Part shown: piece by piece, positions 1 to 64,000 of the stretch
Position numbering within the stretch: the first letter of the stretch is position 1
How the letters are laid out: every line of letters starts with the position of its first letter
Origin: Marinilongibacter aquaticus
Lineage (GTDB): Bacteria; Bacteroidota; Bacteroidia; Cytophagales; Spirosomataceae
Direction of reading: 5' to 3'
Assembly (NCBI RefSeq): GCF_020149935.1
Contig: NZ_CP083757.1
Coordinates: 3,807,501 to 3,871,500 of the forward strand
DNA length: 64,000 nucleotides
Notes under the pieces: generated by a model
What the model saw: the letters and a program-made list of their open reading frames with translations, nothing else
Told to the model about the DNA's origin: nothing
Databases searched by the model: none
Translations under genes and position numbers: made by a program

Positions 1-1285
1 AATCGATTTTTCGGGCTTTATCGTTTTCCAATAGCCAGAGTCCGTTTTTGTACGTGCCCAGCCACAAACGCCCTTTATCGTCTTCTGCCATACTTTGTAT
101 GTAGAAACCGGCTTGCGTTTTGCTTTTAGCGAAGAACATGTGTTCTGTACCCGTTTTGGTGTTCACTTTCTTTAGGCCCAGCCCATCGGTTCCTATCCAG
201 AGCACATCTTTTTTCCGCAAAACACTCAAAGGTTTTGAGAATGTTTGGTTCGGACCGCCACTGGCAAATTTGAAATGGTGTTGCACGTTTGGGTAAATGG
301 AAATTCCGCCGTAATTGTGAGTAGACCAGATATTGCCAAGGCGATCTTCATTGATGGCAATTATCGTATTGGCCGTAATGGAATGCGGGTTTTCGTTTTT
401 GTGTACAAAATGGGTGACTTTTTGGGCTTTTAAGTCGATTTGAAATAAACCTTCGCCATCGGTTCCGGCCCAAAGTAGTCCGTTTGAGTCGCAAAAAAGG
501 TTGATGTACAAACTCGATTTGAGCATGGGATTTTGGGCGTACAGGGCGTCGAGATTACGGAAACTCTGGTGTGCGATATCGTAGCAAAATAGCCCTTGGT
601 TTTCCGTACCGATCCACAATTCCTTTTCAGGGTTTAGGCCAATGCGTACGCTTAAATTATAGCTTTCTTTTGCGGGGAAAGCCAAATCTTTGAACTGACC
701 AGAGGCAATGTCATAAAAATAAACTTTACTGTTTTCGGTACTTACGTAGAGTTTGGATCCGTCGCAAAGGAAATCGAGCACATCGTTTAGTCCGGGAATC
801 ACATTGGGAATCGTGGCCAATTTCTCGGGCTTTTCCGCAAGGCGATACAAACCTCCAAATTGATCGAGAAAATAGAGTTCGCCTTTCCAAGTGACGATAC
901 GGTTTACACGTATCGATGGGTCAATTTCAACGGCTTCGAAAACCCCATTGGCTTTCGAACGCACCACCTTTCCTTCCGAGTTGACCAGCCAAAAACGTCC
1001 ACTTTCGTCTTGATAAAACTGTTCGATTAAGGCATTTTCGCCCAATTCGGGGAAGAGTTCGTCAATGTTGTGGAATTTGTATTGATAGCCATTGTATTCA
1101 CAAATCCCGCTGCTGAAGCCCATCCAGATTATGCCCAAAGAATCTTGGTACATGGAGGTCACGACAATGCCGATTTCACCTTTTTGGGGTTGAAGATGGT
1201 AAAACTGATTTACCTGCTGTCCGAAAAAATCAGTGGATTGCAGAAAAGACCATATGAATAAAACCCAAAGGCGTGGACTCCGCAT
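1..1285 (-). CDS. Periplasmic two-component sensor with Reg_prop beta-propeller repeats (3' part outside window)
   Basis: The 428 visible residues start at an ATG at 1285 and run off the left edge. A signal peptide (about residues 1-24, ending SxxxFFGQQ) is followed by repeated LWIGT.GLG-type blades: LWIGTENQGL, LLWAGTDGEGL, LWIGTDGLGL and LWLGTYKNGL. Such Reg_prop repeats form the periplasmic propeller of hybrid two-component systems (HTCS) and related histidine kinases in Bacteroidota, which sense a glycan fragment and activate the adjacent locus. The Y_Y_Y, kinase, receiver and AraC domains would lie outside the window, so HTCS versus plain kinase cannot be settled. The gene is divergent from the GH109-susC-susD operon, which suggests it regulates that operon. 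Confidence 0.85.
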   Translation of the reverse strand, partial: MRSPRLWVLFIWSFLQSTDFFGQQVNQFYHLQPQKGEIGIVVTSMYQDSLGIIWMGFSSGICEYNGYQYKFHNIDELFPELGENALIEQFYQDESGRFWLVNSEGKVVRSKANGVFEAVEIDPSIRVNRIVTWKGELYFLDQFGGLYRLAEKPEKLATIPNVIPGLNDVLDFLCDGSKLYVSTENSKVYFYDIASGQFKDLAFPAKESYNLSVRIGLNPEKELWIGTENQGLFCYDIAHQSFRNLDALYAQNPMLKSSLYINLFCDSNGLLWAGTDGEGLFQIDLKAQKVTHFVHKNENPHSITANTIIAINEDRLGNIWSTHNYGGISIYPNVQHHFKFASGGPNQTFSKPLSVLRKKDVLWIGTDGLGLKKVNTKTGTEHMFFAKSKTQAGFYIQSMAEDDKGRLWLGTYKNGLWLLENDKARKID

Positions 1286-1496
1286 ACAAAAGTGTAATTT
1301 TTCTACAAATTACGCATAAAAATTTGGTATCCACCACGCCTAACTGGGTGTGATATTTTCGTCAAAAAGGAGGAAAAATTGGGCAGGTGGAATTGAATGA
1401 CCAATCATTACTCCTTAATCGCACAATTTCAGATACCTAAAGTGCAAGCCAATAGTGGAAATTTGCAATTCAAGAAATTCAATTCCAATATCTTAT

Positions 1497-2849
1497 ATGA
1501 GCAGCAGAAGAAACTTTATCAAAAACCTTTCGGCCACAGCCATGGGGCTAGGAGCAGTGCCCTATGCCGGACTGGCCAAAGGAATGAAAGCGGAGAAAGT
1601 CAAATTGGCCTTTATCGGTGTCGGCCTTCGCGGCACCAATCACTTACGCAATGCACTTCTTCGCGACGACGTGGAGGTTGTGGCTATTTGTGACCTTGAC
1701 CCCAAGAGAATAGAAATTGCACAACAAATGATTCAAAAGGAGGGCGGGGCAAAAGCCAAAGTTTTCGGGAAAAACGAACACGACTACCGAAACCTTTTGG
1801 AGCTGCCTGAAGTGGAAGCTGTGATTATCGCTACGCCTTGGCTTTGGCATACACGCATGGCCAAAGACGCTATGCGTGCAGGAAAATATACCGGATTGGA
1901 AGTTTCAGCGGCCAATACGCTTGAAGAATGTTGGGATTTGGTGAACACGCATGAAGCGACAGGTACGCACATGATGATTCTGGAAAATGTGAATTATCGT
2001 CGCGATGTAATGGCCGTGCTCAATATGGTTCGTCAAAATGTATTCGGCGAGTTGGTGCATTTCCGATGTGGCTATCAACACGATCTTCGCGGCGTGGTGT
2101 TGAATGACGGTAAAGATCCTTATGGCATTGGTGCCGAATTTGGCGACAAAGGTATTTCGGAATCTGTATGGCGAACCAAGCATGTATTGTACCGAAATGG
2201 CGATACCTATCCTACACATGGAGTTGGCCCGATTGCTGCCATGTGCGACATCAACCGAGGAAACCGTTTTCTTTCTTTGACCTCGGCAGCCAGCAAAGCG
2301 GTGGGTATGCACAATTATATTGTAAAAGTGGGCGGCGAAGATCATCCCAATGCCAAATTGAAATTCAAGCAGGGCGATGTGATTACCACCACAATCGAAA
2401 CGGCCAACGGCGAAACCATTATCGTCACACACGACTGCAACTTGCCTAGACCGTATTCTTTGGGTTTCCGTGTGCAAGGCTCAAATGGCCTTTGGGAAGT
2501 AGACGGCAACCGCATTTATGTGGATGGACAATCTAAACCGCACCATTGGGATGATGCCAGCGAATGGTTGAAAAAATACGACCACCCCTTGTGGAAGAAA
2601 TTTGGCGAACACGCGGAAGGTGCGGGCCACGGCGGAATGGATTTCTTCGTGATGAATGCCTTCATCAACTCCGTAAAAGAGAAAGTCGCTCCACCGCTCG
2701 ACGCCTACGACGCCGCGGCTTGGAGTGCAATTACACCTTTATCAGAAAGATCGATTGAAAACAACGGTGAACCCCAAGAATTTCCCGATTTCACGCGTGG
2801 AACATGGATGAACCGCAGGCCTTACAATTGGATTAAAGACACTTACTAA
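1497..2849 (+). CDS. GH109-type NAD-dependent glycosidase (alpha-N-acetylgalactosaminidase family), Tat-exported
   Basis: This Gfo/Idh/MocA-fold protein has 450 residues. The chosen ATG gives a twin-arginine signal (SRRNFIK, then a hydrophobic stretch to about residue 28). An in-frame ATG 42 bases upstream would bury that signal. The dinucleotide motif GVGLRG is at about 41-46. The YPTHGVGP motif (Tyr238, His241) matches the region of Tyr225/His228 implicated in catalysis in the Elizabethkingia GH109 enzyme. Resemblance to that enzyme, as I recall it, runs the full length, including the LENVNYRRDVMA and GAGHGGMD blocks. GH109 cleaves alpha-GalNAc through a transient NAD oxidation. The protein should act in the periplasm with bound cofactor. 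It is the first gene of the susCD operon, with susC starting 11 bases downstream. The true substrate could differ from GalNAc. Confidence 0.85.
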   Translation: MSSRRNFIKNLSATAMGLGAVPYAGLAKGMKAEKVKLAFIGVGLRGTNHLRNALLRDDVEVVAICDLDPKRIEIAQQMIQKEGGAKAKVFGKNEHDYRNLLELPEVEAVIIATPWLWHTRMAKDAMRAGKYTGLEVSAANTLEECWDLVNTHEATGTHMMILENVNYRRDVMAVLNMVRQNVFGELVHFRCGYQHDLRGVVLNDGKDPYGIGAEFGDKGISESVWRTKHVLYRNGDTYPTHGVGPIAAMCDINRGNRFLSLTSAASKAVGMHNYIVKVGGEDHPNAKLKFKQGDVITTTIETANGETIIVTHDCNLPRPYSLGFRVQGSNGLWEVDGNRIYVDGQSKPHHWDDASEWLKKYDHPLWKKFGEHAEGAGHGGMDFFVMNAFINSVKEKVAPPLDAYDAAAWSAITPLSERSIENNGEPQEFPDFTRGTWMNRRPYNWIKDTY

Positions 2850-2860
2850 AAACTATATCT

Positions 2861-5782
2861 ATGAAAATCAAACTTTTATTTCTTGCTTTTATCAGCTTGC
2901 TCTTTGTGTCTGAGCTTTCGGCACAAACAGGGCGAGCACTCAGCGGAAAGGTGACCGACGAGTCGGGCACTGCATTGACTGGGGTTTCGGTAAGCGTGGT
3001 GGGGACGACCGTCGGAGCGATCACCAATGCTGATGGCGAATACACCATCACTTTGCCAGAAAATACCGACGAGGTGGTTTTCTCCTTTATCGGGATGAAA
3101 CCCCAAACAATAGCGGTGAACAACCGCAGCAAAATCGATGTGACTTTGGAGTCTGATGCCACTCTGCTCGAGTCGGTGGTTGTGGTAGCCTACGGCACGC
3201 AGAAAAAATCGGATATCACGGGAGCGGTAGTCAACATTAAATCGAAAGAATTGACCGACGTGACTACGAGTTCGGCTTCGAATATGCTGCAAGGAAAAGT
3301 GGCGGGTGTGCAAATTTCACAAGGTAGTGGACAGCCGGGCAGTACGCCTGTTATTCGTATTCGCGGAAAATCTTCTTTGAACTCGAGTGTCGATCCACTT
3401 TGGGTTGTAGATGGTATGATTATGCACGGCACCCCAAACCTTAACCCGAATGAGATTGAGTCTATTTCGGTTTTGAAAGATGCCGCGGCTACATCGTTGT
3501 ATGGTTCTCGGGCAGCCAACGGTGTGGTGGTAGTGACCACCAAAGGAGGAAAAGTGGGTTCGAGTTCTTTTTCGGTTTCGAGCAAATACGGGGTGAGTAC
3601 CTTGAACCAAGGAAATTTCAAATTGCACAATTCGCAACAGTTGTACGATTACTATAAAAACTTGGGCAATCCAGAAAGTGTACCGGATTGGTTCACGGAC
3701 GATGTGTTGAAAAAGGATTTTGACTGGGTGAAAAACGGAACCCGTACGGGACAAATTCAGGATCATAACGTAACCTACACATCGGGCACCGATAAATCGC
3801 GTACGTTTATTTCTGGCGGCTATTACCAAGAAGAAGGAGCCGTAAAAGGATACAATTACGAGCGTTACAGCTTTCGCATGAATTTGGATTACGATGTGAA
3901 TTCCAAATTGACAATCAGTCCGAAATTGGCCATGAACTCAAACAACCGCAGCGACAGGCAACATTCGCTGTACGAAATGTATTTGAATATGCCTTGGGAT
4001 TCGCCATATGATGCAAACGGCGAACTGATTAATCCGAGAACGACCGATGTGTGGTATGGTCGCGACCAAAGCAATTACCTGTACGATTTGCAATGGAATT
4101 ATGGCCGCAGCAGCGAATTCAACATGTTTGGAAATTTCGACTTCCAATACGATATCACCAAAACATTAAAGTTTGTATCGACAAACGGCTTGACCTTGTA
4201 CAATTCCGACGGATTGGGCTACACGGATCCACAATCCATTTCGGGCGAAGCCAATCAGGGTTCGGTTAGCAACAGCAACGCGAAGCGTGTCACTCGCTTT
4301 ACCAACCAAATGTTGCGTTACACCAATTCATTTGGCAATCACCGCATCAACGCTTTGGCGGCATACGAATACAACGATTACAATTACATGGGTAATTCGG
4401 CAAAAGGAATCGGCATTATCAGCGGCAACCAGATTTTGGATGGGACATCGAGCCCCAATGATGTATCGGGTACACGAAACGAGTATGCTTTGCAGTCATT
4501 GTTGATGAATGTGGATTACAATTACGACGACCGTTACCATGCCCAATTCTCGATCCGTCGAGATGGAGCGTCGAATTTTGGCGAGAACAGCAAGTACGGT
4601 ACTTTCTACGCCATGAGCGGGGGTTGGAATATACACAAAGAGAGCTTTTTCAATGTGAGAGCGATCAATGCCTTGAAACTGCGTGCCAGCTACGGTGGAG
4701 TAGGGAACAGACCGGGTTCATTGTATCCGCAGTATGATTTGTACGGCATTGACAACAGCTACAACAGCAGCCCAGCAGCTACACCAACGCAATTGGGCAA
4801 TTCTGATCTTTCTTGGGAAAAATCATACGAAACGAACATCGGTTTGGATAGCCGCTTGTTCAATCGTCTGAGCTTGACAATGGAATATTACGTAAAGAAT
4901 ACATCGGGGCTTTTGTATTATGTAAAATTGCCTTCGGTGACGGGATACGATGGATACTGGGAAAATATCGGCGGCGTAGTCAACAAAGGCTTTGAAGCCA
5001 TCGTGTCTTACGACGTGATCCAGAACAAACCTTTTACATGGACTTTGGATTTCAATATTGGGCTTAACCGCAACAAAATCACCGAATTGTACGACGATCA
5101 GGAGATCGACCGAGGCACAAAGATTTTTAAAGAAGGCTATAATCTCGATACTTGGTACATGCGGAAATGGGCTGGTGTGGATCCTGCCACCGGAAACCCA
5201 ACGTGGGAAATCAGAGACAAGGAAACCGACGAGGTGACCATCAGCCAAGATTACAATACGGCGAACAAGCAAATTTTGGGCAATTCTACTCCGAAATTCT
5301 TCGGTGGCTTCTCTTCAAGCATGAGCTACAAAAACTTCTCTTTACGTGCCAATTTTACCTACGTGAAGGGCAATATGATTTACAACCAATCGCGTGAGCT
5401 TTACGATGCGGATGGAGCGTATCCAACATACAACCAACAAGTGTTGGCCGATGGCTGGTCGCGTTGGGAAAAGCCAGGCGACATTGCTACGCACCCGAAA
5501 GCCTATTATGGTGGAAACAACAACTCGAACAAGGTGTCTTCTCGTTACTTAGAAGATGGCAGCTATTTGAGGTTGCGGAACGTGACCTTGGCCTACAATT
5601 TGCCTTCATCTGTGGCTGAGAAACTGCGTATGAGCAATTTGGGCATCTATATATCAGGCGATAACCTGCTCACGTTTACCAAATTTTCGGGCATGGATCC
5701 TGAAGTGGGAGACAGTGGTACATACAACACGCTTTACCCACTCACGCGAAGAATGGTGTTGGGCTTAAACCTAACTTTTTAA
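2861..5782 (+). CDS. SusC/RagA-family TonB-linked outer-membrane transporter
   Basis: The protein has 973 residues. A signal peptide (1-21, ending ELSAQ) is followed by a carboxypeptidase-regulatory-like domain (about 25-110, SGKVTDESG), a plug (about 115-225, with RIRGKSS, WVVDG and SLYGSRAANGVVVV) and a long TonB-dependent beta-barrel ending in the aromatic LGLNLTF. Proteins of this family pair with a SusD lipoprotein to import oligosaccharides across the outer membrane using TonB energy. It lies 11 bases after the GH109 gene and 2 bases before susD, so the three are almost certainly co-transcribed. The sulfatases and GH109 nearby suggest a sulfated amino-sugar glycan as cargo. Confidence 0.95.
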   Translation: MKIKLLFLAFISLLFVSELSAQTGRALSGKVTDESGTALTGVSVSVVGTTVGAITNADGEYTITLPENTDEVVFSFIGMKPQTIAVNNRSKIDVTLESDATLLESVVVVAYGTQKKSDITGAVVNIKSKELTDVTTSSASNMLQGKVAGVQISQGSGQPGSTPVIRIRGKSSLNSSVDPLWVVDGMIMHGTPNLNPNEIESISVLKDAAATSLYGSRAANGVVVVTTKGGKVGSSSFSVSSKYGVSTLNQGNFKLHNSQQLYDYYKNLGNPESVPDWFTDDVLKKDFDWVKNGTRTGQIQDHNVTYTSGTDKSRTFISGGYYQEEGAVKGYNYERYSFRMNLDYDVNSKLTISPKLAMNSNNRSDRQHSLYEMYLNMPWDSPYDANGELINPRTTDVWYGRDQSNYLYDLQWNYGRSSEFNMFGNFDFQYDITKTLKFVSTNGLTLYNSDGLGYTDPQSISGEANQGSVSNSNAKRVTRFTNQMLRYTNSFGNHRINALAAYEYNDYNYMGNSAKGIGIISGNQILDGTSSPNDVSGTRNEYALQSLLMNVDYNYDDRYHAQFSIRRDGASNFGENSKYGTFYAMSGGWNIHKESFFNVRAINALKLRASYGGVGNRPGSLYPQYDLYGIDNSYNSSPAATPTQLGNSDLSWEKSYETNIGLDSRLFNRLSLTMEYYVKNTSGLLYYVKLPSVTGYDGYWENIGGVVNKGFEAIVSYDVIQNKPFTWTLDFNIGLNRNKITELYDDQEIDRGTKIFKEGYNLDTWYMRKWAGVDPATGNPTWEIRDKETDEVTISQDYNTANKQILGNSTPKFFGGFSSSMSYKNFSLRANFTYVKGNMIYNQSRELYDADGAYPTYNQQVLADGWSRWEKPGDIATHPKAYYGGNNNSNKVSSRYLEDGSYLRLRNVTLAYNLPSSVAEKLRMSNLGIYISGDNLLTFTKFSGMDPEVGDSGTYNTLYPLTRRMVLGLNLTF

Positions 5783-5784
5783 TC

Positions 5785-7452
5785 ATGAAAAGGACATTTG
5801 AAATGAAAAAAATAGCATTAAGTATATTGCTTTTGGCAGGCATGAGCTCCTGCGATATAGACCGTTTTCCCTATAATTCCATCGAGTCGGGTAGTTTGTT
5901 TGAAGATGAGGGCGGGCTTACTTCGGCCACATTGGGAAATTACTCTTTGTTGAAAGGTAAAAAGGACGAGTCGGCGTGGTTTGATGACTGGCAGCGTTTG
6001 GCCGAATATCCCGGCGACAACGTGTCTTTGAGCGGAACCACAACCGACAACCTGTTTTATTTCTACAATTACAAAAACATCCCGAACAACAGCCGATCCT
6101 CGCGATTCTGGAGTTTCTCTTACCGTGCGGTAGTGGGGTGCAACAAGGTGATTGAAGCCGCAACCGAAGGACAGTCGGAAACAATGGATCAATTGATCGG
6201 TGAAAACTATTATATCCGGGCTTTGATTTATTTCCAAATGGCCAATATCTACGGACGTCCTTACACACAAGGACGCGATAACTTGGCCGTTCCGCTAAAG
6301 CTGTCTACGGATATAGAAGAAAAGCCAGACCGCAATACGGTGGGCGAGGTTTACGATCAGGTAGTGGAAGATTTGATGAAAGCCGAAGGCTTAATGAATC
6401 AAGCGAAATCGGCATCTTATGCCACAAAAGAAGCGGCTCAGGCTCTATTGTCGCGTGTGTATCTGTACATGGGCGAAAACCAAAAGGCGATTGAGTATGC
6501 CGATAAGGTGATAAATTCTGGACGTTACTCTTTGTTGGGCACAGAAGATTTCAAGCAGTACAATGTGTTTACACCTGAAAACAACGCAGAAACCATTTTT
6601 GCCATTAAGTTCACGAAAGAGTCGGACTATGGACACGGCTGGTACACTATTGGTTCGCTTTACGCCAATATCAAAGGTACGGGTTGGGGCGAAATGTACG
6701 CGTCCAAAAGTTACCTCGACTTATTGCACGAAAACGCTAACGATGCCCGCGAGGCTTTCATCGATCCGCAATACCTGACGGATGACAATGGCGATGAAAT
6801 ACCGAATGTGATGTGGGTTGATGCCAATTACAAATACCAAACTCGCCCTACTTATGAAGAGGCTGGCAAATTGTATTTCGATAACGCTGAAGGTGTAAAG
6901 ACGGAAGTGTTGAGCGAAAACATGGAAGGTGAAACGGCTTTCTATTTTGTCGGTAGCCAAGGGAAAGTGTATGTGGAGAAAAGTTTTGAGATGGCGAAAA
7001 GAAACGGCTATCCTAAATATTACATTTTGAAAGCGTCGATGCAAGAAGGTGAACCGCAATTGTGGTCGCCCACGGTATCGAGATTGGCCGAAATGTACCT
7101 GAATAAAGCAGAAGCTTATGCCAAATTGGGCGATACGCAACAGGCTTTAGATAATGTAAACATCATCCGTGAAAGAGCTGGGATTTCCATGTACAACGGC
7201 CTTTCTGATTTGAAAGAAGGCCAAAATGTATTGGAAGCCGTGCTTCAAGAACGTCGTTTGGAATTGGCTTTCGAAGGACACAGAAAGTTTGATGTGTTCA
7301 GAAACAACATGACAATGGACAGGCATTATCCGGGAACACACCTGAATGGCAATGACCCGTATTACGAAGTGTTGCCCAATGATCCGCGGGTGATTGAGTT
7401 CATTCCGGAAAGTCAAATTGCGGTGCAACCTTCTTTAATCCAGAATGACTGA
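5785..7452 (+). CDS. SusD/RagB-family glycan-binding lipoprotein
   Basis: This 555-residue lipoprotein has a signal with a lipobox ending MSSC. The SusD fold is recognisable from the N-terminal FPYNSIESGSLF region, the TPR-like helices (QAAQALLSRVYLYMG) and the C-terminal block LQERRLELAFEGHRKFDVFRN typical of the family. SusD caps the SusC barrel on the cell surface and binds glycan. A second in-frame ATG at 5803, eight bases after AGGA, gives a cleaner signal peptide (MKKIALSILLL) and may be the real start. Translation is probably coupled to susC, whose stop lies just upstream. Confidence 0.95.
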   Translation: MKRTFEMKKIALSILLLAGMSSCDIDRFPYNSIESGSLFEDEGGLTSATLGNYSLLKGKKDESAWFDDWQRLAEYPGDNVSLSGTTTDNLFYFYNYKNIPNNSRSSRFWSFSYRAVVGCNKVIEAATEGQSETMDQLIGENYYIRALIYFQMANIYGRPYTQGRDNLAVPLKLSTDIEEKPDRNTVGEVYDQVVEDLMKAEGLMNQAKSASYATKEAAQALLSRVYLYMGENQKAIEYADKVINSGRYSLLGTEDFKQYNVFTPENNAETIFAIKFTKESDYGHGWYTIGSLYANIKGTGWGEMYASKSYLDLLHENANDAREAFIDPQYLTDDNGDEIPNVMWVDANYKYQTRPTYEEAGKLYFDNAEGVKTEVLSENMEGETAFYFVGSQGKVYVEKSFEMAKRNGYPKYYILKASMQEGEPQLWSPTVSRLAEMYLNKAEAYAKLGDTQQALDNVNIIRERAGISMYNGLSDLKEGQNVLEAVLQERRLELAFEGHRKFDVFRNNMTMDRHYPGTHLNGNDPYYEVLPNDPRVIEFIPESQIAVQPSLIQND

Positions 7453-8740
7453 TTCGAGAATGGTTTTTATTCAAGCATTTTTATTCTCCTGTCTGACACT
7501 CTTTTTTTCGTGTAAAGAAGAAGTGCAGAAAGAGCCCGAAACCGACCTGCCCTTTGTCGTAGATTTGGGAGGAAACAGTTGGGTTGTCGATAATATCGCA
7601 TCCGGAATGGTTTCTTCTGAGGGAATTAAGGATTGGCGAAAAGCCGATGAGATTATAGAGACTTACGTAAAATTGAACCGTGCAGGAAGCCTCGACCTGG
7701 CCTTGAAAGGTCGGGTGCTTTCTGGCGAAAGCAAGCTCGAAATAAGTGTCGAAGGCCAAACACGAACAGTGATTTTGAACAACACCGATTTGGAAACAGT
7801 ATCGGTGGGTTCATTTGAGATTCCGAAGGCGGGTTATTATGCTCTACGCCTCAAAGGTGTGGCCAAATCGTCTGCCACATTTGCCGAGATCAAGTCTTTC
7901 AAATTGGGCGGAACGGCCACGGAAGAGGGCATTACTTGTGTAAAGGATGATTTCTATTTTGGACGAAGAGGGCCTTCGGTGCATTTGAGGTATCCTTTTG
8001 ATGAGTCGGAAGACATCGAATATTTCTATTCTGAAATCGAGGTGCCTGAAGAACAAGATGTGATTGGCTCGTATTTTATGGCCAACGGTTTCGGAGAAGG
8101 GTACTTCGGCATGCAAGTGAATTCGGAAACAGAGCGAAGGGTTTTGTTTTCGGTTTGGAGCCCGTACCAAACAGATAACCCCGGAGATATTCCTGAAGAT
8201 TACCGCATCGAATTGCTAAAGAAGGGAGAAGGGGTGCACGCAGGCGAATTTGGCAACGAAGGCTCCGGTGGCCAAAGCTATTTGGTTTTCCCATGGAAGG
8301 CAGGAGAAACGTATAAGTTCTTGCTCCGAGGTAGGCCCGTTTCGGCAGATGATACGGAATATACGGCCTATTTCTATGCTTCTGAAAAGGGAGCATGGCA
8401 ATTGATTGCCCAATTTCGTAGGCCCCATACCCATACCTACCTTACCCATTTGTATTCCTTTTTGGAGAACTTCAATACTGAAACAGGGAATATCAGCCGA
8501 TACGCTTGGTATAAAAACCAATGGGCGAAAACGAAAGAAGGGCAATGGATTGAGTTGAAAGAGGCTCAGTTTACCGCAGATGCGACGGCCAAGAAACAAG
8601 CTCGCCTCGATTATTCTGGGGGAGTGGGCTCAAAGGGTTTTTATCTGAAGAATTGTGGCTTTTTCAATGACAACACTGAAATGGGCTCAATGTTTACAAG
8701 AGAAGCACTAAATACACATCCGTTAATTAATCTAGAGTAA
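7445..8740 (+). CDS. DUF5077/DUF3472 surface lipoprotein of the glycan locus
   Basis: A 431-residue lipoprotein with a lipobox ending LFFSC. The N-terminal third (about 35-155) resembles the DUF5077 beta-sandwich; the rest (about 165-420, with the YFYSEIEVP and PHTHTYLTHLYSFLENF blocks) resembles DUF3472. This pairing recurs in Bacteroidota glycan loci, but no activity is known to me; carbohydrate binding is the likeliest role. The start overlaps the susD stop by 8 bases. ATG 7460 is an alternative start. A strong terminator follows at 8761, so this closes the operon. Confidence 0.75.
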   Translation: MTDSRMVFIQAFLFSCLTLFFSCKEEVQKEPETDLPFVVDLGGNSWVVDNIASGMVSSEGIKDWRKADEIIETYVKLNRAGSLDLALKGRVLSGESKLEISVEGQTRTVILNNTDLETVSVGSFEIPKAGYYALRLKGVAKSSATFAEIKSFKLGGTATEEGITCVKDDFYFGRRGPSVHLRYPFDESEDIEYFYSEIEVPEEQDVIGSYFMANGFGEGYFGMQVNSETERRVLFSVWSPYQTDNPGDIPEDYRIELLKKGEGVHAGEFGNEGSGGQSYLVFPWKAGETYKFLLRGRPVSADDTEYTAYFYASEKGAWQLIAQFRRPHTHTYLTHLYSFLENFNTETGNISRYAWYKNQWAKTKEGQWIELKEAQFTADATAKKQARLDYSGGVGSKGFYLKNCGFFNDNTEMGSMFTREALNTHPLINLE

Positions 8741-8760
8741 AATAGATAGGTTTTTGATTG

Positions 8761-8793
8761 AAAAGGCCTCGGAATAACCGAGGCTCTTTTTTT
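8761..8793. terminator. Bidirectional intrinsic terminator between the two glycan operons
   Basis: GCCTCGG and CCGAGGC pair around a 5-base AATAA loop. An A-run precedes the hairpin and TCTTTTTTT follows it, so it can stop transcription from both the susCD operon (+) and the sulfatase operon (-). Confidence 0.9.
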
Positions 8794-8795
8794 GT

Positions 8796-10391
8796 TTATT
8801 TCGATCGAAATGAAATCGTTTCGCTTTGCTTATACCCTATACGCATGGCTGTGGTTTCGTATTCTCCTTTTTCCAATTCCACGGGTTTGGTATACACTTC
8901 CCATCGGTTGGCCCCTTTTTTGCGGTAAGCAATGGAGGCTCCAGGGGTTTGGCAAGCAATTTTGGTGAGGTTTTCGGCAGCATACACTAGCGGCGGAGCC
9001 GTAGAGGGTTGATGATCTTCCCCATTCCACATGTTTTTGAGCATTTCGGTTTCGGGAATAGCCCCCAAATCTTGGGTATCGAAAGTCCAATTGTCTAAGG
9101 CTTGCCGCAACTCGATCAATTTGGCTGCATAGGCGGGATCTTCTGCAAGATTATGCAACTGGAACGGATCTTTTTTCCAGTCGTATAATTCCTCTGCGGG
9201 TTTGGTGGGTTTAAACCACATGTCCTGCACGGCGTTGAGTTCGCCTTTTTCGTGCATTTCCAAAAGCATTGTCATCGTGTTTATCCCCTTCCTGTATTTG
9301 ATGTCCATATACAAGGGTTTTTCGGGATGGTAGTTTTTTACATAGATATACTGCCGATCGTAGGCCGAACGAACACGGTCGAATTCTGAATCTACACGGT
9401 CTCGGGCTCCGAAAATATAATGGTGTGGTCGAGCAACAAATTCACCCAAAAAGGCTCTCCCTTGCATTTGGCTCGGAGTGGGAATGCCCGCCAAAGACAG
9501 TACAGTTGGACCAAAATCGATGGCCGAAATCAGACGGTCGTCGCGTGTGCCTGCTCCTTTTCCGTCGGGAAAACGCACAATGAGCGGGATTTGCATGCCA
9601 CGAGAATACACTTCTCTTTTATAAAAGGGAAGGCCATCGCCGTGATCTGTCCAAAAGAAAATGATGGTCTTGTCCATTAGCCCATCGGCTTCGAGTTTAG
9701 CCAAAAGTTCGCCAATTTGATCATCCAGTTCAGAGACGTTACTGTATTGACGGGCCACATCGGTGCGAGTAATTTCATTGTCTGGGTAAAAGGGCGGCAA
9801 GGGAACCGTTTTCGGGTCTACACGCATTTTATGATCCGCTCTGGCCCAGATCTGACTTTCGTGCGTTGTGGTATAATTCACCACAGTGAAGAAGGGTCGA
9901 TCATTCTCGCGGCCACGCCAATCGGCAGTTTTGCTGACCTCGTCCCAAACTGTAGGTGGAGCCGTGAACTGATAGTCGGTTTTCACTTGATTGGTTGTAT
10001 AATAGCCCTCAGCCCTCAGGTATTCTGGAAAGCATTTCACTTCGGGCGGAGGCACCGAATTGTACATTTCGGGTAGGCCAATGCCGCTGTAAATGTTCAT
10101 GGTTCGCATGTTTTGCCCCCCGTTGCTCGTTTGATATCGTCCTGTAATAATGGCATTTCGGCTTGGAGAGCACACACCGGCAGAGGTGAACACATTGTCG
10201 TACACGATGCCCTCTTTTGCCAAGCGGTCGATGTTTGGCGTGGAAACGGTATTGTCGCCGTAAGCGGCCAATCGCGGACTCAGGTCTTCTACCGAAATCC
10301 AAAGGATGTTCGGTTTTTGTTGGGCATGGCCCACCGCGGTAAACAGCAGCAGTAAGGCCGATATTTTAAAGAGAAGTCTTTTCTTTTTCAT
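8796..10391 (-). CDS. Secreted sulfatase (family S1, formylglycine type)
   Basis: The 531-residue form starts at ATG 10391 and has a clean signal peptide ending GHAQQ. A start at 10415 is possible but overlaps the upstream gene. The sulfatase signature C74-S-P-S-R78 carries the cysteine converted to formylglycine. Other conserved parts are the N-terminal metal motif (ISVEDL, Glu-Asp in place of the common Asp-Asp) and TDHGDGLPFYKRE with the catalytic Asp-His region. It removes sulfate esters or N-sulfate from sugars in the periplasm. Overall layout recalls heparan N-sulfatase-like S1 subfamilies, but the subfamily cannot be fixed by eye. It is the last gene of the three-gene minus-strand operon. 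Confidence 0.9.
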   Translation of the reverse strand: MKKKRLLFKISALLLLFTAVGHAQQKPNILWISVEDLSPRLAAYGDNTVSTPNIDRLAKEGIVYDNVFTSAGVCSPSRNAIITGRYQTSNGGQNMRTMNIYSGIGLPEMYNSVPPPEVKCFPEYLRAEGYYTTNQVKTDYQFTAPPTVWDEVSKTADWRGRENDRPFFTVVNYTTTHESQIWARADHKMRVDPKTVPLPPFYPDNEITRTDVARQYSNVSELDDQIGELLAKLEADGLMDKTIIFFWTDHGDGLPFYKREVYSRGMQIPLIVRFPDGKGAGTRDDRLISAIDFGPTVLSLAGIPTPSQMQGRAFLGEFVARPHHYIFGARDRVDSEFDRVRSAYDRQYIYVKNYHPEKPLYMDIKYRKGINTMTMLLEMHEKGELNAVQDMWFKPTKPAEELYDWKKDPFQLHNLAEDPAYAAKLIELRQALDNWTFDTQDLGAIPETEMLKNMWNGEDHQPSTAPPLVYAAENLTKIACQTPGASIAYRKKGANRWEVYTKPVELEKGEYETTAMRIGYKQSETISFRSK

Positions 10392-10395
10392 AAGG

Positions 10396-11547
10396 CTAGG
10401 CAATTTGAACGGCATTTTTTTCAGCGATGAGTGCGAGTTCCATGGCCAGAAAGCAATGGTCTTGTGTCATTGCGGTTTCTGTGCGGTTGAGTACGTCGTC
10501 TACAATTTGTGTACCGTAGGGCAAATCTACATCGTCGCAGTTCATGTATATAGTTTCTTTTTGGTTGACCAAGTACAGGTTGTTTCCGCCTTTGTCTGTG
10601 GCCAGGTTTGTGTATTTACGCAGTTCGATAAAGCCTTCAGTACCGATGACAGTCAATCGGCCATCTCCCCAGGTATCGAGCCCGTCTGGCGTAAACCAGT
10701 CGACACGCACATAGCCCGAGCCCTTGTTTCCTCGGACCATGGCATCGCCAAAATCTTCAAAACCGGCGTGCTCTTTGTGGTTGAAGTTCCCAACTTGTGA
10801 AGCCAAAACCTGAGCTTCCGTCGAATTGGTGAAATGCAAAAATTGATCGAATTGATGCGAAGCAATATCGGTAATTATGCCACCGACCTGTTCCATATCG
10901 AAAAACCAATCAGGTCTGCTTTCCGGACGCATACGGTGTGGCCCAAGTCCAACGGTCTGAATCACGCGTCCGATCGCTCCGCTGTATACCAATTCACTGG
11001 CTTTTACAGTGGCCTTGTTGCCCAATCTTTCACTGTACATGATCGAGAAAATACGTCCCGTTTCTTTTTGTACTTTTCGGGCTTCTGCAAGTTGCTCCAA
11101 TGTGGTGATGCCCGGCTTGTCGGCCATATAGTCTTTTCCGGCTTTCATCACACGAATGCCCAAGGGTGCCCTGTCTTTCGGAATGCCCGCACTCAATACG
11201 AGTTTCACTTCGGGGTCGTTTAGAATTTCTTCTTCGCTTCGGGCTTGTTTGGCTTCGGGATAGCGTTTGGCAAAAGCCTGATTCAGCTCAGCTTCTTTGG
11301 CAAAGAAATATTTCATTTCTCCGCCACCTTCTTTCACCGCATTGGCCATACCGTAAATATGCCCGTGGTTCATTCCGATTACCGCAAATTTGATGCGGCC
11401 TTTGGCAAAGCGAGTTTGCTTTTTTCCGGTAGCTTTCATTTCACGAATAGGCTGGCCGGCGGCGAAAGTGGGTACTGAGCCCATCAGGCCGATTCCGGCC
11501 GTTTGTAGGATGGAATCCTTAATGAATGATCTTCGATTGTTTTTCAT
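10396..11547 (-). CDS. Tat-exported Gfo/Idh/MocA-family oxidoreductase
   Basis: The chosen start gives 383 residues with a twin-arginine signal (NNRRSFIKD, then a hydrophobic segment ending FAAGQ). A start at 11577 would overlap the upstream sulfatase gene. The Rossmann part has VIGMNHGHI in the dinucleotide-binding position and an ADKPG motif equivalent to the EKP motif with the catalytic lysine. The C-terminal half is the alpha/beta substrate domain. It differs clearly from the GH109-type protein in this locus. The likely role is oxidation of a sugar hydroxyl, or a redox step in glycoside cleavage, using tightly bound NAD(P). It sits 4 bases from each of the two sulfatase genes. Confidence 0.85.
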   Translation of the reverse strand: MKNNRRSFIKDSILQTAGIGLMGSVPTFAAGQPIREMKATGKKQTRFAKGRIKFAVIGMNHGHIYGMANAVKEGGGEMKYFFAKEAELNQAFAKRYPEAKQARSEEEILNDPEVKLVLSAGIPKDRAPLGIRVMKAGKDYMADKPGITTLEQLAEARKVQKETGRIFSIMYSERLGNKATVKASELVYSGAIGRVIQTVGLGPHRMRPESRPDWFFDMEQVGGIITDIASHQFDQFLHFTNSTEAQVLASQVGNFNHKEHAGFEDFGDAMVRGNKGSGYVRVDWFTPDGLDTWGDGRLTVIGTEGFIELRKYTNLATDKGGNNLYLVNQKETIYMNCDDVDLPYGTQIVDDVLNRTETAMTQDHCFLAMELALIAEKNAVQIA

Positions 11548-11551
11548 ATCG

Positions 11552-13000
11552 CTAGGGTTGATTTGATTCTTCTTCATATGTAAAGTGGAAATTTGGATTG
11601 TAAGTGTGTGATTCTTGCATAAGCTCCAGAGCTTTTTTTACGAGATCGGGATGGGCTTCGGCAAGATTTTGGGTTTCGCCAATATCGTCTTTTAGATTGT
11701 AAAGTTCGATATGTGTTTTTTCGGGATTGTTCACATTTAGTTTAATACATTTCCAATCGTCGAATAAAACAGCTTGCTTTCCGCCCTGTTCCAGGAATTC
11801 CCAATAGAGATAATCGTGGGCGGCTTGTTCTTTCTCTTCAAGGGTGGGCAAAAAAGAAAGGCCATCGGTGTTCTCGGGAGCGGGGATGTCTAACAATTCG
11901 CATACCGTGGGTAGGAAATCCCAAAAAGCGGACACATGATCTGTAACTGTGTTTGGTTTAATGTGGCCTTTCCATGAGGCAATGAAGGGTTCGCGAATTC
12001 CACCTTCGTACAAATCGCGTTTGTATCCTCTTAAAGGCCCGTTGCTGTCAAAATAGTCTGGGTCCGCTCCGCCTTCCAGATGCGGGCCATTGTCTGAAGT
12101 GAAAATCACCAATGTGTTTTCTTCCAAACCCAAGGCCTTCAATTTATCCATGACTTCACCGACTTGGCGATCCAATATACCGACCATTGCAGCGAAGGCG
12201 GCATGCGATTCCTTTTGGCTGCCGTATGCTCCTTTCTTGTATCGTTCATCGCCGGGTTTTGCTCCAGAATATTCCTTTTCGGGCAAGTATTTTCCACGAT
12301 ACGGCTCCATTTCTTTGTTTGGCGTTCTCAACTCTGCATGCGGAATTGTAGTGGGATAATAAAGAAAGAATGGCCGATCCTTGTTGTCTTCTATAAATTG
12401 TAGGGCTTTTGCATGGATCAGATCGGGAGCATATTCTTGCTCCAAGCTATCGGCATTGCCCTTTAACATGACCTTCGTTTGGTTTTCCCAAAGATGGTAG
12501 GGGAAATAATTGTGTGCCAAACTTTGGCAATTGTAACCAAAGAATTCGTCGAAACCTTGAAAGTTCGGATCGCCTTCAGACCCGGGGAAACCCAGACCCC
12601 ATTTGCCAAATGCCCCAGTGGTATAGCCATTTTCTTTCAATATTTCGGCTACTGTCACAGCTTCCGAGTCTATCGGGAATTGGCCTTCGGGTTTTACGCC
12701 TTTGTTGCCGCGAATATAAGTATGCCCTGTATGCAAGCCGGTCATCAAGGCCGAACGCGAAGGAGCACAAACCGTAGTGCCTGCGTAATGCCGGGTAAAG
12801 AGCATTCCGCTTTTGGCTAGCTTGTCGATATGAGGTGTTTCGAAATGCGATTGGCCGAGTGCTCCAATGTCGCCGTAGCCCAAATCATCGGCCAAAATAT
12901 AAACAATGTTTGTGTGTGTTTTTTGCGTTGTCTCTGTGGGCTGGCAGGCTTGCATTGCCACAAGCCATAAGCCCAGCCAGATGAGTTTTTTAAATTGCAT
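11552..13000 (-). CDS. Lipoprotein sulfatase (family S1, arylsulfatase A-like)
   Basis: A 482-residue sulfatase with a lipoprotein signal (lipobox MQAC, Cys19). The metal-binding motif ILADDLGYGD is at about 35-44, the formylglycine signature C78-A-P-S-R82 follows, and TSDNGPH marks the second metal-site region. It resembles arylsulfatases and N-acetylgalactosamine-6-sulfatases, which would fit the GH109 enzyme nearby. Lipidation suggests attachment to the outer membrane, possibly facing outward. It is the first gene of the sulfatase-oxidoreductase-sulfatase operon. Activation needs a formylglycine-generating enzyme. GldK in this window has that fold but is a T9SS structural protein, so the true enzyme is probably elsewhere. 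Confidence 0.9.
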   Translation of the reverse strand: MQFKKLIWLGLWLVAMQACQPTETTQKTHTNIVYILADDLGYGDIGALGQSHFETPHIDKLAKSGMLFTRHYAGTTVCAPSRSALMTGLHTGHTYIRGNKGVKPEGQFPIDSEAVTVAEILKENGYTTGAFGKWGLGFPGSEGDPNFQGFDEFFGYNCQSLAHNYFPYHLWENQTKVMLKGNADSLEQEYAPDLIHAKALQFIEDNKDRPFFLYYPTTIPHAELRTPNKEMEPYRGKYLPEKEYSGAKPGDERYKKGAYGSQKESHAAFAAMVGILDRQVGEVMDKLKALGLEENTLVIFTSDNGPHLEGGADPDYFDSNGPLRGYKRDLYEGGIREPFIASWKGHIKPNTVTDHVSAFWDFLPTVCELLDIPAPENTDGLSFLPTLEEKEQAAHDYLYWEFLEQGGKQAVLFDDWKCIKLNVNNPEKTHIELYNLKDDIGETQNLAEAHPDLVKKALELMQESHTYNPNFHFTYEEESNQP

Positions 13001-13094
13001 TCTAAAGGGGTTGAATAAACCCTAGCAAATTACGCAATCCGTTGCAATCGATGAAATTTTTCGTTAAAGATGTAAAATGGTTCGAATTGGGCTA

Positions 13095-15362
13095 TCAGTC
13101 GAGTTGCATTCTTAAGCCAAAAAACAAGCGTCTTCTCTGGTTTGGGGCGAAGACATTCGAGGGGTCAAAACTTAAAGCATAAGGATTGTTTTCAGTGGCC
13201 AGAATATCGCCGTGGGTATCGTATTCAACTTGTTTGTCGAATGGGTCGAATGGACGGGCAATGCTGTTCTTCGGAGGCGTATAATTGAGGAGGTTTTTTA
13301 CGCCAAAATAAATTTCCCAGTTTTTGGAAGATTGGCCGTAGGTGATTTGAATATTCTGAATACTCCACCAAGGCGAATACTCGGGACGAGGATCTAAATC
13401 GCCGAGTAGCGGTAACTTCATCGGACTGTATAGATTTCCTGTGTAGTCGACTTTGGCATGCACACGCCGAATGGGGAAACCCAAGCCCCAAGTACTTTGG
13501 AAATGCTCGGAAAGAAGTGGCCTGATTTTCTCTCCGTTTTGTGTCATGGTGTTGTCGAGTAGGGTAAAGCCTGCATTGAGGTAAATGCCGGAAGCATGCT
13601 TGTAATCCAAATTCCCGGAAATGCCTTGCGAAAGGGCGTGGCCATTCAGGTTTCGGTAAATTATTTCTTGTACATCGGTGCTGTAATCTGGCGAAATCCT
13701 GTTTGTGAAATAGGTGTAAAAGGCACTGAGATCGAGCCCAAGGAAGCTTTCGCCGTTCAAAGCAATTTTTGTCATATAATTGAGGTTGACATTCATGCTC
13801 TTTTCAGGTTTCAGGGTTTCCTCGATCACAACTTTTCGGGCTCCTGTCAATGCCGCATGATCTTCTGTGAAAATATTGACTACCCGAAAGCCTGTGCCTG
13901 CGTTCAAACGAATGGTTTGTCCTTGTTTTGGGCTGTATTTTAAGGCAATTCGCGGTGTATGAATACCGCCATGAATAGGGTGGATGTCGAAGCGATAACC
14001 AAAAAGCCCAGTAAATTTCGGATTGATTTTCAGTTCATCTTGAATGAAAATGCCCGGAAGCGGTGTGATCGATGGCTTGTTGACATTCAAGTCGTTTGGG
14101 CTGGCAGTAGCTGGGGTGTCGTCGTCATAATGGGTGTAACGCATGGCCAGCCCGCCCAACAATTGGTGAGATCCCAAATGCTTGTTCCACAGCAATTGCC
14201 CGAAACCGATATCTTGTTTGGCGTGAAAGGGAACTTGGCCATAAAACGAGTTTTGAATATGCCGATTGAGTGAAAAGGAAAGTTGCAGATCACGGTTATG
14301 GGTAAGAATGTATTGGCCCAAGAGTTCCCATCGGGTGGTGTAGATGCTTTCGCCGTAAACGCTGTCGGTTCCGCGAAAGCTTTTGTTCCAATTCATTTCG
14401 CCGCCCCAACGGTCTTCATAGAAAAAACGGGCAGCTAGCGATAAGGGTGGAATTTTACTTTTCCCAATTGTCCATTTTTGAAATACGGAAATGCGTTTTT
14501 GTAGAGTTAAATCGGTGAAATGATCCCCATTCAAATCTTTTGGAAAGGAATAATTGAAATAATTGATGCCTGTCAATACTTTGGCCATTTTTCCTATTTG
14601 AGCTTTTTGACCAATATCGATGTTGAACTCACCCCATGTGTTGCCGTTGGCATTGAAAGAGATTTTTGGAGCTTTTTCGGGTGTTTTCGTGATGATGTTG
14701 ATCAGTCCACCGACTGCCTCGCTACCGTATAGAGAAGAAGCAGGGCCCTTTACGATTTCCATACGTTCGATCATGGAGTTGGGAATGCCGCTCAAACCAT
14801 AGACTGTCGAAAGGCCACTTACAATGGGCATGCCATCCAAAAGTACCATGGTGTAGGGCCCTTCAAGACCGTTGACGTGTATATCGCCAGTGTTGCAGAC
14901 ATTGCAATTGACCTGTGGCCGCACGCCATTCACATTTTGCAGTGCACTGAATACATTGCTGGTGGGGTTGCGGGCAAAAAATTGTGGGGTATAAATTTCG
15001 ACAGGCACGGGCGAGTCTAGCCGCGAAACGGGATTGAGGGTTCCTGAAACGACAACCTCTTCGAAAATTTGGTTGTCGTGGCTCAGTACGAAGACTTGTG
15101 TTTGAGTTTTTTCCGAAACTGGGAAATCCTTTTTCGCAAAGCCCAAAGCAGAAATGCTGATCTCCTCGCCCTGAATACCCTCTAAGGGAAGGCTGAAGAA
15201 ACCCTGTTCGTTGCTTTGCGTGCCTTTTGTGGTTCCTTTGATGAAGACCGTGACAAAGGGTATACCCTCGCCCTTTTCATCTTGTACTTGCCCTTGTATA
15301 AACTGGGCAAGAGAAGTGAACGGAATGAGAAGGCTGATTATAAGGTATATATAGTATTTCAA
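13095..15362 (-). CDS. TonB-dependent outer-membrane receptor, probably metal-related
   Basis: The protein begins with a signal peptide only if translation starts at a TTG at 15362 (MKYYIYLIISLLIPFTSLAQ, 755 residues). The next TTG at 15389 overlaps the promoter box and there is no in-frame ATG. A carboxypeptidase-like regulatory domain (about 25-105) is followed by a plug with VNCNVCNTGDIHVNGLEG, LLDGMPIV and GPASSLYGSEAVGGLINI, then a CirA/FecA-like barrel. The Cys-x-x-Cys in the plug is unusual and could bind a metal or form a disulfide. Cargo is unknown. The palindrome in its promoter resembles iron or manganese repressor sites, so iron-siderophore, heme or another metal is likely. It is a single-gene unit. 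Confidence 0.85.
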   Translation of the reverse strand: MKYYIYLIISLLIPFTSLAQFIQGQVQDEKGEGIPFVTVFIKGTTKGTQSNEQGFFSLPLEGIQGEEISISALGFAKKDFPVSEKTQTQVFVLSHDNQIFEEVVVSGTLNPVSRLDSPVPVEIYTPQFFARNPTSNVFSALQNVNGVRPQVNCNVCNTGDIHVNGLEGPYTMVLLDGMPIVSGLSTVYGLSGIPNSMIERMEIVKGPASSLYGSEAVGGLINIITKTPEKAPKISFNANGNTWGEFNIDIGQKAQIGKMAKVLTGINYFNYSFPKDLNGDHFTDLTLQKRISVFQKWTIGKSKIPPLSLAARFFYEDRWGGEMNWNKSFRGTDSVYGESIYTTRWELLGQYILTHNRDLQLSFSLNRHIQNSFYGQVPFHAKQDIGFGQLLWNKHLGSHQLLGGLAMRYTHYDDDTPATASPNDLNVNKPSITPLPGIFIQDELKINPKFTGLFGYRFDIHPIHGGIHTPRIALKYSPKQGQTIRLNAGTGFRVVNIFTEDHAALTGARKVVIEETLKPEKSMNVNLNYMTKIALNGESFLGLDLSAFYTYFTNRISPDYSTDVQEIIYRNLNGHALSQGISGNLDYKHASGIYLNAGFTLLDNTMTQNGEKIRPLLSEHFQSTWGLGFPIRRVHAKVDYTGNLYSPMKLPLLGDLDPRPEYSPWWSIQNIQITYGQSSKNWEIYFGVKNLLNYTPPKNSIARPFDPFDKQVEYDTHGDILATENNPYALSFDPSNVFAPNQRRRLFFGLRMQLD

Positions 15363-15386
15363 AGTATTGCTAAAATTTATTGCATA

Positions 15387-15420
15387 CAAATATAAACTAA
15401 ATTTTAGATAAGTCTAAAAT
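15387..15420 (-). promoter_or_regulatory. Promoter with DtxR/MntR-like operator for the TonB receptor
   Basis: Read on the minus strand, TATATTTG (15394-15387) is a perfect TAnnTTTG -7 element about 25 bases from the TTG start. Immediately upstream, ATTTTAGA and TCTAAAAT (15401-15420) form a perfect 8-bp inverted repeat around TAAG. It fills the spacer between the -7 and the expected -33 position, a place suited to repression. The arms resemble DtxR/MntR-family boxes (TTAG/CTAA arms). The regulator itself is not in the window. Confidence 0.65.
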
Positions 15421-15552
15421 ATTATTTAGAATATATTTAATCAATTGTTGCATAGCATACTTTGACAAGGGAAGGCCTAGAAGAGCAGAGTACGGCTCTA
15501 GTCGGCGATGTAAGGCAGATTCAAAGAAAAAAGCTATAATTGTGAATCAATC

Positions 15553-15584
15553 TTTGTGTTATTCCAAAGTATTTAAGATATTTG
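15553..15584 (+). promoter_or_regulatory. Probable rpmB promoter
   Basis: TTTG (15553-15556) and GATATTTG (15577-15584) are separated by 20 bases, matching the Bacteroidota -33/-7 pattern with one mismatch in the -7 box. It lies 55 bases upstream of the L28 start. Confidence 0.55.
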
Positions 15585-15639
15585 CAGCCCAATTGAGTGT
15601 TCGTTTCGGGAAAACGAAAGAAAATAAACAAGAGAGATT

Positions 15640-15879
15640 ATGTCAAAGGTTTGCCAAATCACAGGAAAAAGAACAAGAGTGGGTAACAACGTTTCTCACG
15701 CGAACAATAAAACAAAGCGTAAATTCTATCCGAATCTTCAGAAAAAGAAGTTTTTCTTGGAGTCTGAAGGTGTATGGGTTGAATTGAAAGTGTCGACAAA
15801 AGCCATTCGTACCATTAACAAAAAAGGTTTGGATGCCACTTTACTTCAAGCGGCTCGTAAAGGCACATTGTCTTTGTAA
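15640..15879 (+). CDS. rpmB: 50S ribosomal protein L28
   Basis: This 79-residue basic protein matches L28 throughout: [11 protein letters not shown], then [14 protein letters not shown] and FYPNLQ, and a C-terminal part with [16 protein letters not shown]28 is a structural protein of the large ribosomal subunit. The N-terminal region keeps a single Cys and lacks the four-Cys zinc form. It is transcribed alone, with its own promoter and terminator; rpmG (L33), often adjacent in other bacteria, is not here. Confidence 0.97.
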
Positions 15880-15901
15880 TCAAAAATATTTGTTTTCTGA
15901 G

Positions 15902-15932
15902 AAGGCCATTCCGAAAGGAATGGCCTTTTTTT
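15902..15932 (+). terminator. Intrinsic terminator of rpmB
   Basis: AAGGCCATTCC pairs perfectly with GGAATGGCCTT across a GAAA tetraloop and is followed by a T-run. It begins 22 bases after the L28 stop. Confidence 0.92.
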
Positions 15933-15970
15933 GTTTCTTTTTCGTACACTATTTAAAATTGAGATAAAGC

Positions 15971-16795
15971 ATGGCAGCAAAGCAGGATTATATTAATGAG
16001 GCTATAGCGTTTGTGAAAGAACAAGTGGGTGATTTTCAACCCTTAGTCGGTATAGTGTTGGGTACGGGCTTAAACGGTCTTCTGAAAGAAATCGAGGTTG
16101 AAAGGGAAATTCTTTATGCCGATATCCCCGGCTTTGTGGAAGCCACGGTCGAATTCCATCCGGGTAAATTGGTTTTTGGTCGTCTTTCTGGAAAGCCCGT
16201 GGTTTGCATGAGCGGGCGTTTTCATTATTACGAAGGCCACAGCATGGCTCAAGTGGTTTTTCCTATTCGCGTGATGTACAAATTGGGAATAAAGAATTTG
16301 TTCATTTCCAATGCGGCCGGTGGAATGAACCCTTCTTTTTCTGAAAGTGATTTGATGATTATTCAGGATCATGTGGCTCTCTTTTTGCCAGAAAACCCAT
16401 TGGTGGGCCCACATAAAGAAGGCGACCGTTTTCCGGATATGTCGGAGCCATACGATTTGAATTTAATCGCTTTGGCCGAGCAATTGTCCGATAGGCTTGG
16501 GATCGAAAACATAAAGAAAGGGGTATACGTAAGTGTATCTGGGCCAAATTTGGAAACAAGGGCAGAATATCGCTTGCTGCGAATGCTGGGAATAGATGCG
16601 GTGGGAATGAGCACAGTGCCCGAAGTATTGATGGCCCGTCAATTGAACCTACCCGTTTTTGCCATATCGGTCATTACCGATATGTGTATTCCAGAAACTT
16701 TGAAAAAGGCAGAAATAGAACACATTTTGGCGGCGGCCTTTAAGGCCGAACCACAGATGACAGCCTTATTCAAGGCAATGGTTGAGAAGCTATAA
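15971..16795 (+). CDS. Purine-nucleoside phosphorylase (trimeric type)
   Basis: A 274-residue cytosolic enzyme that splits inosine or guanosine with phosphate in purine salvage. Recognised motifs are GIVLGTGLNGL near the N-terminus, FGRLSGKPVVCMSGRFHYYEGH (the phosphate-binding Ser/Arg/His region), SNAAGGMNPSF, and VGMSTVPEV near the substrate pocket. Length and motifs match the low-molecular-mass, trimeric PNP family (PunA/DeoD type II). It starts 92 bases after rpmB, beyond that gene's terminator, and converges with the serine-synthesis gene downstream. Confidence 0.93.
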   Translation: MAAKQDYINEAIAFVKEQVGDFQPLVGIVLGTGLNGLLKEIEVEREILYADIPGFVEATVEFHPGKLVFGRLSGKPVVCMSGRFHYYEGHSMAQVVFPIRVMYKLGIKNLFISNAAGGMNPSFSESDLMIIQDHVALFLPENPLVGPHKEGDRFPDMSEPYDLNLIALAEQLSDRLGIENIKKGVYVSVSGPNLETRAEYRLLRMLGIDAVGMSTVPEVLMARQLNLPVFAISVITDMCIPETLKKAEIEHILAAAFKAEPQMTALFKAMVEKL

Positions 16796-16796
16796 A

Positions 16797-16828
16797 TAAA
16801 AAAGGCCGGTGTCGTTTCGACTCCGGCC
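16797..16828 (-). terminator. Terminator after the SerB-SerA gene
   Basis: GGCCGG-T-GTCG and CGAC-T-CCGGCC pair around TTT with one T-T mismatch. The A-run at 16797-16803 gives a T-run on the minus strand only, so it mainly serves the minus-strand gene. Confidence 0.75.
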
Positions 16829-16838
16829 CTTCGGCAAT

Positions 16839-18740
16839 TTAAAAGAGTTTCCTGAATTTGATCGTTTCAGGGATTTCCCTCAATTCTTCCAAAAATTCGG
16901 GTGTATAAGAGATTTCTACATCGACTATCACGTAGCCAATTTTCTCGTTTGTTTTTAAGTATTGGCCCATCACATTGATATTGTGCTTGGCAAAAATGGT
17001 GTTGATTTTCGCCATAATACCCGGCACGTTTTTGTGTATGTGCAAAAGACGGTGACAGTTTTGAAGTACAGGCAACTGCACTTCTGGGAAATTGACACTA
17101 CCCGTGGTGCTGCCATTGTTCATGTATTCCAAAAGTCTTTCAGGCACATAATGGCCAATCATTTCCTGGGCTTCTTCTGTACTTCCACCTACATGCGGAG
17201 AGAGGATTACGTTTTCCAAACCCATCAACTCGCTGTGGAAAGGGTCGTCGTTTGTTTTGGGTTCTTCGGGGAATACATCCACGCCAGCTCCCGAAACTTT
17301 ACCCGATTTCAAGGCGTTCACCAAAGCTGGAATTTCAACCACCAAACCGCGTGCGAGATTCAAGAAAATAACCCCGTCTTTCATTTGGGCAAATTCCTTT
17401 TCACCAATCAGGTTATTGTTCGTTCCTCGTCCATCAATATGTAGTGAAATAACATCGGCTACTGCAAAAACCTCTTCCATGCTGCGGCATTTAATGGCAT
17501 TCCCGATAGGCATTTTGTCGGTCATGTCGTAGAAATACACTTCCATGCCCATGGCTTCGGCTACTACAGAAAGCTGTACGCCAATGTGACCGTATCCGAT
17601 GATACCCAATTTCTTTCCGCGTATTTCGAAGCTATTCTTGGCCGATTTATTCCAAATTCCACGGTGCATGCGTTCGCTGTTGGAAGGTATCTTACGAATC
17701 AACATAATCATCTCTCCAATGGCCAATTCTACCACAGAACGGGTGTTGCTGTAAGGAGCATTGAATACCGCAATGCCTTTCTCTGTACAGGTTTTCAGGT
17801 CAATTTGGTTGGTGCCAATACAAAATGCACCCACAGCAATAAGCTTGTCGGCATGTTCTAAAACCTTGGCTGTCAAATTTGTTTTCGAACGGATACCCAC
17901 AATCGAAACACCTTTGATGGCCTCGGTTAATTCGTCTTCCGTCATAGCTCCTTTGTGGAACTCCACATTAAAGCCTTCTTCTTTGAAAGCTTTTACTGCC
18001 GCCGGGTGAACATTTTCGAGCAGAAGTATTTTTATTCTCGATTTTGGATAAGACTGGCTTCTGGGCAAATGATTTAACCACAAAAACTCGTCGAGGCTAC
18101 GGACAACGTGGTCTGCCACCTCCATTACTTTCGGCCTTTCCACGTTCTCAATAAAGGCGTAGAAAAACGAAGCGAGTCCGCTCGATTTGATTTCGTAATC
18201 GGTAAAGCCGTCACCTATTACATGGATTTCTGCGTCGAGATTCAACGATTGTACAAGTTTCACCTTGCCTCCGTTTCCAGCCAAAGGGTTTTCTTGGTCG
18301 GCTCCAGTGATATTTCCTTCTTTGTCGTAGACAAAAGTATTGGCGAAAATGTTTTCTTCTTTCACCCCTAGACTTGTGGCTACGGGTACGATAAAGTCTT
18401 TGAAGCCACTGGAAAGTATGATGACGTCTTCGCCACAGAGTTCGAAGAAAATACCGTTGCGTGCAAAGGATTTGGAGATTTTACCCTTTAAAAAATCCAC
18501 CAATTCCTCGATGTGCGATTTGTTGGCTTGCAATAGAGCCAAACGTTTGTTCAGAGATTCGGCGAAGCCAATTTCTCCGGCCATGCCCATGTCGGTCAGT
18601 TTTCTTATTTCCGCTACAATCGCTTCTTGATTCGGCTGTCCTTTTAAAGCAATGTTCGCCAGTTCGTCTAATCCTTCCACTTGCGTGAAGGTGCTGTCGA
18701 AATCGATAATGTACTTTCTTTTCGCTGTTGTATCGCTCAC
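16839..18740 (-). CDS. serA: SerB-SerA fusion: phosphoserine phosphatase-like HAD domain joined to D-3-phosphoglycerate dehydrogenase
   Basis: The 633 residues hold two enzymes. Residues 1-225 are a HAD phosphatase of the SerB type with all motifs intact: DFDST (13-17), LSSGF, GGKVK and IGDGFTDYE. Residues about 240-550 are 3-phosphoglycerate dehydrogenase with the Rossmann motif GIIGYGHIG, the catalytic RSKT arginine region and SPHVGGST histidine. Residues 555-633 are an ACT domain of the kind that binds serine. The dehydrogenase makes the first step of serine synthesis from 3-phosphoglycerate and the phosphatase the last. The middle enzyme SerC is not adjacent. A perfect -7 box lies 68 bases upstream. 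Confidence 0.92.
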   Translation of the reverse strand: MSDTTAKRKYIIDFDSTFTQVEGLDELANIALKGQPNQEAIVAEIRKLTDMGMAGEIGFAESLNKRLALLQANKSHIEELVDFLKGKISKSFARNGIFFELCGEDVIILSSGFKDFIVPVATSLGVKEENIFANTFVYDKEGNITGADQENPLAGNGGKVKLVQSLNLDAEIHVIGDGFTDYEIKSSGLASFFYAFIENVERPKVMEVADHVVRSLDEFLWLNHLPRSQSYPKSRIKILLLENVHPAAVKAFKEEGFNVEFHKGAMTEDELTEAIKGVSIVGIRSKTNLTAKVLEHADKLIAVGAFCIGTNQIDLKTCTEKGIAVFNAPYSNTRSVVELAIGEMIMLIRKIPSNSERMHRGIWNKSAKNSFEIRGKKLGIIGYGHIGVQLSVVAEAMGMEVYFYDMTDKMPIGNAIKCRSMEEVFAVADVISLHIDGRGTNNNLIGEKEFAQMKDGVIFLNLARGLVVEIPALVNALKSGKVSGAGVDVFPEEPKTNDDPFHSELMGLENVILSPHVGGSTEEAQEMIGHYVPERLLEYMNNGSTTGSVNFPEVQLPVLQNCHRLLHIHKNVPGIMAKINTIFAKHNINVMGQYLKTNEKIGYVIVDVEISYTPEFLEELREIPETIKFRKLF

Positions 18741-18807
18741 TTTGACAATGTTTTATTAGAATTTCCTTTGAAGTTTTGTGATTTGGGGCTTCCCTTTTCA
18801 GAGCGTC

Positions 18808-18815
18808 CAAAGTTA
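18808..18815 (-). promoter_or_regulatory. -7 promoter element of the SerB-SerA gene
   Basis: On the minus strand this reads TAACTTTG, a perfect TAnnTTTG. A TTG lies 24 bases upstream as a possible -33. The predicted leader is about 64 bases. Confidence 0.5.
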
Positions 18816-18858
18816 GTTGAAATAATAATTTCTATTCAGCAATTGAATGAAAAAATGG

Positions 18859-19068
18859 TTACGGAACGGGGTCGTAGCCGCTGCCTCCCCAAGGGTGGCA
18901 TTTTCTGAGTCGATTGACGGTGAGCCAAAGGCCTTTAAAGAAGCCGTGTTTTTGAAAAGCCTGAATGGAATATTCCGAGCAAGTCGGTGTAAAACGGCAG
19001 GAAGGGGGAAACCAAGGGGATATGGCCGCTTGGTAAAGTCGCACGAAGAAAACTGCAATATGACGCAT
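18859..19068 (-). CDS. yidD: YidD membrane protein insertion efficiency factor
   Basis: The 69-residue protein carries the YidD signature: [20 protein letters not shown], then [13 protein letters not shown] and a C-terminal [13 protein letters not shown]. Three conserved cysteines are present. YidD is a small amphipathic inner-membrane-associated protein that assists YidC-dependent insertion. In many bacteria it lies between rnpA and yidC, but here neither neighbour is present. It follows the DUF2853 gene, separated by a terminator hairpin, so it probably depends on read-through or its own weak promoter. Confidence 0.93.
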
Positions 19069-19076
19069 ATGAAATA

Positions 19077-19106
19077 CAAAAAGCCTTGGCTATAAAACCA
19101 AGGCTT
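19077..19106 (-). terminator. Terminator between the DUF2853 gene and yidD
   Basis: AAGCCTTGG and CCAAGGCTT pair around an 8-base loop. On the minus strand the hairpin ends in a short T-run (A-run at 19077-19082 on the plus strand). Confidence 0.75.
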
Positions 19107-19126
19107 GCGAAAAATAATTGCATTGT

Positions 19127-19465
19127 TTACAAAAACATGCCCTCTTTACCGAATTTAACGGCCAGTAGAGCATAAACCACTGCTCTGTATTTGTTTCTGT
19201 TCGATGTGCCCATTTTGGTCATAGTTTCGGCAATGGCAGAATCAAGTTCAGGGCCATCGCTCAAGCCTAGTTTTTTGATCAAAAAGTTGTTTTTTACACG
19301 ATCGAGTTCGGCTTGGTCTGTGCCAGAAACTTTCGAAGAGTCGGGGTTGTAAATTGAAGGTCCCAAGCCTTTGGCCACACCAGTAAGTAAAGCTTCGCTA
19401 AGTCCGAGGCCAAGTTCAGCGTTTTGAGCCTTGTATAACTCAACGCACTCTGTGAATTTGCTCAT
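19127..19465 (-). CDS. DUF2853 family small cytosolic protein
   Basis: The protein has 112 residues and no signal peptide or membrane segment. It matches DUF2853 as I recall it: a helical start (MSKFTECVELYKAQ), the central KGLGPSIYNPDSSKVSGTDQ, NNFLIKKLGL, and an ending SNRNKYRAVVYALL. Function is unknown. The family occurs in Bacteroidota and some Proteobacteria. A TATTTTTG box lies so close to the start that the mRNA may have almost no leader. Confidence 0.75.
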   Translation of the reverse strand: MSKFTECVELYKAQNAELGLGLSEALLTGVAKGLGPSIYNPDSSKVSGTDQAELDRVKNNFLIKKLGLSDGPELDSAIAETMTKMGTSNRNKYRAVVYALLAVKFGKEGMFL

Positions 19466-19469
19466 GTTT

Positions 19470-19477
19470 CAAAAATA
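19470..19477 (-). promoter_or_regulatory. -7 element at the DUF2853 start codon
   Basis: TATTTTTG on the minus strand is a perfect TAnnTTTG only 4 bases before the ATG at 19465. If used, transcription would begin at or next to the start codon. Confidence 0.4.
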
Positions 19478-19545
19478 TTTAAAGGGTACAGGAAAAGTAA
19501 TTTGTTCTACATCCATTGGCTAATCTATAAAAAAAAAGCTGTTTT

Positions 19546-20388
19546 TTATAGCGTTTCCGAGATGTAACGAATTCCATGGTGGAAGTTCCACCGGAATGTC
19601 ACACCCATGAATACAGACTGCTTGCTGAGCAATAAGTCACTTTTTATTTGATTTCCAGAAGGCGAATTAACTTCGATTGAAGAGGCCAGTCCGTTTTTGG
19701 TTTCGAAAACATAATAGGCCATGACGCCTATTTCTATACTTTCGGCCAAACGGCCACTGAGTTCGGTGCCCAATACGGGGGCGAGCTGTGCCTTGGGCCG
19801 GGTGAATGTACTTTTGAAGTTCACAATTTGGGCCTGATTGGGCCCGTAATAAAATGCGGCACCGAAGTCGAATGCAGAAATGGTACTTTTATCCGCGGAG
19901 GCGAGACTGTATTTGGTGCCCAATAAAAGATTGAGGCGTGTTTTTCGAGTCACGCGGTCGACGGTAAAGAGCTTTCTCTTGAAAAACAGTAGCAAGGAGT
20001 GGTCGGGTGTTTCTTGTGAAAGCACAACGGGGTAATTATAACCACTGAGGTCGGAATATTGCCATTTGAGAAACAATGGGTTGCTGAGGTAGGTCAATTC
20101 GAGGCCCCAAGTGTCTTGCACATTCAGGCCGATTCCTGCTTGCCAAAAGAGGTTGTTGCTTTTGTCTTTGCTCAATTGACGGTAGCTGTTGTCGCTGAAA
20201 TTACTGCCTTGAAGTTTGTAACCGCCCTTTGCCGTGATATAAAGGAAAATGTCTTGGGTGTTCACATTGGGAAGAGTAATTCTACCGTCCTGCATGTTTC
20301 TCTCTTTGGGAAGGCGGTAATAATCGCCTTCCTGGCAGATGGCCGTATAAGAGAGAAATACCAGTAGAATTATCCCATGCAGTTTCAT
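19546..20388 (-). CDS. Outer-membrane beta-barrel protein of unknown function
   Basis: This 280-residue protein has a signal peptide (1-18, ending AICQ) and then alternating aromatic/polar strands typical of an outer-membrane barrel, for example WGLELTYLSNPLFLKWQY and SVFMGVTFRWNF near the end. I do not recognise a family. It lacks the PorP/SprF signature seen in the T9SS protein of this window. It is a single-gene unit with a -7 box 45 bases upstream. Confidence 0.6.
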   Translation of the reverse strand: MKLHGIILLVFLSYTAICQEGDYYRLPKERNMQDGRITLPNVNTQDIFLYITAKGGYKLQGSNFSDNSYRQLSKDKSNNLFWQAGIGLNVQDTWGLELTYLSNPLFLKWQYSDLSGYNYPVVLSQETPDHSLLLFFKRKLFTVDRVTRKTRLNLLLGTKYSLASADKSTISAFDFGAAFYYGPNQAQIVNFKSTFTRPKAQLAPVLGTELSGRLAESIEIGVMAYYVFETKNGLASSIEVNSPSGNQIKSDLLLSKQSVFMGVTFRWNFHHGIRYISETL

Positions 20389-20432
20389 TGCACTTAAATA
20401 CGAGAGTTTTTGGAAATTTGCTTACCGTGAGG

Positions 20433-20440
20433 CAAATTTA
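20433..20440 (-). promoter_or_regulatory. -7 element of the outer-membrane protein gene
   Basis: TAAATTTG on the minus strand is a perfect TAnnTTTG, 45 bases from the start codon. No good -33 was found. Confidence 0.4.
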
Positions 20441-20484
20441 TTAAAGAATTGAGGCTGGCTTATCGAGTAAAAGAGTATTTTTTG

Positions 20485-20492
20485 TAGTTTCG
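20485..20492 (+). promoter_or_regulatory. Possible -7 element of the small membrane protein gene
   Basis: TAGTTTCG, one base off TAnnTTTG, lies 39 bases upstream of the small ORF, in the gap between two divergent genes. Confidence 0.35.
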
Positions 20493-20531
20493 CCTCAGAA
20501 AATTATTTTCACAAAAATCATATTTAAGAAG

Positions 20532-20702
20532 ATGACTGAATCTTTGAAACCAAGTCTTCCCAATTGGGCACTCATTTTGATTTATTTGTTGATTTTGGTC
20601 ATTTTGGGTGTTTTTGGCGATCTATTTATCTTTATTTTGGGTGCAATTCTAGAAACTGTGGTTTTTGCCGTTGGTTACGATGAATTGCATGGCGATCATT
20701 GA
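20532..20702 (+). CDS. Small single-span membrane protein, 56 residues, unknown function
   Basis: The ORF runs from ATG 20532 to TGA 20700-20702. A polar start (MTESLKPSLPNW) leads into an unbroken hydrophobic stretch of about 32 residues (positions 13-45: ALILIYLL... to ETVVFAV), then an acidic/His tail (GYDELHGDH). This could be one long helix or a tight two-helix hairpin broken at GVFGD. Support for a real gene comes from its own likely promoter upstream and a good terminator 11 bases after the stop. I do not recognise a family. Confidence 0.6.
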   Translation: MTESLKPSLPNWALILIYLLILVILGVFGDLFIFILGAILETVVFAVGYDELHGDH

Positions 20703-20713
20703 TTTTTAGTATT

Positions 20714-20739
20714 AAAAGGTCAGCTGCTGGCCTTTTTTT
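20714..20739 (+). terminator. Intrinsic terminator after the small membrane protein gene
   Basis: AAGGTCAG and CTGGCCTT pair (one G-U) around a CTG loop and run into seven T. Confidence 0.85.
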
Positions 20740-20815
20740 AATTTTATCGTTTCTCTCGAAGCGAAATTGACCATTTATACGTATTTTCATATTGAAAGTA
20801 TGTAACAACAAATAA

Positions 20816-21457
20816 ATGGTCTCAATGGCAAAATTTTCCCTTTTACTTTCCTGCATGCTCTTTGCGGCTCTGGCCTACGGTCAGGAGTTGTCTGTAGATG
20901 ATCTACTGAATGAGGTAGAAACCGAACAGGGTAGCGAAAACCTTCTGCCCGAGCGGATGCTCTTTACCCAGCGTATTTTTTGGGGTGAAAAGGGACTTTA
21001 CAGGAAGGTGGGTTTGGCCTCGAAAACAATTACCCCTGAAAGTCGGGCAAAAGAACTGCGTACGCGTCGAACGTATTTCAAACTGCACCAGGCCTTGGGC
21101 TTTTTGGCGGCTGGGGGAATGTTGGCACAAGCTATTATTGGCCCTAAACTGTACAATGGTGATTTTCAAATTCGTGAACTGCATGAAAGTGTGGCCTTAG
21201 GTACGAATATTGCTTACGGTTCAGCGGCTCTTTTGGCTTTCACCGCACCTCCGGCTCAGATCAACCGGAAAGGTTTTAGCAATATTCAGTTGCACAAATG
21301 GCTTTCTGCGGTGCATTTATCCGGTATGGTGGCTACAAATGTTTTGGGTCATATGGCTTCGGAAGGAAAGGTGAGTAAGAATGTGCACAGGGCCGCTGCC
21401 GTGACTACATTTACGGCGTATACAGCAGCGATAGTTACAATAAAGTTTGAATTTTAA
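20816..21457 (+). CDS. Four-helix His-rich membrane protein, cytochrome b561-like by layout
   Basis: The 213-residue protein has a signal peptide (ending ALAYGQ) and four predicted membrane helices at about 90-112, 122-146, 159-181 and 190-209. Each helix starts or ends with histidine: His91, His123, His160/167/179 and His191. This is the layout of di-heme b-type cytochromes such as b561, though I cannot assign the family by motif. A 12-base gap separates it from the YceI gene. In E. coli the b561-like yceJ is likewise beside yceI. The likely role is electron transfer or heme binding in the inner membrane. ATG 20825 is an alternative start. Confidence 0.6.
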   Translation: MVSMAKFSLLLSCMLFAALAYGQELSVDDLLNEVETEQGSENLLPERMLFTQRIFWGEKGLYRKVGLASKTITPESRAKELRTRRTYFKLHQALGFLAAGGMLAQAIIGPKLYNGDFQIRELHESVALGTNIAYGSAALLAFTAPPAQINRKGFSNIQLHKWLSAVHLSGMVATNVLGHMASEGKVSKNVHRAAAVTTFTAYTAAIVTIKFEF

Positions 21458-21468
21458 GGCAAGAGCTT

Positions 21469-22011
21469 ATGCAGGTTTTAATAATTTCTTTTCTACTTTT
21501 CAACAATTTCTTTTCTAGCAAATTGGATAAGGTAAAGGTGGTGGCAGATGCGGAAAAGTCGTCTATAACTTTTGCCATGCATCATCCATTGCATGCTTTT
21601 GATGCTTCGGCTGATGAATTCCGTTGTGTGGCGGTATACAATACGTCGAAGGCACAGCTTGAATTGATTGCGGCCAATGCAACTGTGGGCTCTTTTGATA
21701 GTGGAAACTCAAATCGGGATTCGCATATGATCGAAGTGACGGAGGCCTTGAAGTTTCCAAGCGTAACTTTTGCGGCAAAGCAAATTGAGTATATAGGTGA
21801 GGAGGTGAAAGCGAATGGTGAATTGGTATTTCATGGTGTGAAAAGGCCATGCACAATAGTGGGAAAGCAGACTATAGTAAAGGGAAATTTAGTTATACAA
21901 GGTGATTTTGTGGTGGATATGACGGAATACAATATTGAACAGCCCAGCATTATGGGTATGAAAACGGATAAGGAAATCAAAGTGCATTATACATTTAGTT
22001 TCCCCATTTAA
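21469..22011 (+). CDS. YceI-family periplasmic lipid/isoprenoid-binding protein
   Basis: The 180-residue protein has a short hydrophobic N-terminus and then the YceI lipocalin-like barrel: SSITFAMHHPLHAF, a middle part NSNRDSHMIEVTEALKFPSVTF (Asp-His region conserved in YceI) and ELVFHGVKRP. YceI proteins bind polyisoprenoid or amide-type lipids in the periplasm. The spacing implies co-transcription with the His-rich membrane protein upstream, and a bidirectional terminator closes the unit. Confidence 0.88.
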   Translation: MQVLIISFLLFNNFFSSKLDKVKVVADAEKSSITFAMHHPLHAFDASADEFRCVAVYNTSKAQLELIAANATVGSFDSGNSNRDSHMIEVTEALKFPSVTFAAKQIEYIGEEVKANGELVFHGVKRPCTIVGKQTIVKGNLVIQGDFVVDMTEYNIEQPSIMGMKTDKEIKVHYTFSFPI

Positions 22012-22015
22012 ATTG

Positions 22016-22050
22016 AAAAGGGGTGACTTCATTGAAGTCACCCCTTTTTT
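22016..22050. terminator. Bidirectional terminator between the YceI and gldN genes
   Basis: AAAAGGGGTGACTTC and GAAGTCACCCCTTTT form a perfect 15-bp stem with an ATT loop, flanked by A and T runs. It separates convergent genes. Confidence 0.93.
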
Positions 22051-22071
22051 ATAGTCCACCACTTGATTTGA

Positions 22072-23046
22072 TTAATACTCCCAAAGGTCGTGCTCAAATT
22101 CAAGCAGATCGTATTCTATTTCTTGCGAATGGATCAAAGCCTCGCGAGGACTTCCATATTGCTCGTCGAGATATTTGTCTAAAGCATTCGATTTCTTCAC
22201 AATCAGCCCATGAAAAAGTCTCAATTCAAAAGCATCGGCCAAGTTCATGTTTTCTTGGATATTCTTCTCGTTGAACCAAATGGCATCTGGATTGTTTCGG
22301 AAAAATTGTTCCAAATCAACATACTTGAATGAAGCCAAAGTTTTTTCCAATCCATCGTTCGATTTCTCTGCAGGAATTTTAATGGTTACGGTCTGGATAT
22401 CGAAATATTGGCGAGAGCGTTGTTTGTCGAATACCCAGTCTTCTTTCAATTCCAAAACGTAAAATTCATTCGGGAACATTTCGTATCCATTGTTTGCCGA
22501 ATTGGCGGCAGATGAATTTTCAGCATTTTGAGCAGTACTATTTCCTCGGTCGAAAATGGATCCGCTGTCTTCAGATTCTGTACTTGCGGTGCTCGAGCCA
22601 TCGCCCCAGCCGTCATCAGCTCCACCAGTTGTACTGGTTGCTCCAGTTCCCCAGCCATCGTCTTCTGTTGTGGCTCCAAAGCCCGCGTCGATTTCTTCTT
22701 GAGAAAGGCCAGCACCTTCAAATTTCTTGAACATGCGACCATTGAATTCTTCAAGCGTCAAGCGAGTGTCCACTTTATCGTCTGTATAGGCGTCTAAAAT
22801 GCCGGCTTTTACTCCATCAATAATCACTTTTGTGATTTCATTTTCTTTCGAAAAAAGTGGCTGGTTCTGCTTTTCTCGTAGATCCACTCTCCTCCACAAA
22901 CGTACTTTATAGGCTACGTTCGATTCGTGAATAGGGCGTAAGGAAAGCGGGTTTAAGCCGTTGTCGGTTTTTTCTTGAGCCAAAGCAAATTGGCTAATTC
23001 CCAAACCTGCAAGTACTGCTAGAGCTTTAAACTTCTTCATAATCAT
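22072..23046 (-). CDS. gldN: T9SS/gliding motility protein GldN
   Basis: The 324-residue periplasmic protein has a signal peptide ending QFALAQ. The GldN/PorN core is clear: RPIHESNVAYKVRLWRRVDLREKQN near the N-terminus, and EFYVLELKEDWVFDKQRSR and EYDLLEFEHDLWEY near the C-terminus. GldN binds GldK as an outer-membrane-linked ring of the T9SS. Residues about 122-188 are an insert rich in Gly, Ser, Thr and Asp with two DDGWG units, which makes the protein longer than usual. It is the last gene of gldKLMN and begins 7 bases after gldM. Confidence 0.95.
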   Translation of the reverse strand: MIMKKFKALAVLAGLGISQFALAQEKTDNGLNPLSLRPIHESNVAYKVRLWRRVDLREKQNQPLFSKENEITKVIIDGVKAGILDAYTDDKVDTRLTLEEFNGRMFKKFEGAGLSQEEIDAGFGATTEDDGWGTGATSTTGGADDGWGDGSSTASTESEDSGSIFDRGNSTAQNAENSSAANSANNGYEMFPNEFYVLELKEDWVFDKQRSRQYFDIQTVTIKIPAEKSNDGLEKTLASFKYVDLEQFFRNNPDAIWFNEKNIQENMNLADAFELRLFHGLIVKKSNALDKYLDEQYGSPREALIHSQEIEYDLLEFEHDLWEY

Positions 23047-23053
23047 CTCAATT

Positions 23054-24673
23054 TTAATTCAAGGGAATTTCAAAAGTTTTACTTCCGACTTCTACATCTT
23101 CAACCTCACCTTTGAAATTTCTTCTTTGTACTTTGTTGATAGTGATTACATAACGATCACCGGGCTGTGCATCGCGTGCTAAAGACGAAATATTTTGTGC
23201 CCCACTTAGGCCTTTCAAACTGCCTTTAGGTCTTGTTCCATTTGCAAGGAAAATATCGTAATCGGATACACGGAAAACCGCATCATCCGGATTGTTGCTT
23301 TTGAAGTCTTCATCAGAAATGGCCAATACATTGACCGCTCTTACCGAAGAAGCAGATAGCCCTCTTTTGCTTACATTGTCATCCACGGGTGCATTGTTGG
23401 CTGTTACCTGAATGGTCGGTTTTGGTACCCTACGTACGCGGAAAGGGAAAGACTGTAGGGTAACGCCTTCATTTTGCACATCCAAGACTACTTTAGATGA
23501 GGTAGGCACTACGGTTACTTTTCCGCCACCACCTGGAATGAATTCTGCACCACTGCCTGTAAAGTTTGGCTTATACAATGGGCCTAGGCCTGGTGAGTTC
23601 GTTTGCAGTTTGTTTGCACAACGGAAATAAAGAGCGGGCATTGAAGCAGACTCCAGTTGAACAGACGGTTTCAATACAGTATAGGTTTCGTCTTGCGTGA
23701 CCTGCTCAATCGTACCGTCGGGTTTTGGATAACTGATGCTGGCCGTATAAGTTCTTTTCAATTGTCCGTTCTGATCGTATTGACCACCTTGGGCACGAAC
23801 TTCATAAGTACCTTTTCCGTCAACAACGGCCAACGGTGTGCCGTTAATGCTTATTTTCGGCGTTATGGCACTCGAATAGGCTCCAATTGCCACATCGGCT
23901 TTGTATGTTTGTCCAGCGACTACCGTACGGGCATTGGGGATAACCACAGCAAATATTTTATCGAATTTGATCTCTTTCGCTCCAACTTGTTGGGCCAAAT
24001 AGTTCAATACTTCTGCTTCTTGTCTACGAATCTCCGATTGCTTTTGACTCAAAGAGGCCAATGCCGCCGGAACTGGAGTTGAAGCAAACATCACTTCTGC
24101 AAAATCCTTATTTCTTTCACCAGGATCTTTGGTGTTGGCAAAAGCTGGATCATCTTTGGCATCTAAAGCCAAGGGTTGCAAATTGACGTTTCCCCCAGAC
24201 AGTCCGCTTAACTCAGAAGTGAATTGCTCAAGTTTTCCTTTCAGCTCATAACCTAAGCCGTCCTTTTTATTGCCGTGGCCTACAAATAGATTGGCTACTT
24301 TTTCTTCTTCCGCAAGGTTCTTGATTTCTCCTGTTTCGGTATCGTAACCTCCACCAGCCTGCTCGACAATTATATTTCTTAGATTTTCAATGTATGCGTT
24401 TATCGCACTGGTTTTGGCCCTTACGCTGTCGGCTACATGCAATAGCTGCACATATTCAGGTTTATCCCCAGCTTTCTCAACCGCTTCTTCCATCGAGGCA
24501 ATGATACGCTCGTTTGTTTGGTTGGCTTGTGAGTTTGAAGCGACTAAACTTTTGTCTATCGTCAAGAATTTCTGAAGAATCGAATTGCTTACTTGTAATG
24601 CCAGCATTGCTGTCAAAACCAAGTACATCATATTGATCATCTTCTGACGAGGTGATTCTTTAGCACCAGCCAT
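23054..24673 (-). CDS. gldM: T9SS/gliding motor protein GldM
   Basis: The 539 residues fit GldM: an N-terminal MAGAKESPRQKMINMMYLVLTA segment with the single membrane helix (about 14-34), followed by a long periplasmic part with a helical bundle (30-200) and beta domains (EIKFDKIFAVVIPNARTVVAGQTYKADVAIGAYS onward). GldL and GldM form the proton-driven motor in the inner membrane. GldM spans the periplasm to reach the GldK/GldN ring. It sits in the conserved order K-L-M-N. Confidence 0.97.
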   Translation of the reverse strand: MAGAKESPRQKMINMMYLVLTAMLALQVSNSILQKFLTIDKSLVASNSQANQTNERIIASMEEAVEKAGDKPEYVQLLHVADSVRAKTSAINAYIENLRNIIVEQAGGGYDTETGEIKNLAEEEKVANLFVGHGNKKDGLGYELKGKLEQFTSELSGLSGGNVNLQPLALDAKDDPAFANTKDPGERNKDFAEVMFASTPVPAALASLSQKQSEIRRQEAEVLNYLAQQVGAKEIKFDKIFAVVIPNARTVVAGQTYKADVAIGAYSSAITPKISINGTPLAVVDGKGTYEVRAQGGQYDQNGQLKRTYTASISYPKPDGTIEQVTQDETYTVLKPSVQLESASMPALYFRCANKLQTNSPGLGPLYKPNFTGSGAEFIPGGGGKVTVVPTSSKVVLDVQNEGVTLQSFPFRVRRVPKPTIQVTANNAPVDDNVSKRGLSASSVRAVNVLAISDEDFKSNNPDDAVFRVSDYDIFLANGTRPKGSLKGLSGAQNISSLARDAQPGDRYVITINKVQRRNFKGEVEDVEVGSKTFEIPLN

Positions 24674-24724
24674 AGTCTGTAATTTTTTCTGTGTTAGTTA
24701 GTTTCAAAATCAAATAGTGGGTCA

Positions 24725-25537
24725 TTATTGCTGACTCCCTTTCATGGCAGTCAACATACTGCCGTATACATTGTTCAATGCAGAAAGGTTGTTGGTCAAT
24801 TTACCCAACTCATTTTTGAACTCCTGTGTATTTTTCGATGCTTCAGACATGTCTTCCATTGCACTCGATAGGTTGCCGTAGAAAGCGTTCATGGCTTTCA
24901 AGTGTTTGTTGGTGTCTTGCAATTCCAACTCGTATACAGCATTAAGTGCACCCATGTTTTGTGTGATTTTCTGGAATTGATCACGGTATTCTTGGGCATC
25001 TTTTGTCGCATCGGCCATGCTGTTCATTGCGGTAACGGCTACACCGTATGCATTGTTCATCTCCCCAATTTTAGAAGAGGCAGACTTTACGTTGCTCGCG
25101 TATTCGTTGGTGGCTACAGTAGCGTCTGATAGGTCACCGATATTCGAAACGGTATCTGTCAATTTTGTGAAGCTGGTTTTCAATTTGTCGAAAACACCAG
25201 AATCCAATCCCGCATTGCCCATAAGGTCATCCATTTTGGCGGTAAGGCCGGCATTGGACGAGCTCGTTGCTTTTTTAGTAGGTGTGGCATAAGGGTCGAC
25301 CAATTCGGGGTAAACTTTTTCCCATTGATATTCGAAATTGGGTCTTAAGAAAGACTGAAAAGCATATATTAAGAAGATTACGGCTTCTGTTCCAAGTCCA
25401 AGAGGAAGTGCAACACCAGCCCAGTCGTAGTGCATGATTTTACCCATCGCACCAATAATTACAACCGCTGCACCAAGACCGTAAATAAAAGGAATGAATT
25501 TATCCCAAAAAAAGCTAGGTTCGTTATTCGCTGCCAT
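24725..25537 (-). CDS. gldL: T9SS/gliding motor protein GldL
   Basis: The 270-residue protein has two membrane helices at about 10-33 and 38-62 (FIPFIYGLGAAVVIIGAMGKIMHYDW, then LGLGTEAVIFLIYAFQSF). The conserved Glu in the second helix (TEAVIF) is the proposed proton-motive residue. The rest is a cytoplasmic coiled coil with repeated LSALNNVYG-type segments. GldL is the stator of the proton-powered motor with GldM. A hairpin with terminator features lies between gldK and this gene. Confidence 0.97.
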   Translation of the reverse strand: MAANNEPSFFWDKFIPFIYGLGAAVVIIGAMGKIMHYDWAGVALPLGLGTEAVIFLIYAFQSFLRPNFEYQWEKVYPELVDPYATPTKKATSSSNAGLTAKMDDLMGNAGLDSGVFDKLKTSFTKLTDTVSNIGDLSDATVATNEYASNVKSASSKIGEMNNAYGVAVTAMNSMADATKDAQEYRDQFQKITQNMGALNAVYELELQDTNKHLKAMNAFYGNLSSAMEDMSEASKNTQEFKNELGKLTNNLSALNNVYGSMLTAMKGSQQ

Positions 25538-25584
25538 CTGTTTCTAAATAATTAATAAGGATTTTAAGATTAAATTTTTACACG

Positions 25585-25609
25585 AAAAACGGAGAACGCT
25601 TATTCTCCG
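25585..25609 (-). terminator. Hairpin with T-run between gldK and gldL
   Basis: Read on the minus strand, CGGAGAA pairs with TTCTCCG over a 6-base loop and is followed by five T. It lies in the gldK-gldL gap, so it may be a partial terminator within the operon. Confidence 0.6.
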
Positions 25610-25632
25610 CTTTTCTACATTATTTCATTTGT

Positions 25633-26721
25633 TTATTCTCTTCCCGGCACAGCACCCTGTCTGTCCATTACGTTTCTGAAGCCAATATACGATTTTGCTA
25701 CGTTTTGGTATTCAAAAGTCGTTGTTCCAGTTTCAAGAAAATAAGCGACATCTTTCCAGGATCCACCCTTCACCACTTTACGCGGTTCGTTGGGGTCGTC
25801 GAAAGTAGGGTTCATATCCCAGGTGATCGGCATATAAGATTCTGAAAATGCATCTTGCGTCCATTCGGCTACGTTTCCAGCCATATTGTAAAGTCCAAAA
25901 TCGTTTGGATCAAATGCATTGGCTGGGGCCGTATAGGCAAAGCCGTCGGCTCTGTAATTTCCTCTGAATGGCTTAAAGTTGGCCATAAAGCACCCTTTGG
26001 CATTGGAAACATAAGGGTTCCCCCAAGGGTATTTGGCCCCTTCACGACCGCCGCGTGCTGCCCATTCCCATTCGGCCTCTGAAGGCAAACGGAAAGATGG
26101 CGACTTGAACTGATTGTTTTCTACTCGGTACGCGTTATACTGATTGGTTCGCCAGTCTGAGAAATATTGAGCGGCATCCCAAGTTACGCCAACCACAGGA
26201 TATTCGTCGAATGCAGGACTGGAGAAATAATTCTCAGTCATTTGATCTCCATTGTGAAAGGTGAAATCTTTCTTCCATACTGTTGTATCAGGATAGATTT
26301 TCGTCATGATGTATTCTTCACCCAGCACAGATACAGAATCTGCCATCATGAAATTCACGAAAGCACGGTATTCGTTGTTGGTGATTTCCGTGTCGTCCAT
26401 GTAAAATGGATTGATGGTTACACGCTTGTTCATAGACACGCGAGAGCTAAATACATCCTGATCTGCCTGGCCCATTAGAAAAGAACCCGAAGGGATCAGC
26501 ACCATTCCGGCAGGAGCAGTTTGCTTGTAACCCTTTCTTGCAGGAGCTATAATTTCACCATTCGTCACGCCGCCAAGAGGGTCGTAGTTTGCACCGCCGC
26601 CGCTTTTGCCCATTCCCAATCTCTCCTTTGTCTTGTTCAAAAAGCTACAACTCTGCATAAACACCAAGGGTGTGCACAGCAGAAGGGCTTTGGCCAATGT
26701 TTGAATAAATCGCTTGTTCAT
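25633..26721 (-). CDS. gldK: T9SS/gliding lipoprotein GldK
   Basis: The 362-residue protein has a lipobox ending VFMQSC (Cys25). The bulk is the formylglycine-generating-enzyme-like fold: GMVLIPSGSFLMGQ, EITNNEYRAFV, PSFRLPSEAEWEWAARGG, NMAGNVAEWTQD and VVKGGSWKD. In T9SS this fold is structural; GldK with GldN forms the periplasmic ring. The catalytic cysteines of true formylglycine enzymes are not evident, so it is unlikely to activate the sulfatases in this window. It is the first gene of gldKLMN. Confidence 0.97.
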   Translation of the reverse strand: MNKRFIQTLAKALLLCTPLVFMQSCSFLNKTKERLGMGKSGGGANYDPLGGVTNGEIIAPARKGYKQTAPAGMVLIPSGSFLMGQADQDVFSSRVSMNKRVTINPFYMDDTEITNNEYRAFVNFMMADSVSVLGEEYIMTKIYPDTTVWKKDFTFHNGDQMTENYFSSPAFDEYPVVGVTWDAAQYFSDWRTNQYNAYRVENNQFKSPSFRLPSEAEWEWAARGGREGAKYPWGNPYVSNAKGCFMANFKPFRGNYRADGFAYTAPANAFDPNDFGLYNMAGNVAEWTQDAFSESYMPITWDMNPTFDDPNEPRKVVKGGSWKDVAYFLETGTTTFEYQNVAKSYIGFRNVMDRQGAVPGRE

Positions 26722-26884
26722 AAAACAAGTTAATTAAATATGTATTTGTTACTACCTCAAAAGAACAGACTAAAAACGTAGCCTAGTTCATTATTATTGT
26801 AAACTCTAAAATGTTATACTTCTTTATTTATTGTGTGTTTGTCTCTTAAAAATATCGATTCAAAAGTCGAATTCCCCGTTCAGG

Positions 26885-27880
26885 TCAGTATCTGTACCTC
26901 GGTGTTCGAATGATCGACTTCTTACCCGCACGGGGTGGGTTCAAGAAAAACGTCAATAAAATCTCATGCGATGTAGGGGCCTTTGCTTCTTGCCCAAACG
27001 CCACATAATCCATGGCATAACCAATTCTAAGTTTATTGTTCAGCAAATTGCTTCCTAATATTACAGACGCCGCATCTTGGTATCTGTAATTCAGGCCGGC
27101 CCACAAACTGTTGTTGTAGGTGACCAATGCTCCCAACTCGGGCGAAACTGTTTTGAAATCACTTTTGATCAAAAACATCGGGCTCAAGTCGAGCGTATAG
27201 CTAAGGCCTATAAGCACGCTTCCGCTCACATTAAGTGTGCGGGGTAGCGGACTGTTGGCCGAAACCGTGGAGAAACTGTATTCCGGCTGATTGATGTGTT
27301 TTAAAGCTACGCCCAATTGATAAGAAGGGTTGTACAAGAAAATTCCCGCTCCAAAATCGGGGAGAGACTGAGACACACGGCCAGAAGGCAGCGATGGGTC
27401 TTCATCTTCTCTTGGCCGCAGCTTGTCGCCATCCAAAATACGCGAATACATACCGGCAGAAACACCAAATCCCACCAAATTGACACCGAAACGCTTGTGG
27501 AAAGAATAATTGGCCGTTAGCTCTCTGTTGATGCTTCCCGCTCCGATCATGTCGTTGGAAATGTATAAACCCAAACCGCCACCCAAAGCATTAAACGGAG
27601 AAGAAACAGAAATCTGTTGTGTATTCGGAGCTCCGCCCGGATCGGTGGTGCCCGTATAGCCTGTCCATTGCGTACGGTAAATGGCGGTAATGTTTGTCTT
27701 ACCCTGAATGCCCGTAGCACCAGGGTTTAAATACATGGAATTGAATACGTATTGCGTAAATTGAGGATCCACCTGCCCATAAACACAGCTTATGGACAAG
27801 CTCATGACACTCATCAAGAAGAACGATGTGATAGAGATCCGCTTTTTCAAATAAGTTCTTTCTGCAATTAACGTTGACAA
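26885..27880 (-). CDS. porP: PorP/SprF-family T9SS outer-membrane protein
   Basis: This 331-residue protein has a signal peptide ending CVYGQ, directly followed by the family hallmark VDPQFTQYVFNSMYLNPGATG and then barrel strands such as SPFNALGGGLGLYISND. PorP/SprF proteins are outer-membrane barrels that work with the GldK-N ring and help anchor or secrete adhesins. The gene lies 163 bases upstream of gldK on the same strand, as in other Bacteroidota clusters. Confidence 0.95.
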   Translation of the reverse strand: MSTLIAERTYLKKRISITSFFLMSVMSLSISCVYGQVDPQFTQYVFNSMYLNPGATGIQGKTNITAIYRTQWTGYTGTTDPGGAPNTQQISVSSPFNALGGGLGLYISNDMIGAGSINRELTANYSFHKRFGVNLVGFGVSAGMYSRILDGDKLRPREDEDPSLPSGRVSQSLPDFGAGIFLYNPSYQLGVALKHINQPEYSFSTVSANSPLPRTLNVSGSVLIGLSYTLDLSPMFLIKSDFKTVSPELGALVTYNNSLWAGLNYRYQDAASVILGSNLLNNKLRIGYAMDYVAFGQEAKAPTSHEILLTFFLNPPRAGKKSIIRTPRYRY

Positions 27881-27930
27881 TTAATTCCAATTATTCCACG
27901 AAAACAAATTTTTTCGTTCAGAATGTAAAA

Positions 27931-28728
27931 TTAAAGATTGTTCGATTCTTTAATGTACAATTCCAGTGCACCTGTCATAGAAGGGGCATTGGGCAGTGGA
28001 GCTTCGATATCCAAAATGAAACCCTTGTCGCGAATGGCTTGAGCTGTGGTTGGGCCAAATGCCGCAAGCCTTGTTTTCTTTTGCTCCCAATTGGGGAAGT
28101 TCTGCACGAGAGCTTCTACGCCAGATGGGCTGAAAAAGCAAATTACGTCGTAAAATACATGTTCGAGATCGCTAAGATCGGCAGGTCCCGTTTCGTAAAT
28201 AATGGCTTCTGTCAAAGGGATATTGTTCCGCTCAAACATATTGGGAATGCTATCGATACGAATATTTGAACAAGGGAAAAGGAATTTCTCTTTCTTGTGT
28301 TTTACAATATGCGGCTCCAAATCGGCGGCCGTTCTCTCTCCAAAAAAGATTTTTCTTTTTCGTATCGTGATGTATTTCTGAAGATAATTGGCGGTCTGCT
28401 CAGAAATACAGAAGTACTTCATGTCGATTGGAATTTCGATACGCAAGCCTTCGCACAGTCTGAAAAAATGATCGACGGCATTTCGACTCGTAAACACAAT
28501 GGCGGTATGCTCTAAGATATCTACTTTCTGCTGGCGAAATTCTTTGGAAGTCAGCCCATCCACAGCGATGAAATTCCGGAAATCCACTTTGATTCCATAC
28601 TTGTCTTTCAACCTATCGTAAGGGGTGCTTTTCTTGCCTTCTTTGAAGGGGTTTGACAAAGTAACTAATATACTTTCTACTTTTGTCTTTCTGGACTCTA
28701 CAGCGTCTTGCACGTTTTTTTCACTCAT
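27931..28728 (-). CDS. HemD-like protein (uroporphyrinogen-III synthase fold) in the T9SS cluster
   Basis: The 265-residue cytosolic protein has the two alternating alpha/beta halves of uroporphyrinogen-III synthase: FTSRNAVDHFF, CISEQTANYL, CFFSPSGVEALV and RLAAFGPTTAQAIRDKG. HemD cyclises hydroxymethylbilane in heme synthesis. No other heme gene is nearby. It lies between a DUF4271 membrane protein gene and porP. It could be the cell's HemD or a relative with a different role. An N-terminal extension (about 1-20) is polar and unconserved. Confidence 0.85.
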   Translation of the reverse strand: MSEKNVQDAVESRKTKVESILVTLSNPFKEGKKSTPYDRLKDKYGIKVDFRNFIAVDGLTSKEFRQQKVDILEHTAIVFTSRNAVDHFFRLCEGLRIEIPIDMKYFCISEQTANYLQKYITIRKRKIFFGERTAADLEPHIVKHKKEKFLFPCSNIRIDSIPNMFERNNIPLTEAIIYETGPADLSDLEHVFYDVICFFSPSGVEALVQNFPNWEQKKTRLAAFGPTTAQAIRDKGFILDIEAPLPNAPSMTGALELYIKESNNL

Positions 28729-28769
28729 CCTCGAGTAGCGTATTTTGGTTAAATTGATTTAAAGATCTA

Positions 28770-29930
28770 TTAAAATGCCAAGCGAATACCTAAGGTAATC
28801 GGCAAAATTTCGACGACGCAAAGATAAGCAATTAAATAAAGACTTTGCATCCCTGTACTTTTTAATATGCTGAGGTACACAAGCAAAGTACGGATCAAAT
28901 ACCCGCTCAGAAGCAAGTAAAAGACCCAATCTGCGTTCAGTTTGGAGCCCACCCCGATGTGCATAGAATAGAGGTAGGTGCCCAACACCAAAAAGGAGAA
29001 AAATAGCAATGTAAACTGAATGCTTTTGTGATAGTGCACGTTCACCGTTTTCCCGATTCCGAAAAGTTGGGCCATGATATTTAGGAATACAAACTTGCCA
29101 ATGTATAGCAGGTACGAAACGATCGCGACGAAAACAAAAATACCGAAGAATTCGAGGCTCGACGTTTCGTTGCTGATGTTGAACACATTGTTGAATAAGT
29201 ATACACCATGTGTGCTCAGTACAATGAAAATTAATGCGGTACAAAGGCCAAGCAATACGGCAAAGGCTTGATTTGTACGGTGCATGGGTTTGCTGATCAA
29301 GAATTTGGTGTCTCTGATCTTCACCGTGAGCAACTCGCCAAGCGAGAAGTACTCGTTGAATGCCTTAGGGTTGGTGCTGCCCAGCAAGGCCGTATATACA
29401 AAAACAAAGCAGAGCAAGAGTAAAGAACTGTTGCGGAAAGGCCTGGCCAATCGGTGTTTCATCACCAAAATGTTTTCACGGAAAATGCCGGGCGAACTGC
29501 GTTCTTTCAAGTCTTTTTTTGTACCAATCAATACATTTTTGGCTGCAATGTTTCGGCTTCCATACAAGGTCACCACCATTTGTTCGTCGTCGTGTGCGAT
29601 TTGCGAGAGAGGAATATCTTTCCATTCCTTGGCTTTCAGCTTGCCGAAGACCTTGCCGTCAATAAAGAGCAAGCCACTATTTTCGGTATCCCGAACTAAT
29701 AGATGGTATTGCTTGTAGATTTCGTAATCGACAAATACGGAATGGGCCTGATGGCTTCTGCTCAGCTTATTGGTGAACGGCAAGTATTCTTCGGTATCTT
29801 CGTCAAACACGAACCAGTCTTTGCCGAAATTTTGGATGATGTGATAGGTGCTATCGGGCAATTCCTGAGCACGCGAAAGCTGTGCAAAAAGGAAAAACAA
29901 TAGACCCAGAAGTAGCCGCCCTTTAATCAT
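28770..29930 (-). CDS. DUF4271 multi-span membrane protein
   Basis: The protein has 386 residues. A signal peptide (ending SRAQ) is followed by a soluble periplasmic part (about 22-160), then at least six membrane helices (SLLLLCFVFVYTALL, AFAVLLGLCTALIFIVL, EFFGIFVFVAIVSYLLYI and others). The helical part matches DUF4271 as I recall it, including the ITLGIRLAF ending. Function is unknown. It lies directly upstream of the HemD-like gene and in the same direction as the T9SS genes. Confidence 0.8.
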   Translation of the reverse strand: MIKGRLLLGLLFFLFAQLSRAQELPDSTYHIIQNFGKDWFVFDEDTEEYLPFTNKLSRSHQAHSVFVDYEIYKQYHLLVRDTENSGLLFIDGKVFGKLKAKEWKDIPLSQIAHDDEQMVVTLYGSRNIAAKNVLIGTKKDLKERSSPGIFRENILVMKHRLARPFRNSSLLLLCFVFVYTALLGSTNPKAFNEYFSLGELLTVKIRDTKFLISKPMHRTNQAFAVLLGLCTALIFIVLSTHGVYLFNNVFNISNETSSLEFFGIFVFVAIVSYLLYIGKFVFLNIMAQLFGIGKTVNVHYHKSIQFTLLFFSFLVLGTYLYSMHIGVGSKLNADWVFYLLLSGYLIRTLLVYLSILKSTGMQSLYLIAYLCVVEILPITLGIRLAF

Positions 29931-29948
29931 GCCGCAAAAGTAGCCTTT

Positions 29949-30452
29949 TTAATGGATTTTTCGATTCAAGTAATTTTGATAATCGGGAAGGTTTACATCC
30001 ACTTTTGAATGCATAAGCGGCGATGTCAACAGGAAATCGGCGGTAGTGCGATCGCAGGCAATGGCAATATTCCAGACCACACCCAGACGCAGAAGGGCTT
30101 TTATGTCGGGATCGTGCGGCAGGGCAGACATGGGATCCCAAAAGAAAATGAGCACATCGATTTTTTCGTCGGCAATAAGGGCTCCAATTTGTTGGTCTCC
30201 ACCCAGTGGACCGCTTTTCAGCCTGTGGATATCGAGTTCAAGTTCATCAGACAGCAAGCCGCCTGTGGTGCCTGTGGCATAAAGTTCGTGTTGCCTTAGG
30301 GTGTGTTTATTGTACTTTGCCCAATCCAGCAATTCACCTTTCATGTTGTCGTGTGCCACAAGGGCTATTCTTTTTCTGGCTTCCAAGAGAAAAGTTTTAT
30401 TTTTTTTCAAAATTAGGAATTGCAGACGAATTGCCCCGCTAATCCAAACCAT
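29949..30452 (-). CDS. mgsA: Methylglyoxal synthase
   Basis: The 167 residues include all active-site motifs: IALVAHDN (His), LYATGTTGG (phosphate loop), SGPLGGDQQIGA (catalytic Asp), FFWDPMSALPHDPDIKALLR (His and Asp). It converts dihydroxyacetone phosphate to methylglyoxal and phosphate, relieving sugar-phosphate build-up. The ATG at 30452 gives an unusual 26-residue lead. TTG codons at 30410 or 30386 would yield a more typical length. It is 18 bases upstream of the DUF4271 gene. Confidence 0.95.
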   Translation of the reverse strand: MVWISGAIRLQFLILKKNKTFLLEARKRIALVAHDNMKGELLDWAKYNKHTLRQHELYATGTTGGLLSDELELDIHRLKSGPLGGDQQIGALIADEKIDVLIFFWDPMSALPHDPDIKALLRLGVVWNIAIACDRTTADFLLTSPLMHSKVDVNLPDYQNYLNRKIH

Positions 30453-30506
30453 TTAATTTGAATGTACGTTTAAGGCTAAGAATCGATGATTATAAAGAAG
30501 GATATT

Positions 30507-32021
30507 ATGGCATTCAATAATGATTTATTGGAAATAAAAACACTCAAAGCACTGCAAGCTAGCGGATACAAGACAAAGCTAATCCAACAAGAGCTCCGAG
30601 ACAATTTGATTGAAAAGCTAAAAAACAAAGAGAAAGTATTTGAAGGTATTTGGGGCTATGAAGATACGGTTATCCCCGATGTGGAAAGGGCCATATTGTC
30701 TATGCATCACATCAATCTGCTTGGTTTGAGAGGACAGGCAAAAACCAGGATAGCCCGCTTGATGGTCAATTTGCTCGATGAGTATATTCCCGTGGTGGCG
30801 GGTTCTGAATTGAACGACGACCCGTTTGAACCTTTATCGCGTTATGCTCAAGATTTGATTGCTGAAAAAGGAGGGGAAACGCCTATTGATTGGTTGCATA
30901 AATCCGAGCGTTACAATGAAAAATTGGCCACCCCCGATGTGTCCGTTGCCGATTTGATTGGAGACGTAGACCCGATCAAGGCAGCAGCGTTGAAACTGCC
31001 CTATTCGGATGAAAGGGTGATTCATTTCGGGTTGATTCCGCGATCGAATCGCTGTATTTTCGTGATCAACGAATTGCCCGATTTACAGGCCCGTATACAA
31101 GTGGCCTTGTTCAATATTTTACAAGAGGGCGACATTCAGATTCGTGGCTTCAAATTGCGATTGCCTTTGGATATTCAATTTGTATTTACTGCGAACCCAG
31201 AGGATTATACGAACCGAGGAAGCATTGTGACTCCTTTGAAAGACCGCATCGATTCTCAGATTGTGACGCATTATCCGAAGTCGATTGAAATCGGGCGGCA
31301 AATTACCGCACAGGAAATCCATGTCAAACCCGAGCAAGAAGAAATTGCAGTCGATGAAATTCTAAAAGATTTGGTGGAAAGAATAGCGGTGGTGGCTCGA
31401 GAAAGTGAATATGTGGATGCGAAATCGGGCGTATCGGCCAGAATGACCATTTCTGCTTACGAAAACCTTTTGAGTGCGGCGGAAAGACGGGCTCTATTGA
31501 ATGGAGAAAATGGAGTGCAAACGCGTGTTTCGGATATTTATGGAGCGATTCCGGCAATCAATGGAAAAATAGAATTGGTATACGAAGGCGAGGTGGAAGG
31601 CCCCGTTTATGTGGCCCAAAGTTTGGTGGGAAAAGCCATACGGTCTGAGTTTTTGAATTATTTCCCCGATCCTGAAAAGGCTAAAAAGGATAAGAAAGCC
31701 AAAAATCCTTACAAGGAAATCGTGTCTTGGTTTGCGGCGGGCAATGAAATTGATCTAATCAATGACCATGCGGGCAATGAATATGCCGCACGCCTTAAAA
31801 CGATCGACGGTCTTTCCGAACTTGTGGAAGAGCTACATCCCGAGGCCAGTGCAGACGCAAAATTGTTCTTGATGGAATTTGCTCTTCACGGCTTGGCCGA
31901 GTTTTCTTTAATTAGCAAACAAAATCTCGACGACTCGATCCACTTTAAGGATTTGCTGGATAATCTGTTCGATCCGAACAAATACCTTTCAGGAGAAGAA
32001 GGAGATGACGAACTGTACTGA
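30507..32021 (+). CDS. MoxR/ChlI-type AAA+ ATPase
   Basis: The ATG at 30507 gives 504 residues and is preceded by AAGAAGGA, a good ribosome site; ATG 30486 is less likely. Walker A is GLRGQAKTR (about 74-82 of the protein), Walker B is CIFVINELPDL, and sensor 1 is FTANPEDYTNRG. The layout resembles the magnesium-chelatase ChlI-like AAA+ group. The C-terminal third is helical. Such proteins act as chaperone-like remodelers, usually with a VWA-domain partner; no VWA gene is adjacent here. It converges with the ankyrin gene, their stop codons abutting. Confidence 0.85.
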   Translation: MAFNNDLLEIKTLKALQASGYKTKLIQQELRDNLIEKLKNKEKVFEGIWGYEDTVIPDVERAILSMHHINLLGLRGQAKTRIARLMVNLLDEYIPVVAGSELNDDPFEPLSRYAQDLIAEKGGETPIDWLHKSERYNEKLATPDVSVADLIGDVDPIKAAALKLPYSDERVIHFGLIPRSNRCIFVINELPDLQARIQVALFNILQEGDIQIRGFKLRLPLDIQFVFTANPEDYTNRGSIVTPLKDRIDSQIVTHYPKSIEIGRQITAQEIHVKPEQEEIAVDEILKDLVERIAVVARESEYVDAKSGVSARMTISAYENLLSAAERRALLNGENGVQTRVSDIYGAIPAINGKIELVYEGEVEGPVYVAQSLVGKAIRSEFLNYFPDPEKAKKDKKAKNPYKEIVSWFAAGNEIDLINDHAGNEYAARLKTIDGLSELVEELHPEASADAKLFLMEFALHGLAEFSLISKQNLDDSIHFKDLLDNLFDPNKYLSGEEGDDELY

Positions 32022-32031
32022 TCAGTTCGTC
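32007..32031. terminator. Inverted repeat covering both stop codons of convergent genes
   Basis: GACGAACTG and CAGTTCGTC form a perfect 9-bp stem with a 7-base loop. The AAA+ gene's TGA (32019-32021) and the ankyrin gene's TGA (32024-32022) lie in it. There is no T-run, so it may act as a weak terminator or RNA 3'-end stabiliser. Confidence 0.5.
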
Positions 32032-32483
32032 AATAAATCTTTCAATTCTTGCAGGCCTTGAAAGTTTGCGTGGCTTAAGGCAGTATTTCCTCGCGAGTCA
32101 CTCAAACTTTTGTCGGCTCCGGCGTGCAGAAGCATTTTGGCGATTTCAATTTGCCCGAAAGTACTGGCATAGATCAGAGCAGTGGCTCCGTTGCTGTTTT
32201 GGATGTTGACATCCGCACCGTTTTCGATAAGGAATTGGGCGATCTCGGGATAGCCTTTGAAGCAAACGCCCATGAGAGCGGTATTTCCGGCAGCGTCGGT
32301 CTCGTCGATTTCGGCACCATTTTCCAACAACCATTGGGCTACTGGCAATTGTTCGCTATACGTAGCCATTACCAAAGGTGGGAAACCACGGTGGTCTTTC
32401 TGATGAATGAGTGCGGGATTGGCCTGTCCCATTTTTATGATGGCCTCGAGTTGGCCGTGCCTGATTAAGTCGAAAAATTCCAT
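32022..32483 (-). CDS. Ankyrin-repeat protein next to catalase
   Basis: The 153-residue start at ATG 32483 avoids overlap with the hairpin after katA; ATG 32537 is possible. The four to five ankyrin repeats are plain: HQKDHRGFPPLVMATYSEQ, ETDAAGNTALMGVCFKGY, NIQNSNGATALIYASTFGQ and LSDSRGNTALSHANFQG, each followed by a helix pair with LLENGA or LLHAGA. There is no signal peptide. In Pseudomonas (AnkB) and Campylobacter, ankyrin proteins encoded beside catalase support catalase activity or heme loading. Here it follows katA on the same strand by 88 bases. Confidence 0.85.
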   Translation of the reverse strand: MEFFDLIRHGQLEAIIKMGQANPALIHQKDHRGFPPLVMATYSEQLPVAQWLLENGAEIDETDAAGNTALMGVCFKGYPEIAQFLIENGADVNIQNSNGATALIYASTFGQIEIAKMLLHAGADKSLSDSRGNTALSHANFQGLQELKDLLTN

Positions 32484-32502
32484 ACGTGTTTTATCGATTG
32501 AA

Positions 32503-32530
32503 AATAAACGGGAGACCAAAAGCCTCCCGT
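32503..32530 (-). terminator. Hairpin between katA and the ankyrin gene
   Basis: ACGGGAG and CTCCCGT pair around a 9-base loop. On the minus strand the hairpin ends in TTTATTTT, so it can partly terminate katA transcripts before the ankyrin gene. Confidence 0.7.
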
Positions 32531-32571
32531 TCTTCATACGTGTTAGTTTAAGATTAGTCCTGCAAGGTTGA

Positions 32572-34035
32572 TCAATACGATGCCAACTCAGAAATGCCCA
32601 ATGCTTTTCGCACGCCATTTCCGTAGGCAGGATCCGCTTTGTCGAAATGTGCCAATTGCTTTTCGATGATCTCCATCGGCACACCACCCATCGCTGCGGC
32701 AATATTGCTGAACAAGCGAGCCCGTTGTTCGGCATTCATCAATCGGAAAAGGTCTCCCGGTTGTTTGAAATCGTCAATCTCTTGGTTGTTCTCATATCTT
32801 GTAATATCTCCGGTAACTTGCAACGGCGGTTCTTCTACCGAACGGTCTTCTTTTGGTCCGTCGAAAGAATTCGGTTCGTAGTATGCATCCGGATTGTCCG
32901 TGTTGTTGTTGAAGAAACGCATGGAGCCGTCTTTGTGATAATGGTTCACAGGACATTTGGCCGCGTTCACAGGTAAAGCTTCATAGTGCGTTCCGATACG
33001 GTAGCGGTGAGCATCGGCATAAGAGAAAATTCTCGCTTGAAGTACTTTGTCGGGCGAAAAACCAATACCGGGCACTACATTCGAAGGCGAATACGCAGCA
33101 CATTCAATTTCTGTAAAGTAATTGTCGGCGTTTTTATTCAATTCCAAAACACCCACTTCAATCAAAGGATAATCGGCGTGCGGCCACACTTTGGTCAAGT
33201 CGAAAGGGTTGTACGGTGTTTTTTCAGCCTCTTTTTCCGGCATTACTTGCACCATCATTTTCCATTTCGGGAAATCGCCGTCTTCTATGGCTCCAAATAA
33301 GGCCTCTTGATAGCTTTCTCGCGTTTTGCCAATCAGATTTTCAGATTCGGCATTGGTGAAATGTTTGTGCCCCTGCATGGTTTTGAAGTGGAATTTTACC
33401 CAAAAACGTTCGCCGTCATTGTTCCAAAAGCTGAAAGTATGCGAACCGTAGCCATTCATGAACATGGGTGCGGTTGGAATTCCGCGATCCGACATCAAAA
33501 TGGTTACTTGGTGAAGGCTTTCAGGAGTTTGAGACCAAAAATCCCACATGGCTTTTGGCGAACGCATATTGGTACGTGGGTGTCTTTTTTGCGTACGGAT
33601 GAAATCGGGGAACTTATAACCGTCGCGGATAAAGAAAACCGGCGTGTTGTTTCCCACTAAATCCCAGTTTCCTTCTTCAGTATAAAATTTAAGGGCAAAT
33701 CCGCGTACATCTCGCTCGGCATCGGCGGCTCCCAATTCACCGGCCACAGTGGAGAAGCGGGCAATCATTGGAGTCTGTTTGCCGACAGTATCAAAAAGTT
33801 TGGCTCGTGTGTATTTCGAAATGTCATTTGTGATGGTTAATGTGCCATGTGCTCCCCAACCTTTGGCATGCACTACGCGTTCTGGAATACGCTCGCGGTT
33901 CTGATGAGCCAGTTTTTCAATCAATTTGTAGTCTTGAAGCATAACCGGTCCGCGTTCACCGGCCGTTTGGGAGTTTTGGTTGTTGCTTACAGGTGCTCCT
34001 GCAGAGGTAGTCAATCTTGAATTCTTCTGAGCCAT
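32572..34035 (-). CDS. katA: Monofunctional heme catalase
   Basis: The 487-residue protein is a small-subunit (clade 3) catalase. Motifs include [16 protein letters not shown] (active-site His), [12 protein letters not shown] (active-site Asn region), and [14 protein letters not shown] with the proximal heme-ligand Tyr. The NADPH-pocket region is present. It decomposes hydrogen peroxide in the cytosol. The gene is divergent from oxyR with a shared operator between them. Confidence 0.97.
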
Positions 34036-34074
34036 ATTTCTTATTGATTAATGTTTAGTTCGATTATTGTATTT

Positions 34075-34106
34075 CAAAGGTACAAGAACTGTTTAGATAG
34101 ATCAAA
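34075..34106 (-). promoter_or_regulatory. katA promoter
   Basis: On the minus strand TTTG (34106-34103) and TACCTTTG (34082-34075) are 20 bases apart, a perfect Bacteroidota -33/-7 pair. The predicted leader is about 36 bases. The dyad operator lies just upstream of the -33. Confidence 0.8.
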
Positions 34107-34108
34107 TT

Positions 34109-34146
34109 GATAATTTCTATATTAATATAAATTGTATCTATATTTG
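34109..34146 (+). promoter_or_regulatory. OxyR-type dyad operator with oxyR -7 element
   Basis: GATA-N5-TATATTAATATA-N5-TATC (34109-34138) is a 30-bp dyad with a perfect 12-bp central palindrome and outer tetramers one helical turn away, as in OxyR sites. It is centred about 52 bases upstream of the predicted katA start site. TATATTTG (34139-34146) follows at once and ends 3 bases before the oxyR ATG. Confidence 0.65.
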
Positions 34147-34149
34147 CGT

Positions 34150-35085
34150 ATGAATTTTCAACAATTGGAATATATCTTGGCGGTAGACAAGTTTAGGCAC
34201 TTTGCCAAGGCCGCCGAAGCGTGTTTTGTCACACAGCCCACTTTGAGCACAATGGTGCAAAAACTTGAAGAGGAGGTGGGTTTGAAGATCTTCGACCGCA
34301 GCATTCAGCCTGTACAGCCCACCGAAGCGGGGGAAAAGCTATTGGAGCAGGCCCGATTGATTTTGACGGAGGCCAACCGTTTCAAAGAAATTGCCAACGA
34401 AGCCCGTGATTATTTGGGGGGCGAATTGCGTGTAGGGGTCATTCCTACTGTGGCTCCGTACCTGCTGCCTCTGTTTGTGCAAGCTTTTCATCGGGAATAC
34501 CCCAATGTGCAGTTGAAAATCACCGAACTGATCACCGAACTCATATTGAGCAAACTGAAAAGCGGCGAGCTGGATGTGGGCATTTTGGTGCCGCCCGAAA
34601 ACGAATACAGTTTGGTGGAAATAAAATTGTACGACGAGGCCTTTGTGGCCTATTCTCCAAAACCTTTTACGAAGGAATATTTATTGCCCGATGACATCGA
34701 TGCCAATGAACTGCTGTTGTTGGAAGAAGGGCATTGTTTCCGTTCGCAGATCGTGCGATTTTGCGAACTACGCGAAAAGCTGAACAACACAATTGAGTAC
34801 ACTTCGGGAAGTTTGGAGACTTTACGTAATCTCGCCGACCGCCAGTTGGGCATTACCATCCTGCCTGAATTGGCCACTTTGAACCTTTCCGATCTACAAA
34901 AAGCAAATGTGTGTCAGTTTGCCAACCCAAGGCCACAGCGAAGAGTAAGTCTTTTGATGAAGAAAGGTTATTTGAAAAAAAAGCTGACCGATTGTTTTGC
35001 AGAAGTGATCAAAAGTAATCTCCCGGCAGAGCTCAGTTTGGGCGGGGGACAGCTTATTCCCTTCAATAGCCAGAAAAATGCCTAG
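34150..35085 (+). CDS. oxyR: Hydrogen-peroxide sensor OxyR (LysR family)
   Basis: The 311 residues start at ATG 34150; the helix-turn-helix (AKAAEACFVTQPTLSTMVQKLE) needs that start. The regulatory domain has Cys196 and Cys205 in GHCFRSQIVRFCELR, the same spacing as Cys199 and Cys208 of E. coli OxyR, so the peroxide disulfide switch looks intact. It activates the divergent catalase gene and probably represses itself. A promoter box lies so near the ATG that the mRNA may be leaderless. Confidence 0.95.
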   Translation: MNFQQLEYILAVDKFRHFAKAAEACFVTQPTLSTMVQKLEEEVGLKIFDRSIQPVQPTEAGEKLLEQARLILTEANRFKEIANEARDYLGGELRVGVIPTVAPYLLPLFVQAFHREYPNVQLKITELITELILSKLKSGELDVGILVPPENEYSLVEIKLYDEAFVAYSPKPFTKEYLLPDDIDANELLLLEEGHCFRSQIVRFCELREKLNNTIEYTSGSLETLRNLADRQLGITILPELATLNLSDLQKANVCQFANPRPQRRVSLLMKKGYLKKKLTDCFAEVIKSNLPAELSLGGGQLIPFNSQKNA

Positions 35086-35108
35086 CTTTGTCGAAAACGG
35101 AATCTTTC

Positions 35109-36215
35109 ATGCGTATCGGGTTTGACGCCAAAAGAGCATTTTTCAATCGGACAGGTTTGGGCAATTACAGCCGATATATTCTCGACAATCTGCTGAAATT
35201 TGCCCCGAATCTTAAAACTTTCGCCTACACCAAAAGGCGAAACGAAGAGCTCTATCCTCAGTTTCCGCAAGATCGCGTGGCTTTAAAAAAGGTAAAGGGC
35301 CCTGATTTTCTTTGGCGGAGTTTTTCCATTTCGCGGCAATTGGAAGCAGACGGGATAGATATTTTCCATGGGCTTTCGAATGAAATTCCTTTTGGTCTGA
35401 AAAAAAGGGGCATCAAATCGGTGGTGACTATTCACGACTTGATTTTTCTGAGAAAACCAGAATATTATAAATGGGTAGATCGGAAGATTTACAAATGGAA
35501 GTTTCGATACGCCTGTCGGAATGCCGACCGTGTAATTGCAATTAGTCAGCAGACCAAAGCGGATATCGTTGATTTCTTCGGTGTGGAAAGTGAAAAGATC
35601 GAAGTGATTTATCAAGCGTGTTCCGACCGTTTTGCTTCGGTGCCAGAAGAAAACGAGAGCCGACCTGTACTGGAAAAGTATGGATTTGCAAAACCTTTTA
35701 TTTTGTGTGTGGGGAGTATTGAGCCGCGAAAAAATCAACTGAATTTGGTGAAGGCTTTTGCTTTATCCGGTTTGCAAAAAGAAGCGGAATTGTGGATTGT
35801 TGGTCGAGGCAAAAGCTATAAGCAAGAGCTTGAAGTGTATGTGAAGGCCAAAGGTTTGGATAGCGTGAAAATCTTGAGCGACGTGTCGAATAAAGAATTG
35901 CATATCATGTACCATACTGCCCATTTGGCGGCCTATGTTTCAGAGTTCGAAGGTTTTGGCATTCCGGTGTTGGAGGCTATTCGAGCTGGATTGCCCGTAT
36001 TGTCGGCTAAAGGCTCTTGCTTGGAAGAGGCTGGGGGAACTGGGGCATTGTATGCTGATCCGCACAGTTTGGAAGAGATGAGCGATAAAATGAAAGCATT
36101 GTTTTCGGATGAGGATTTACGTGCAAATGTCATTCGGGCGGGCAGTGAACATTTGCAAAAATTCGACGATGAAAAATTAACCGAGCAATTGCTTCAGTTG
36201 TATGCACAACTTTAA
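35109..36215 (+). CDS. Glycosyltransferase, family GT4
   Basis: The ATG at 35109 gives 368 residues. The GT-B fold is indicated by an N-terminal RAFFNRTGLGNYSRYI glycine loop, the linker VGSIEPRKNQ, and the C-terminal EFEGFGIPVLEAI donor-binding motif with its two glutamates. Such enzymes use nucleotide-sugars to build surface polysaccharide or LPS. It is the first of three glycosyltransferases, 22 bases before the GT90-like gene. Confidence 0.9.
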   Translation: MRIGFDAKRAFFNRTGLGNYSRYILDNLLKFAPNLKTFAYTKRRNEELYPQFPQDRVALKKVKGPDFLWRSFSISRQLEADGIDIFHGLSNEIPFGLKKRGIKSVVTIHDLIFLRKPEYYKWVDRKIYKWKFRYACRNADRVIAISQQTKADIVDFFGVESEKIEVIYQACSDRFASVPEENESRPVLEKYGFAKPFILCVGSIEPRKNQLNLVKAFALSGLQKEAELWIVGRGKSYKQELEVYVKAKGLDSVKILSDVSNKELHIMYHTAHLAAYVSEFEGFGIPVLEAIRAGLPVLSAKGSCLEEAGGTGALYADPHSLEEMSDKMKALFSDEDLRANVIRAGSEHLQKFDDEKLTEQLLQLYAQL

Positions 36216-36236
36216 TGAAAAACAAACCAAGTCGGT

Positions 36237-37208
36237 ATGATTGAATTCCTGGATCACTTTCTGATTGAAATAAAGCGTTCGAAGTTTATCTATTATATAG
36301 AAGCGTATCTTCGGGCCTATTTGCCGGCGGATTTGTTCAGAGAAAGCTTGGACATGGCCCTCAAGAAAATGCCGAAGCATGAGGAAGTCGAAATATGGGA
36401 AAGGGTAAATTATTACAATAAGCTGGAAAGCAATTCGCCGCTTCAGAAGGCAGTTCGGGTTAAAGATTTACGCCAATACAAAAAGCCGAAAGTGTACTAT
36501 TTCGATTTGTACAAATACGCTCGCTATTTCAACAAGAACCTTCGAATTAGACCACTTTTTGGCGATGTGATACACGTTGAAGCTGAACCCTGCATTCAGA
36601 AAACCAGACCAATCGGTGAGGGGAATCACATGGGCGTTTTAATGAAGCTGAACGCGATTCGGCATTTTCAGTTCGTCTCGGATCGTATTCCGTTTCGCGA
36701 AAAACGAAACTTGCTCGTAGGACGGGGCAATATGCATCAAGAGCATCGCCTCGATTTCATGGAAAAGCATTTTGATAATGTTTTGTGCGATATTGGTGAT
36801 GTGAACGAGAAAAACGGACAGAGCCAATGGCTAAAGCCGAAGATGTCGATCAAAGAACACCTGAAGTACAAATTTATTCTCAGTTTGGAAGGCAATGATG
36901 TCGCCACAAATTTGAAATGGATCATGTCTTCAAATTCCATTGCGGTTATGCCCAAACCCAAATACGAATCATGGTTTATGGAAGGGAAACTCATTGCCGA
37001 TTTCCATTACATTGCGATTAAGGAGGATTATTCCGATCTGCAAGAAAAGCTCAAGTTTTATATTGCTAATACAGAAAAGGCCGAAGCAATCGTGGCGAAT
37101 GCTCAGTCTTTTGTACGCCAGTTTGAAGACAGCAAAAAGGAAAAGCTAATCTCGCTTTTGGTTTTGAAAAAGTACTTCGAAAAAACAGGGCAATCGATCT
37201 CTTTCTGA
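36237..37208 (+). CDS. GT90-like glycosyltransferase
   Basis: This 323-residue cytosolic protein lacks a signal peptide. The C-terminal half matches the GT90 (CAP10/LpsA) family as I recall: LLVGRGN, MSIKEHLKYKFILSLEGND, then MSSNSIAVMPKP and ESWFMEGKL. Bacterial members transfer sugars, often xylose or galactose, onto LPS or capsule. It is probably co-transcribed with the GT4 gene. Confidence 0.8.
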   Translation: MIEFLDHFLIEIKRSKFIYYIEAYLRAYLPADLFRESLDMALKKMPKHEEVEIWERVNYYNKLESNSPLQKAVRVKDLRQYKKPKVYYFDLYKYARYFNKNLRIRPLFGDVIHVEAEPCIQKTRPIGEGNHMGVLMKLNAIRHFQFVSDRIPFREKRNLLVGRGNMHQEHRLDFMEKHFDNVLCDIGDVNEKNGQSQWLKPKMSIKEHLKYKFILSLEGNDVATNLKWIMSSNSIAVMPKPKYESWFMEGKLIADFHYIAIKEDYSDLQEKLKFYIANTEKAEAIVANAQSFVRQFEDSKKEKLISLLVLKKYFEKTGQSISF

Positions 37209-37363
37209 ATTTCCTATAGCACGCAATCACGTCAATCTAGACGGTGCAAATCTGTATTATTTAGTCTCCAAATCGGTCGACATTTTCGGATGATTATGTG
37301 CCCTCGAAAATCTAATTTTGAAACAGATTTCTACATACGTTTTTTGTTCCATAAGTGATTTTT

Positions 37364-38308
37364 ATGCGTGTCAGTGGTTTCACGTTTTTGAAGAATGCAC
37401 AAGCTCTTTATTATCCGATAAAGGAATCCATTCAGTCGATTTTACCCATTGTCGATGAGTTTGTAGTCGCTTTGGACAATTCGGAGCTGGGAGATCGGTC
37501 TTTGGAAATCCTGAATGAAATCGGATCGGACAAGATTAAAATTGTACACACACTTTGGGACCTTGAGAAGTTCAAAGGCGGAACGGTTTATGCTCAACAG
37601 ACAGATTTGGCCAAAACGCATTGCACGGGAGATTGGCTGTTCTACTTACAGGGCGATGAAGTGATTCACGAAAGTGATTTATTCGAAATTCGTGAGGCTA
37701 TGCACAAGCATTTGTACGATGAACGAGTGGAAGGTTTTGTGTTTAATTACATGCATTTTTGGGGAGACTACAGCCATTATTTTCGCGACCACTGTTGGTA
37801 CAGAAGAGAAATTCGGGTGGTCCGCAACAGGCCTGCCATTCATTCTTGGAGAGATGCCCAATCCTTTCGTTATAATCCGCATTTTGACGGCCTAGATTAT
37901 TTGAGCAAGGCAGGCACGCGTAGGCTGAATTGCGTGCAGCTGAAAGCCAGGGTGTTTCATTACGGTTGGGTTAGGCCGCCCGAGATTATGAAAAAGAAGA
38001 ATTTGGCCGTAAGGAGAAATTACCACAATGCCTTGTGGAAAGAGTTCTCGTCAAAATTCGATTATGGACGGATGGATTATTGCAATGTATATACGGAAAC
38101 GCATCCAAATGTAATGACGCCACGGATTCTGCAACACGATTGGGCAGAAAGTTTACGCTTTGAAGGGCCTGCGGTGATTGGTAGAGAGAAAATGAAGCAC
38201 GAAAAGCAGAAATACCGTATCATCAATTTTTTGGAGGATAAAGTGTTCCACTTTCCTTTGGGCGGCTTCCGAAACTTTAAGCTTGTCAAAGGGACAGGCA
38301 AACGATAG
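37364..38308 (+). CDS. GT2-like glycosyltransferase
   Basis: The ATG at 37364 gives 314 residues. A nucleotide-sugar fold is suggested by VDEFVVALDNSELGD and the acidic LQGDEVIHESD that replaces the usual DxD. WGDYSHYFRDHCWYRREIR and the HYGWVRPPEIM region follow. Specific substrate is unknown. A gap of 155 bases separates it from the GT90-like gene. A terminator hairpin overlaps its stop codon. Confidence 0.8.
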   Translation: MRVSGFTFLKNAQALYYPIKESIQSILPIVDEFVVALDNSELGDRSLEILNEIGSDKIKIVHTLWDLEKFKGGTVYAQQTDLAKTHCTGDWLFYLQGDEVIHESDLFEIREAMHKHLYDERVEGFVFNYMHFWGDYSHYFRDHCWYRREIRVVRNRPAIHSWRDAQSFRYNPHFDGLDYLSKAGTRRLNCVQLKARVFHYGWVRPPEIMKKKNLAVRRNYHNALWKEFSSKFDYGRMDYCNVYTETHPNVMTPRILQHDWAESLRFEGPAVIGREKMKHEKQKYRIINFLEDKVFHFPLGGFRNFKLVKGTGKR

Positions 38309-38330
38309 GTTTGCCTGTCCCTTTATTTTA
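38291..38330. terminator. Strong terminator overlapping a glycosyltransferase stop codon
   Basis: GGGACAGGCAAAC and GTTTGCCTGTCCC form a perfect 13-bp stem around GATAG, which contains the stop TAG. A TTTATTTTA tail follows on the plus strand. The 5' arm therefore encodes the last residues of the protein. Confidence 0.9.
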
Positions 38331-41300
38331 TTATTTCTTGTCAAAAATAGTTCGATAAATGGCATTGCCCACCTCGGTACGAATATTCAACTGGCTAATT
38401 TTGTTGTTTTCTCGGGTAGGGTATACACGATTGCAAAGAAAAACATACACCATATCGTATTTGGGATCTATCCATGTAAAAGTGCCCGTATAGCCACTGT
38501 GCCCGTAGCTTTCATCCGAACCCAGTTGTGGGCCGTTTGCAATTTTCTTGTTGGGATGCAGTTTGTCGAAAGCAATAGCTCTTCTGTTTACTTTCGGATC
38601 AAATTGATAACGCGTACACTCGTCGATCACATCTGGTTTAATGAATTGCTGTCCGCCGTATGTGCCTTTTTGCAAATACATTTCCATCAGTTTCATCAGG
38701 TCGTTGGCATTGCCAAACAAGCCCGCATGGCCCGAGATTCCGTTCAACATACTGGCTCCTTCATCGTGTACTCTGCCGTGAATCAAGGTTTTTCTGTAGA
38801 GCGTATCCAACTCGGTAGGAGGGATTTGCGAAAGGGTGAAGAATCTTCTCGGATTGTAAGTCAGGGAGTTTGCTCCCAAGGCTTTGTATGTTTCTTTCAA
38901 GAAATCCTCCCAAGGTTTACCGGTAATTTGAGGTACGAATTCGGGATACAAATAATAATGCAGATCACTGTATACATAGCCTTGGTCTGGTTTTACCGGA
39001 GAATCTTTGATGGCGTCGATAATCACTTGCTTGTAATTCCTGTTCAGCCAAAGTGAATCTGTAATCTGAACCGTATATTCGGCGGAAGGCTCATTGGAAA
39101 AAATGCCTGGTTTCCAAGTGATGGTTTGTGGATGCAAAAGAGCCAACCACAAGTCTTCGTTCTTTTCGATAGAACCCAAATAATCGATTTCAGGTTTTGG
39201 TTTCTTGGTGAAAATACGTTGGAAGAAGTTTCGTTTGGGCAGAGGTTTATAAGTGAATTTTTCAAGCAATTCGGGATGCATCTTCAAACCAGATTGAACT
39301 GTGGCCACGGAATCGATGCAGTTTGTCCAGAATGCAATCCAGGCTTTTAGCCCACTTCTGTGAGTAAGCATATCCCTGAATTTCAGATTGGCTTTGTTCG
39401 AGCCTCTAAATTCGGGATAATAATCGCCGAAAGTTTTGTCAAGATCGAATTTGCCTTGGCTCATGAGTTCCATAACGGCCAATGCAGAAGTACTCACTTT
39501 TGTAACCGAAGCAAAATCGTAGACATCATTCAGTTGCACCGCTCCCGGGATTTTCTTGCGAATCGCCTGAGCCGTATATTTCGGTGCTGTGATTTGACTA
39601 TTCGGCTCGTAAGGGTTGTAGTTGCTGTCCATCACATCTTTATTGCCCTTTTCGTAGCTCATTTCTTTCAGCATAGTTTCTCCGTTTTCGGCATCTTCGA
39701 AACGGTGATAGCCGAAGGCTTTTCGGTAAATCACGCGACCGTTTTTAGCTACTTGAACTACAGCACCCGGATAGGCCTTTTCTTCCAATCCAAAGTTGAC
39801 CACCGAATCAATGCGTGCGGTCAAAATTTGGCTATCCAAGCCTACTTGCTCGGCTACGCCATAAGCCAGTCGATCGAGTCCGGTAGTTTTCAGTCCCAAG
39901 CCGATAGGATAGTTTTCATTGACACTGACGGGCAAATGCCCCACGAAAGGGATGGCTCCAAAAATAGCTTGCGAGGCAGCCTTTTCCATATATTCCGTAT
40001 CCTGATTGGCCATGATCACGGCTTTGGCCTGTGATAGTCCTTCAATTTTATCGAGCACATAAGGATTGCCAAATACGCTGAGTATGGCATTCTTGTTTTG
40101 CAAAAGCTTACCGATTGAAAGTGTATTGCTTTCATTCAATCCATAATTGCTGTATGGGCGAATACTTTGCAAATGCAAACCAAGTACGACGAGGTCATAG
40201 GCTTTCGCTTTTTCGGCAACCGTTTCGATCAATTGTTCGGGTGCGTTTACGGGTAAATTGTAAAAGTCTATTTGAGTATAATTGGCGGCCATTTCCTGAA
40301 AAGGGCTCGTTTCGGGCGAATCGATCGAAACGAAAGCAATTTTCTGTTGCAAGTCTTGAACGGGCAAAATGCCTTTGTCGTTTTTGACCAAAGTGATACT
40401 TTTTTCGGCCAATTCATGATTTAAATATTCAGATTCGCGGCTGTGCAAGTCGGCAATCAGGCCCTCTACTTTTGTGGGTTTGTAATGGTTCAAACCAACC
40501 CAGGCTTTGGCCATGAGTATACGGTGTACGCGTTGATCCAAAATTTTCTCAGGCAATGTTCCGTTTTCAACGGCTTCTTTGATAGCCTTCACCGCAGTAG
40601 GTACATCTATGAAAGTCTCAAGAATATCGTTTCCAGCCAAAAGGGCCATAACCAAGGCCTTTCCATCTGGGAAGTGTTTCGTAATGCCTTCCATATCCAT
40701 GGCATCGGTAAAAGTGAGTCCTTGAAAACCCAACTCTTTTTTCAGAAGGTCGGAAATGATTTTTGGTGAAAGTGTAGCTGCAAGATTAGGGGTATCATCG
40801 AGTACGGGAATGCTCAAATGAGCCGTCATGATGCCCGATAGCCCTGCATCGATCATGGTTTTAAAAGGGTACAGTTCGATTTCATCAAGCCTTTGTCGGT
40901 CATGCGGGATGATGGGCAAATCGAAATGCGAGTCGGTGCCGGTGTCGCCATGTCCGGGGAAGTGTTTGGCGGTAGCAATAATGTGTTCACTTTGCAGGCC
41001 TTTCATATAGGCCAATGCCTTTTGAGCAACATCGTTTTTGTCTTCTCCAAAAGACCTGAAATTGATGACAGGGTTGTTTGGATTCACATTGACGTCGGCT
41101 ACTGGGGCATAATTGACATGCACACCAAGTCGTTTGCATTGCCGACCAATTTCGGCACCCATTTGCTCGATGAGCTCTGTTTGGCCGGGCATGGCTCCCA
41201 AACTCATTTGATAAGGGAAACGCACGGTACTGTCTAGTCGCATGGCCAAGCCCCATTCAAAGTCCATGCCAATGAGTAGCGGTACGCTTGAGATGGCCTG

Positions 41301-41591
41301 CATTTGATTGATAATTTCGGCCTGTACGGAAGGCTGTCCGGCAAACATGGCCAGTCCGCCAATGCGGTATTTCTCTACCCATTCCCTTAGTTTTTCTGGC
41401 TCGTAACCCTGTCCAGAAAAATTACCGCGTGGCATAAGCACTTGGCCTATTTTTTGATCCAAAGTGAGCGTGCTGAATACGGAGTCGGCCCAAGCTTTTT
41501 GGGCGTCTCCTAAAAAGGCGGGCGGTTTTTGGGCGAATGCCGTAAAGGCAAACAAGAAGAGCGATAAGGTTTTAAATAGTTTGGATGACAT
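38331..41591 (-). CDS. GH3 NagZ-like hexosaminidase fused to a beta-lactamase/CubicO-like serine hydrolase
   Basis: The 1086-residue secreted protein has a signal peptide ending AFAQ. Residues about 25-375 are GH3 of the NagZ type: KHFPGHGDT...DSH carries the Asp-His catalytic dyad and FTDAMDMEGI the nucleophile. A second GH3-like alpha/beta segment runs to about 570. The C-terminal part (about 590-1086) is a class C beta-lactamase fold with SVTK (Ser-x-x-Lys), YSD and HSG motifs intact. The pairing suggests sequential attack on peptidoglycan fragments, releasing GlcNAc and trimming the peptide. A -7 box lies 26 bases upstream. Confidence 0.9.
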   Translation of the reverse strand: MSSKLFKTLSLFLFAFTAFAQKPPAFLGDAQKAWADSVFSTLTLDQKIGQVLMPRGNFSGQGYEPEKLREWVEKYRIGGLAMFAGQPSVQAEIINQMQAISSVPLLIGMDFEWGLAMRLDSTVRFPYQMSLGAMPGQTELIEQMGAEIGRQCKRLGVHVNYAPVADVNVNPNNPVINFRSFGEDKNDVAQKALAYMKGLQSEHIIATAKHFPGHGDTGTDSHFDLPIIPHDRQRLDEIELYPFKTMIDAGLSGIMTAHLSIPVLDDTPNLAATLSPKIISDLLKKELGFQGLTFTDAMDMEGITKHFPDGKALVMALLAGNDILETFIDVPTAVKAIKEAVENGTLPEKILDQRVHRILMAKAWVGLNHYKPTKVEGLIADLHSRESEYLNHELAEKSITLVKNDKGILPVQDLQQKIAFVSIDSPETSPFQEMAANYTQIDFYNLPVNAPEQLIETVAEKAKAYDLVVLGLHLQSIRPYSNYGLNESNTLSIGKLLQNKNAILSVFGNPYVLDKIEGLSQAKAVIMANQDTEYMEKAASQAIFGAIPFVGHLPVSVNENYPIGLGLKTTGLDRLAYGVAEQVGLDSQILTARIDSVVNFGLEEKAYPGAVVQVAKNGRVIYRKAFGYHRFEDAENGETMLKEMSYEKGNKDVMDSNYNPYEPNSQITAPKYTAQAIRKKIPGAVQLNDVYDFASVTKVSTSALAVMELMSQGKFDLDKTFGDYYPEFRGSNKANLKFRDMLTHRSGLKAWIAFWTNCIDSVATVQSGLKMHPELLEKFTYKPLPKRNFFQRIFTKKPKPEIDYLGSIEKNEDLWLALLHPQTITWKPGIFSNEPSAEYTVQITDSLWLNRNYKQVIIDAIKDSPVKPDQGYVYSDLHYYLYPEFVPQITGKPWEDFLKETYKALGANSLTYNPRRFFTLSQIPPTELDTLYRKTLIHGRVHDEGASMLNGISGHAGLFGNANDLMKLMEMYLQKGTYGGQQFIKPDVIDECTRYQFDPKVNRRAIAFDKLHPNKKIANGPQLGSDESYGHSGYTGTFTWIDPKYDMVYVFLCNRVYPTRENNKISQLNIRTEVGNAIYRTIFDKK

Positions 41592-41616
41592 AGTTTACAG
41601 TTACTAGATTGATGAA

Positions 41617-41624
41617 CAAAATTA
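41617..41624 (-). promoter_or_regulatory. -7 element of the GH3-serine hydrolase gene
   Basis: TAATTTTG on the minus strand is a perfect TAnnTTTG 26 bases before the start codon. No convincing -33 was seen. Confidence 0.45.
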
Positions 41625-41710
41625 AGGATTAATGCGAAAGATTCGATTCCCGAGTCTGTGTGATTCTCTCTCGGTAAAAAAGAGGCTTTCCAAGGCCTTT
41701 TTGGAGGAGT

Positions 41711-41752
41711 AAAAACACAAAAGCCAAATGCAAATGCATCTGGCTTTTGTGT
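41711..41752 (-). terminator. Terminator after the second susCD pair
   Basis: ACACAAAAGCCA and TGGCTTTTGTGT form a perfect 12-bp stem with a 14-base loop, with a T-run on the minus strand. It lies 17 bases after the SusD-like stop. Confidence 0.85.
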
Positions 41753-41768
41753 GCGTATAAAATTACAA

Positions 41769-43364
41769 TTATTGATCCCACCACATTCTGGTTGTCCAAG
41801 TGTCGCCACCCATGCTTGAGATGGCCGCATTTAGATTGTCAGGGTTGGTAGAAGATTCTCCTGAAGGATACACCTGTCTTCTCGGGATTTGTCCGTTCGA
41901 GAAATTACCGGTGTACTGTACTGGTGTAAGTGCCGGGTAGCCCGATCTTTTCCAGTTGTTCCACGCTTCAACATAGTTCGACAGGATCCCTGTTGTCGCC
42001 CAATATTGCTCGTTGATCATTTCCAAAGCGTCAGTGCTGCTGCCTGTATCCAATGGATTGGCGTCGGCAAAGGCTTGGGCATCTGCCGCACTGATGCTTA
42101 CACCGCTGAATTTGCTCAAGCTCATCATCGCACCCATTACACCGTTTTTGTAGAGGTCGCTGGCTGTGGCGGTATTTCCGGTTCTTACTGCGGCATCTGC
42201 CATAAGCAATTGAATTTCGCCATAGGTCAAAAGAAATACGGGAGCGTCGCGATCACGGTAAATGTTTGTAGGTCTTGAATAATTACCTATTGGCGTGATG
42301 TCGTCGCCAGAACCTGTAGGCCCTGGGTAATTCGGCTCGTTGGTAATGTCAGTAGCACCACCTTTCAAATCGTATCCATTAGGAAGTCCGATCTGAGCAG
42401 CAGGCGTGTTGTTCCCAGCGGTTACACCGTCACGGTTGGCTGCAAGGCCAGCACCGGGTACTTCGGCGATGAAAGGCAAGCGTGGGTCATTGCTTGATTG
42501 CAAAAAGTCGATCAACCTTTTAGACCAACGTACTTCGTATACATCGTCAACTACTCTTAAAGCATTTGCGTTTGAGTTTGCAAACCCGTTGGTGTTGTCA
42601 GATGGAAGTACGGCTTCGTCGTCAGAAGAAGCGAAAACGCCACCTGTTAAGGCCTTTTGTACATAAGTTTGGCCAGTGCTTGCATCCACTTTGGTCAATC
42701 GCATACCCATTCTTAGCATCAAAGAATAGCCGAATTTTTTCCATTTGCTAATGTCTCCGCTGTACAATACATCGTTGTTGATGCCATCAGAGCCCGAGCC
42801 TAAAGTAGACAAAGCAGACTCGAGGTCGCCAAGCATGGCCGTGTATGCTGCTTGCTGAGAGTCGTACTTCGGTCTTGTTACATCTTCATCGGCACGTAGA
42901 GCTTCAGTGTAAGGAATGTCGCCGTATACATCAGATACGTAAGACAAGATCAACACTTTCATGATATCTGCAACCGCGGCCAAATTGGTCATGTTTTTTT
43001 CCAAAGCCAATTTTTTCATTTGTTGAGCTCTTGAAGCCGCAGTGAAACCGTCGTTCCATACACTTTGAATGTAGCTGTTAGTACTTCCGGAAGCTACATA
43101 TTTATCCGCGTTTGAATAATAGTTGGCACCGCCAGTTGAAGTAGAGGCCAAAATTTTCATCCACATGCTTTGAAACAAGATGGGGCCGGTATATCCGGTA
43201 TTCATGTTGCCATAGGCATACTCTATGGTCGGTAGAATCAAGTTCGGGTCAAACACTTCTCCGCCTGCTCGGTTGGGGTCGGTGTTGATCTTCTCAAAAT
43301 CGCTATCGCAGGAAGAAACTGCAAAGAGCAATATTGTAAGATATAGACTGATATATTTTTTCAT
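41769..43364 (-). CDS. SusD/RagB-family lipoprotein (SusD-like_2 type)
   Basis: The 531-residue lipoprotein has lipobox VSSC (Cys19). The N-terminal FEKINTDPNRAGG and the C-terminal SGYPALTPVQY with R-x-x-YP are typical of the SusD-like_2 branch, more common in pairs for peptides or mixed nutrients than in classic starch systems. It caps the SusC-like transporter encoded 3 bases upstream. No glycan enzyme is adjacent, so substrate cannot be predicted. Confidence 0.92.
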   Translation of the reverse strand: MKKYISLYLTILLFAVSSCDSDFEKINTDPNRAGGEVFDPNLILPTIEYAYGNMNTGYTGPILFQSMWMKILASTSTGGANYYSNADKYVASGSTNSYIQSVWNDGFTAASRAQQMKKLALEKNMTNLAAVADIMKVLILSYVSDVYGDIPYTEALRADEDVTRPKYDSQQAAYTAMLGDLESALSTLGSGSDGINNDVLYSGDISKWKKFGYSLMLRMGMRLTKVDASTGQTYVQKALTGGVFASSDDEAVLPSDNTNGFANSNANALRVVDDVYEVRWSKRLIDFLQSSNDPRLPFIAEVPGAGLAANRDGVTAGNNTPAAQIGLPNGYDLKGGATDITNEPNYPGPTGSGDDITPIGNYSRPTNIYRDRDAPVFLLTYGEIQLLMADAAVRTGNTATASDLYKNGVMGAMMSLSKFSGVSISAADAQAFADANPLDTGSSTDALEMINEQYWATTGILSNYVEAWNNWKRSGYPALTPVQYTGNFSNGQIPRRQVYPSGESSTNPDNLNAAISSMGGDTWTTRMWWDQ

Positions 43365-43367
43365 AAT

Positions 43368-46300
43368 TTAGTTCAATTTAATGTTGAGGTTAAATCCTAG
43401 TGAGCGAGTACTTGGCAAGTTGGTTCCTTCTATACCTGTATAGTTGATTGTAGAACCGAAGCTGGCTTCAGGATCGATATTTTTAGCTTTTCTCATCAAG
43501 AAGCCAAGGTTTCTGGCTACCAAAGAGAAGCTTACACCGCCAATTACCGGCACACCGTTGAACACCTTGCTTGGTACCGTATAGCCTAAGCTCACTTGTC
43601 TGAATTTGATGAAGTCGCCACTCACGATACTGGTAGAAGTGATGTTCTGAGCCAAAGCTTTGTAGTAATCTTCAGCACTTGCTGTTTTACCATCGTGGGT
43701 TACGCCACCTTCTCTGCCGTCAAGCGTGATTTGGTTTAAACCTCTGAAAATAGAGTAGAACTCGGTTGCAGAAAGCACTTTGTTGCCAAAGTTGTAGTCG
43801 ATCAAGAATGCAAGGTTGAAGTTTTTGTAGTTGAATTGGTTGTTCCAACCGCCATAAAGCGTAGGCAATACTGTACCGTAGTCTTTAAGTTCACCACGTA
43901 CAGGAAGTCCACTTTCATCTACTTGAATGCTTCCATCGCTATTGTATGCGTAGTCGTAAGCTCTGATCTGCGGACCAGCCTTACCTACTACGTAAGCCGT
44001 AACTGCATTACCCAAAGTACCGCGTGTTTGGCCCAAGTTCACTGGGTTGTTGTTGTTGTCGGTGCTCAAAACTTTGTTTTTCACTTTTGTCAAGTTCAAC
44101 GAAGTGGTCCACGAGAAGTTTTGCGTTTTGATCGGTGTGCCGCTCACGAGTACCTCAAGACCAGTATTCTGAGTAGAACCTGTGGCTACCACCGCACTGC
44201 TGAAGCCAGAAGCGATACTGTAGCTGGCGTTCATGATCTCGTTGTGCGTCTTTTTGTTGAAGAACGCCAAATCGAAGTTCAAACGCTTTTTGTAGAAGTT
44301 CAATTCAAGACCTAGCTCAACTTCATCCGTAGTAAACGGCTTCAAGAAAAGGTTTGGCAAAGCAGTGGGCGAAGAACCTGTAGGTACGCCGTTGAAGGCA
44401 TTGCCAGAACTGTAATAGAAACTTGTGGCATAAGCTGCGAAAGGCTCACCACTTGTTACCGCATATGAAGCTCTCAATTTCGCAAAATCAAGCGAACGGA
44501 TGTTCAGGAATTTGCCGAACAAGAATGCAGCAGAAACCGATGGGGAGAAGATGCTGTTGTTGTCGATTGGCAAGGTAGAATATACATCGTAACGACCGGT
44601 TGTTGTCAAGTTCAACCAATCTTTCACGCCCAAACCTACTGAATAGAAGCCAGAGTGTACTTCACGTTCGTTGTAATCGTATGCTCTAGAGAATGTTTGC
44701 ACGTTGAAAGGCGAGTAAAGGTTTGGCAATACAAAAGAGCTACCACCTACACTCACACGCTCGTATTTATTGTTACGGATGTTTCCACCCACAAGAGCAT
44801 CCAACTGAATTGTTTCTGCAAAATTCCAATTACCGGCCAATACCGCTTGCAAGTTCATCTCAGATGTTTGCGATTGTCCGCGGGCATTCAAATTACCTTG
44901 GTAGTTCGAAGTGTACGCTAAGCCAGAAGGCTCAATGGTAAAGAACTTATCGTTTGAAGTATCGTTACCCAAACGTACTTGAGCATAAAGCTGCGGAGTA
45001 AAGCTATATTTAGCAGCCAACGATGATATTGTTCTTTGACGATCCAAATCGTTGATACCCTTATTGACTACAAAGTAGGGGTTGGTCACATAGATGTCGT
45101 CACTAAATACAGTCTCAAATCCTGTTGCTGGATCGTACCCGGGCGAGAATATTGAAGGATCGATGTTCGGAGCCAAGAACAAGAAGTTGTTCGGGTTTTT
45201 CGGGCCATCGCTCAAGTTGGGTACATTATCCGAATGTTGGTTCAAATAATTGACCATAGCGGTAATGTTCAACTTGTCGGTAATGTCTTGTACCACATTC
45301 AAGTTCAAAGAAGTCCTTTTCACATCACTGCTGGGTACAATGGATTTTGCATTGAGGTTAGACAATGACAAACGGAAAGAACCGCCGTTGTACCCTTTGG
45401 TTGCCGAAATGGTGTTGGTCAAGTTTGTACCGTTGCGGTAGAAAGACAAGTAATTGTTGGCCGCTGGCGAGTAAGGGTATTGGTTGCCGTCGAAGCCGAT
45501 TACTTGGCTGCCGTCCATTTTTGCACCCCAAGCGAAACGTCCTGTAGATTGAGCTTCTGGAGCTGTGGTTGGTTTGTTTCCGCCATTTCCTTGTCCGTAT
45601 TGATCTTGAAAATCAGTATAATCGATCGGATTCTCGGTCATAAGGTTCAGGTTGTAGTTCACAGACCATCCACCACCTTTGTCGCCTTTCTTGGTGGTGA
45701 TAAGGATTACACCATTTGATGCTCTCGATCCATAAAGTGCGGAAGCAGACTGACCTTTCAATACAGTCATTTTCTCGATATCATCGGGGCTCAAGTTTCC
45801 GATACCGTCACCGTTATCGCTGCCACCCCATTGTCCTGCTGCACCACGTTGGCTGTTGTCCATCGGTACACCGTCTATTACATACAAAGGAGAGCCGGTA
45901 CCACTGATACTGGGCAAGCCACGCAGTGTGATTTTCGAAGTACCGCCAGGACCACTACTCGTTCCTTTTACGACCAGACCAGCCACACGACCCGAGAGAG
46001 AGTTCGCTACGTTGGTTTCGCGGGCTCTGCTGAGTGCATCGCTGCCCACTTCGGTTACAGAGTAACCCAATTTTTCTTTTTCCTTGTCGATACCCAAGGC
46101 AGTAACTACAACTTCGCTGAGCACTTGATCGTCAGATTCCATTGTAATGTTGATCACTGTTTGGTTTTGTATAACCACAGACTGACTCTTGAATCCAATG
46201 TAGCTGAAGTTCAAAGTTTGGCCTTTGTCTACTTCAATTGAATAGGATCCGTCGTCGGACGTGATCGTCCCTTTTGTTGTCCCCTGCACAGTGACATTGA

Positions 46301-46418
46301 CACCGTAGAGAGGACTGCCTTCAGCGTCTTTTACGACACCTTTGAGGCTCGTTTGTGCCATGCTCGTTCCCAAACTGAGAAAGAGCAGAGCTAAAATAAA
46401 TGATAGTTTTTGCATCAT
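43368..46418 (-). CDS. SusC/RagA-family TonB-linked outer-membrane transporter
   Basis: The double ATG at 46418/46415 gives about 1016 residues with a good signal peptide (MMQKLSFILALLFLSLG...MAQ). The start at 46505 would add 29 unrelated residues. A carboxypeptidase-like domain (about 22-100, LKGVVKDAEGSPLYG) precedes a plug with ITLRGLPSISG, LYVIDGVPMDN and SASALYGSRASNGVILI, and a barrel ending LGFNLNIKLN. It works with the SusD-like protein downstream; the pair forms a two-gene operon. Confidence 0.95.
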   Translation of the reverse strand: MMQKLSFILALLFLSLGTSMAQTSLKGVVKDAEGSPLYGVNVTVQGTTKGTITSDDGSYSIEVDKGQTLNFSYIGFKSQSVVIQNQTVINITMESDDQVLSEVVVTALGIDKEKEKLGYSVTEVGSDALSRARETNVANSLSGRVAGLVVKGTSSGPGGTSKITLRGLPSISGTGSPLYVIDGVPMDNSQRGAAGQWGGSDNGDGIGNLSPDDIEKMTVLKGQSASALYGSRASNGVILITTKKGDKGGGWSVNYNLNLMTENPIDYTDFQDQYGQGNGGNKPTTAPEAQSTGRFAWGAKMDGSQVIGFDGNQYPYSPAANNYLSFYRNGTNLTNTISATKGYNGGSFRLSLSNLNAKSIVPSSDVKRTSLNLNVVQDITDKLNITAMVNYLNQHSDNVPNLSDGPKNPNNFLFLAPNIDPSIFSPGYDPATGFETVFSDDIYVTNPYFVVNKGINDLDRQRTISSLAAKYSFTPQLYAQVRLGNDTSNDKFFTIEPSGLAYTSNYQGNLNARGQSQTSEMNLQAVLAGNWNFAETIQLDALVGGNIRNNKYERVSVGGSSFVLPNLYSPFNVQTFSRAYDYNEREVHSGFYSVGLGVKDWLNLTTTGRYDVYSTLPIDNNSIFSPSVSAAFLFGKFLNIRSLDFAKLRASYAVTSGEPFAAYATSFYYSSGNAFNGVPTGSSPTALPNLFLKPFTTDEVELGLELNFYKKRLNFDLAFFNKKTHNEIMNASYSIASGFSSAVVATGSTQNTGLEVLVSGTPIKTQNFSWTTSLNLTKVKNKVLSTDNNNNPVNLGQTRGTLGNAVTAYVVGKAGPQIRAYDYAYNSDGSIQVDESGLPVRGELKDYGTVLPTLYGGWNNQFNYKNFNLAFLIDYNFGNKVLSATEFYSIFRGLNQITLDGREGGVTHDGKTASAEDYYKALAQNITSTSIVSGDFIKFRQVSLGYTVPSKVFNGVPVIGGVSFSLVARNLGFLMRKAKNIDPEASFGSTINYTGIEGTNLPSTRSLGFNLNIKLN

Positions 46419-46594
46419 AATTGCTTTAGGTTTTTGAATGATTTGTTTTGTACTATCTGTTCTGTCAGGGCAATATTTCACTAATTTATGAAACTTTGCT
46501 ACCATTATGTAAAATTTTTATTAAATAATTTAGCTACGGAATAGATACCTATGTCTATGGAATTGTACTATTGGAATATTCGATTTGCTTATAC

Positions 46595-46626
46595 AAAAAA
46601 AGCCGCTTCGATTTCGAAGCGGCTTT
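46595..46626 (-). terminator. Terminator after the FKBP gene
   Basis: AAAGCCGCTTCGA and TCGAAGCGGCTTT form an almost closed 12-13 bp stem, followed by a T-run on the minus strand. It separates the FKBP gene from the second susC. Confidence 0.9.
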
Positions 46627-46664
46627 CTCACTAAAAGTGCCTTTCAGGCTTATTTTGGCCTATT

Positions 46665-47084
46665 TTACTTAATCTCAACGAGTTCAAGATCAAAATTCAA
46701 ATCTTGTCCGGCCAAGGGGTGGTTGGCGTCGAGTTTTACAGTTTTTTCTGTGATATCGATGATTTTTACTGGAATGGTTTGCTGGCCATTGTGCATGTTC
46801 AAAGCACCGCCAATTTCCAATGGAATGTCGTTTGGAATCTGCTCACGCTCGAAATCGAAAATCATTTCAGCTTTGGGTTCTCCATATGCTTCGGCAGAAG
46901 GAATATTGATGGTTTTCTTGTCGCCGATCTTCATACCTTGCACACCTTCGTCAAAGCCTTTTATTACCATTCCACTGCCCACTTGAAATTCCAAAGGGTC
47001 TCTTCCTTCGGAGCTATCAAAAAGTGTCCCGTCATTCAATGTACCTTTGTAATGCACTTTGATAGTGTCTCCAGATTTTACCAT
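46665..47084 (-). CDS. FKBP-type peptidyl-prolyl isomerase, SlyD-like
   Basis: The 139-residue cytosolic protein has the SlyD order: VKVHYKGTLNDGTLFDSS, then PLEFQVGSGMVIKGFDEGVQGM, an IF insert (about 70-120), and HPLAGQDLNFDLELVEI. It catalyses proline cis-trans isomerisation and acts as a chaperone. The His/Cys-rich metal tail of E. coli SlyD is absent. It follows proS by 60 bases on the same strand. Confidence 0.93.
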   Translation of the reverse strand: MVKSGDTIKVHYKGTLNDGTLFDSSEGRDPLEFQVGSGMVIKGFDEGVQGMKIGDKKTINIPSAEAYGEPKAEMIFDFEREQIPNDIPLEIGGALNMHNGQQTIPVKIIDITEKTVKLDANHPLAGQDLNFDLELVEIK

Positions 47085-47144
47085 GATTGTTTAGAATTTG
47101 GGCCGGATACTTTCTTTGCCGACCACAATTATTAGAAGATATAA

Positions 47145-48617
47145 TTAATAAGCTTTGGCAAAAAGAACGCGTTGATTCGAAGGTTTTCCAGTCAGAATGC
47201 AGTTTCCTTCGGTCTTTTCGCCGCCAAAAGGTATACAACGGATGGTGGCTTTGGTTAGTTCCTTTATTTTTTCCTCGGTTTCGCCGCTGCCATCCCAGTG
47301 TGCAGAGATAAAGCCTCCCTTTTCCACTTGTTTTTCGAATTCTTCCCAAGTATTGACCTCAACAGTATTGTCTTCTCGGAATTTCAAGGCCTTTTCCAAA
47401 ATGCCTTTTTGAATGTCTTCAAGCAATTGGGTGATATATTCGTCGGCCCCCTCCAGCGGTTTTTGCTCTTTAGACAATGTGTCTCTTCGGGCAATCTCAA
47501 TCAGGCCTTTTTCCAAATCCCGCATACCCACGGCTACCCGAACAGGCACGCCTTTCAATTCGTATTCTGCAAATTTCCAGCCCGGTCTTGATTGGTCGTC
47601 GTCGTCAAATTTTACCGAAATCCCTTTTGATTTCAAGGAAGATATTAACGGATTTATTCGTTCGGCAATTTGTTCCAATTGCTCTTGGCCTTTATATATA
47701 GGTACAATCACCACCTGAATTGGAGCCAATTTCGGAGGCAATACCAAGCCTTGGTCATCAGAGTGAGCCATAATCAGAGCTCCCATCAAACGGGTGCTCA
47801 CACCCCAGGAGGTGCCCCACACATATTCCAGGTTGCCTTCTTTCGATTGGTATTTTACGTCGAAGGCCTTCGCGAAATTTTGTCCAAGAAAATGCGACGT
47901 ACCTGCTTGAAGAGCTTTGCCGTCTTGCATTAGAGCTTCAATACACAGCGTATCAACCGCCCCTGCAAAACGCTCATTGGCTGTTTTTTTGCCTTTAATG
48001 ACGGGCACGGCCATCCAGTTTTCTGCAAAAGTGGCGTAAATGTCCAAAATTTTGGATGTTTCCTCTTTTGCCTCTTCTTCTGTGGCATGGGCCGTATGGC
48101 CCTCTTGCCATAAGAATTCGGCCGTTCGCAAGAAAATGCGGGTTCGCAATTCCCAACGTACCACATTAGCCCATTGGTTCAGCAAAATGGGAAGATCGCG
48201 ATAAGATTGAATCCAGTTTTTATAAGTACTCCAAATGGCTGTTTCAGATGTTGGGCGAACGATAAGTTCTTCTTCCAGCTTTGCTTCGGGGTCGACCACT
48301 ACGCCTTTTCCGTTCTCGTCGTTCTTTAGTCTGTAATGCGTGATCACTGCACACTCCTTGGCGAAACCTTCTACATGGCTCGCCTCTTTCGAAAGATATG
48401 ATTTCGGTATGAATAGAGGAAAGTATGCATTTTGGTGCCCTGTTTCCTTGAACATGTCGTCCAAGGCCCTTTGCATTTTCTCCCAGATGGCGAATCCATA
48501 AGGCTTGATAACCATGCAACCGCGTACATCCGAATTTTCTGCCAAATCGGCCTTTTTTACCAGTTCGTTATACCATTCAGAATAATTTTCACTTCGAGAA
48601 GGAAGCCCTTTTGCCAT
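47145..48617 (-). CDS. proS: Prolyl-tRNA synthetase, eukaryote/archaeal-like type
   Basis: The ATG at 48617 gives 490 residues. Class II motifs include [17 protein letters not shown] (motif 1), the [25 protein letters not shown] block (motif 2) and [24 protein letters not shown] (motif 3). The C-terminal anticodon and extra domains end in KAY, as in the short type lacking the editing insert. It attaches proline to tRNA-Pro. A well-formed promoter lies upstream. Confidence 0.97.
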
Positions 48618-48692
48618 TTTTTTCGTATTATTAATGTAAATAAGAAGCCACCCAATTTTACATGCTGAAACAATGCATGTTTTTGGGGCTTG

Positions 48693-48724
48693 CAAAGATA
48701 AGTTTTTTAGGTAGTTTTGTACAA
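48693..48724 (-). promoter_or_regulatory. proS promoter
   Basis: TTG (48724-48722) and TATCTTTG (48700-48693) on the minus strand are 21 bases apart, matching the TTG-N(17-23)-TAnnTTTG pattern. The leader is about 72 bases. Confidence 0.75.
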
Positions 48725-48849
48725 TAGAGACGCGACAGGCCTTGTTGTTAGAATGGAATTAAATCGTTTTTCAAAGCAACCTTTTTAGTCTCTTGTGCAT
48801 CTTATACTTAGATGGGAAGGATTAAATGCGAGATTTAAATCAAAAACAC

Positions 48850-50172
48850 ATGAAAAATATAAAAAATATAGGTTTGTCATTGCTTTTGGGCGGCTTGGCC
48901 CTTGGCAGTTGCTCGACTAGTAAAACAGTGGTGAGCAATGGAGAATACGACGACATGTACGGATCCTCTTCGGATGCGGCAGTGGCCTATGCTCCAACGA
49001 TGTCGAAAAAGGCTGCGGTCTATTCGCCAACGTATTTGGATAGTTACAGTGATGCATACGATCCGGCCCCTGTAGATACGAGCATTCAAGGTACTGATGA
49101 GTATTTCGATGAGAATTATTTGTCTTCGAGAGACTTGAAACGTGGCTACTCGTCTGGTGCAGGATACAGTGCGGGTTATGCAGATGGTTATTCCGAAGGA
49201 TGGAATGCCTCAGCTTGGAATAGCCCATATTCTTACAACAGATTCGGCAATTTCTACGGATACAATTCATTTAACCAATTCTATTCGCCTTTCTACGGTT
49301 ATTCACCTTTCCGTAGTGGTTTGTCGCTGTCTTTAGGGTTTGGAATGTTCGGAGGCTATGGAATTAACAGTTTCTACAATAGCTTTTATAATCCATTCTA
49401 TTCGCCGTTTTACAGCCCATTCGGATACAACAGCTTTGCTTACAGCCCGTTTGGATACGGTGGTGGATTCTACAATCCGTTCTATTCTTCTTTCTACAGT
49501 CCTTATGCGTACGGATATGGGGGGTATTACGGTTCTCCATACTACGGAGGTTATTATGGCGGTTACCCTTATTATTCTTCTGGAGCTTTGGTTGATGGTC
49601 GTGTGGGTTCTACAAGAACGTATGCTTCAAGAGCGAGTGGCCGTTCATCGACTTTGAATAACAGACGTTTTGTAAATACGGCTCGTCCAGCTACAACGCA
49701 AGCGGTACGCTCAACTCGTACAAGCTCTTCGACGATGGCGTCACGTGGTAACAACACATTGGCTAGTCGTGCAAATACGTATTCAAGAACGCCTTCTTCT
49801 TACGAGGCATACAGAAGAAATGCCAATACCTTGTCAAGAAGTGCCAGAAGCAATTCGGCCAACTCGGTAGATCGCTCTTCTTCATACTCTAATGCTCGAC
49901 GTGCGGCAACAAGTGGCTATTCTTCTCGATCAAACGATACGTACAGAAGAAGCACTACTTACTCAAGAATTAATAGCACACCAACGAGAAGTTACGATAA
50001 CAACAACTCTGGCTTCAATAGAAATTATTCGCCTACGCGTTCAACAACTACTTCTCGTCCGTCTTACTCTAGTCCTTCTAGAAGTTCGAGCAGCGGATAT
50101 TCTGGAGCATCCAGGGCAAGCAGCAGCGGTGGAGGTTCACGAGGTGGTGGAAGTTCAAGAGGTCCGAGATAG
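48850..50172 (+). CDS. Aromatic-rich, Arg/Ser-tailed lipoprotein of low complexity
   Basis: The ATG at 48850 gives 440 residues with lipobox LGSC. After a polar part (20-105), residues about 110-245 are extremely rich in Tyr, Phe, Gly, Pro and Ser, with repeated FYSPF, FYNPF and GYGG units. The remaining 190 residues are Arg, Ser, Thr and Asn repeats ending in Gly-rich SRGGGSSRGPR. There is no recognisable domain. Composition suggests an unfolded, self-associating surface or periplasmic polymer, but function is unknown. It is a single-gene unit with a terminator after it. Confidence 0.7.
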   Translation: MKNIKNIGLSLLLGGLALGSCSTSKTVVSNGEYDDMYGSSSDAAVAYAPTMSKKAAVYSPTYLDSYSDAYDPAPVDTSIQGTDEYFDENYLSSRDLKRGYSSGAGYSAGYADGYSEGWNASAWNSPYSYNRFGNFYGYNSFNQFYSPFYGYSPFRSGLSLSLGFGMFGGYGINSFYNSFYNPFYSPFYSPFGYNSFAYSPFGYGGGFYNPFYSSFYSPYAYGYGGYYGSPYYGGYYGGYPYYSSGALVDGRVGSTRTYASRASGRSSTLNNRRFVNTARPATTQAVRSTRTSSSTMASRGNNTLASRANTYSRTPSSYEAYRRNANTLSRSARSNSANSVDRSSSYSNARRAATSGYSSRSNDTYRRSTTYSRINSTPTRSYDNNNSGFNRNYSPTRSTTTSRPSYSSPSRSSSSGYSGASRASSSGGGSRGGGSSRGPR

Positions 50173-50218
50173 TAGAGTATAGAAAATACTAAATTGTTTC
50201 ATAAACAATTTTAAAATT

Positions 50219-50258
50219 GCCCCGCTAATATTCCATGGAGCATTAAGCGGGGCTTTTT
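50219..50258 (+). terminator. Terminator after the aromatic-rich lipoprotein gene
   Basis: GCCCCGCTAAT pairs with ATTAAGCGGGGC (one bulge) around TATTCCATGGAG-type loop sequence and runs into five T. Confidence 0.85.
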
Positions 50259-50389
50259 ATGTGGATTCGGTTCTGGAATAGTAAATAAATGGGTTCGTTT
50301 TCAATTAAATAAAATGCCCATACGTTTTATCCATACCCGTTTTCAATTGAGTACAAACAGGCTTACCTGAAGAATTAAAATTTCAAAAA

Positions 50390-51910
50390 ATGAAAAAGTT
50401 ATGGATTCTGGTTTGGGCCATAGCGGTTCCAAATATTTTACAAGCACAACAGCTTAATCTTAGTGGGCACTTTTATGGAGAAGATGCTTTCAAGTTTTCA
50501 AATTACGACCTCAGCGGCTCGGCAAGGGCTCGAGGAATGGGTGGGGCTTTTACGGCCCTTGGTGGTGATGCGAGCAGTGCCCTGATCAATCCCGCGGGTT
50601 TGGGCTTTTTCAACCGTTCCGAGGTGAGCATCAGCCCAGTTTTCTCGAATCAAAGTACGAGCACGAGTTACATAAACAATACGCAGGGCTTGAATTCGAG
50701 CAATGTGTCTTTAGGACACTTTGCGGCTGTTTTTGGAAACAACCGTAGCAACGGGAAAAAGAAGAGTTCGGCTTTCGCCATCAGTTTCCACACCTTGGTC
50801 AATTTCAAAAATGCTTACGGGTATTCGGGTGTAAATCAAGCGAGTTCGATGATGGACTATTTTGCAGAACAGGCAGATCTGCGTGGAGCGAGTACCGAAA
50901 CCTTGAATTCTGAATTTGACACAAATTCAGGCTATGCCTATTCGCCAGAGGCCTTGTATTACCAATCCTATATGATCAATTACGCCAATGACACCGACGG
51001 CTATGTCGTGGCCGAGAACAGCCTTCCCGTCAATCAAAGTGGGAAAGTGGATGAAACGGGTAAATTGAGTCAAATGAATTTGGCCTACGGCTTGAACCTC
51101 AACGATCAGACATACTTGGGGGCGAGCCTTGGGATTCAGACCTTAAATTATGATATGATCAGCACCCATGATGAGGCTTTTCCGGATGGCGAATTTTTTA
51201 ACGGTTTTAGCTATACTGACGAACTTTTGGTAAAGGGAACAGGGGTGAACTTATCTTTGGGCGTGATACAACGTTTGACAGACGACCTTCGCTTGGGCGT
51301 GAATTTGACCACACCAACAATGATGAAGACCCAAGAAACCTATTATTCGCAAATATCTATCGACGATATTCCGAATGCAATCAACCCTGCTCCTGGGTTT
51401 AAAACAATTGCAACGGCTCCGAACGATTATCAATACCGCATTACTTCGCCTTTGCGGGCAAATGCCGGACTGGCTTATTTCTTGCCTCAAAAAATTGGGG
51501 TGTTCAGTGTGGAAGCCGAATACGTGGGTTACAAAGGGATGAAGCTAAAGGATAAGACGAGCCAACAGTGGTCTACGGATCAAAACAATGCGGTGAGTGC
51601 ATTTTATAAGGATGTAGTGAACGTAAAGGCGGGTTTGGAGTTGAGACGCAAGAGTATGTATTTGAGAGGAGGACTGAATTACTTGGGTGATCCCTATGCT
51701 TTTGATGATGGAGTTGACCGCTCGAAAATTGTGGGATCAGCTGGTTTGGGATACCGTTCGGCCAAGTTTTTTGTGGATGTGAGCTTCAATATGACAAAAT
51801 TCAACCAAGCTTACACTCCTTATACGTTGAGCGACCCAACGAAATATGCTTCGGCCAATGTGGATAATAAAAACGGGAATTTGGCCATTTCCGTGGGTAC
51901 GTTTTTCTAG
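50390..51910 (+). CDS. FadL/OMPP1-like outer-membrane transport protein
   Basis: The 506-residue protein has a signal peptide ending LQAQQ. The N-terminal hatch region GSARARGMGGAFTALGGDASSALINPAGLGFF is the FadL/TodX-family hallmark, followed by a long beta-barrel ending AISVGTFF. Members carry hydrophobic compounds across the outer membrane; in Bacteroidota many are of unknown substrate. The gene is monocistronic, with a bidirectional terminator after it. Confidence 0.88.
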   Translation: MKKLWILVWAIAVPNILQAQQLNLSGHFYGEDAFKFSNYDLSGSARARGMGGAFTALGGDASSALINPAGLGFFNRSEVSISPVFSNQSTSTSYINNTQGLNSSNVSLGHFAAVFGNNRSNGKKKSSAFAISFHTLVNFKNAYGYSGVNQASSMMDYFAEQADLRGASTETLNSEFDTNSGYAYSPEALYYQSYMINYANDTDGYVVAENSLPVNQSGKVDETGKLSQMNLAYGLNLNDQTYLGASLGIQTLNYDMISTHDEAFPDGEFFNGFSYTDELLVKGTGVNLSLGVIQRLTDDLRLGVNLTTPTMMKTQETYYSQISIDDIPNAINPAPGFKTIATAPNDYQYRITSPLRANAGLAYFLPQKIGVFSVEAEYVGYKGMKLKDKTSQQWSTDQNNAVSAFYKDVVNVKAGLELRRKSMYLRGGLNYLGDPYAFDDGVDRSKIVGSAGLGYRSAKFFVDVSFNMTKFNQAYTPYTLSDPTKYASANVDNKNGNLAISVGTFF

Positions 51911-51932
51911 ACGAACAGAAGAAATCAAATAT

Positions 51933-51966
51933 AAAAAAGGTGGGCCTTAATGGCCCACCTTTTTGC
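51933..51966. terminator. Bidirectional terminator between FadL-like and shikimate kinase genes
   Basis: GGTGGGCC and GGCCCACC pair around a short TTAAT loop with A-run before and T-run after. Confidence 0.92.
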
Positions 51967-51984
51967 TTGAATACTTTTCGAGTA

Positions 51985-52503
51985 TTAACCTCTTGCAAAC
52001 TGTGCATCCAAAATCCACATGATTGTATTGGCATCTGTATCGCCTTCGATAACAATAGATGCCCTTTTGTAGCAATCGATTCTGTTGTTGTACGTCTCTG
52101 TCAATGTGCCCAACAGGTCTTCATTTTCCAATTTGAACATGGGTCTGTTGTTTCTTCTCGAGGCCTTCATTCTTTCCTCGAGCTTTTCGGGTGGCACATC
52201 TAGAAAAATACTGATTCCATTTTCGAGTATAAAATCCATGTTGTCGAAAAAGCATGGGGTGCCACCGCCTGTGGCAATTACCAAACCGTCGTCGGTTGGG
52301 ATTTTTTTCAACTGTTCCGATTCAACTTTCCTGAAATATTCTTCACCTTCCAAACGGAATATTTCCTGGATTTTCTTTCCTTCGATTATCTCGATTCGTT
52401 TATCAAGATCCAAGAAATCATAGTTCAGTTCTTTCGCCAATTGTCTACCCAAAGTACTCTTGCCCGAAGAGGGCATCCCTAACATAAAAATATTAGTGGT
52501 CAT
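51985..52503 (-). CDS. aroK: Shikimate kinase
   Basis: The 172-residue enzyme has the Walker A GMPSSGKSTLG, the shikimate-binding DLDKRIE and FRKVESE, GGGTPCF, and the lid RNNRPMF. It phosphorylates shikimate in aromatic amino acid synthesis. It follows the MauE/DoxX-like gene on the same strand by 33 bases, so they may be co-transcribed. Confidence 0.96.
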   Translation of the reverse strand: MTTNIFMLGMPSSGKSTLGRQLAKELNYDFLDLDKRIEIIEGKKIQEIFRLEGEEYFRKVESEQLKKIPTDDGLVIATGGGTPCFFDNMDFILENGISIFLDVPPEKLEERMKASRRNNRPMFKLENEDLLGTLTETYNNRIDCYKRASIVIEGDTDANTIMWILDAQFARG

Positions 52504-52536
52504 GTCTACTGTACTGATTCTTTAAATTGATGATAA

Positions 52537-53652
52537 TTAATCGTTAAATACTTTTAAAACCTTATCTGGCGTAGGAATATTGTAACTGCTCCACTTTCCT
52601 TTCACCACACCATTGTCTAACACATACAAGACCGAATTTGTTCTGGCCATTGCCTTTAAAACCTTTTCATCGGTGTTGAAGAATTTCCCAGACAAATTAT
52701 TCGCTTTATGAAACTGTGAAAATTCGTCGAGAAATACAGAGGTGAGAAACTCAACCTCGATATTGTTTTTCTGCATTGCAGATTCGAATTCTTTTATGGC
52801 CTCGATTTCTTCCGGCTCGATTTTGTCGATCTTCTTAATGATAAATACGGCCTTTTTACCCTGAAGCGTTTCTTCCGTAAACTCATTTCCTTCACTGTCG
52901 GTCACCGTGAAGTCGGTAATTTTTGGGGTGATCTCCTCTTCGTTCAATACGCGTGAAGCCAGATACTCATATTGTAAGGTGTCCATTAGAAACTCCTGAC
53001 TTTCAATTTCTTTGCCCGATTCCTTTTCTAAAAAAGTATAGGCGATAATCGGTTTAACTCCGGTTGGAGCCATTTGTTCGGGAAGACTTTTGCCCTCTGC
53101 ATAGGGCAAAAAATCGATAATCGGTAAATATTTTTTAGCATAAAGGCCAATGGAAAATGCCACAATTGTACCGAGCACAGTAAGGGGCAAAGCCCATTTC
53201 CATTGCTTGTATTCCTTTCTGAAAACGAAAATGATTAGGATTACGGCCAAACTTATAATGTCTTTGTAAAACGAATGCCAAGGCTTCAGTTTCAGGAAAT
53301 CGCCGAAACAGCCACAGTCCGTCACTTTATTAAAATAAGCAGAGTAAAAAGTGAGGAAAGTAAAGAAGCCCATGAGCAAAAGCACAACCCACGCTGTTTT
53401 CGGCATTTTGAACGAGCACAACAAAGCCACGCCCAAAATCATTTCAGATGCACAGAAGAGCAAAGAGAGCAACTGGCTTTGGTGAGCAAGCATTTCGAAA
53501 AAGCCACTGAAGGCGGGCAAGTCCAGAGCAAAAACCTCGAAATATTCTTTCAGTTTCAGCCCCGTACCGTATGGGTCCACCACTTTCACGAAACCCGAGA
53601 ATACAAACTCGATTCCAACTAATATTCTGGCTATTTGAGCTAAAGCACGCAT
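52537..53652 (-). CDS. MauE/DoxX-like membrane protein with C-terminal thioredoxin-like domain (BT_3928 family)
   Basis: The 371 residues begin with four membrane helices (about 5-25, 50-70, 75-95, 118-140) in a DoxX/MauE arrangement, with the CGCFGDFLKLKPW motif conserved in this Bacteroidota family. A fifth helix at about 150-170 precedes a thioredoxin-like periplasmic domain (about 240-371) without the catalytic CxxC. MauE relatives are tied to disulfide formation and quinone chemistry, but the role here is unknown. It starts 3 bases after the DUF1599 gene. Confidence 0.8.
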   Translation of the reverse strand: MRALAQIARILVGIEFVFSGFVKVVDPYGTGLKLKEYFEVFALDLPAFSGFFEMLAHQSQLLSLLFCASEMILGVALLCSFKMPKTAWVVLLLMGFFTFLTFYSAYFNKVTDCGCFGDFLKLKPWHSFYKDIISLAVILIIFVFRKEYKQWKWALPLTVLGTIVAFSIGLYAKKYLPIIDFLPYAEGKSLPEQMAPTGVKPIIAYTFLEKESGKEIESQEFLMDTLQYEYLASRVLNEEEITPKITDFTVTDSEGNEFTEETLQGKKAVFIIKKIDKIEPEEIEAIKEFESAMQKNNIEVEFLTSVFLDEFSQFHKANNLSGKFFNTDEKVLKAMARTNSVLYVLDNGVVKGKWSSYNIPTPDKVLKVFND

Positions 53653-53655
53653 TGT

Positions 53656-54186
53656 TTAATTATTTTCCAATTTGATTAAACAAAAAACAGCATAATTTAT
53701 AATGTCTTGATACCCTGCTTTTATGCCCTCTGAAATGAGGGTTTTCCCGGCATTGTCTTCGATTTGTTTGATTCGCAAAAGCTTCATCAGAATAATGTCT
53801 GTCATGCTACTGATACGCATTTCACGCCAAGCTTCGCCGTAGTCGTGGTTCTTGTTGAAAAGCAATTGGATCACTTCCTCAATCTGTTGTTTGTAGGCCG
53901 CGATAAAATCGTAGTTGCTTGTGTCCTCAAAACGCTCGTCCATCAAAATGAGGGCCATAACGCAGTAGTTGATAATGCCAATGAATTCGGGCGATTGTCC
54001 TTCGTCGACTTTCGAAAAGCCTTTCTCTTGGATGGTTCGTATACGATTGGCTTTGATGAAGATTTGATCGGTGATCGAAGGCAGCCGCAGAATTTTCCAA
54101 GAGGTACCGTAATCTGTATTCTTTTTTTCAAAAATATCTAAGCAGGCGTCAATTACCTTGCGGTATTCTGTTTCAGTATTTTGCAT
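53656..54186 (-). CDS. DUF1599 protein (nucleotide-modification-associated domain)
   Basis: ATG 54186 gives 176 residues; the annotated upstream ATG at 54243 adds residues over the promoter. Two similar halves are visible: KKNTDYGTSWKILRLPSITDQIFIKANRI and NKNHDYGEAWREMRISSMTDIILMKLLRI, each a DUF1599-like NHDYG...W..MR unit. Function is not established; the domain is linked to nucleotide metabolism. The neighbouring divergent gene is folP, and the downstream one the MauE/DoxX-like gene. Confidence 0.88.
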   Translation of the reverse strand: MQNTETEYRKVIDACLDIFEKKNTDYGTSWKILRLPSITDQIFIKANRIRTIQEKGFSKVDEGQSPEFIGIINYCVMALILMDERFEDTSNYDFIAAYKQQIEEVIQLLFNKNHDYGEAWREMRISSMTDIILMKLLRIKQIEDNAGKTLISEGIKAGYQDIINYAVFCLIKLENN

Positions 54187-54221
54187 TGAAATTTCTGAGC
54201 AAAGGCCGTTCTGTAATGTTG

Positions 54222-54229
54222 CAAAGCTA
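54222..54229 (-). promoter_or_regulatory. -7 element of the DUF1599 operon
   Basis: TAGCTTTG on the minus strand is a perfect TAnnTTTG, 36 bases from the ATG at 54186. It lies inside the longer ORF, which argues against the start at 54243. Confidence 0.5.
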
Positions 54230-54274
54230 GCAAATAAAGGCAAAATTTGGGAAAAGGAGCAATACTCTTAACAA

Positions 54275-55114
54275 ATGAATAGGAAATTGATTTGTGTAAA
54301 CGGGCAATTGCTCGATTTTCGCGAGCCCAGAATCATGGGCATTTTAAATGTAACGCCGGATTCTTTTTTTGCGGACAGCCGGTTTAGCGACCAAGAGGCT
54401 ATAGAGGGGCGAATTGGTCAAATGGTAGAAGAGGGCGTCGATATACTTGATATTGGAGGGTATTCAACGCGGCCAGGAGCTGCCGAAGTTTCGGTACAAG
54501 AAGAGCTCGATCGCGTACTGCCGGCCGTGCAATTGGCCAAAGAAATTGCTCCTGATTTGCCTGTTTCGGTGGATACATTCCGTGCTCGGGTGGCTAGTGA
54601 ATCGGTAAGAGCAGGAGCGGGGATAATTAATGATGTGTCGGGCGGAACACTGGATGACGACATGTTCGATACGGTGGCGGAACTTCAAGTGCCTTATATT
54701 CTCATGCACATGCGGGGTACTCCCGAAACCATGCAAAGTTTAGCTAAATATCGAAATGTATTGCCCGAGGTGCTCGACGAAATCCAAAGGCCTTTTTCGG
54801 AATTGCGGAATAGGGGCCTACGGGATATTGTGATCGACCCGGGTCTGGGTTTTGCAAAGACCGTGGAACAGAATTTCGAATTGCTCCAGAATCTCGAGCA
54901 TTTCAGGTTGTTCGAGGCACCTGTTTTGGTGGGCTTGTCGAGAAAGAGTTTCATATGGAAAACATTGGGGAAAAAGCCCGATGAAATACTCAGTGCCACA
55001 TCGGCTTTACATGCCGTGGCTTTGCTCAAGAAAGCCGATATTTTGAGAGTGCACGACGTGAAAGAAGCCGTAGAGGTTAGAAAGCTGTTGAATACGAATT
55101 GTTTAGGCTTATAA
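54275..55114 (+). CDS. folP: Dihydropteroate synthase
   Basis: The 279-residue enzyme has IMGILNVTPDSFFADSRF, DIGGYSTRPGA, SVDTFRARVA, INDVSGG, LMHMRGTPETM, DPGLGFAKT and GLSRKSF, the full set of DHPS loops binding the pterin and p-aminobenzoate. It forms dihydropteroate in folate synthesis and is the sulfonamide target. It is transcribed divergently from the DUF1599 gene. Confidence 0.97.
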   Translation: MNRKLICVNGQLLDFREPRIMGILNVTPDSFFADSRFSDQEAIEGRIGQMVEEGVDILDIGGYSTRPGAAEVSVQEELDRVLPAVQLAKEIAPDLPVSVDTFRARVASESVRAGAGIINDVSGGTLDDDMFDTVAELQVPYILMHMRGTPETMQSLAKYRNVLPEVLDEIQRPFSELRNRGLRDIVIDPGLGFAKTVEQNFELLQNLEHFRLFEAPVLVGLSRKSFIWKTLGKKPDEILSATSALHAVALLKKADILRVHDVKEAVEVRKLLNTNCLGL

Positions 55115-55217
55115 TGCCTCAACCGTAAAATAATTTTCTGTATTTTAGCTTTGTAAAGCTTTTCGTTCGGCATAGAAATGATCTATATTTACGATAATTA
55201 CAAAACTTTAATTCTAC

Positions 55218-57293
55218 ATGAAAAACAAGTATACTCTTAATTGGAGAATGTATTTAATGACATTCTTGAGCCTATTTGCTATATCAGCGTTTGCCGCAGA
55301 TCCCATACCAGTAGCCCCAACTTTACAAAAACAAGGTGGCCAAATTAGGGTTAATACTACGCTTCCTGACGGCTCTTTGTTTGATAACCCAGGGAACAAC
55401 TACGAAATTGTTTTTGAAAGAAAGGTTGATGCGGGTCCTTGGACTGAAGTAGGAACTCAATCTATTGTACCTTTGAGTAATAATTACGACGCGTCTTACG
55501 TGGATACTGATGTGGATGACGGGAAGACGTACACGTATAGAGTGGCTTTGAGAGATACAGATACACCTGCAATGACGGCTTATCAAACGTCGGAATCATT
55601 GATGTATACTGAATACGAGGGCTCTTTGATCCTCAATCTTTTGGATAAGTCAGATACTTGGATTTTTGTGCATTTGTCTGATCAAACAACTCCATCGGGG
55701 GCAACAGTGAGCTATGATCTAAAATACTCCGCCCCTGGGGTTCCTGAACAAGTGGCTAGCTTTACTCCAACAAACAAAAAGTTGGAAAATCTGAACCCCA
55801 ATACAGAATATAAGATTGTCGGAGTGGCTTACAATGTGGATAATACCCCCATTTATAGTGATCCTATTTACGTAAAAACCAATAGAGCGAAGCCTGATCA
55901 CGCGGTTTCCTTTAAAGGAATAAATATATGCCCTGAAAAGGTAACTGTTCAGGCTCAGTATGCGGACCCTTCCCAGTTTGATACTTGGGAGATGTATATG
56001 AACAACAGTTTTGTAGGAAGTGGCTTCTCTGACAAAATTGAGCAAAAAGTACAGGGCCTAGTGCCAGGGGGCACTTATACTTTCAAAATCATTGTCACAA
56101 ATGAGACGGGCTCAACTTCTGATGAGGTCGTAGTGCATACAACAAGATATCAAGGCCCTACTGCAAGTGGTTTGATGGTATTGGATCAGACGATCACGAA
56201 TGACGGAGGAACAGTGAGTTGGGTGAATGATCCAGAAGATTGGAACTGTAATGATAAAATCAGAGACGTAATACTTATTTCTCGTGTATTTGTGAGACAA
56301 GATGGAACGGTTGACTCTTCAGTAGTCTATGCTGAACATAAAGACATCACCAATTATGTAGTAACAGGTGCCGGTGAGAAAACATGGGTTGGTGTATACG
56401 TGAAGCCTTTCAATGAGCATCATGTATTGGGCGACTGGACAGGTCCGGTGTGGTTTAGAACTTATGGTCCGCCAGATGCTCCAACCGATTTGAAAGCCGT
56501 ATCTAGAGTGGATGCTACGGGCGATAACGAAACATTGGTGACTTGGATGGATCCAATTGACGACAACTCTCCTGAAGATATGTATGTTATTGAAGTAAGT
56601 ATAAACGGAGGAGACTTCAAGTTTTTGTCCAATATCCGAAAAGATGCGGAGTCGTTTATTCATAAGCCTGTGCAAGAAGGTGTAACGTATACCTACAGAA
56701 TTACTGGAATCAACCAATACGGAAACGGCCCTTATTCTGAAGAACTTGAGCATATGCTCGACTTCAGTACTGCTCCAAACGCTCCTTATAATCTTCAGGC
56801 TATGATGGCTGACAGCGGTGTGAGACTATCTTGGTTGGACGATTCTGACAGAGAATCGGGTTTTGCGGTAATGCGATCTATGGACGGCAGTTCTTGGGAT
56901 GAAATTGGCACAACAGCTATGAACGTCACTTGGTTTTTGGATGAAACGGCAACTTCGGGTCAAACATATTGGTACCAAGTTGTAGCTCGCAATGATGTGG
57001 GGGATTCGGGCCCAAGTGAAACCGTAGAATTCACTTATGGAGCAACAACTGCTTTTGTGAACGTATATCCAAACCCGACTGTGGATGGCGTAAATGTACG
57101 TGTGGCTTCAAGTGCTTCACATACTGCACAGGTTTCATTGATTGATCAATCGAACAGAAAAGTGATTGAGACGAGCATTAAGTTGGATAACGGTGTGGGT
57201 CGCTTGCCTTTGAATGGTGTTGTGCCCGGAGCGTACCAGTTGATTATCAAAACTGATGGTCAGCAAGTATCCAGAAAGATATACAAGTATTAG
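55218..57293 (+). CDS. Secreted fibronectin type III protein with T9SS C-terminal sorting domain
   Basis: The 691-residue protein has a signal peptide (about 1-27, ending SAFAA) and four to five fibronectin type III-like modules, the clearest at about 415-510 and 520-605 (APTDLKAVSR..., APYNLQAMMAD...). The last 75 residues are a type A T9SS sorting domain: VYPNPTVDGVNVRV, SLIDQSNRKV, LPLNGVVPGAYQLIIK and a terminal KIYKY. The protein should be exported by the GldKLMN machinery and attached to the cell surface or released. Its function is probably adhesive, but it is unproven. Confidence 0.9.
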   Translation: MKNKYTLNWRMYLMTFLSLFAISAFAADPIPVAPTLQKQGGQIRVNTTLPDGSLFDNPGNNYEIVFERKVDAGPWTEVGTQSIVPLSNNYDASYVDTDVDDGKTYTYRVALRDTDTPAMTAYQTSESLMYTEYEGSLILNLLDKSDTWIFVHLSDQTTPSGATVSYDLKYSAPGVPEQVASFTPTNKKLENLNPNTEYKIVGVAYNVDNTPIYSDPIYVKTNRAKPDHAVSFKGINICPEKVTVQAQYADPSQFDTWEMYMNNSFVGSGFSDKIEQKVQGLVPGGTYTFKIIVTNETGSTSDEVVVHTTRYQGPTASGLMVLDQTITNDGGTVSWVNDPEDWNCNDKIRDVILISRVFVRQDGTVDSSVVYAEHKDITNYVVTGAGEKTWVGVYVKPFNEHHVLGDWTGPVWFRTYGPPDAPTDLKAVSRVDATGDNETLVTWMDPIDDNSPEDMYVIEVSINGGDFKFLSNIRKDAESFIHKPVQEGVTYTYRITGINQYGNGPYSEELEHMLDFSTAPNAPYNLQAMMADSGVRLSWLDDSDRESGFAVMRSMDGSSWDEIGTTAMNVTWFLDETATSGQTYWYQVVARNDVGDSGPSETVEFTYGATTAFVNVYPNPTVDGVNVRVASSASHTAQVSLIDQSNRKVIETSIKLDNGVGRLPLNGVVPGAYQLIIKTDGQQVSRKIYKY

Positions 57294-57312
57294 AATTAAG
57301 TTTTTTAATTTC

Positions 57313-57350
57313 AAGAGGGCGATGTATTGCATCGTCCTCTTTTGTTTTTT
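57313..57350 (+). terminator. Terminator after the T9SS cargo gene
   Basis: AAGAGGGCGATG and CATCGTCCTCTT pair with one G-U around TATTG and run into TTTGTTTTTT. It ends only 10 bases before the thiolase start. Confidence 0.88.
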
Positions 57351-57359
57351 AGGAGCCCC

Positions 57360-58487
57360 ATGAAAGGAGATGTCTATGTATACGATTGCATTCGGGTACC
57401 GACAGGGAAAGCGGGTGGTCGATACAAATCGGTGTTGCCCGAAAGCTTGGCGGCGTTTTTGATTGAAGAAGTTCTTCAAAGACAAAATTTGTCAGGCTGT
57501 CCACTGGAAATCATCTTGGGCAATTCAATCGGAACCATGGGCAATATGGCTCGGTATGCATCCTTGCTTACGAGCCTTCCCAAATCTACATTGGCTTCTA
57601 CTGTGGATTTGCAATGTGGAGGGAGTTATCAGGCCATACGCATGGCGATGGCTCAGCTAAAGTCAGGTTTGAATGAAGTGGTAATTGCTGGAGGTATGGA
57701 GAGCAATTCGCTTCAACCGCATCGATTTTATGCCAAAAATGATCCGCGGTATACAGATGGAAAGGCATTTCTTACCGCAAATTTTAATCCACAAAGTACT
57801 CAATCTTTGGCCCAGTCTGCTGAGCAATTGGCTCATGCTTTTCAAATAACAAAGGACGAAATGTGGGATTGGGTTCTTGAAAGCCACCACCGAGCGGCAG
57901 ATTTTATACAAACAGCGATTTATAAACGACATGTGATCGATTACGATAGAAAAGGGCCTGATCAAACTGTAAGGGTAGATTTGAAACGAGAAGATTTGGT
58001 ACGTTGGTCGACAAAAGAAACCATAGATCGAACCAATACCGCTCATTATCATGATGGGGCAGCCGTTCTTGTTTTGGGTACAGAAGAACTTGGTAGACGT
58101 TTGGATAAAAAACCAATGGCCTGTATTCGGGATATACTGATTTTAGGAGTAGATCCAGACGAGGCTCCCAAAGGTGTGATTTATGGAGCCAGTGAGCTTT
58201 TGGAACAGCACGCTTTGAAAGCCAAGGATATAGATATTTTCGAAGTGAATGAGTCCTTTGCCTGTAAGCCCTTGAGTTTTGCCAAGCATTTTGGATTGAG
58301 TGATAAAAAGTATTTGAACGTATTTGGCGGGAATTTGGCATACGGCCATCCTTTCGCGGCCTCGGGCACAATGAATTTGTTGCATTTGATTTTGGCACTT
58401 AAAGAAAAGAAGCAGACCTTTGGGCTTCTTTCGGCAGGAGTAGCCGGTGGCTATGGAGCTGCCATGCTCGTGGAAAATTGCGAATGA
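57360..58487 (+). CDS. Thiolase-like protein lacking the second catalytic cysteine
   Basis: ATG 57360 gives 375 residues (the earlier ATG lies in the terminator). The nucleophile cysteine is in DLQCGGSYQAI, the NESFA loop is kept, and the catalytic histidine is in GGNLAYGHPFAASG. In the C-terminal motif where thiolases have C-x-G-G-G, this one reads GVAGGYG: the acid/base cysteine is Gly. The protein may condense or transfer acyl groups without reversible thiolysis. Its stop overlaps the next gene by ATGA, so translation is coupled to the acyl-AMP ligase. Confidence 0.85.
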   Translation: MKGDVYVYDCIRVPTGKAGGRYKSVLPESLAAFLIEEVLQRQNLSGCPLEIILGNSIGTMGNMARYASLLTSLPKSTLASTVDLQCGGSYQAIRMAMAQLKSGLNEVVIAGGMESNSLQPHRFYAKNDPRYTDGKAFLTANFNPQSTQSLAQSAEQLAHAFQITKDEMWDWVLESHHRAADFIQTAIYKRHVIDYDRKGPDQTVRVDLKREDLVRWSTKETIDRTNTAHYHDGAAVLVLGTEELGRRLDKKPMACIRDILILGVDPDEAPKGVIYGASELLEQHALKAKDIDIFEVNESFACKPLSFAKHFGLSDKKYLNVFGGNLAYGHPFAASGTMNLLHLILALKEKKQTFGLLSAGVAGGYGAAMLVENCE

Positions 58488-59836
58488 TTACTGATCAAAT
58501 ACGTATTCATGCTCAAAATCATCCATCGAAAACCGCTTTGGTTTTGGATGGCAAGGCAATTTCTTATGCCCAGCTTGAAAGACTGACGGGAGCATTTGAA
58601 GAATCTCTACACGGCATACAGGAAAGCACAGTTTTGTTTCGGGGAGATGCCCTGGAGAACTTGTGCGGAATGTTGGCCTGTAATCAAGTCGGTAAATCGG
58701 GGATTGTTCTTCCCCTGGATTTTTCTGAAGAAAGAATAAGAACACTTCGGCAAGAATATCAAGCAGTATTGTGGGGCAAAGAAACGAGTGGGGGGCAAGG
58801 ACTTGATGATTCCAAAACAAAAGAAGAACACAACGATAATTTTTTGGGCATCCTGACATCCGGTTCAACGGGTGAGCCCAAAGTGATTTGGAAAAGCGAT
58901 GCGAATTGGCAAAAGGCTTTTCCTTATCAATCCGAGATATTTGGTTTGACTTCGGAGGATCGCATTTTTGTAGTGGATGCATTGGCATATTCCGCCAATT
59001 TGAATGCGGTAATTCACGGCCTTTGGCTGGGAGCGACTGTTGTGCTTGGGCAATTTTCGCAATCGCGTTTTTGGTTGAAACAATGGGAGCAGCAACAAAT
59101 TTCGGCAGCATTCCTGGTGCCTTCACATTGTCGTTTGTTGACTAAATCTCAGTTTAAGTACACCGGACTAAAGTCTTTGGCTACGGCAGGAGAGAAGTTG
59201 GATGTGAATACCGCCAGGTTTCTCCTTGAAAAGTTTCCGAATGTATGCCTCACCGAATATTACGGTGCAGCCGAATTGGGGCATATCACGTATCATCAGA
59301 ATTGGGATATTGTACACAATCCGATTTCGGTGGGAAAACCGTTTCCAGAAGTGCAAATCGCAATTTCAGAAGGCGAAATTCAAGTGCACAGTCCCTATGT
59401 TTCTGAGGACTTCAAAGAAAGGGCAACTGTGCATGATTTGGGTTATTTCGAGGGCGAGCACTTAATACTTTTAGGGCGTGCAGGCAGAGTGTTCAACCGC
59501 AGGGGGATTAATATTTTTGCCCAAGAGGTTGAAAATGTCGCTTTGGACTGTGGACTGATTCAAGAAGCGGTTTTGGTTTCGCATTCAGATTCGCTGGAAA
59601 TTCAAAAACTCACACTCTTTTATTCGCCTAAAAAGGAAGGAAATATATCGGAGTTGGAGCTGCGGAAACGAATGGCGGAGAAACTGCCAAAATCGAAACT
59701 GCCCAATTTTTTTAAAGAATTGAAAGTGATTCCCCATTCGGATGCGGGAAAAATCGATTTCAGGGCATTGAGTAAAATGTGCGATGAACACCATACGAAA
59801 ACTGCTACCGACAGTTTTGTTCATTTCTCATTTTAA
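58484..59836 (+). CDS. Acyl-AMP ligase/acyl-CoA synthetase-like enzyme
   Basis: ATG 58484 overlaps the thiolase stop. The 450 residues show the ANL superfamily motifs: LTSGSTGEPK (A3), YYGAAE (A5), GRAGRVFNRRGINI (A8) and SDAGKIDF (A10 lysine). It is shorter than most long-chain CoA ligases. It should activate a carboxylic acid and load it on CoA, or another thiol, for the coupled thiolase-like protein. Staphylococcal VraA/VraB have similar lengths and pairing, as I recall. Substrate unknown. Confidence 0.85.
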   Translation: MITDQIRIHAQNHPSKTALVLDGKAISYAQLERLTGAFEESLHGIQESTVLFRGDALENLCGMLACNQVGKSGIVLPLDFSEERIRTLRQEYQAVLWGKETSGGQGLDDSKTKEEHNDNFLGILTSGSTGEPKVIWKSDANWQKAFPYQSEIFGLTSEDRIFVVDALAYSANLNAVIHGLWLGATVVLGQFSQSRFWLKQWEQQQISAAFLVPSHCRLLTKSQFKYTGLKSLATAGEKLDVNTARFLLEKFPNVCLTEYYGAAELGHITYHQNWDIVHNPISVGKPFPEVQIAISEGEIQVHSPYVSEDFKERATVHDLGYFEGEHLILLGRAGRVFNRRGINIFAQEVENVALDCGLIQEAVLVSHSDSLEIQKLTLFYSPKKEGNISELELRKRMAEKLPKSKLPNFFKELKVIPHSDAGKIDFRALSKMCDEHHTKTATDSFVHFSF

Positions 59837-59846
59837 ATAAAAATCA

Positions 59847-61760
59847 ATGTTAAAATATTTTTTCCTGTGCATGGGCATGGCGGCTTCGCTGTATGCTCAA
59901 GATACCTTGCAAGTTGTGGACCTTGCGGCAATCAAAGTCTCCACGAACATCGTTCAAAATGAATTGAAGTCTGCGGCTCGAAATGTGTCGATAATCAGCC
60001 AAAAGGACATTGCCCTTTCTCCGGTGAAAACCTTGGACGGCATTTTGCAGTATGCCCTTAATCTTGATGTGCGTTCGCGATCGCCATTGGGTGTGCAGTC
60101 GGATATCAGTATACGTGGTGGAAATTTTGACCAAACATTGGTGTTAGTGGACGGCATTAAGATGAACGATCCCCAAACGGGACACCATTCGCTGAACTTG
60201 CCAGTTCCCATCGAAATGATAGACCACATTGAAGTGCTGCAGGGCGGAGCTTCACGTGTGTTTGGCCCGAGTGCCTTTTCTGGACTGATCAATGTAATCA
60301 CAAAGAAAAATCTCGATAAACATATTGTAGCCGAAGTCGCTGTAGGACAATACGGTTTACAGAAATATGCGTTGGCCGCTGGATTCACTTCGGGTAAAGT
60401 TTCGGCTATGGTTTCGGCATCGAAAGTGAAATCCAAGGGCTATACCCACAATACCGCCTTTGATCGTGATATGGCGTATGGGAAAGTCGACTGGGCACAG
60501 AAATATGGTTATTTGACCGTGCAAGGCGGATATTACGGCAATGATTTTGGAGCGTCTAATTTTTACCATCCCAAATTTTACGAGCAATACGAAGAAACGC
60601 ACGCTCGCTTTTTGGCACTTACCCAAAACGTACAATTTTCGAATAAGCTTTCGGGTACTTTGAATTTGTCGTATCGAAGACACAATGATTTGTATGATTT
60701 CGATAAATACCGATTTTCGAATATACAGAATGTGAATTTCCATCAGTCTGAAGTGTACGATGCAGAATGGAAAATGAGGTATTTGAGTAATTTCGGAGCC
60801 AGTGCTTTTGGATTGGAGTGGCGTAGCGAGGGCATTTTGAGCAACAGATTAGGTGACGATTTGGATTCGCCAAAACCTGTGAAGAACTACGAGGAAGTCT
60901 TTTATTCAAAGTCGAAAGTAAGGCAGAATATGTATGCGTATTTGGAGCAACAAAAACAGTGGAACAAGTTTAAACTGGCCGGTGGAGCTTTGCTAAATTA
61001 CAATTCGCAATTTGGTGTCAATGTGTACCCGGGTTTAGACGCCAGTTATTTCTTGACCGGCAACAGCACGCTCTATGCTTCGGCCAACAGGGCTTTGCGT
61101 TTTCCGACTTTCACAGAATTGTATTTGAATACATCTACCGTGCAGGCCGATCCCAATCTTCTTCCTGAAAAGGCCATGCATTATGAATTGGGTTATAAAT
61201 ACTTCGATTCAATCTTCAACCTTTCGGCTTCTTTGTTCTATAAGGCCACAAAAGATGCTATCGACAAGGTGAAAAGGCCCAGTCAGGCGGTGCCCACCAT
61301 CGAAAATATAGATCACATAAACATGGGCGGTTTCGACTTTCAGGGGCAGTTGAGTTTTGCAAATTTGTGGCATAAGCCCAAGAGTGTGTTGCAGAAGGTG
61401 CAGTTCAACTATGCCTATTTGCTGGCCGATAGGAAGGAAGAAGGCTTCCAGTCCTTTTATTCCTTGAATTATCTGCGGCATAAGCTGTCGACGGGTGTTT
61501 TTCTACGTTTGGCCCACAAGCTCAATGCCACAGTGTGGTATACGTTTAAAAAACGCGAAGGCCAATACCAATGGGATGCCGAAACGGCTCCGGTGGCTTA
61601 TCGTCCTGTACATTTGTTGGATATGCGGGTCGACTACAATTTGGGTATGATCGGTTTGTATTTCGATCTGAAAAATGCATTGAACTATAATTACTATGAA
61701 TATGGTTTTGTAGAGCAGCCCGGGCGTTGGGCAAGTGTAGGCCTGAAGGTGCAGCTTTGA
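59847..61760 (+). CDS. TonB-dependent receptor, BtuB/vitamin-like
   Basis: The 637-residue protein has a signal peptide ending SLYAQ and a plug with the SDISIRGGNFDQTLVLVDGIKMNDPQTGHHSLNLPV block and VLQGGASRVFGPSAFSGLINVITKK, then a 22-stranded barrel ending WASVGLKVQL. No carboxypeptidase-like domain is present. The compact form recalls BtuB and related vitamin or metal-chelate receptors. The substrate is not identifiable. It lies 10 bases after the acyl-AMP ligase and may be in its operon. Confidence 0.9.
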   Translation: MLKYFFLCMGMAASLYAQDTLQVVDLAAIKVSTNIVQNELKSAARNVSIISQKDIALSPVKTLDGILQYALNLDVRSRSPLGVQSDISIRGGNFDQTLVLVDGIKMNDPQTGHHSLNLPVPIEMIDHIEVLQGGASRVFGPSAFSGLINVITKKNLDKHIVAEVAVGQYGLQKYALAAGFTSGKVSAMVSASKVKSKGYTHNTAFDRDMAYGKVDWAQKYGYLTVQGGYYGNDFGASNFYHPKFYEQYEETHARFLALTQNVQFSNKLSGTLNLSYRRHNDLYDFDKYRFSNIQNVNFHQSEVYDAEWKMRYLSNFGASAFGLEWRSEGILSNRLGDDLDSPKPVKNYEEVFYSKSKVRQNMYAYLEQQKQWNKFKLAGGALLNYNSQFGVNVYPGLDASYFLTGNSTLYASANRALRFPTFTELYLNTSTVQADPNLLPEKAMHYELGYKYFDSIFNLSASLFYKATKDAIDKVKRPSQAVPTIENIDHINMGGFDFQGQLSFANLWHKPKSVLQKVQFNYAYLLADRKEEGFQSFYSLNYLRHKLSTGVFLRLAHKLNATVWYTFKKREGQYQWDAETAPVAYRPVHLLDMRVDYNLGMIGLYFDLKNALNYNYYEYGFVEQPGRWASVGLKVQL

Positions 61761-61786
61761 ACGAAGGGTTTCAAAGAAAATAATAC

Positions 61787-61794
61787 TACTTTTG
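61787..61794 (+). promoter_or_regulatory. -7 element of the queD-lpxB operon
   Basis: TACTTTTG is a perfect TAnnTTTG followed by CATAAA, 16 bases before the queD ATG. Confidence 0.55.
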
Positions 61795-61810
61795 CATAAA
61801 TTTTTCTTGA

Positions 61811-62221
61811 ATGGTGAGAATTACAAGACGCGAATATTTTAACGCGGCCCATAGATTGTATAATCCGAAATGGTCTGAGGAGAAGAACTGGGAGGTTTTT
61901 GGGCCTTGCAGTAGGTTGCATGGCCACAATTGGGAACTTTGGGTTACTGTACAAGGCGAAGTTTCTGAAGATACAGGTTTTGTAATGGACCTGAAAAAAT
62001 TGAAGGATTTGGTGCGGGAACATGTGATTTCGCAAGTGGATCATAAATATTTGAACGAGGACGTGGAATTTCTGAAAGGCCTTTTGCCCAGCACAGAGAA
62101 TTTTGTGATGGCCATTTGGCAGGTATTGGAGCCCATTTTGAAATCACGTTTTGGGGTACAATTGTACGAAGTGAAACTGTACGAAACCGAAAACCATTAC
62201 GCTCAATATTTTGGGGAATAA
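61811..62221 (+). CDS. queD: 6-carboxytetrahydropterin synthase / 6-pyruvoyltetrahydropterin synthase-like
   Basis: The 136-residue enzyme has the zinc ligands His in FNAAHRL and HGHNW, with the catalytic Cys in FGPCSRLHGHN, and the conserved Glu in VKLYET. QueD makes 6-carboxytetrahydropterin for queuosine; the same fold makes pyruvoyltetrahydropterin. Which product applies here cannot be read from sequence. lpxB follows at once, its ATG one base after the TAA. Confidence 0.93.
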   Translation: MVRITRREYFNAAHRLYNPKWSEEKNWEVFGPCSRLHGHNWELWVTVQGEVSEDTGFVMDLKKLKDLVREHVISQVDHKYLNEDVEFLKGLLPSTENFVMAIWQVLEPILKSRFGVQLYEVKLYETENHYAQYFGE

Positions 62222-62222
62222 T

Positions 62223-63329
62223 ATGAAGTGCTTCATTATTGCGGGCGAAAAGTCGGGCGATTTACATGCAGGCAATTTGGCGAAAGCCTTGAAGCGGAAA
62301 CAGGAGAATGCTGTTTTTCAGGGATGGGGTGGAAGCGAAATGCGAAATGCCGGTGTAGAGGTACTTCAAGACTATTCGGATTTGGCTTTCATGGGGCTCG
62401 ATTTTTTGGGTTCGATATGGAAGATCAGGAAGTTGCTTCAAACCTGCAAAGAGCAGATAGAAACGTTTTCGCCCGATGTGCTCGTTCTGGTGGATTACAG
62501 CGGTTTTAATTTACGAATTGCCAAATGGGCCAAGAAGCAGGGTTTGCGGGTGGTGTATTATATCGCCCCTAAAACTTGGGCTTGGAACGCCACAAGGAAC
62601 CGGAAAATCAGAAAAAATGTGGATTTGCTCTTGGCTATTTTGCCTTTCGAAGAATCCTATTTTCGAGAAAAGGGCATTTGCACAAAGTATGTGGGGAATC
62701 CACTGATTGAACGAATTGATGATTTCAAAGTCGATTCGGAATTCAAGAATTCGCTTCCTCAGGAATTTGAAAATGTAATTGCCTTATTGCCCGGAAGCCG
62801 AGTGAATGAGATCATGCGGATGGCGGGTGAAATGAAACAATTGGCTAGAAAATTCGAAGACAGCCTTTTTGTCATTGCGGGAATTCCAGATGTGGATCAA
62901 CATTTGTACGAAACCTTTCGCTGCATCAAAAACTGCGAGGTTGTAATCGATCATACCTACGACATTCTTTCCGTAGCCAAGGCCGCAGTGGTGACATCGG
63001 GAACAGCGACTTTGGAAACGGCTCTTTTCGGCGTGCCGCAAATTGTGGTGTACAAGACTTCCGAAATGGCGTATAAAATCGTCAGCAAGCTAATAAAGGT
63101 GAAATACATTTCGTTGGTGAATTTGATCTTGAACAAGCCGGCCGTAAAGGAATTGATTCAAGATGAATACACAAGTGCCAATGTGGTCACAAATCTGCGT
63201 ATCTTAATGGACGAAACCAGCAATGAGCGTAAAGCCCAGTTGGCGGCGAGTGTAAAGCTTCGTGAAATTATTGGAACACAAAAAGCTTCGGATGAAGCGT
63301 CTGACGAGATTTTAAAATTGATAAACTGA
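62223..63329 (+). CDS. lpxB: Lipid-A-disaccharide synthase
   Basis: The ATG at 62223 gives 368 residues. Motifs are IIAGEKSGDLHAGNL, FMGLDFLG, DYSGFNLRIAKWAK, YIAPKTWAWNATR, YVGNPLIE, LLPGSRVNEI and TSGTATLETALFGVPQIVVYKT, all typical of LpxB. It links UDP-diacylglucosamine and lipid X in lipid A synthesis at the inner membrane. It is coupled to queD upstream and, through a TGATG overlap, to the lipoprotein gene downstream. Confidence 0.97.
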   Translation: MKCFIIAGEKSGDLHAGNLAKALKRKQENAVFQGWGGSEMRNAGVEVLQDYSDLAFMGLDFLGSIWKIRKLLQTCKEQIETFSPDVLVLVDYSGFNLRIAKWAKKQGLRVVYYIAPKTWAWNATRNRKIRKNVDLLLAILPFEESYFREKGICTKYVGNPLIERIDDFKVDSEFKNSLPQEFENVIALLPGSRVNEIMRMAGEMKQLARKFEDSLFVIAGIPDVDQHLYETFRCIKNCEVVIDHTYDILSVAKAAVVTSGTATLETALFGVPQIVVYKTSEMAYKIVSKLIKVKYISLVNLILNKPAVKELIQDEYTSANVVTNLRILMDETSNERKAQLAASVKLREIIGTQKASDEASDEILKLIN

Positions 63330-63799
63330 TGAAGAAAAATCTGTTTTTAGGCCTGATTTTGCTGTTGGGCTTCTCTTGCAAAGAGAAAAGTGCAGAACCC
63401 AAAAGCAATTTGGAATTATTGACCGACGGACTAAGTGCGAGCTATGTAGTCAGTGAAATTACAGCTAATCAAGGCGGAGTGAGCATAGATTTATTGGCCA
63501 CCGAAAATCCGTGTATTACAGACAATCTGCTCATTTTAAACAGTGATTTTTCTTATGCCTTGGCCGAAGGCGATACAAAATGTGACCCCAACGATCCGGA
63601 TACAATCTTGTCTTCTTCTTGGTCTTTGAGTGCCGATGAAAAGTCGATAACGATTGACAAATTGATCTTTTTGGGCAGAACATTAACGGCTCCAGTTTTT
63701 CAAATCGAAAGCATTAATTCGAAAGGTTTTTCAGGAAAAACGAACGTGACCTACCAGGGAAATGACTACGAAGTTTTGGTGGGTTTCAGCAAAATTTAA
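63329..63799 (+). CDS. Small lipoprotein with lipocalin-like layout
   Basis: The 156-residue protein has a lipobox GFSC (Cys17) and then beta-rich sequence ending in strands TNVTYQGNDYEVLVGFSKI. It resembles the lipocalin-like lipoproteins of Bacteroidota, but I do not recognise a named family. Two cysteines in NPCITDN and DTKCDPN could form a disulfide. Its ATG overlaps the lpxB stop. Confidence 0.65.
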   Translation: MKKNLFLGLILLLGFSCKEKSAEPKSNLELLTDGLSASYVVSEITANQGGVSIDLLATENPCITDNLLILNSDFSYALAEGDTKCDPNDPDTILSSSWSLSADEKSITIDKLIFLGRTLTAPVFQIESINSKGFSGKTNVTYQGNDYEVLVGFSKI

Positions 63800-63871
63800 T
63801 TTAAAATAAGAATTGTTCTAAAGAAAGAACGTATTTGATCGAACGGCTGTTCTTTAAGTTCAAGCGAATTG

Positions 63872-64000
63872 ATGACAAGCATGAGAAAGGATTTAGAATT
63901 ACTAGAGGAAATCACGGGATCGGATTATAAATACGGTTTTTACACCGAAATTGAAGCCGATGAGGCCCCTCCAGGAATCAATGAGGAAATAATTCGATTT
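63872..64000 (+). CDS. sufB: Fe-S cluster assembly protein SufB (5' part only)
   Basis: The first 43 residues are visible. The pattern LLEEITGSDYKYGFYTEIEADEAPPG matches the SufB N-terminus, where YGF and IEAD are conserved. ATG 63872 and 63881 are in frame and either may be used. The remainder is outside the window. SufB is the scaffold of the SufBCD complex that builds iron-sulfur clusters. An inverted repeat GTTCT-N6-AGAAC at 63815-63830 lies upstream; its role is unknown. Confidence 0.88.
   Translation, partial: MTSMRKDLELLEEITGSDYKYGFYTEIEADEAPPGINEEIIRF

Follow-up and report, generated by a model that had tools for sequence, protein, structure and literature searches.

A conserved thiolase, acyl ligase and TonB-dependent receptor trio probably linked to biotin in Spirosomataceae

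What might a thiolase-like protein that has lost a catalytic cysteine do beside an acyl-activating ligase and an outer-membrane receptor? The question is raised by a stretch of 64,000 nucleotides from Marinilongibacter aquaticus (NZ_CP083757.1, positions 3,807,501 to 3,871,500; hereafter the window). Three genes lie in succession on its forward strand: a thiolase-like gene (57360–58487, 375 aa; ATG at 57360, TGA at 58485–58487), an AMP-forming acyl ligase gene (58484–59836, 450 aa; ATG at 58484–58486, stop ending at 59836) and a TonB-dependent receptor gene (59847–61760, 637 aa; ATG at 59847). The sequence-only reading had placed the thiolase stop and the ligase start in a shared ATGA and the receptor start ten bases past the ligase stop, and both hold at these coordinates. 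Pfam recognizes Thiolase_N and Thiolase_C in the first product, AMP-binding and AMP-binding_C in the second, and Plug and TonB_dep_Rec in the third. The ORF program had started the thiolase at a TTG (57327) within a terminator-like hairpin with T run (57313–57341, forward strand), and the ATG at 57360 is preferable. Since this hairpin lies 3' of the upstream gene, the trio is probably a separate transcription unit.

The thiolase was characterized by its domains, model and aligned residues. Its N- and C-terminal Pfam domains match at 2.2e-26 and 9.6e-27, and its TIGR01930 score is 264 bits, above the cut-off of 240.55. The AlphaFold model (mean pLDDT 83) has the BktB thiolase 4w61 as its first PDB match (TM 0.86); this single model, made for the thiolase only, informs on the fold and not on active-site geometry. 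The alignment places Cys86 (codon 57615–57617), Asn297 and His330 at the catalytic Cys89 (Zoogloea numbering), Asn316 and His348, with NESF starting at Asn297 and GHP including His330, as the sequence-only reading had it. That reading had also found the second cysteine, of the C-x-G-G-G motif, replaced by glycine; this is Gly360 (codon 58437–58439), at the position of Zoogloea Cys378, in the sequence SAGVAGG, so that the motif reads GxAGG rather than GxGGG and differs from C-x-G-G-G at two positions, not one. The loss extends to the whole group: all 20 trio-group thiolases retain the nucleophile Cys and the His, and none has Cys at position 378 (13 Gly, 6 Pro, 1 Ser). In the same alignment, a residue other than Cys occurs there in 6 of 114 other thiolases (115 rows minus one duplicate of a Rhizobium pair). 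By these residues the window protein is a member of the thiolase superfamily and not a catalytically canonical thiolase. PMC3406046 gives Cys378 as the base of the Claisen step in thiolases and, because of this role, irreversible condensation is a natural reading; of the irreversible acyl transfer or condensation first suggested, it is the condensation that we carry forward.

The ligase has the hallmarks of AMP-forming acyl ligases (TSGSTG-PK, YG--E and the C-terminal GK lysine), in the form of TSGSTGEPK at position 125, EYYGAAE from 258 onwards and GKID at 422, with Lys423 invariant in 9/9 aligned sequences. Its PDB matches are NRPS adenylation domains and, more weakly, aryl-acid ligases. Among curated families, the receptor comes nearest to BtuB/TonB-B12 and also to receptors for haem or siderophores, in no case reaching the cut-off. 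For a BtuB vitamin B12 receptor its scores are far under the curated cut-offs, with 108.6 of 836 bits against PRK10641 and 104.2 of 599.7 bits against TIGR01779.

A neighborhood missing from every relative had been named beforehand as a refuting outcome for this gene set. We found the order thiolase-ligase-receptor in 8/8 relatives, including those with differing flanks (L036, L037 and L038), and in 16/16 named loci, five genomes being common to the two sets. The four-base overlap (ATGA, TTGA or GTGA) recurs in 6 of the 8 relatives; that of L038 spans 4 or 1 bases depending on the start codon chosen, and L037 has a 1-base gap. Orthologues of the thiolase and of the receptor were found in the identical 9 of 59 genomes. 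The thiolase and ligase thus belong together, and the receptor with them; neither the arrangement nor the loss of Cys378 is due to chance. In trio loci we saw neither BioY nor an enoyl reductase or thioesterase adjoining the pair, and recognized no acyl-CoA dehydrogenase or hydratase there by comparison with the window genes only. BioY was found in 0/9 trio genomes, where the TonB receptor occupies the operon instead. It is present in 2 of the 59 relatives, where about 3.4 kb of surrounding sequence contained neither a ligase nor a thiolase adjoining it. Five genomes (G024, G033, G034, G047 and G054) have remoter homologues of the receptor (E 1e-25 to 1e-72, identity about 24–37%), with no biotin neighbors recognized. 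Two of these homologues adjoin a MocR-like regulator (labelled by eye). All five genomes are without bioB, an absence that we left out as evidence because the neighbors gave no biotin link.

We then asked which known systems the pair descends from. The best NCBIfam model of the ligase is PRK07638 and the best specific one of the thiolase is PRK06690, which we take to be the family models of Bacillus YhfT and YhfS; PRK06690 matches B. subtilis at E <= 1e-90. The window proteins score far under the equivalog cut-offs (thiolase 184 of 498 bits, ligase 146 of 518), and by these scores the pair is a relative of YhfS/YhfT, not an orthologue under NCBI's rule. In S. meliloti, Streptantibioticus, Microvirga and three species of Azospirillum, the biotin transporter gene BioY lies directly 5' of related ligase and thiolase genes. 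With these alphaproteobacterial and actinobacterial pairs, the window pair shares an adjacent ligase and thiolase of one lineage. The thiolase tree, which covers 52 of about 140 rows including 13 of the 20 trio members, joins the window group with the BioY-linked pairs at 98/92, or 97/93 with the motif columns removed. The ligase tree, with 38 of 66 ORFs and few close outgroups, does so at 99/95, with a warning that long branches were joined among the outgroups. Both gene trees have a long branch leading to the trio group, and the long-branched Microvirga and L107 rows were removed in a further tree run. At the level of gene trees, common descent of the trio pair with the BioY-linked pairs is shown. 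Phylogeny of the glycine variant had been proposed as a check, and it leads to thiolases that also lack Cys378: it is missing in 7/7 aligned thiolases of BioY-linked or Rhizobium pairs, and hence in 27/27 aligned pair thiolases altogether. The Rhizobium plasmid pairs do not adjoin BioY.

The S. meliloti and Streptantibioticus loci also carry a thioesterase and an MDR oxidoreductase. The first PDB match of the latter is a putative quinone reductase, followed by 2-enoyl thioester reductases, and in NCBIfam it scores best against a family of quinone oxidoreductases (76.5 of 296.8 bits); it appears related to enoyl reductases, with a putative role as one. In B. subtilis, BirA binds the operator of yhfUTS, where YhfU is BioY-like (PMC4016012), and yhfS-yhfT is repressed by S. 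aureus BirA (PMC6391492). Since B. subtilis carries a biotin operon in addition to yhfUTS (PMC4016012), such pairs are not found in auxotrophs alone. We found no Bacillus or Staphylococcus pair sequences over cut-off in 395 and 392 genomes (class and phylum, respectively, of a locus titled Phytoplasma), and no Bacillus pair among the plasmid matches listed (30 of 823, 40 of 1524, 60 of 261 and 60 of 122 records), leaving Priestia thiolases aside. A scan of viral contigs returned 19 loci. No literature linking vraA, vraB and thiolase was found.

None of the 9 trio genomes has bioB above cut-off, vs 32 of 50 others; in the family sample the counts are 0/21 and 135/201, and by genus 0/7 and 20/29 (one-sided Fisher 0.0014). 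Likewise, bioA is above cut-off in 0/9 trio genomes vs 4 of 5 bioB-positive controls. In the M. aquaticus assembly itself (one contig, 95.75% complete), the best matches reach 29.9 of 225 bits for bioB and 265.5 of 405 bits for bioA, and the host appears to be a biotin auxotroph, as predicted from the missing genes. As bioB is also missing in 66 of the 201 trio-less genomes, auxotrophy does not require the trio. The genera with the trio may also form a single clade in which bioB was lost only once, which makes the co-occurrence weaker than its p-value.

Overall, a link of the trio to biotin is well supported and, in our judgment, highly probable. The substrate is likely biotin-related, and the new acyl-modified molecule imagined in the sequence-only reading finds no support, because in other phyla the lineage of the pair goes with biotin uptake. 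Going further, the trio may be a biotin-acquisition module of biotin-auxotrophic Spirosomataceae, a reading that we favor while giving it a little less than an even chance. Here we infer the receptor ligand, the substrate, the malonyl partner and the later steps. The receptor would carry biotin or a biotin-like carboxylate (vitamer) through the outer membrane, and the ligase would adenylate the carboxylate and hand the acyl group to either CoA or a carrier, after which the thiolase would load it on Cys86 and add a two-carbon unit. The partner would most likely be a malonyl thioester, because a thiolase without Cys378 has no base to deprotonate acetyl-CoA, and decarboxylation would render the step irreversible. 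The product could be reduced by household enzymes of the FabG/FabZ type together with an enoyl reductase, and release of the thioester would leave a side chain two carbons longer; biotin might, for example, be rebuilt from its beta-oxidized product bisnorbiotin. This suggests, quite tentatively, a biotin repair pathway: an importer takes up side-chain-shortened biotin (bisnorbiotin and kin, presumably the beta-oxidation waste of other organisms), the AMP-ligase activates it and a one-way, decarboxylating thiolase without Cys378 rebuilds the valerate side chain, with yhfS-yhfT of Bacillus and Staphylococcus as its form in Gram-positive bacteria and the TonB-linked trio as that in Bacteroidota. 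Bacterial reuse of bisnorbiotin was not found in the literature excerpts consulted, which mention human excretion and, in a mutagenesis table, bisnorbiotinol; the excerpts of PMC9123166 named no biotin receptor.

Other readings account for parts of the same evidence. The pair could be co-regulated with biotin uptake without acting on biotin: the receptor would scavenge biotin while ligase and thiolase extend salvaged fatty acids, in the manner of reverse beta-oxidation, when acetyl-CoA carboxylase fails. This matches the BirA repression of yhfS-yhfT and the thioesterase and enoyl-reductase-like MDR adjoining the pair in S. meliloti and Streptantibioticus, but the missing Cys378 removes the base for a malonyl-free Claisen condensation, a malonyl-dependent enzyme would not circumvent the carboxylase, and the dedicated receptor in the operon is explained by regulation only; we regard such a bypass as unlikely. 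Similarly unlikely is that the Bacteroidota pair has diverged to serve another small acid imported by the receptor, such as a metal chelator or an aryl acid. The long branch to the trio group, the sub-threshold receptor families and the ligase matches in the PDB would fit, whereas the absence of bioB from all 21 trio genomes, the ancestry shared with BioY-linked pairs according to both gene trees and the shared loss of Cys378 speak against it.

Two further readings fare worse. In beta-oxidation, a ligase is the first enzyme and a thiolase the last, and the pair might accordingly shorten side chains, breaking down biotin or longer homologues. Yet the operons of relatives are repressed by biotin rather than induced, Cys378 is expected to be necessary for thiolysis, and neither dehydrogenase nor hydratase was recognized beside the pair by comparison with the window genes; an ordinary beta-oxidation operon was set aside for the latter reason and for the loss of Cys378 in the aligned members, and side-chain shortening seems improbable. 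Supply of a pimeloyl precursor for de novo biotin synthesis is the least credible proposal. The co-regulation of Bacillus and Staphylococcus pairs with bio genes speaks for it, but S. meliloti 1021 and R. etli CFN42, of pair-carrying species (our loci come from other strains), are biotin auxotrophs (PMC8914248), and for trio genomes we rejected it given the missing bioA and bioB.

The trio renders the old question of the pair's job testable. A catalytic residue missing from every aligned pair thiolase is one handle on it; the Bacteroidota form, found in predicted biotin auxotrophs and tied to an outer-membrane receptor, is another, and the fuller operons elsewhere, with an MDR oxidoreductase related to enoyl reductases and a thioesterase, together spell an extension by two carbons. 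Should a biotin vitamer be the substrate, auxotrophs could subsist on biotin waste, predictions of vitamin dependence in microbial communities would change, and the trio would name a candidate TonB-dependent biotin receptor.

Among known systems, canonical thiolases (Zoogloea type, PcaF, FadA) share the fold and the nucleophile Cys, Asn and His motifs with the window thiolase but have the Cys378 base that it lacks. KAS III enzymes, of which BioZ is a condensing example, have an active site of Cys, His and Asn; this site and an irreversible decarboxylative condensation would match the window thiolase, although they form another family, and both sequence and model place the window protein among the thiolases. 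The thiolase-like protein MsTLP1 is also a superfamily member with the CxG Cys replaced, in its case by Asn, but according to PMC3406046 it has lost the NEAF and GHP motifs as well, whereas the window thiolase retains NESF and GHP. The Bacillus and Staphylococcus yhfS-yhfT genes encode a thiolase homologue and an AMP-ligase homologue with a link to biotin uptake, and their models are the best specific ones for the window pair; B. subtilis yhfUTS has a BioY-like YhfU where the trio has a TonB receptor, along with a BirA operator and a biotin operon nearby. The remaining relatives are the pairs of Azospirillum, Sinorhizobium (bioY-SMc00965-SMc00966), Streptantibioticus and Microvirga. Their operons encode an ECF transporter of the inner membrane in place of the TonB receptor, run from ligase to thiolase rather than the reverse and, in two cases, add the thioesterase and MDR oxidoreductase not seen in trio loci. 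Their thiolases nevertheless retain Cys and His and lack Cys378 as in the trio (Gly, or Ala in Microvirga), and their ligase motif EYYGASE (EFYGASE in Microvirga) is close to EYYGAAE; in both gene trees they fall in the same clade as the trio pair. The trio presents this known pair, whose function is unsolved, in a new form linked to a TonB receptor.

Three adjoining genes on the forward strand of the window, delimited by open reading frames and domain searches, encode a thiolase-like protein of 375 residues (57360-58487), an AMP-forming ligase of 450 residues (58484-59836) and a TonB-dependent receptor of 637 residues (59847-61760). The thiolase frame ends, and the ligase frame begins, within a shared ATGA; we refer to these two genes as the pair and to all three as the trio. 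A terminator-like hairpin (57313-57341) lies 3' of the preceding gene, which encodes a secreted FN3/type-9-sorting protein (55218-57293). Five relatives (loci L031-L035) likewise have a hairpin in this position upstream of the thiolase gene, and its stem sequence differs from one to the next, so that its place is conserved and its letters are not. Because of this upstream hairpin in the window and the five relatives, the trio is probably its own transcription unit. On its 3' side (61811-63799) are QueD/6-PTPS-like, LpxB-like and small lipoprotein-like genes, the first two named by eye from their translation; they are syntenic in most relatives and not in L036, and in L034 another gene intervenes.

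Nine of 59 related genomes, among them that of the window itself, have a thiolase orthologue (E ≤ 1.6e-80, against 3.8e-40 for the next hit), and the same nine have a receptor orthologue (E ≤ 1e-192; next 2.4e-72). The order thiolase-ligase-receptor is kept in all eight relatives, including one that has neither flank in common with the window (L036) and two that do not share the upstream flank (L037 and L038). It also occurs in all 16 named loci from Jiulongibacter, Emticicia, Lacihabitans, Siphonobacter, Leadbetterella and other assemblies (L080-L095), a set that overlaps with the former, since five of these loci apparently come from genomes already among the eight relatives. Among relatives the receptor is best conserved (47-64% identity), followed by the thiolase (38-50%) and the ligase (39-51%). 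Distant receptor homologues in two further loci (L197 and L198) are divergent to a gene labeled by eye as a MocR-like regulator, and possibly serve another vitamin.

The window thiolase retains the nucleophile Cys86, NESF (Asn297) and GHP (His330), and at the CxG site Gly360 replaces Cys378 (Zoogloea numbering), described as the base abstracting the substrate proton (PMC3406046). Among 20 aligned thiolases from the window and its orthologues (the trio group), nucleophile and His were present in every sequence, while position 378 was occupied by Gly (13 sequences), Pro (6) or Ser (1), compared with Cys in 108 of 114 other thiolases of the same alignment (counted after one duplicate row was removed). 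The loss of Cys378 is not unique to the trio group, as the remaining six also lack it, two of them together with the nucleophile and His. The structural matches of an AlphaFold model of the window thiolase (mean pLDDT 83, with three stretches within residues 117-141 below 50) are ordinary thiolases, BktB among them.

The best NCBIfam model for the window ligase was PRK07638 (146 bits; next 105) and the best specific model for the thiolase was PRK06690 (184 bits; next 175), with the general model TIGR01930 scoring 264. Similarly, these models ranked best in the other trio members scanned, three ligases and three thiolases, again among specific models for the latter. The window pair scores far under both equivalog cut-offs; among 14 control genomes, PRK06690 reached E ≤ 1e-90 in two, B. 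subtilis and Deinobacterium, one of them over cut-off. We take PRK06690 and PRK07638 to stand for YhfS and YhfT, the thiolase-like/ligase pair of Bacillus and Staphylococcus, and the family models suggest that the trio pair is akin to it. The yhfS-yhfT genes were reportedly first listed in a comparative biotin regulon study of 2002. The yhfU operator is described as bound by B. subtilis BirA with biotin and ATP, and YhfU as resembling the biotin transporter BioY (PMC4016012); S. aureus BirA is reported to repress yhfS-yhfT and bioY (PMC6391492, PMC7235819).

In other phyla, the order ECF ATPase, EcfT, BioY, ligase, thiolase was found in Azospirillum ramasamyi, A. thermophilum and A. oryzae, in S. 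meliloti and, by tblastn, in Streptantibioticus and Microvirga. A joint NolR response of a BioY gene, SMc00965 and SMc00966 is reported in S. meliloti (PMC12445080). Pairs on Rhizobium plasmids sit away from BioY. Cys378 was absent in 7/7 pair thiolases (five BioY-linked and two Rhizobium; 6 Gly, 1 Ala). These pairs grouped with the window group against sampled ordinary enzymes both in the thiolase tree (support 98/92; 97/93 without motif columns and two long rows) and in the ligase tree (99/95). Both trees show a long branch to the trio; the ligase tree has few close outgroups and carries a warning of joined long branches among its outgroups. Two Rhizobium plasmid loci (L201 and L229) have Gly at thiolase position 378 and no adjoining BioY, and the related Azospirillum ligase has matches at E ≤ 1e-45 in 110 Rhizobium plasmid records. 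In S. meliloti Ak57 (L226, 4572-6058) the ligase is unannotated and, with a frame that opens at about 4932, may be interrupted in that record.

None of the nine trio genomes had bioB over cut-off, compared with 32 of 50 others; in the family sample, with trio presence scored by thiolase alone, the counts were 0/21 and 135/201. By genus they were 0/7 and 20/29 (one-sided Fisher 0.0014), although bioB counts are not independent because trio genera may descend from a single bioB loss. Likewise, bioA was over cut-off in 0/9 trio genomes versus 4/5 bioB-positive controls, and a search for BioY in the nine trio genomes found it in none. Outside the trio group, bioB is also absent from 66 of 201 family genomes, some being incomplete assemblies, and BioY is present in only 2 of the 59 relatives. 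Biotin auxotrophy is described for S. meliloti 1021 and R. etli CFN42 (PMC8914248).

The S. meliloti and Streptantibioticus loci carry an extra thioesterase and MDR oxidoreductase, which also adjoin the pair in two Rhizobium loci (L201 and L229). Among PDB structures the MDR protein matches a putative quinone reductase (3gms) best and mitochondrial 2-enoyl thioester reductases next; among NCBIfam models a quinone oxidoreductase family comes first, below cut-off. Should the MDR protein act as an enoyl reductase, it would, together with ligase, condensing enzyme and thioesterase, provide the steps particular to lengthening a chain by two carbons, and fatty acid synthesis could supply keto-reduction and dehydration. 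Biotin repression in relatives points to a product needed during biotin shortage, and the pair occurs in organisms that lack bioA and bioB, which argues against pimeloyl supply. Taking together the extension steps, this repression, the missing bioA and bioB and the auxotroph hosts, we propose that an imported biotin vitamer is activated and then extended; as the thiolase has lost the Cys that would abstract the proton, a malonyl thioester is the candidate condensation partner. The chief alternative, in which the genes bypass fatty acid synthesis that depends on biotin, shares most of the gene content with vitamer extension, but the loss of Cys378 fits it less well. As for a vitamer, bisnorbiotin is described as perhaps a minor product of biotin breakdown in humans (PMC11203980); the accessible text of the literature surveyed yielded no demonstration of its reuse by bacteria.

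Within the accessible text of the open literature and the few subscription papers covered, we found no description of a TonB-linked version of the pair, no report of Cys378 loss across it and no demonstrated function.
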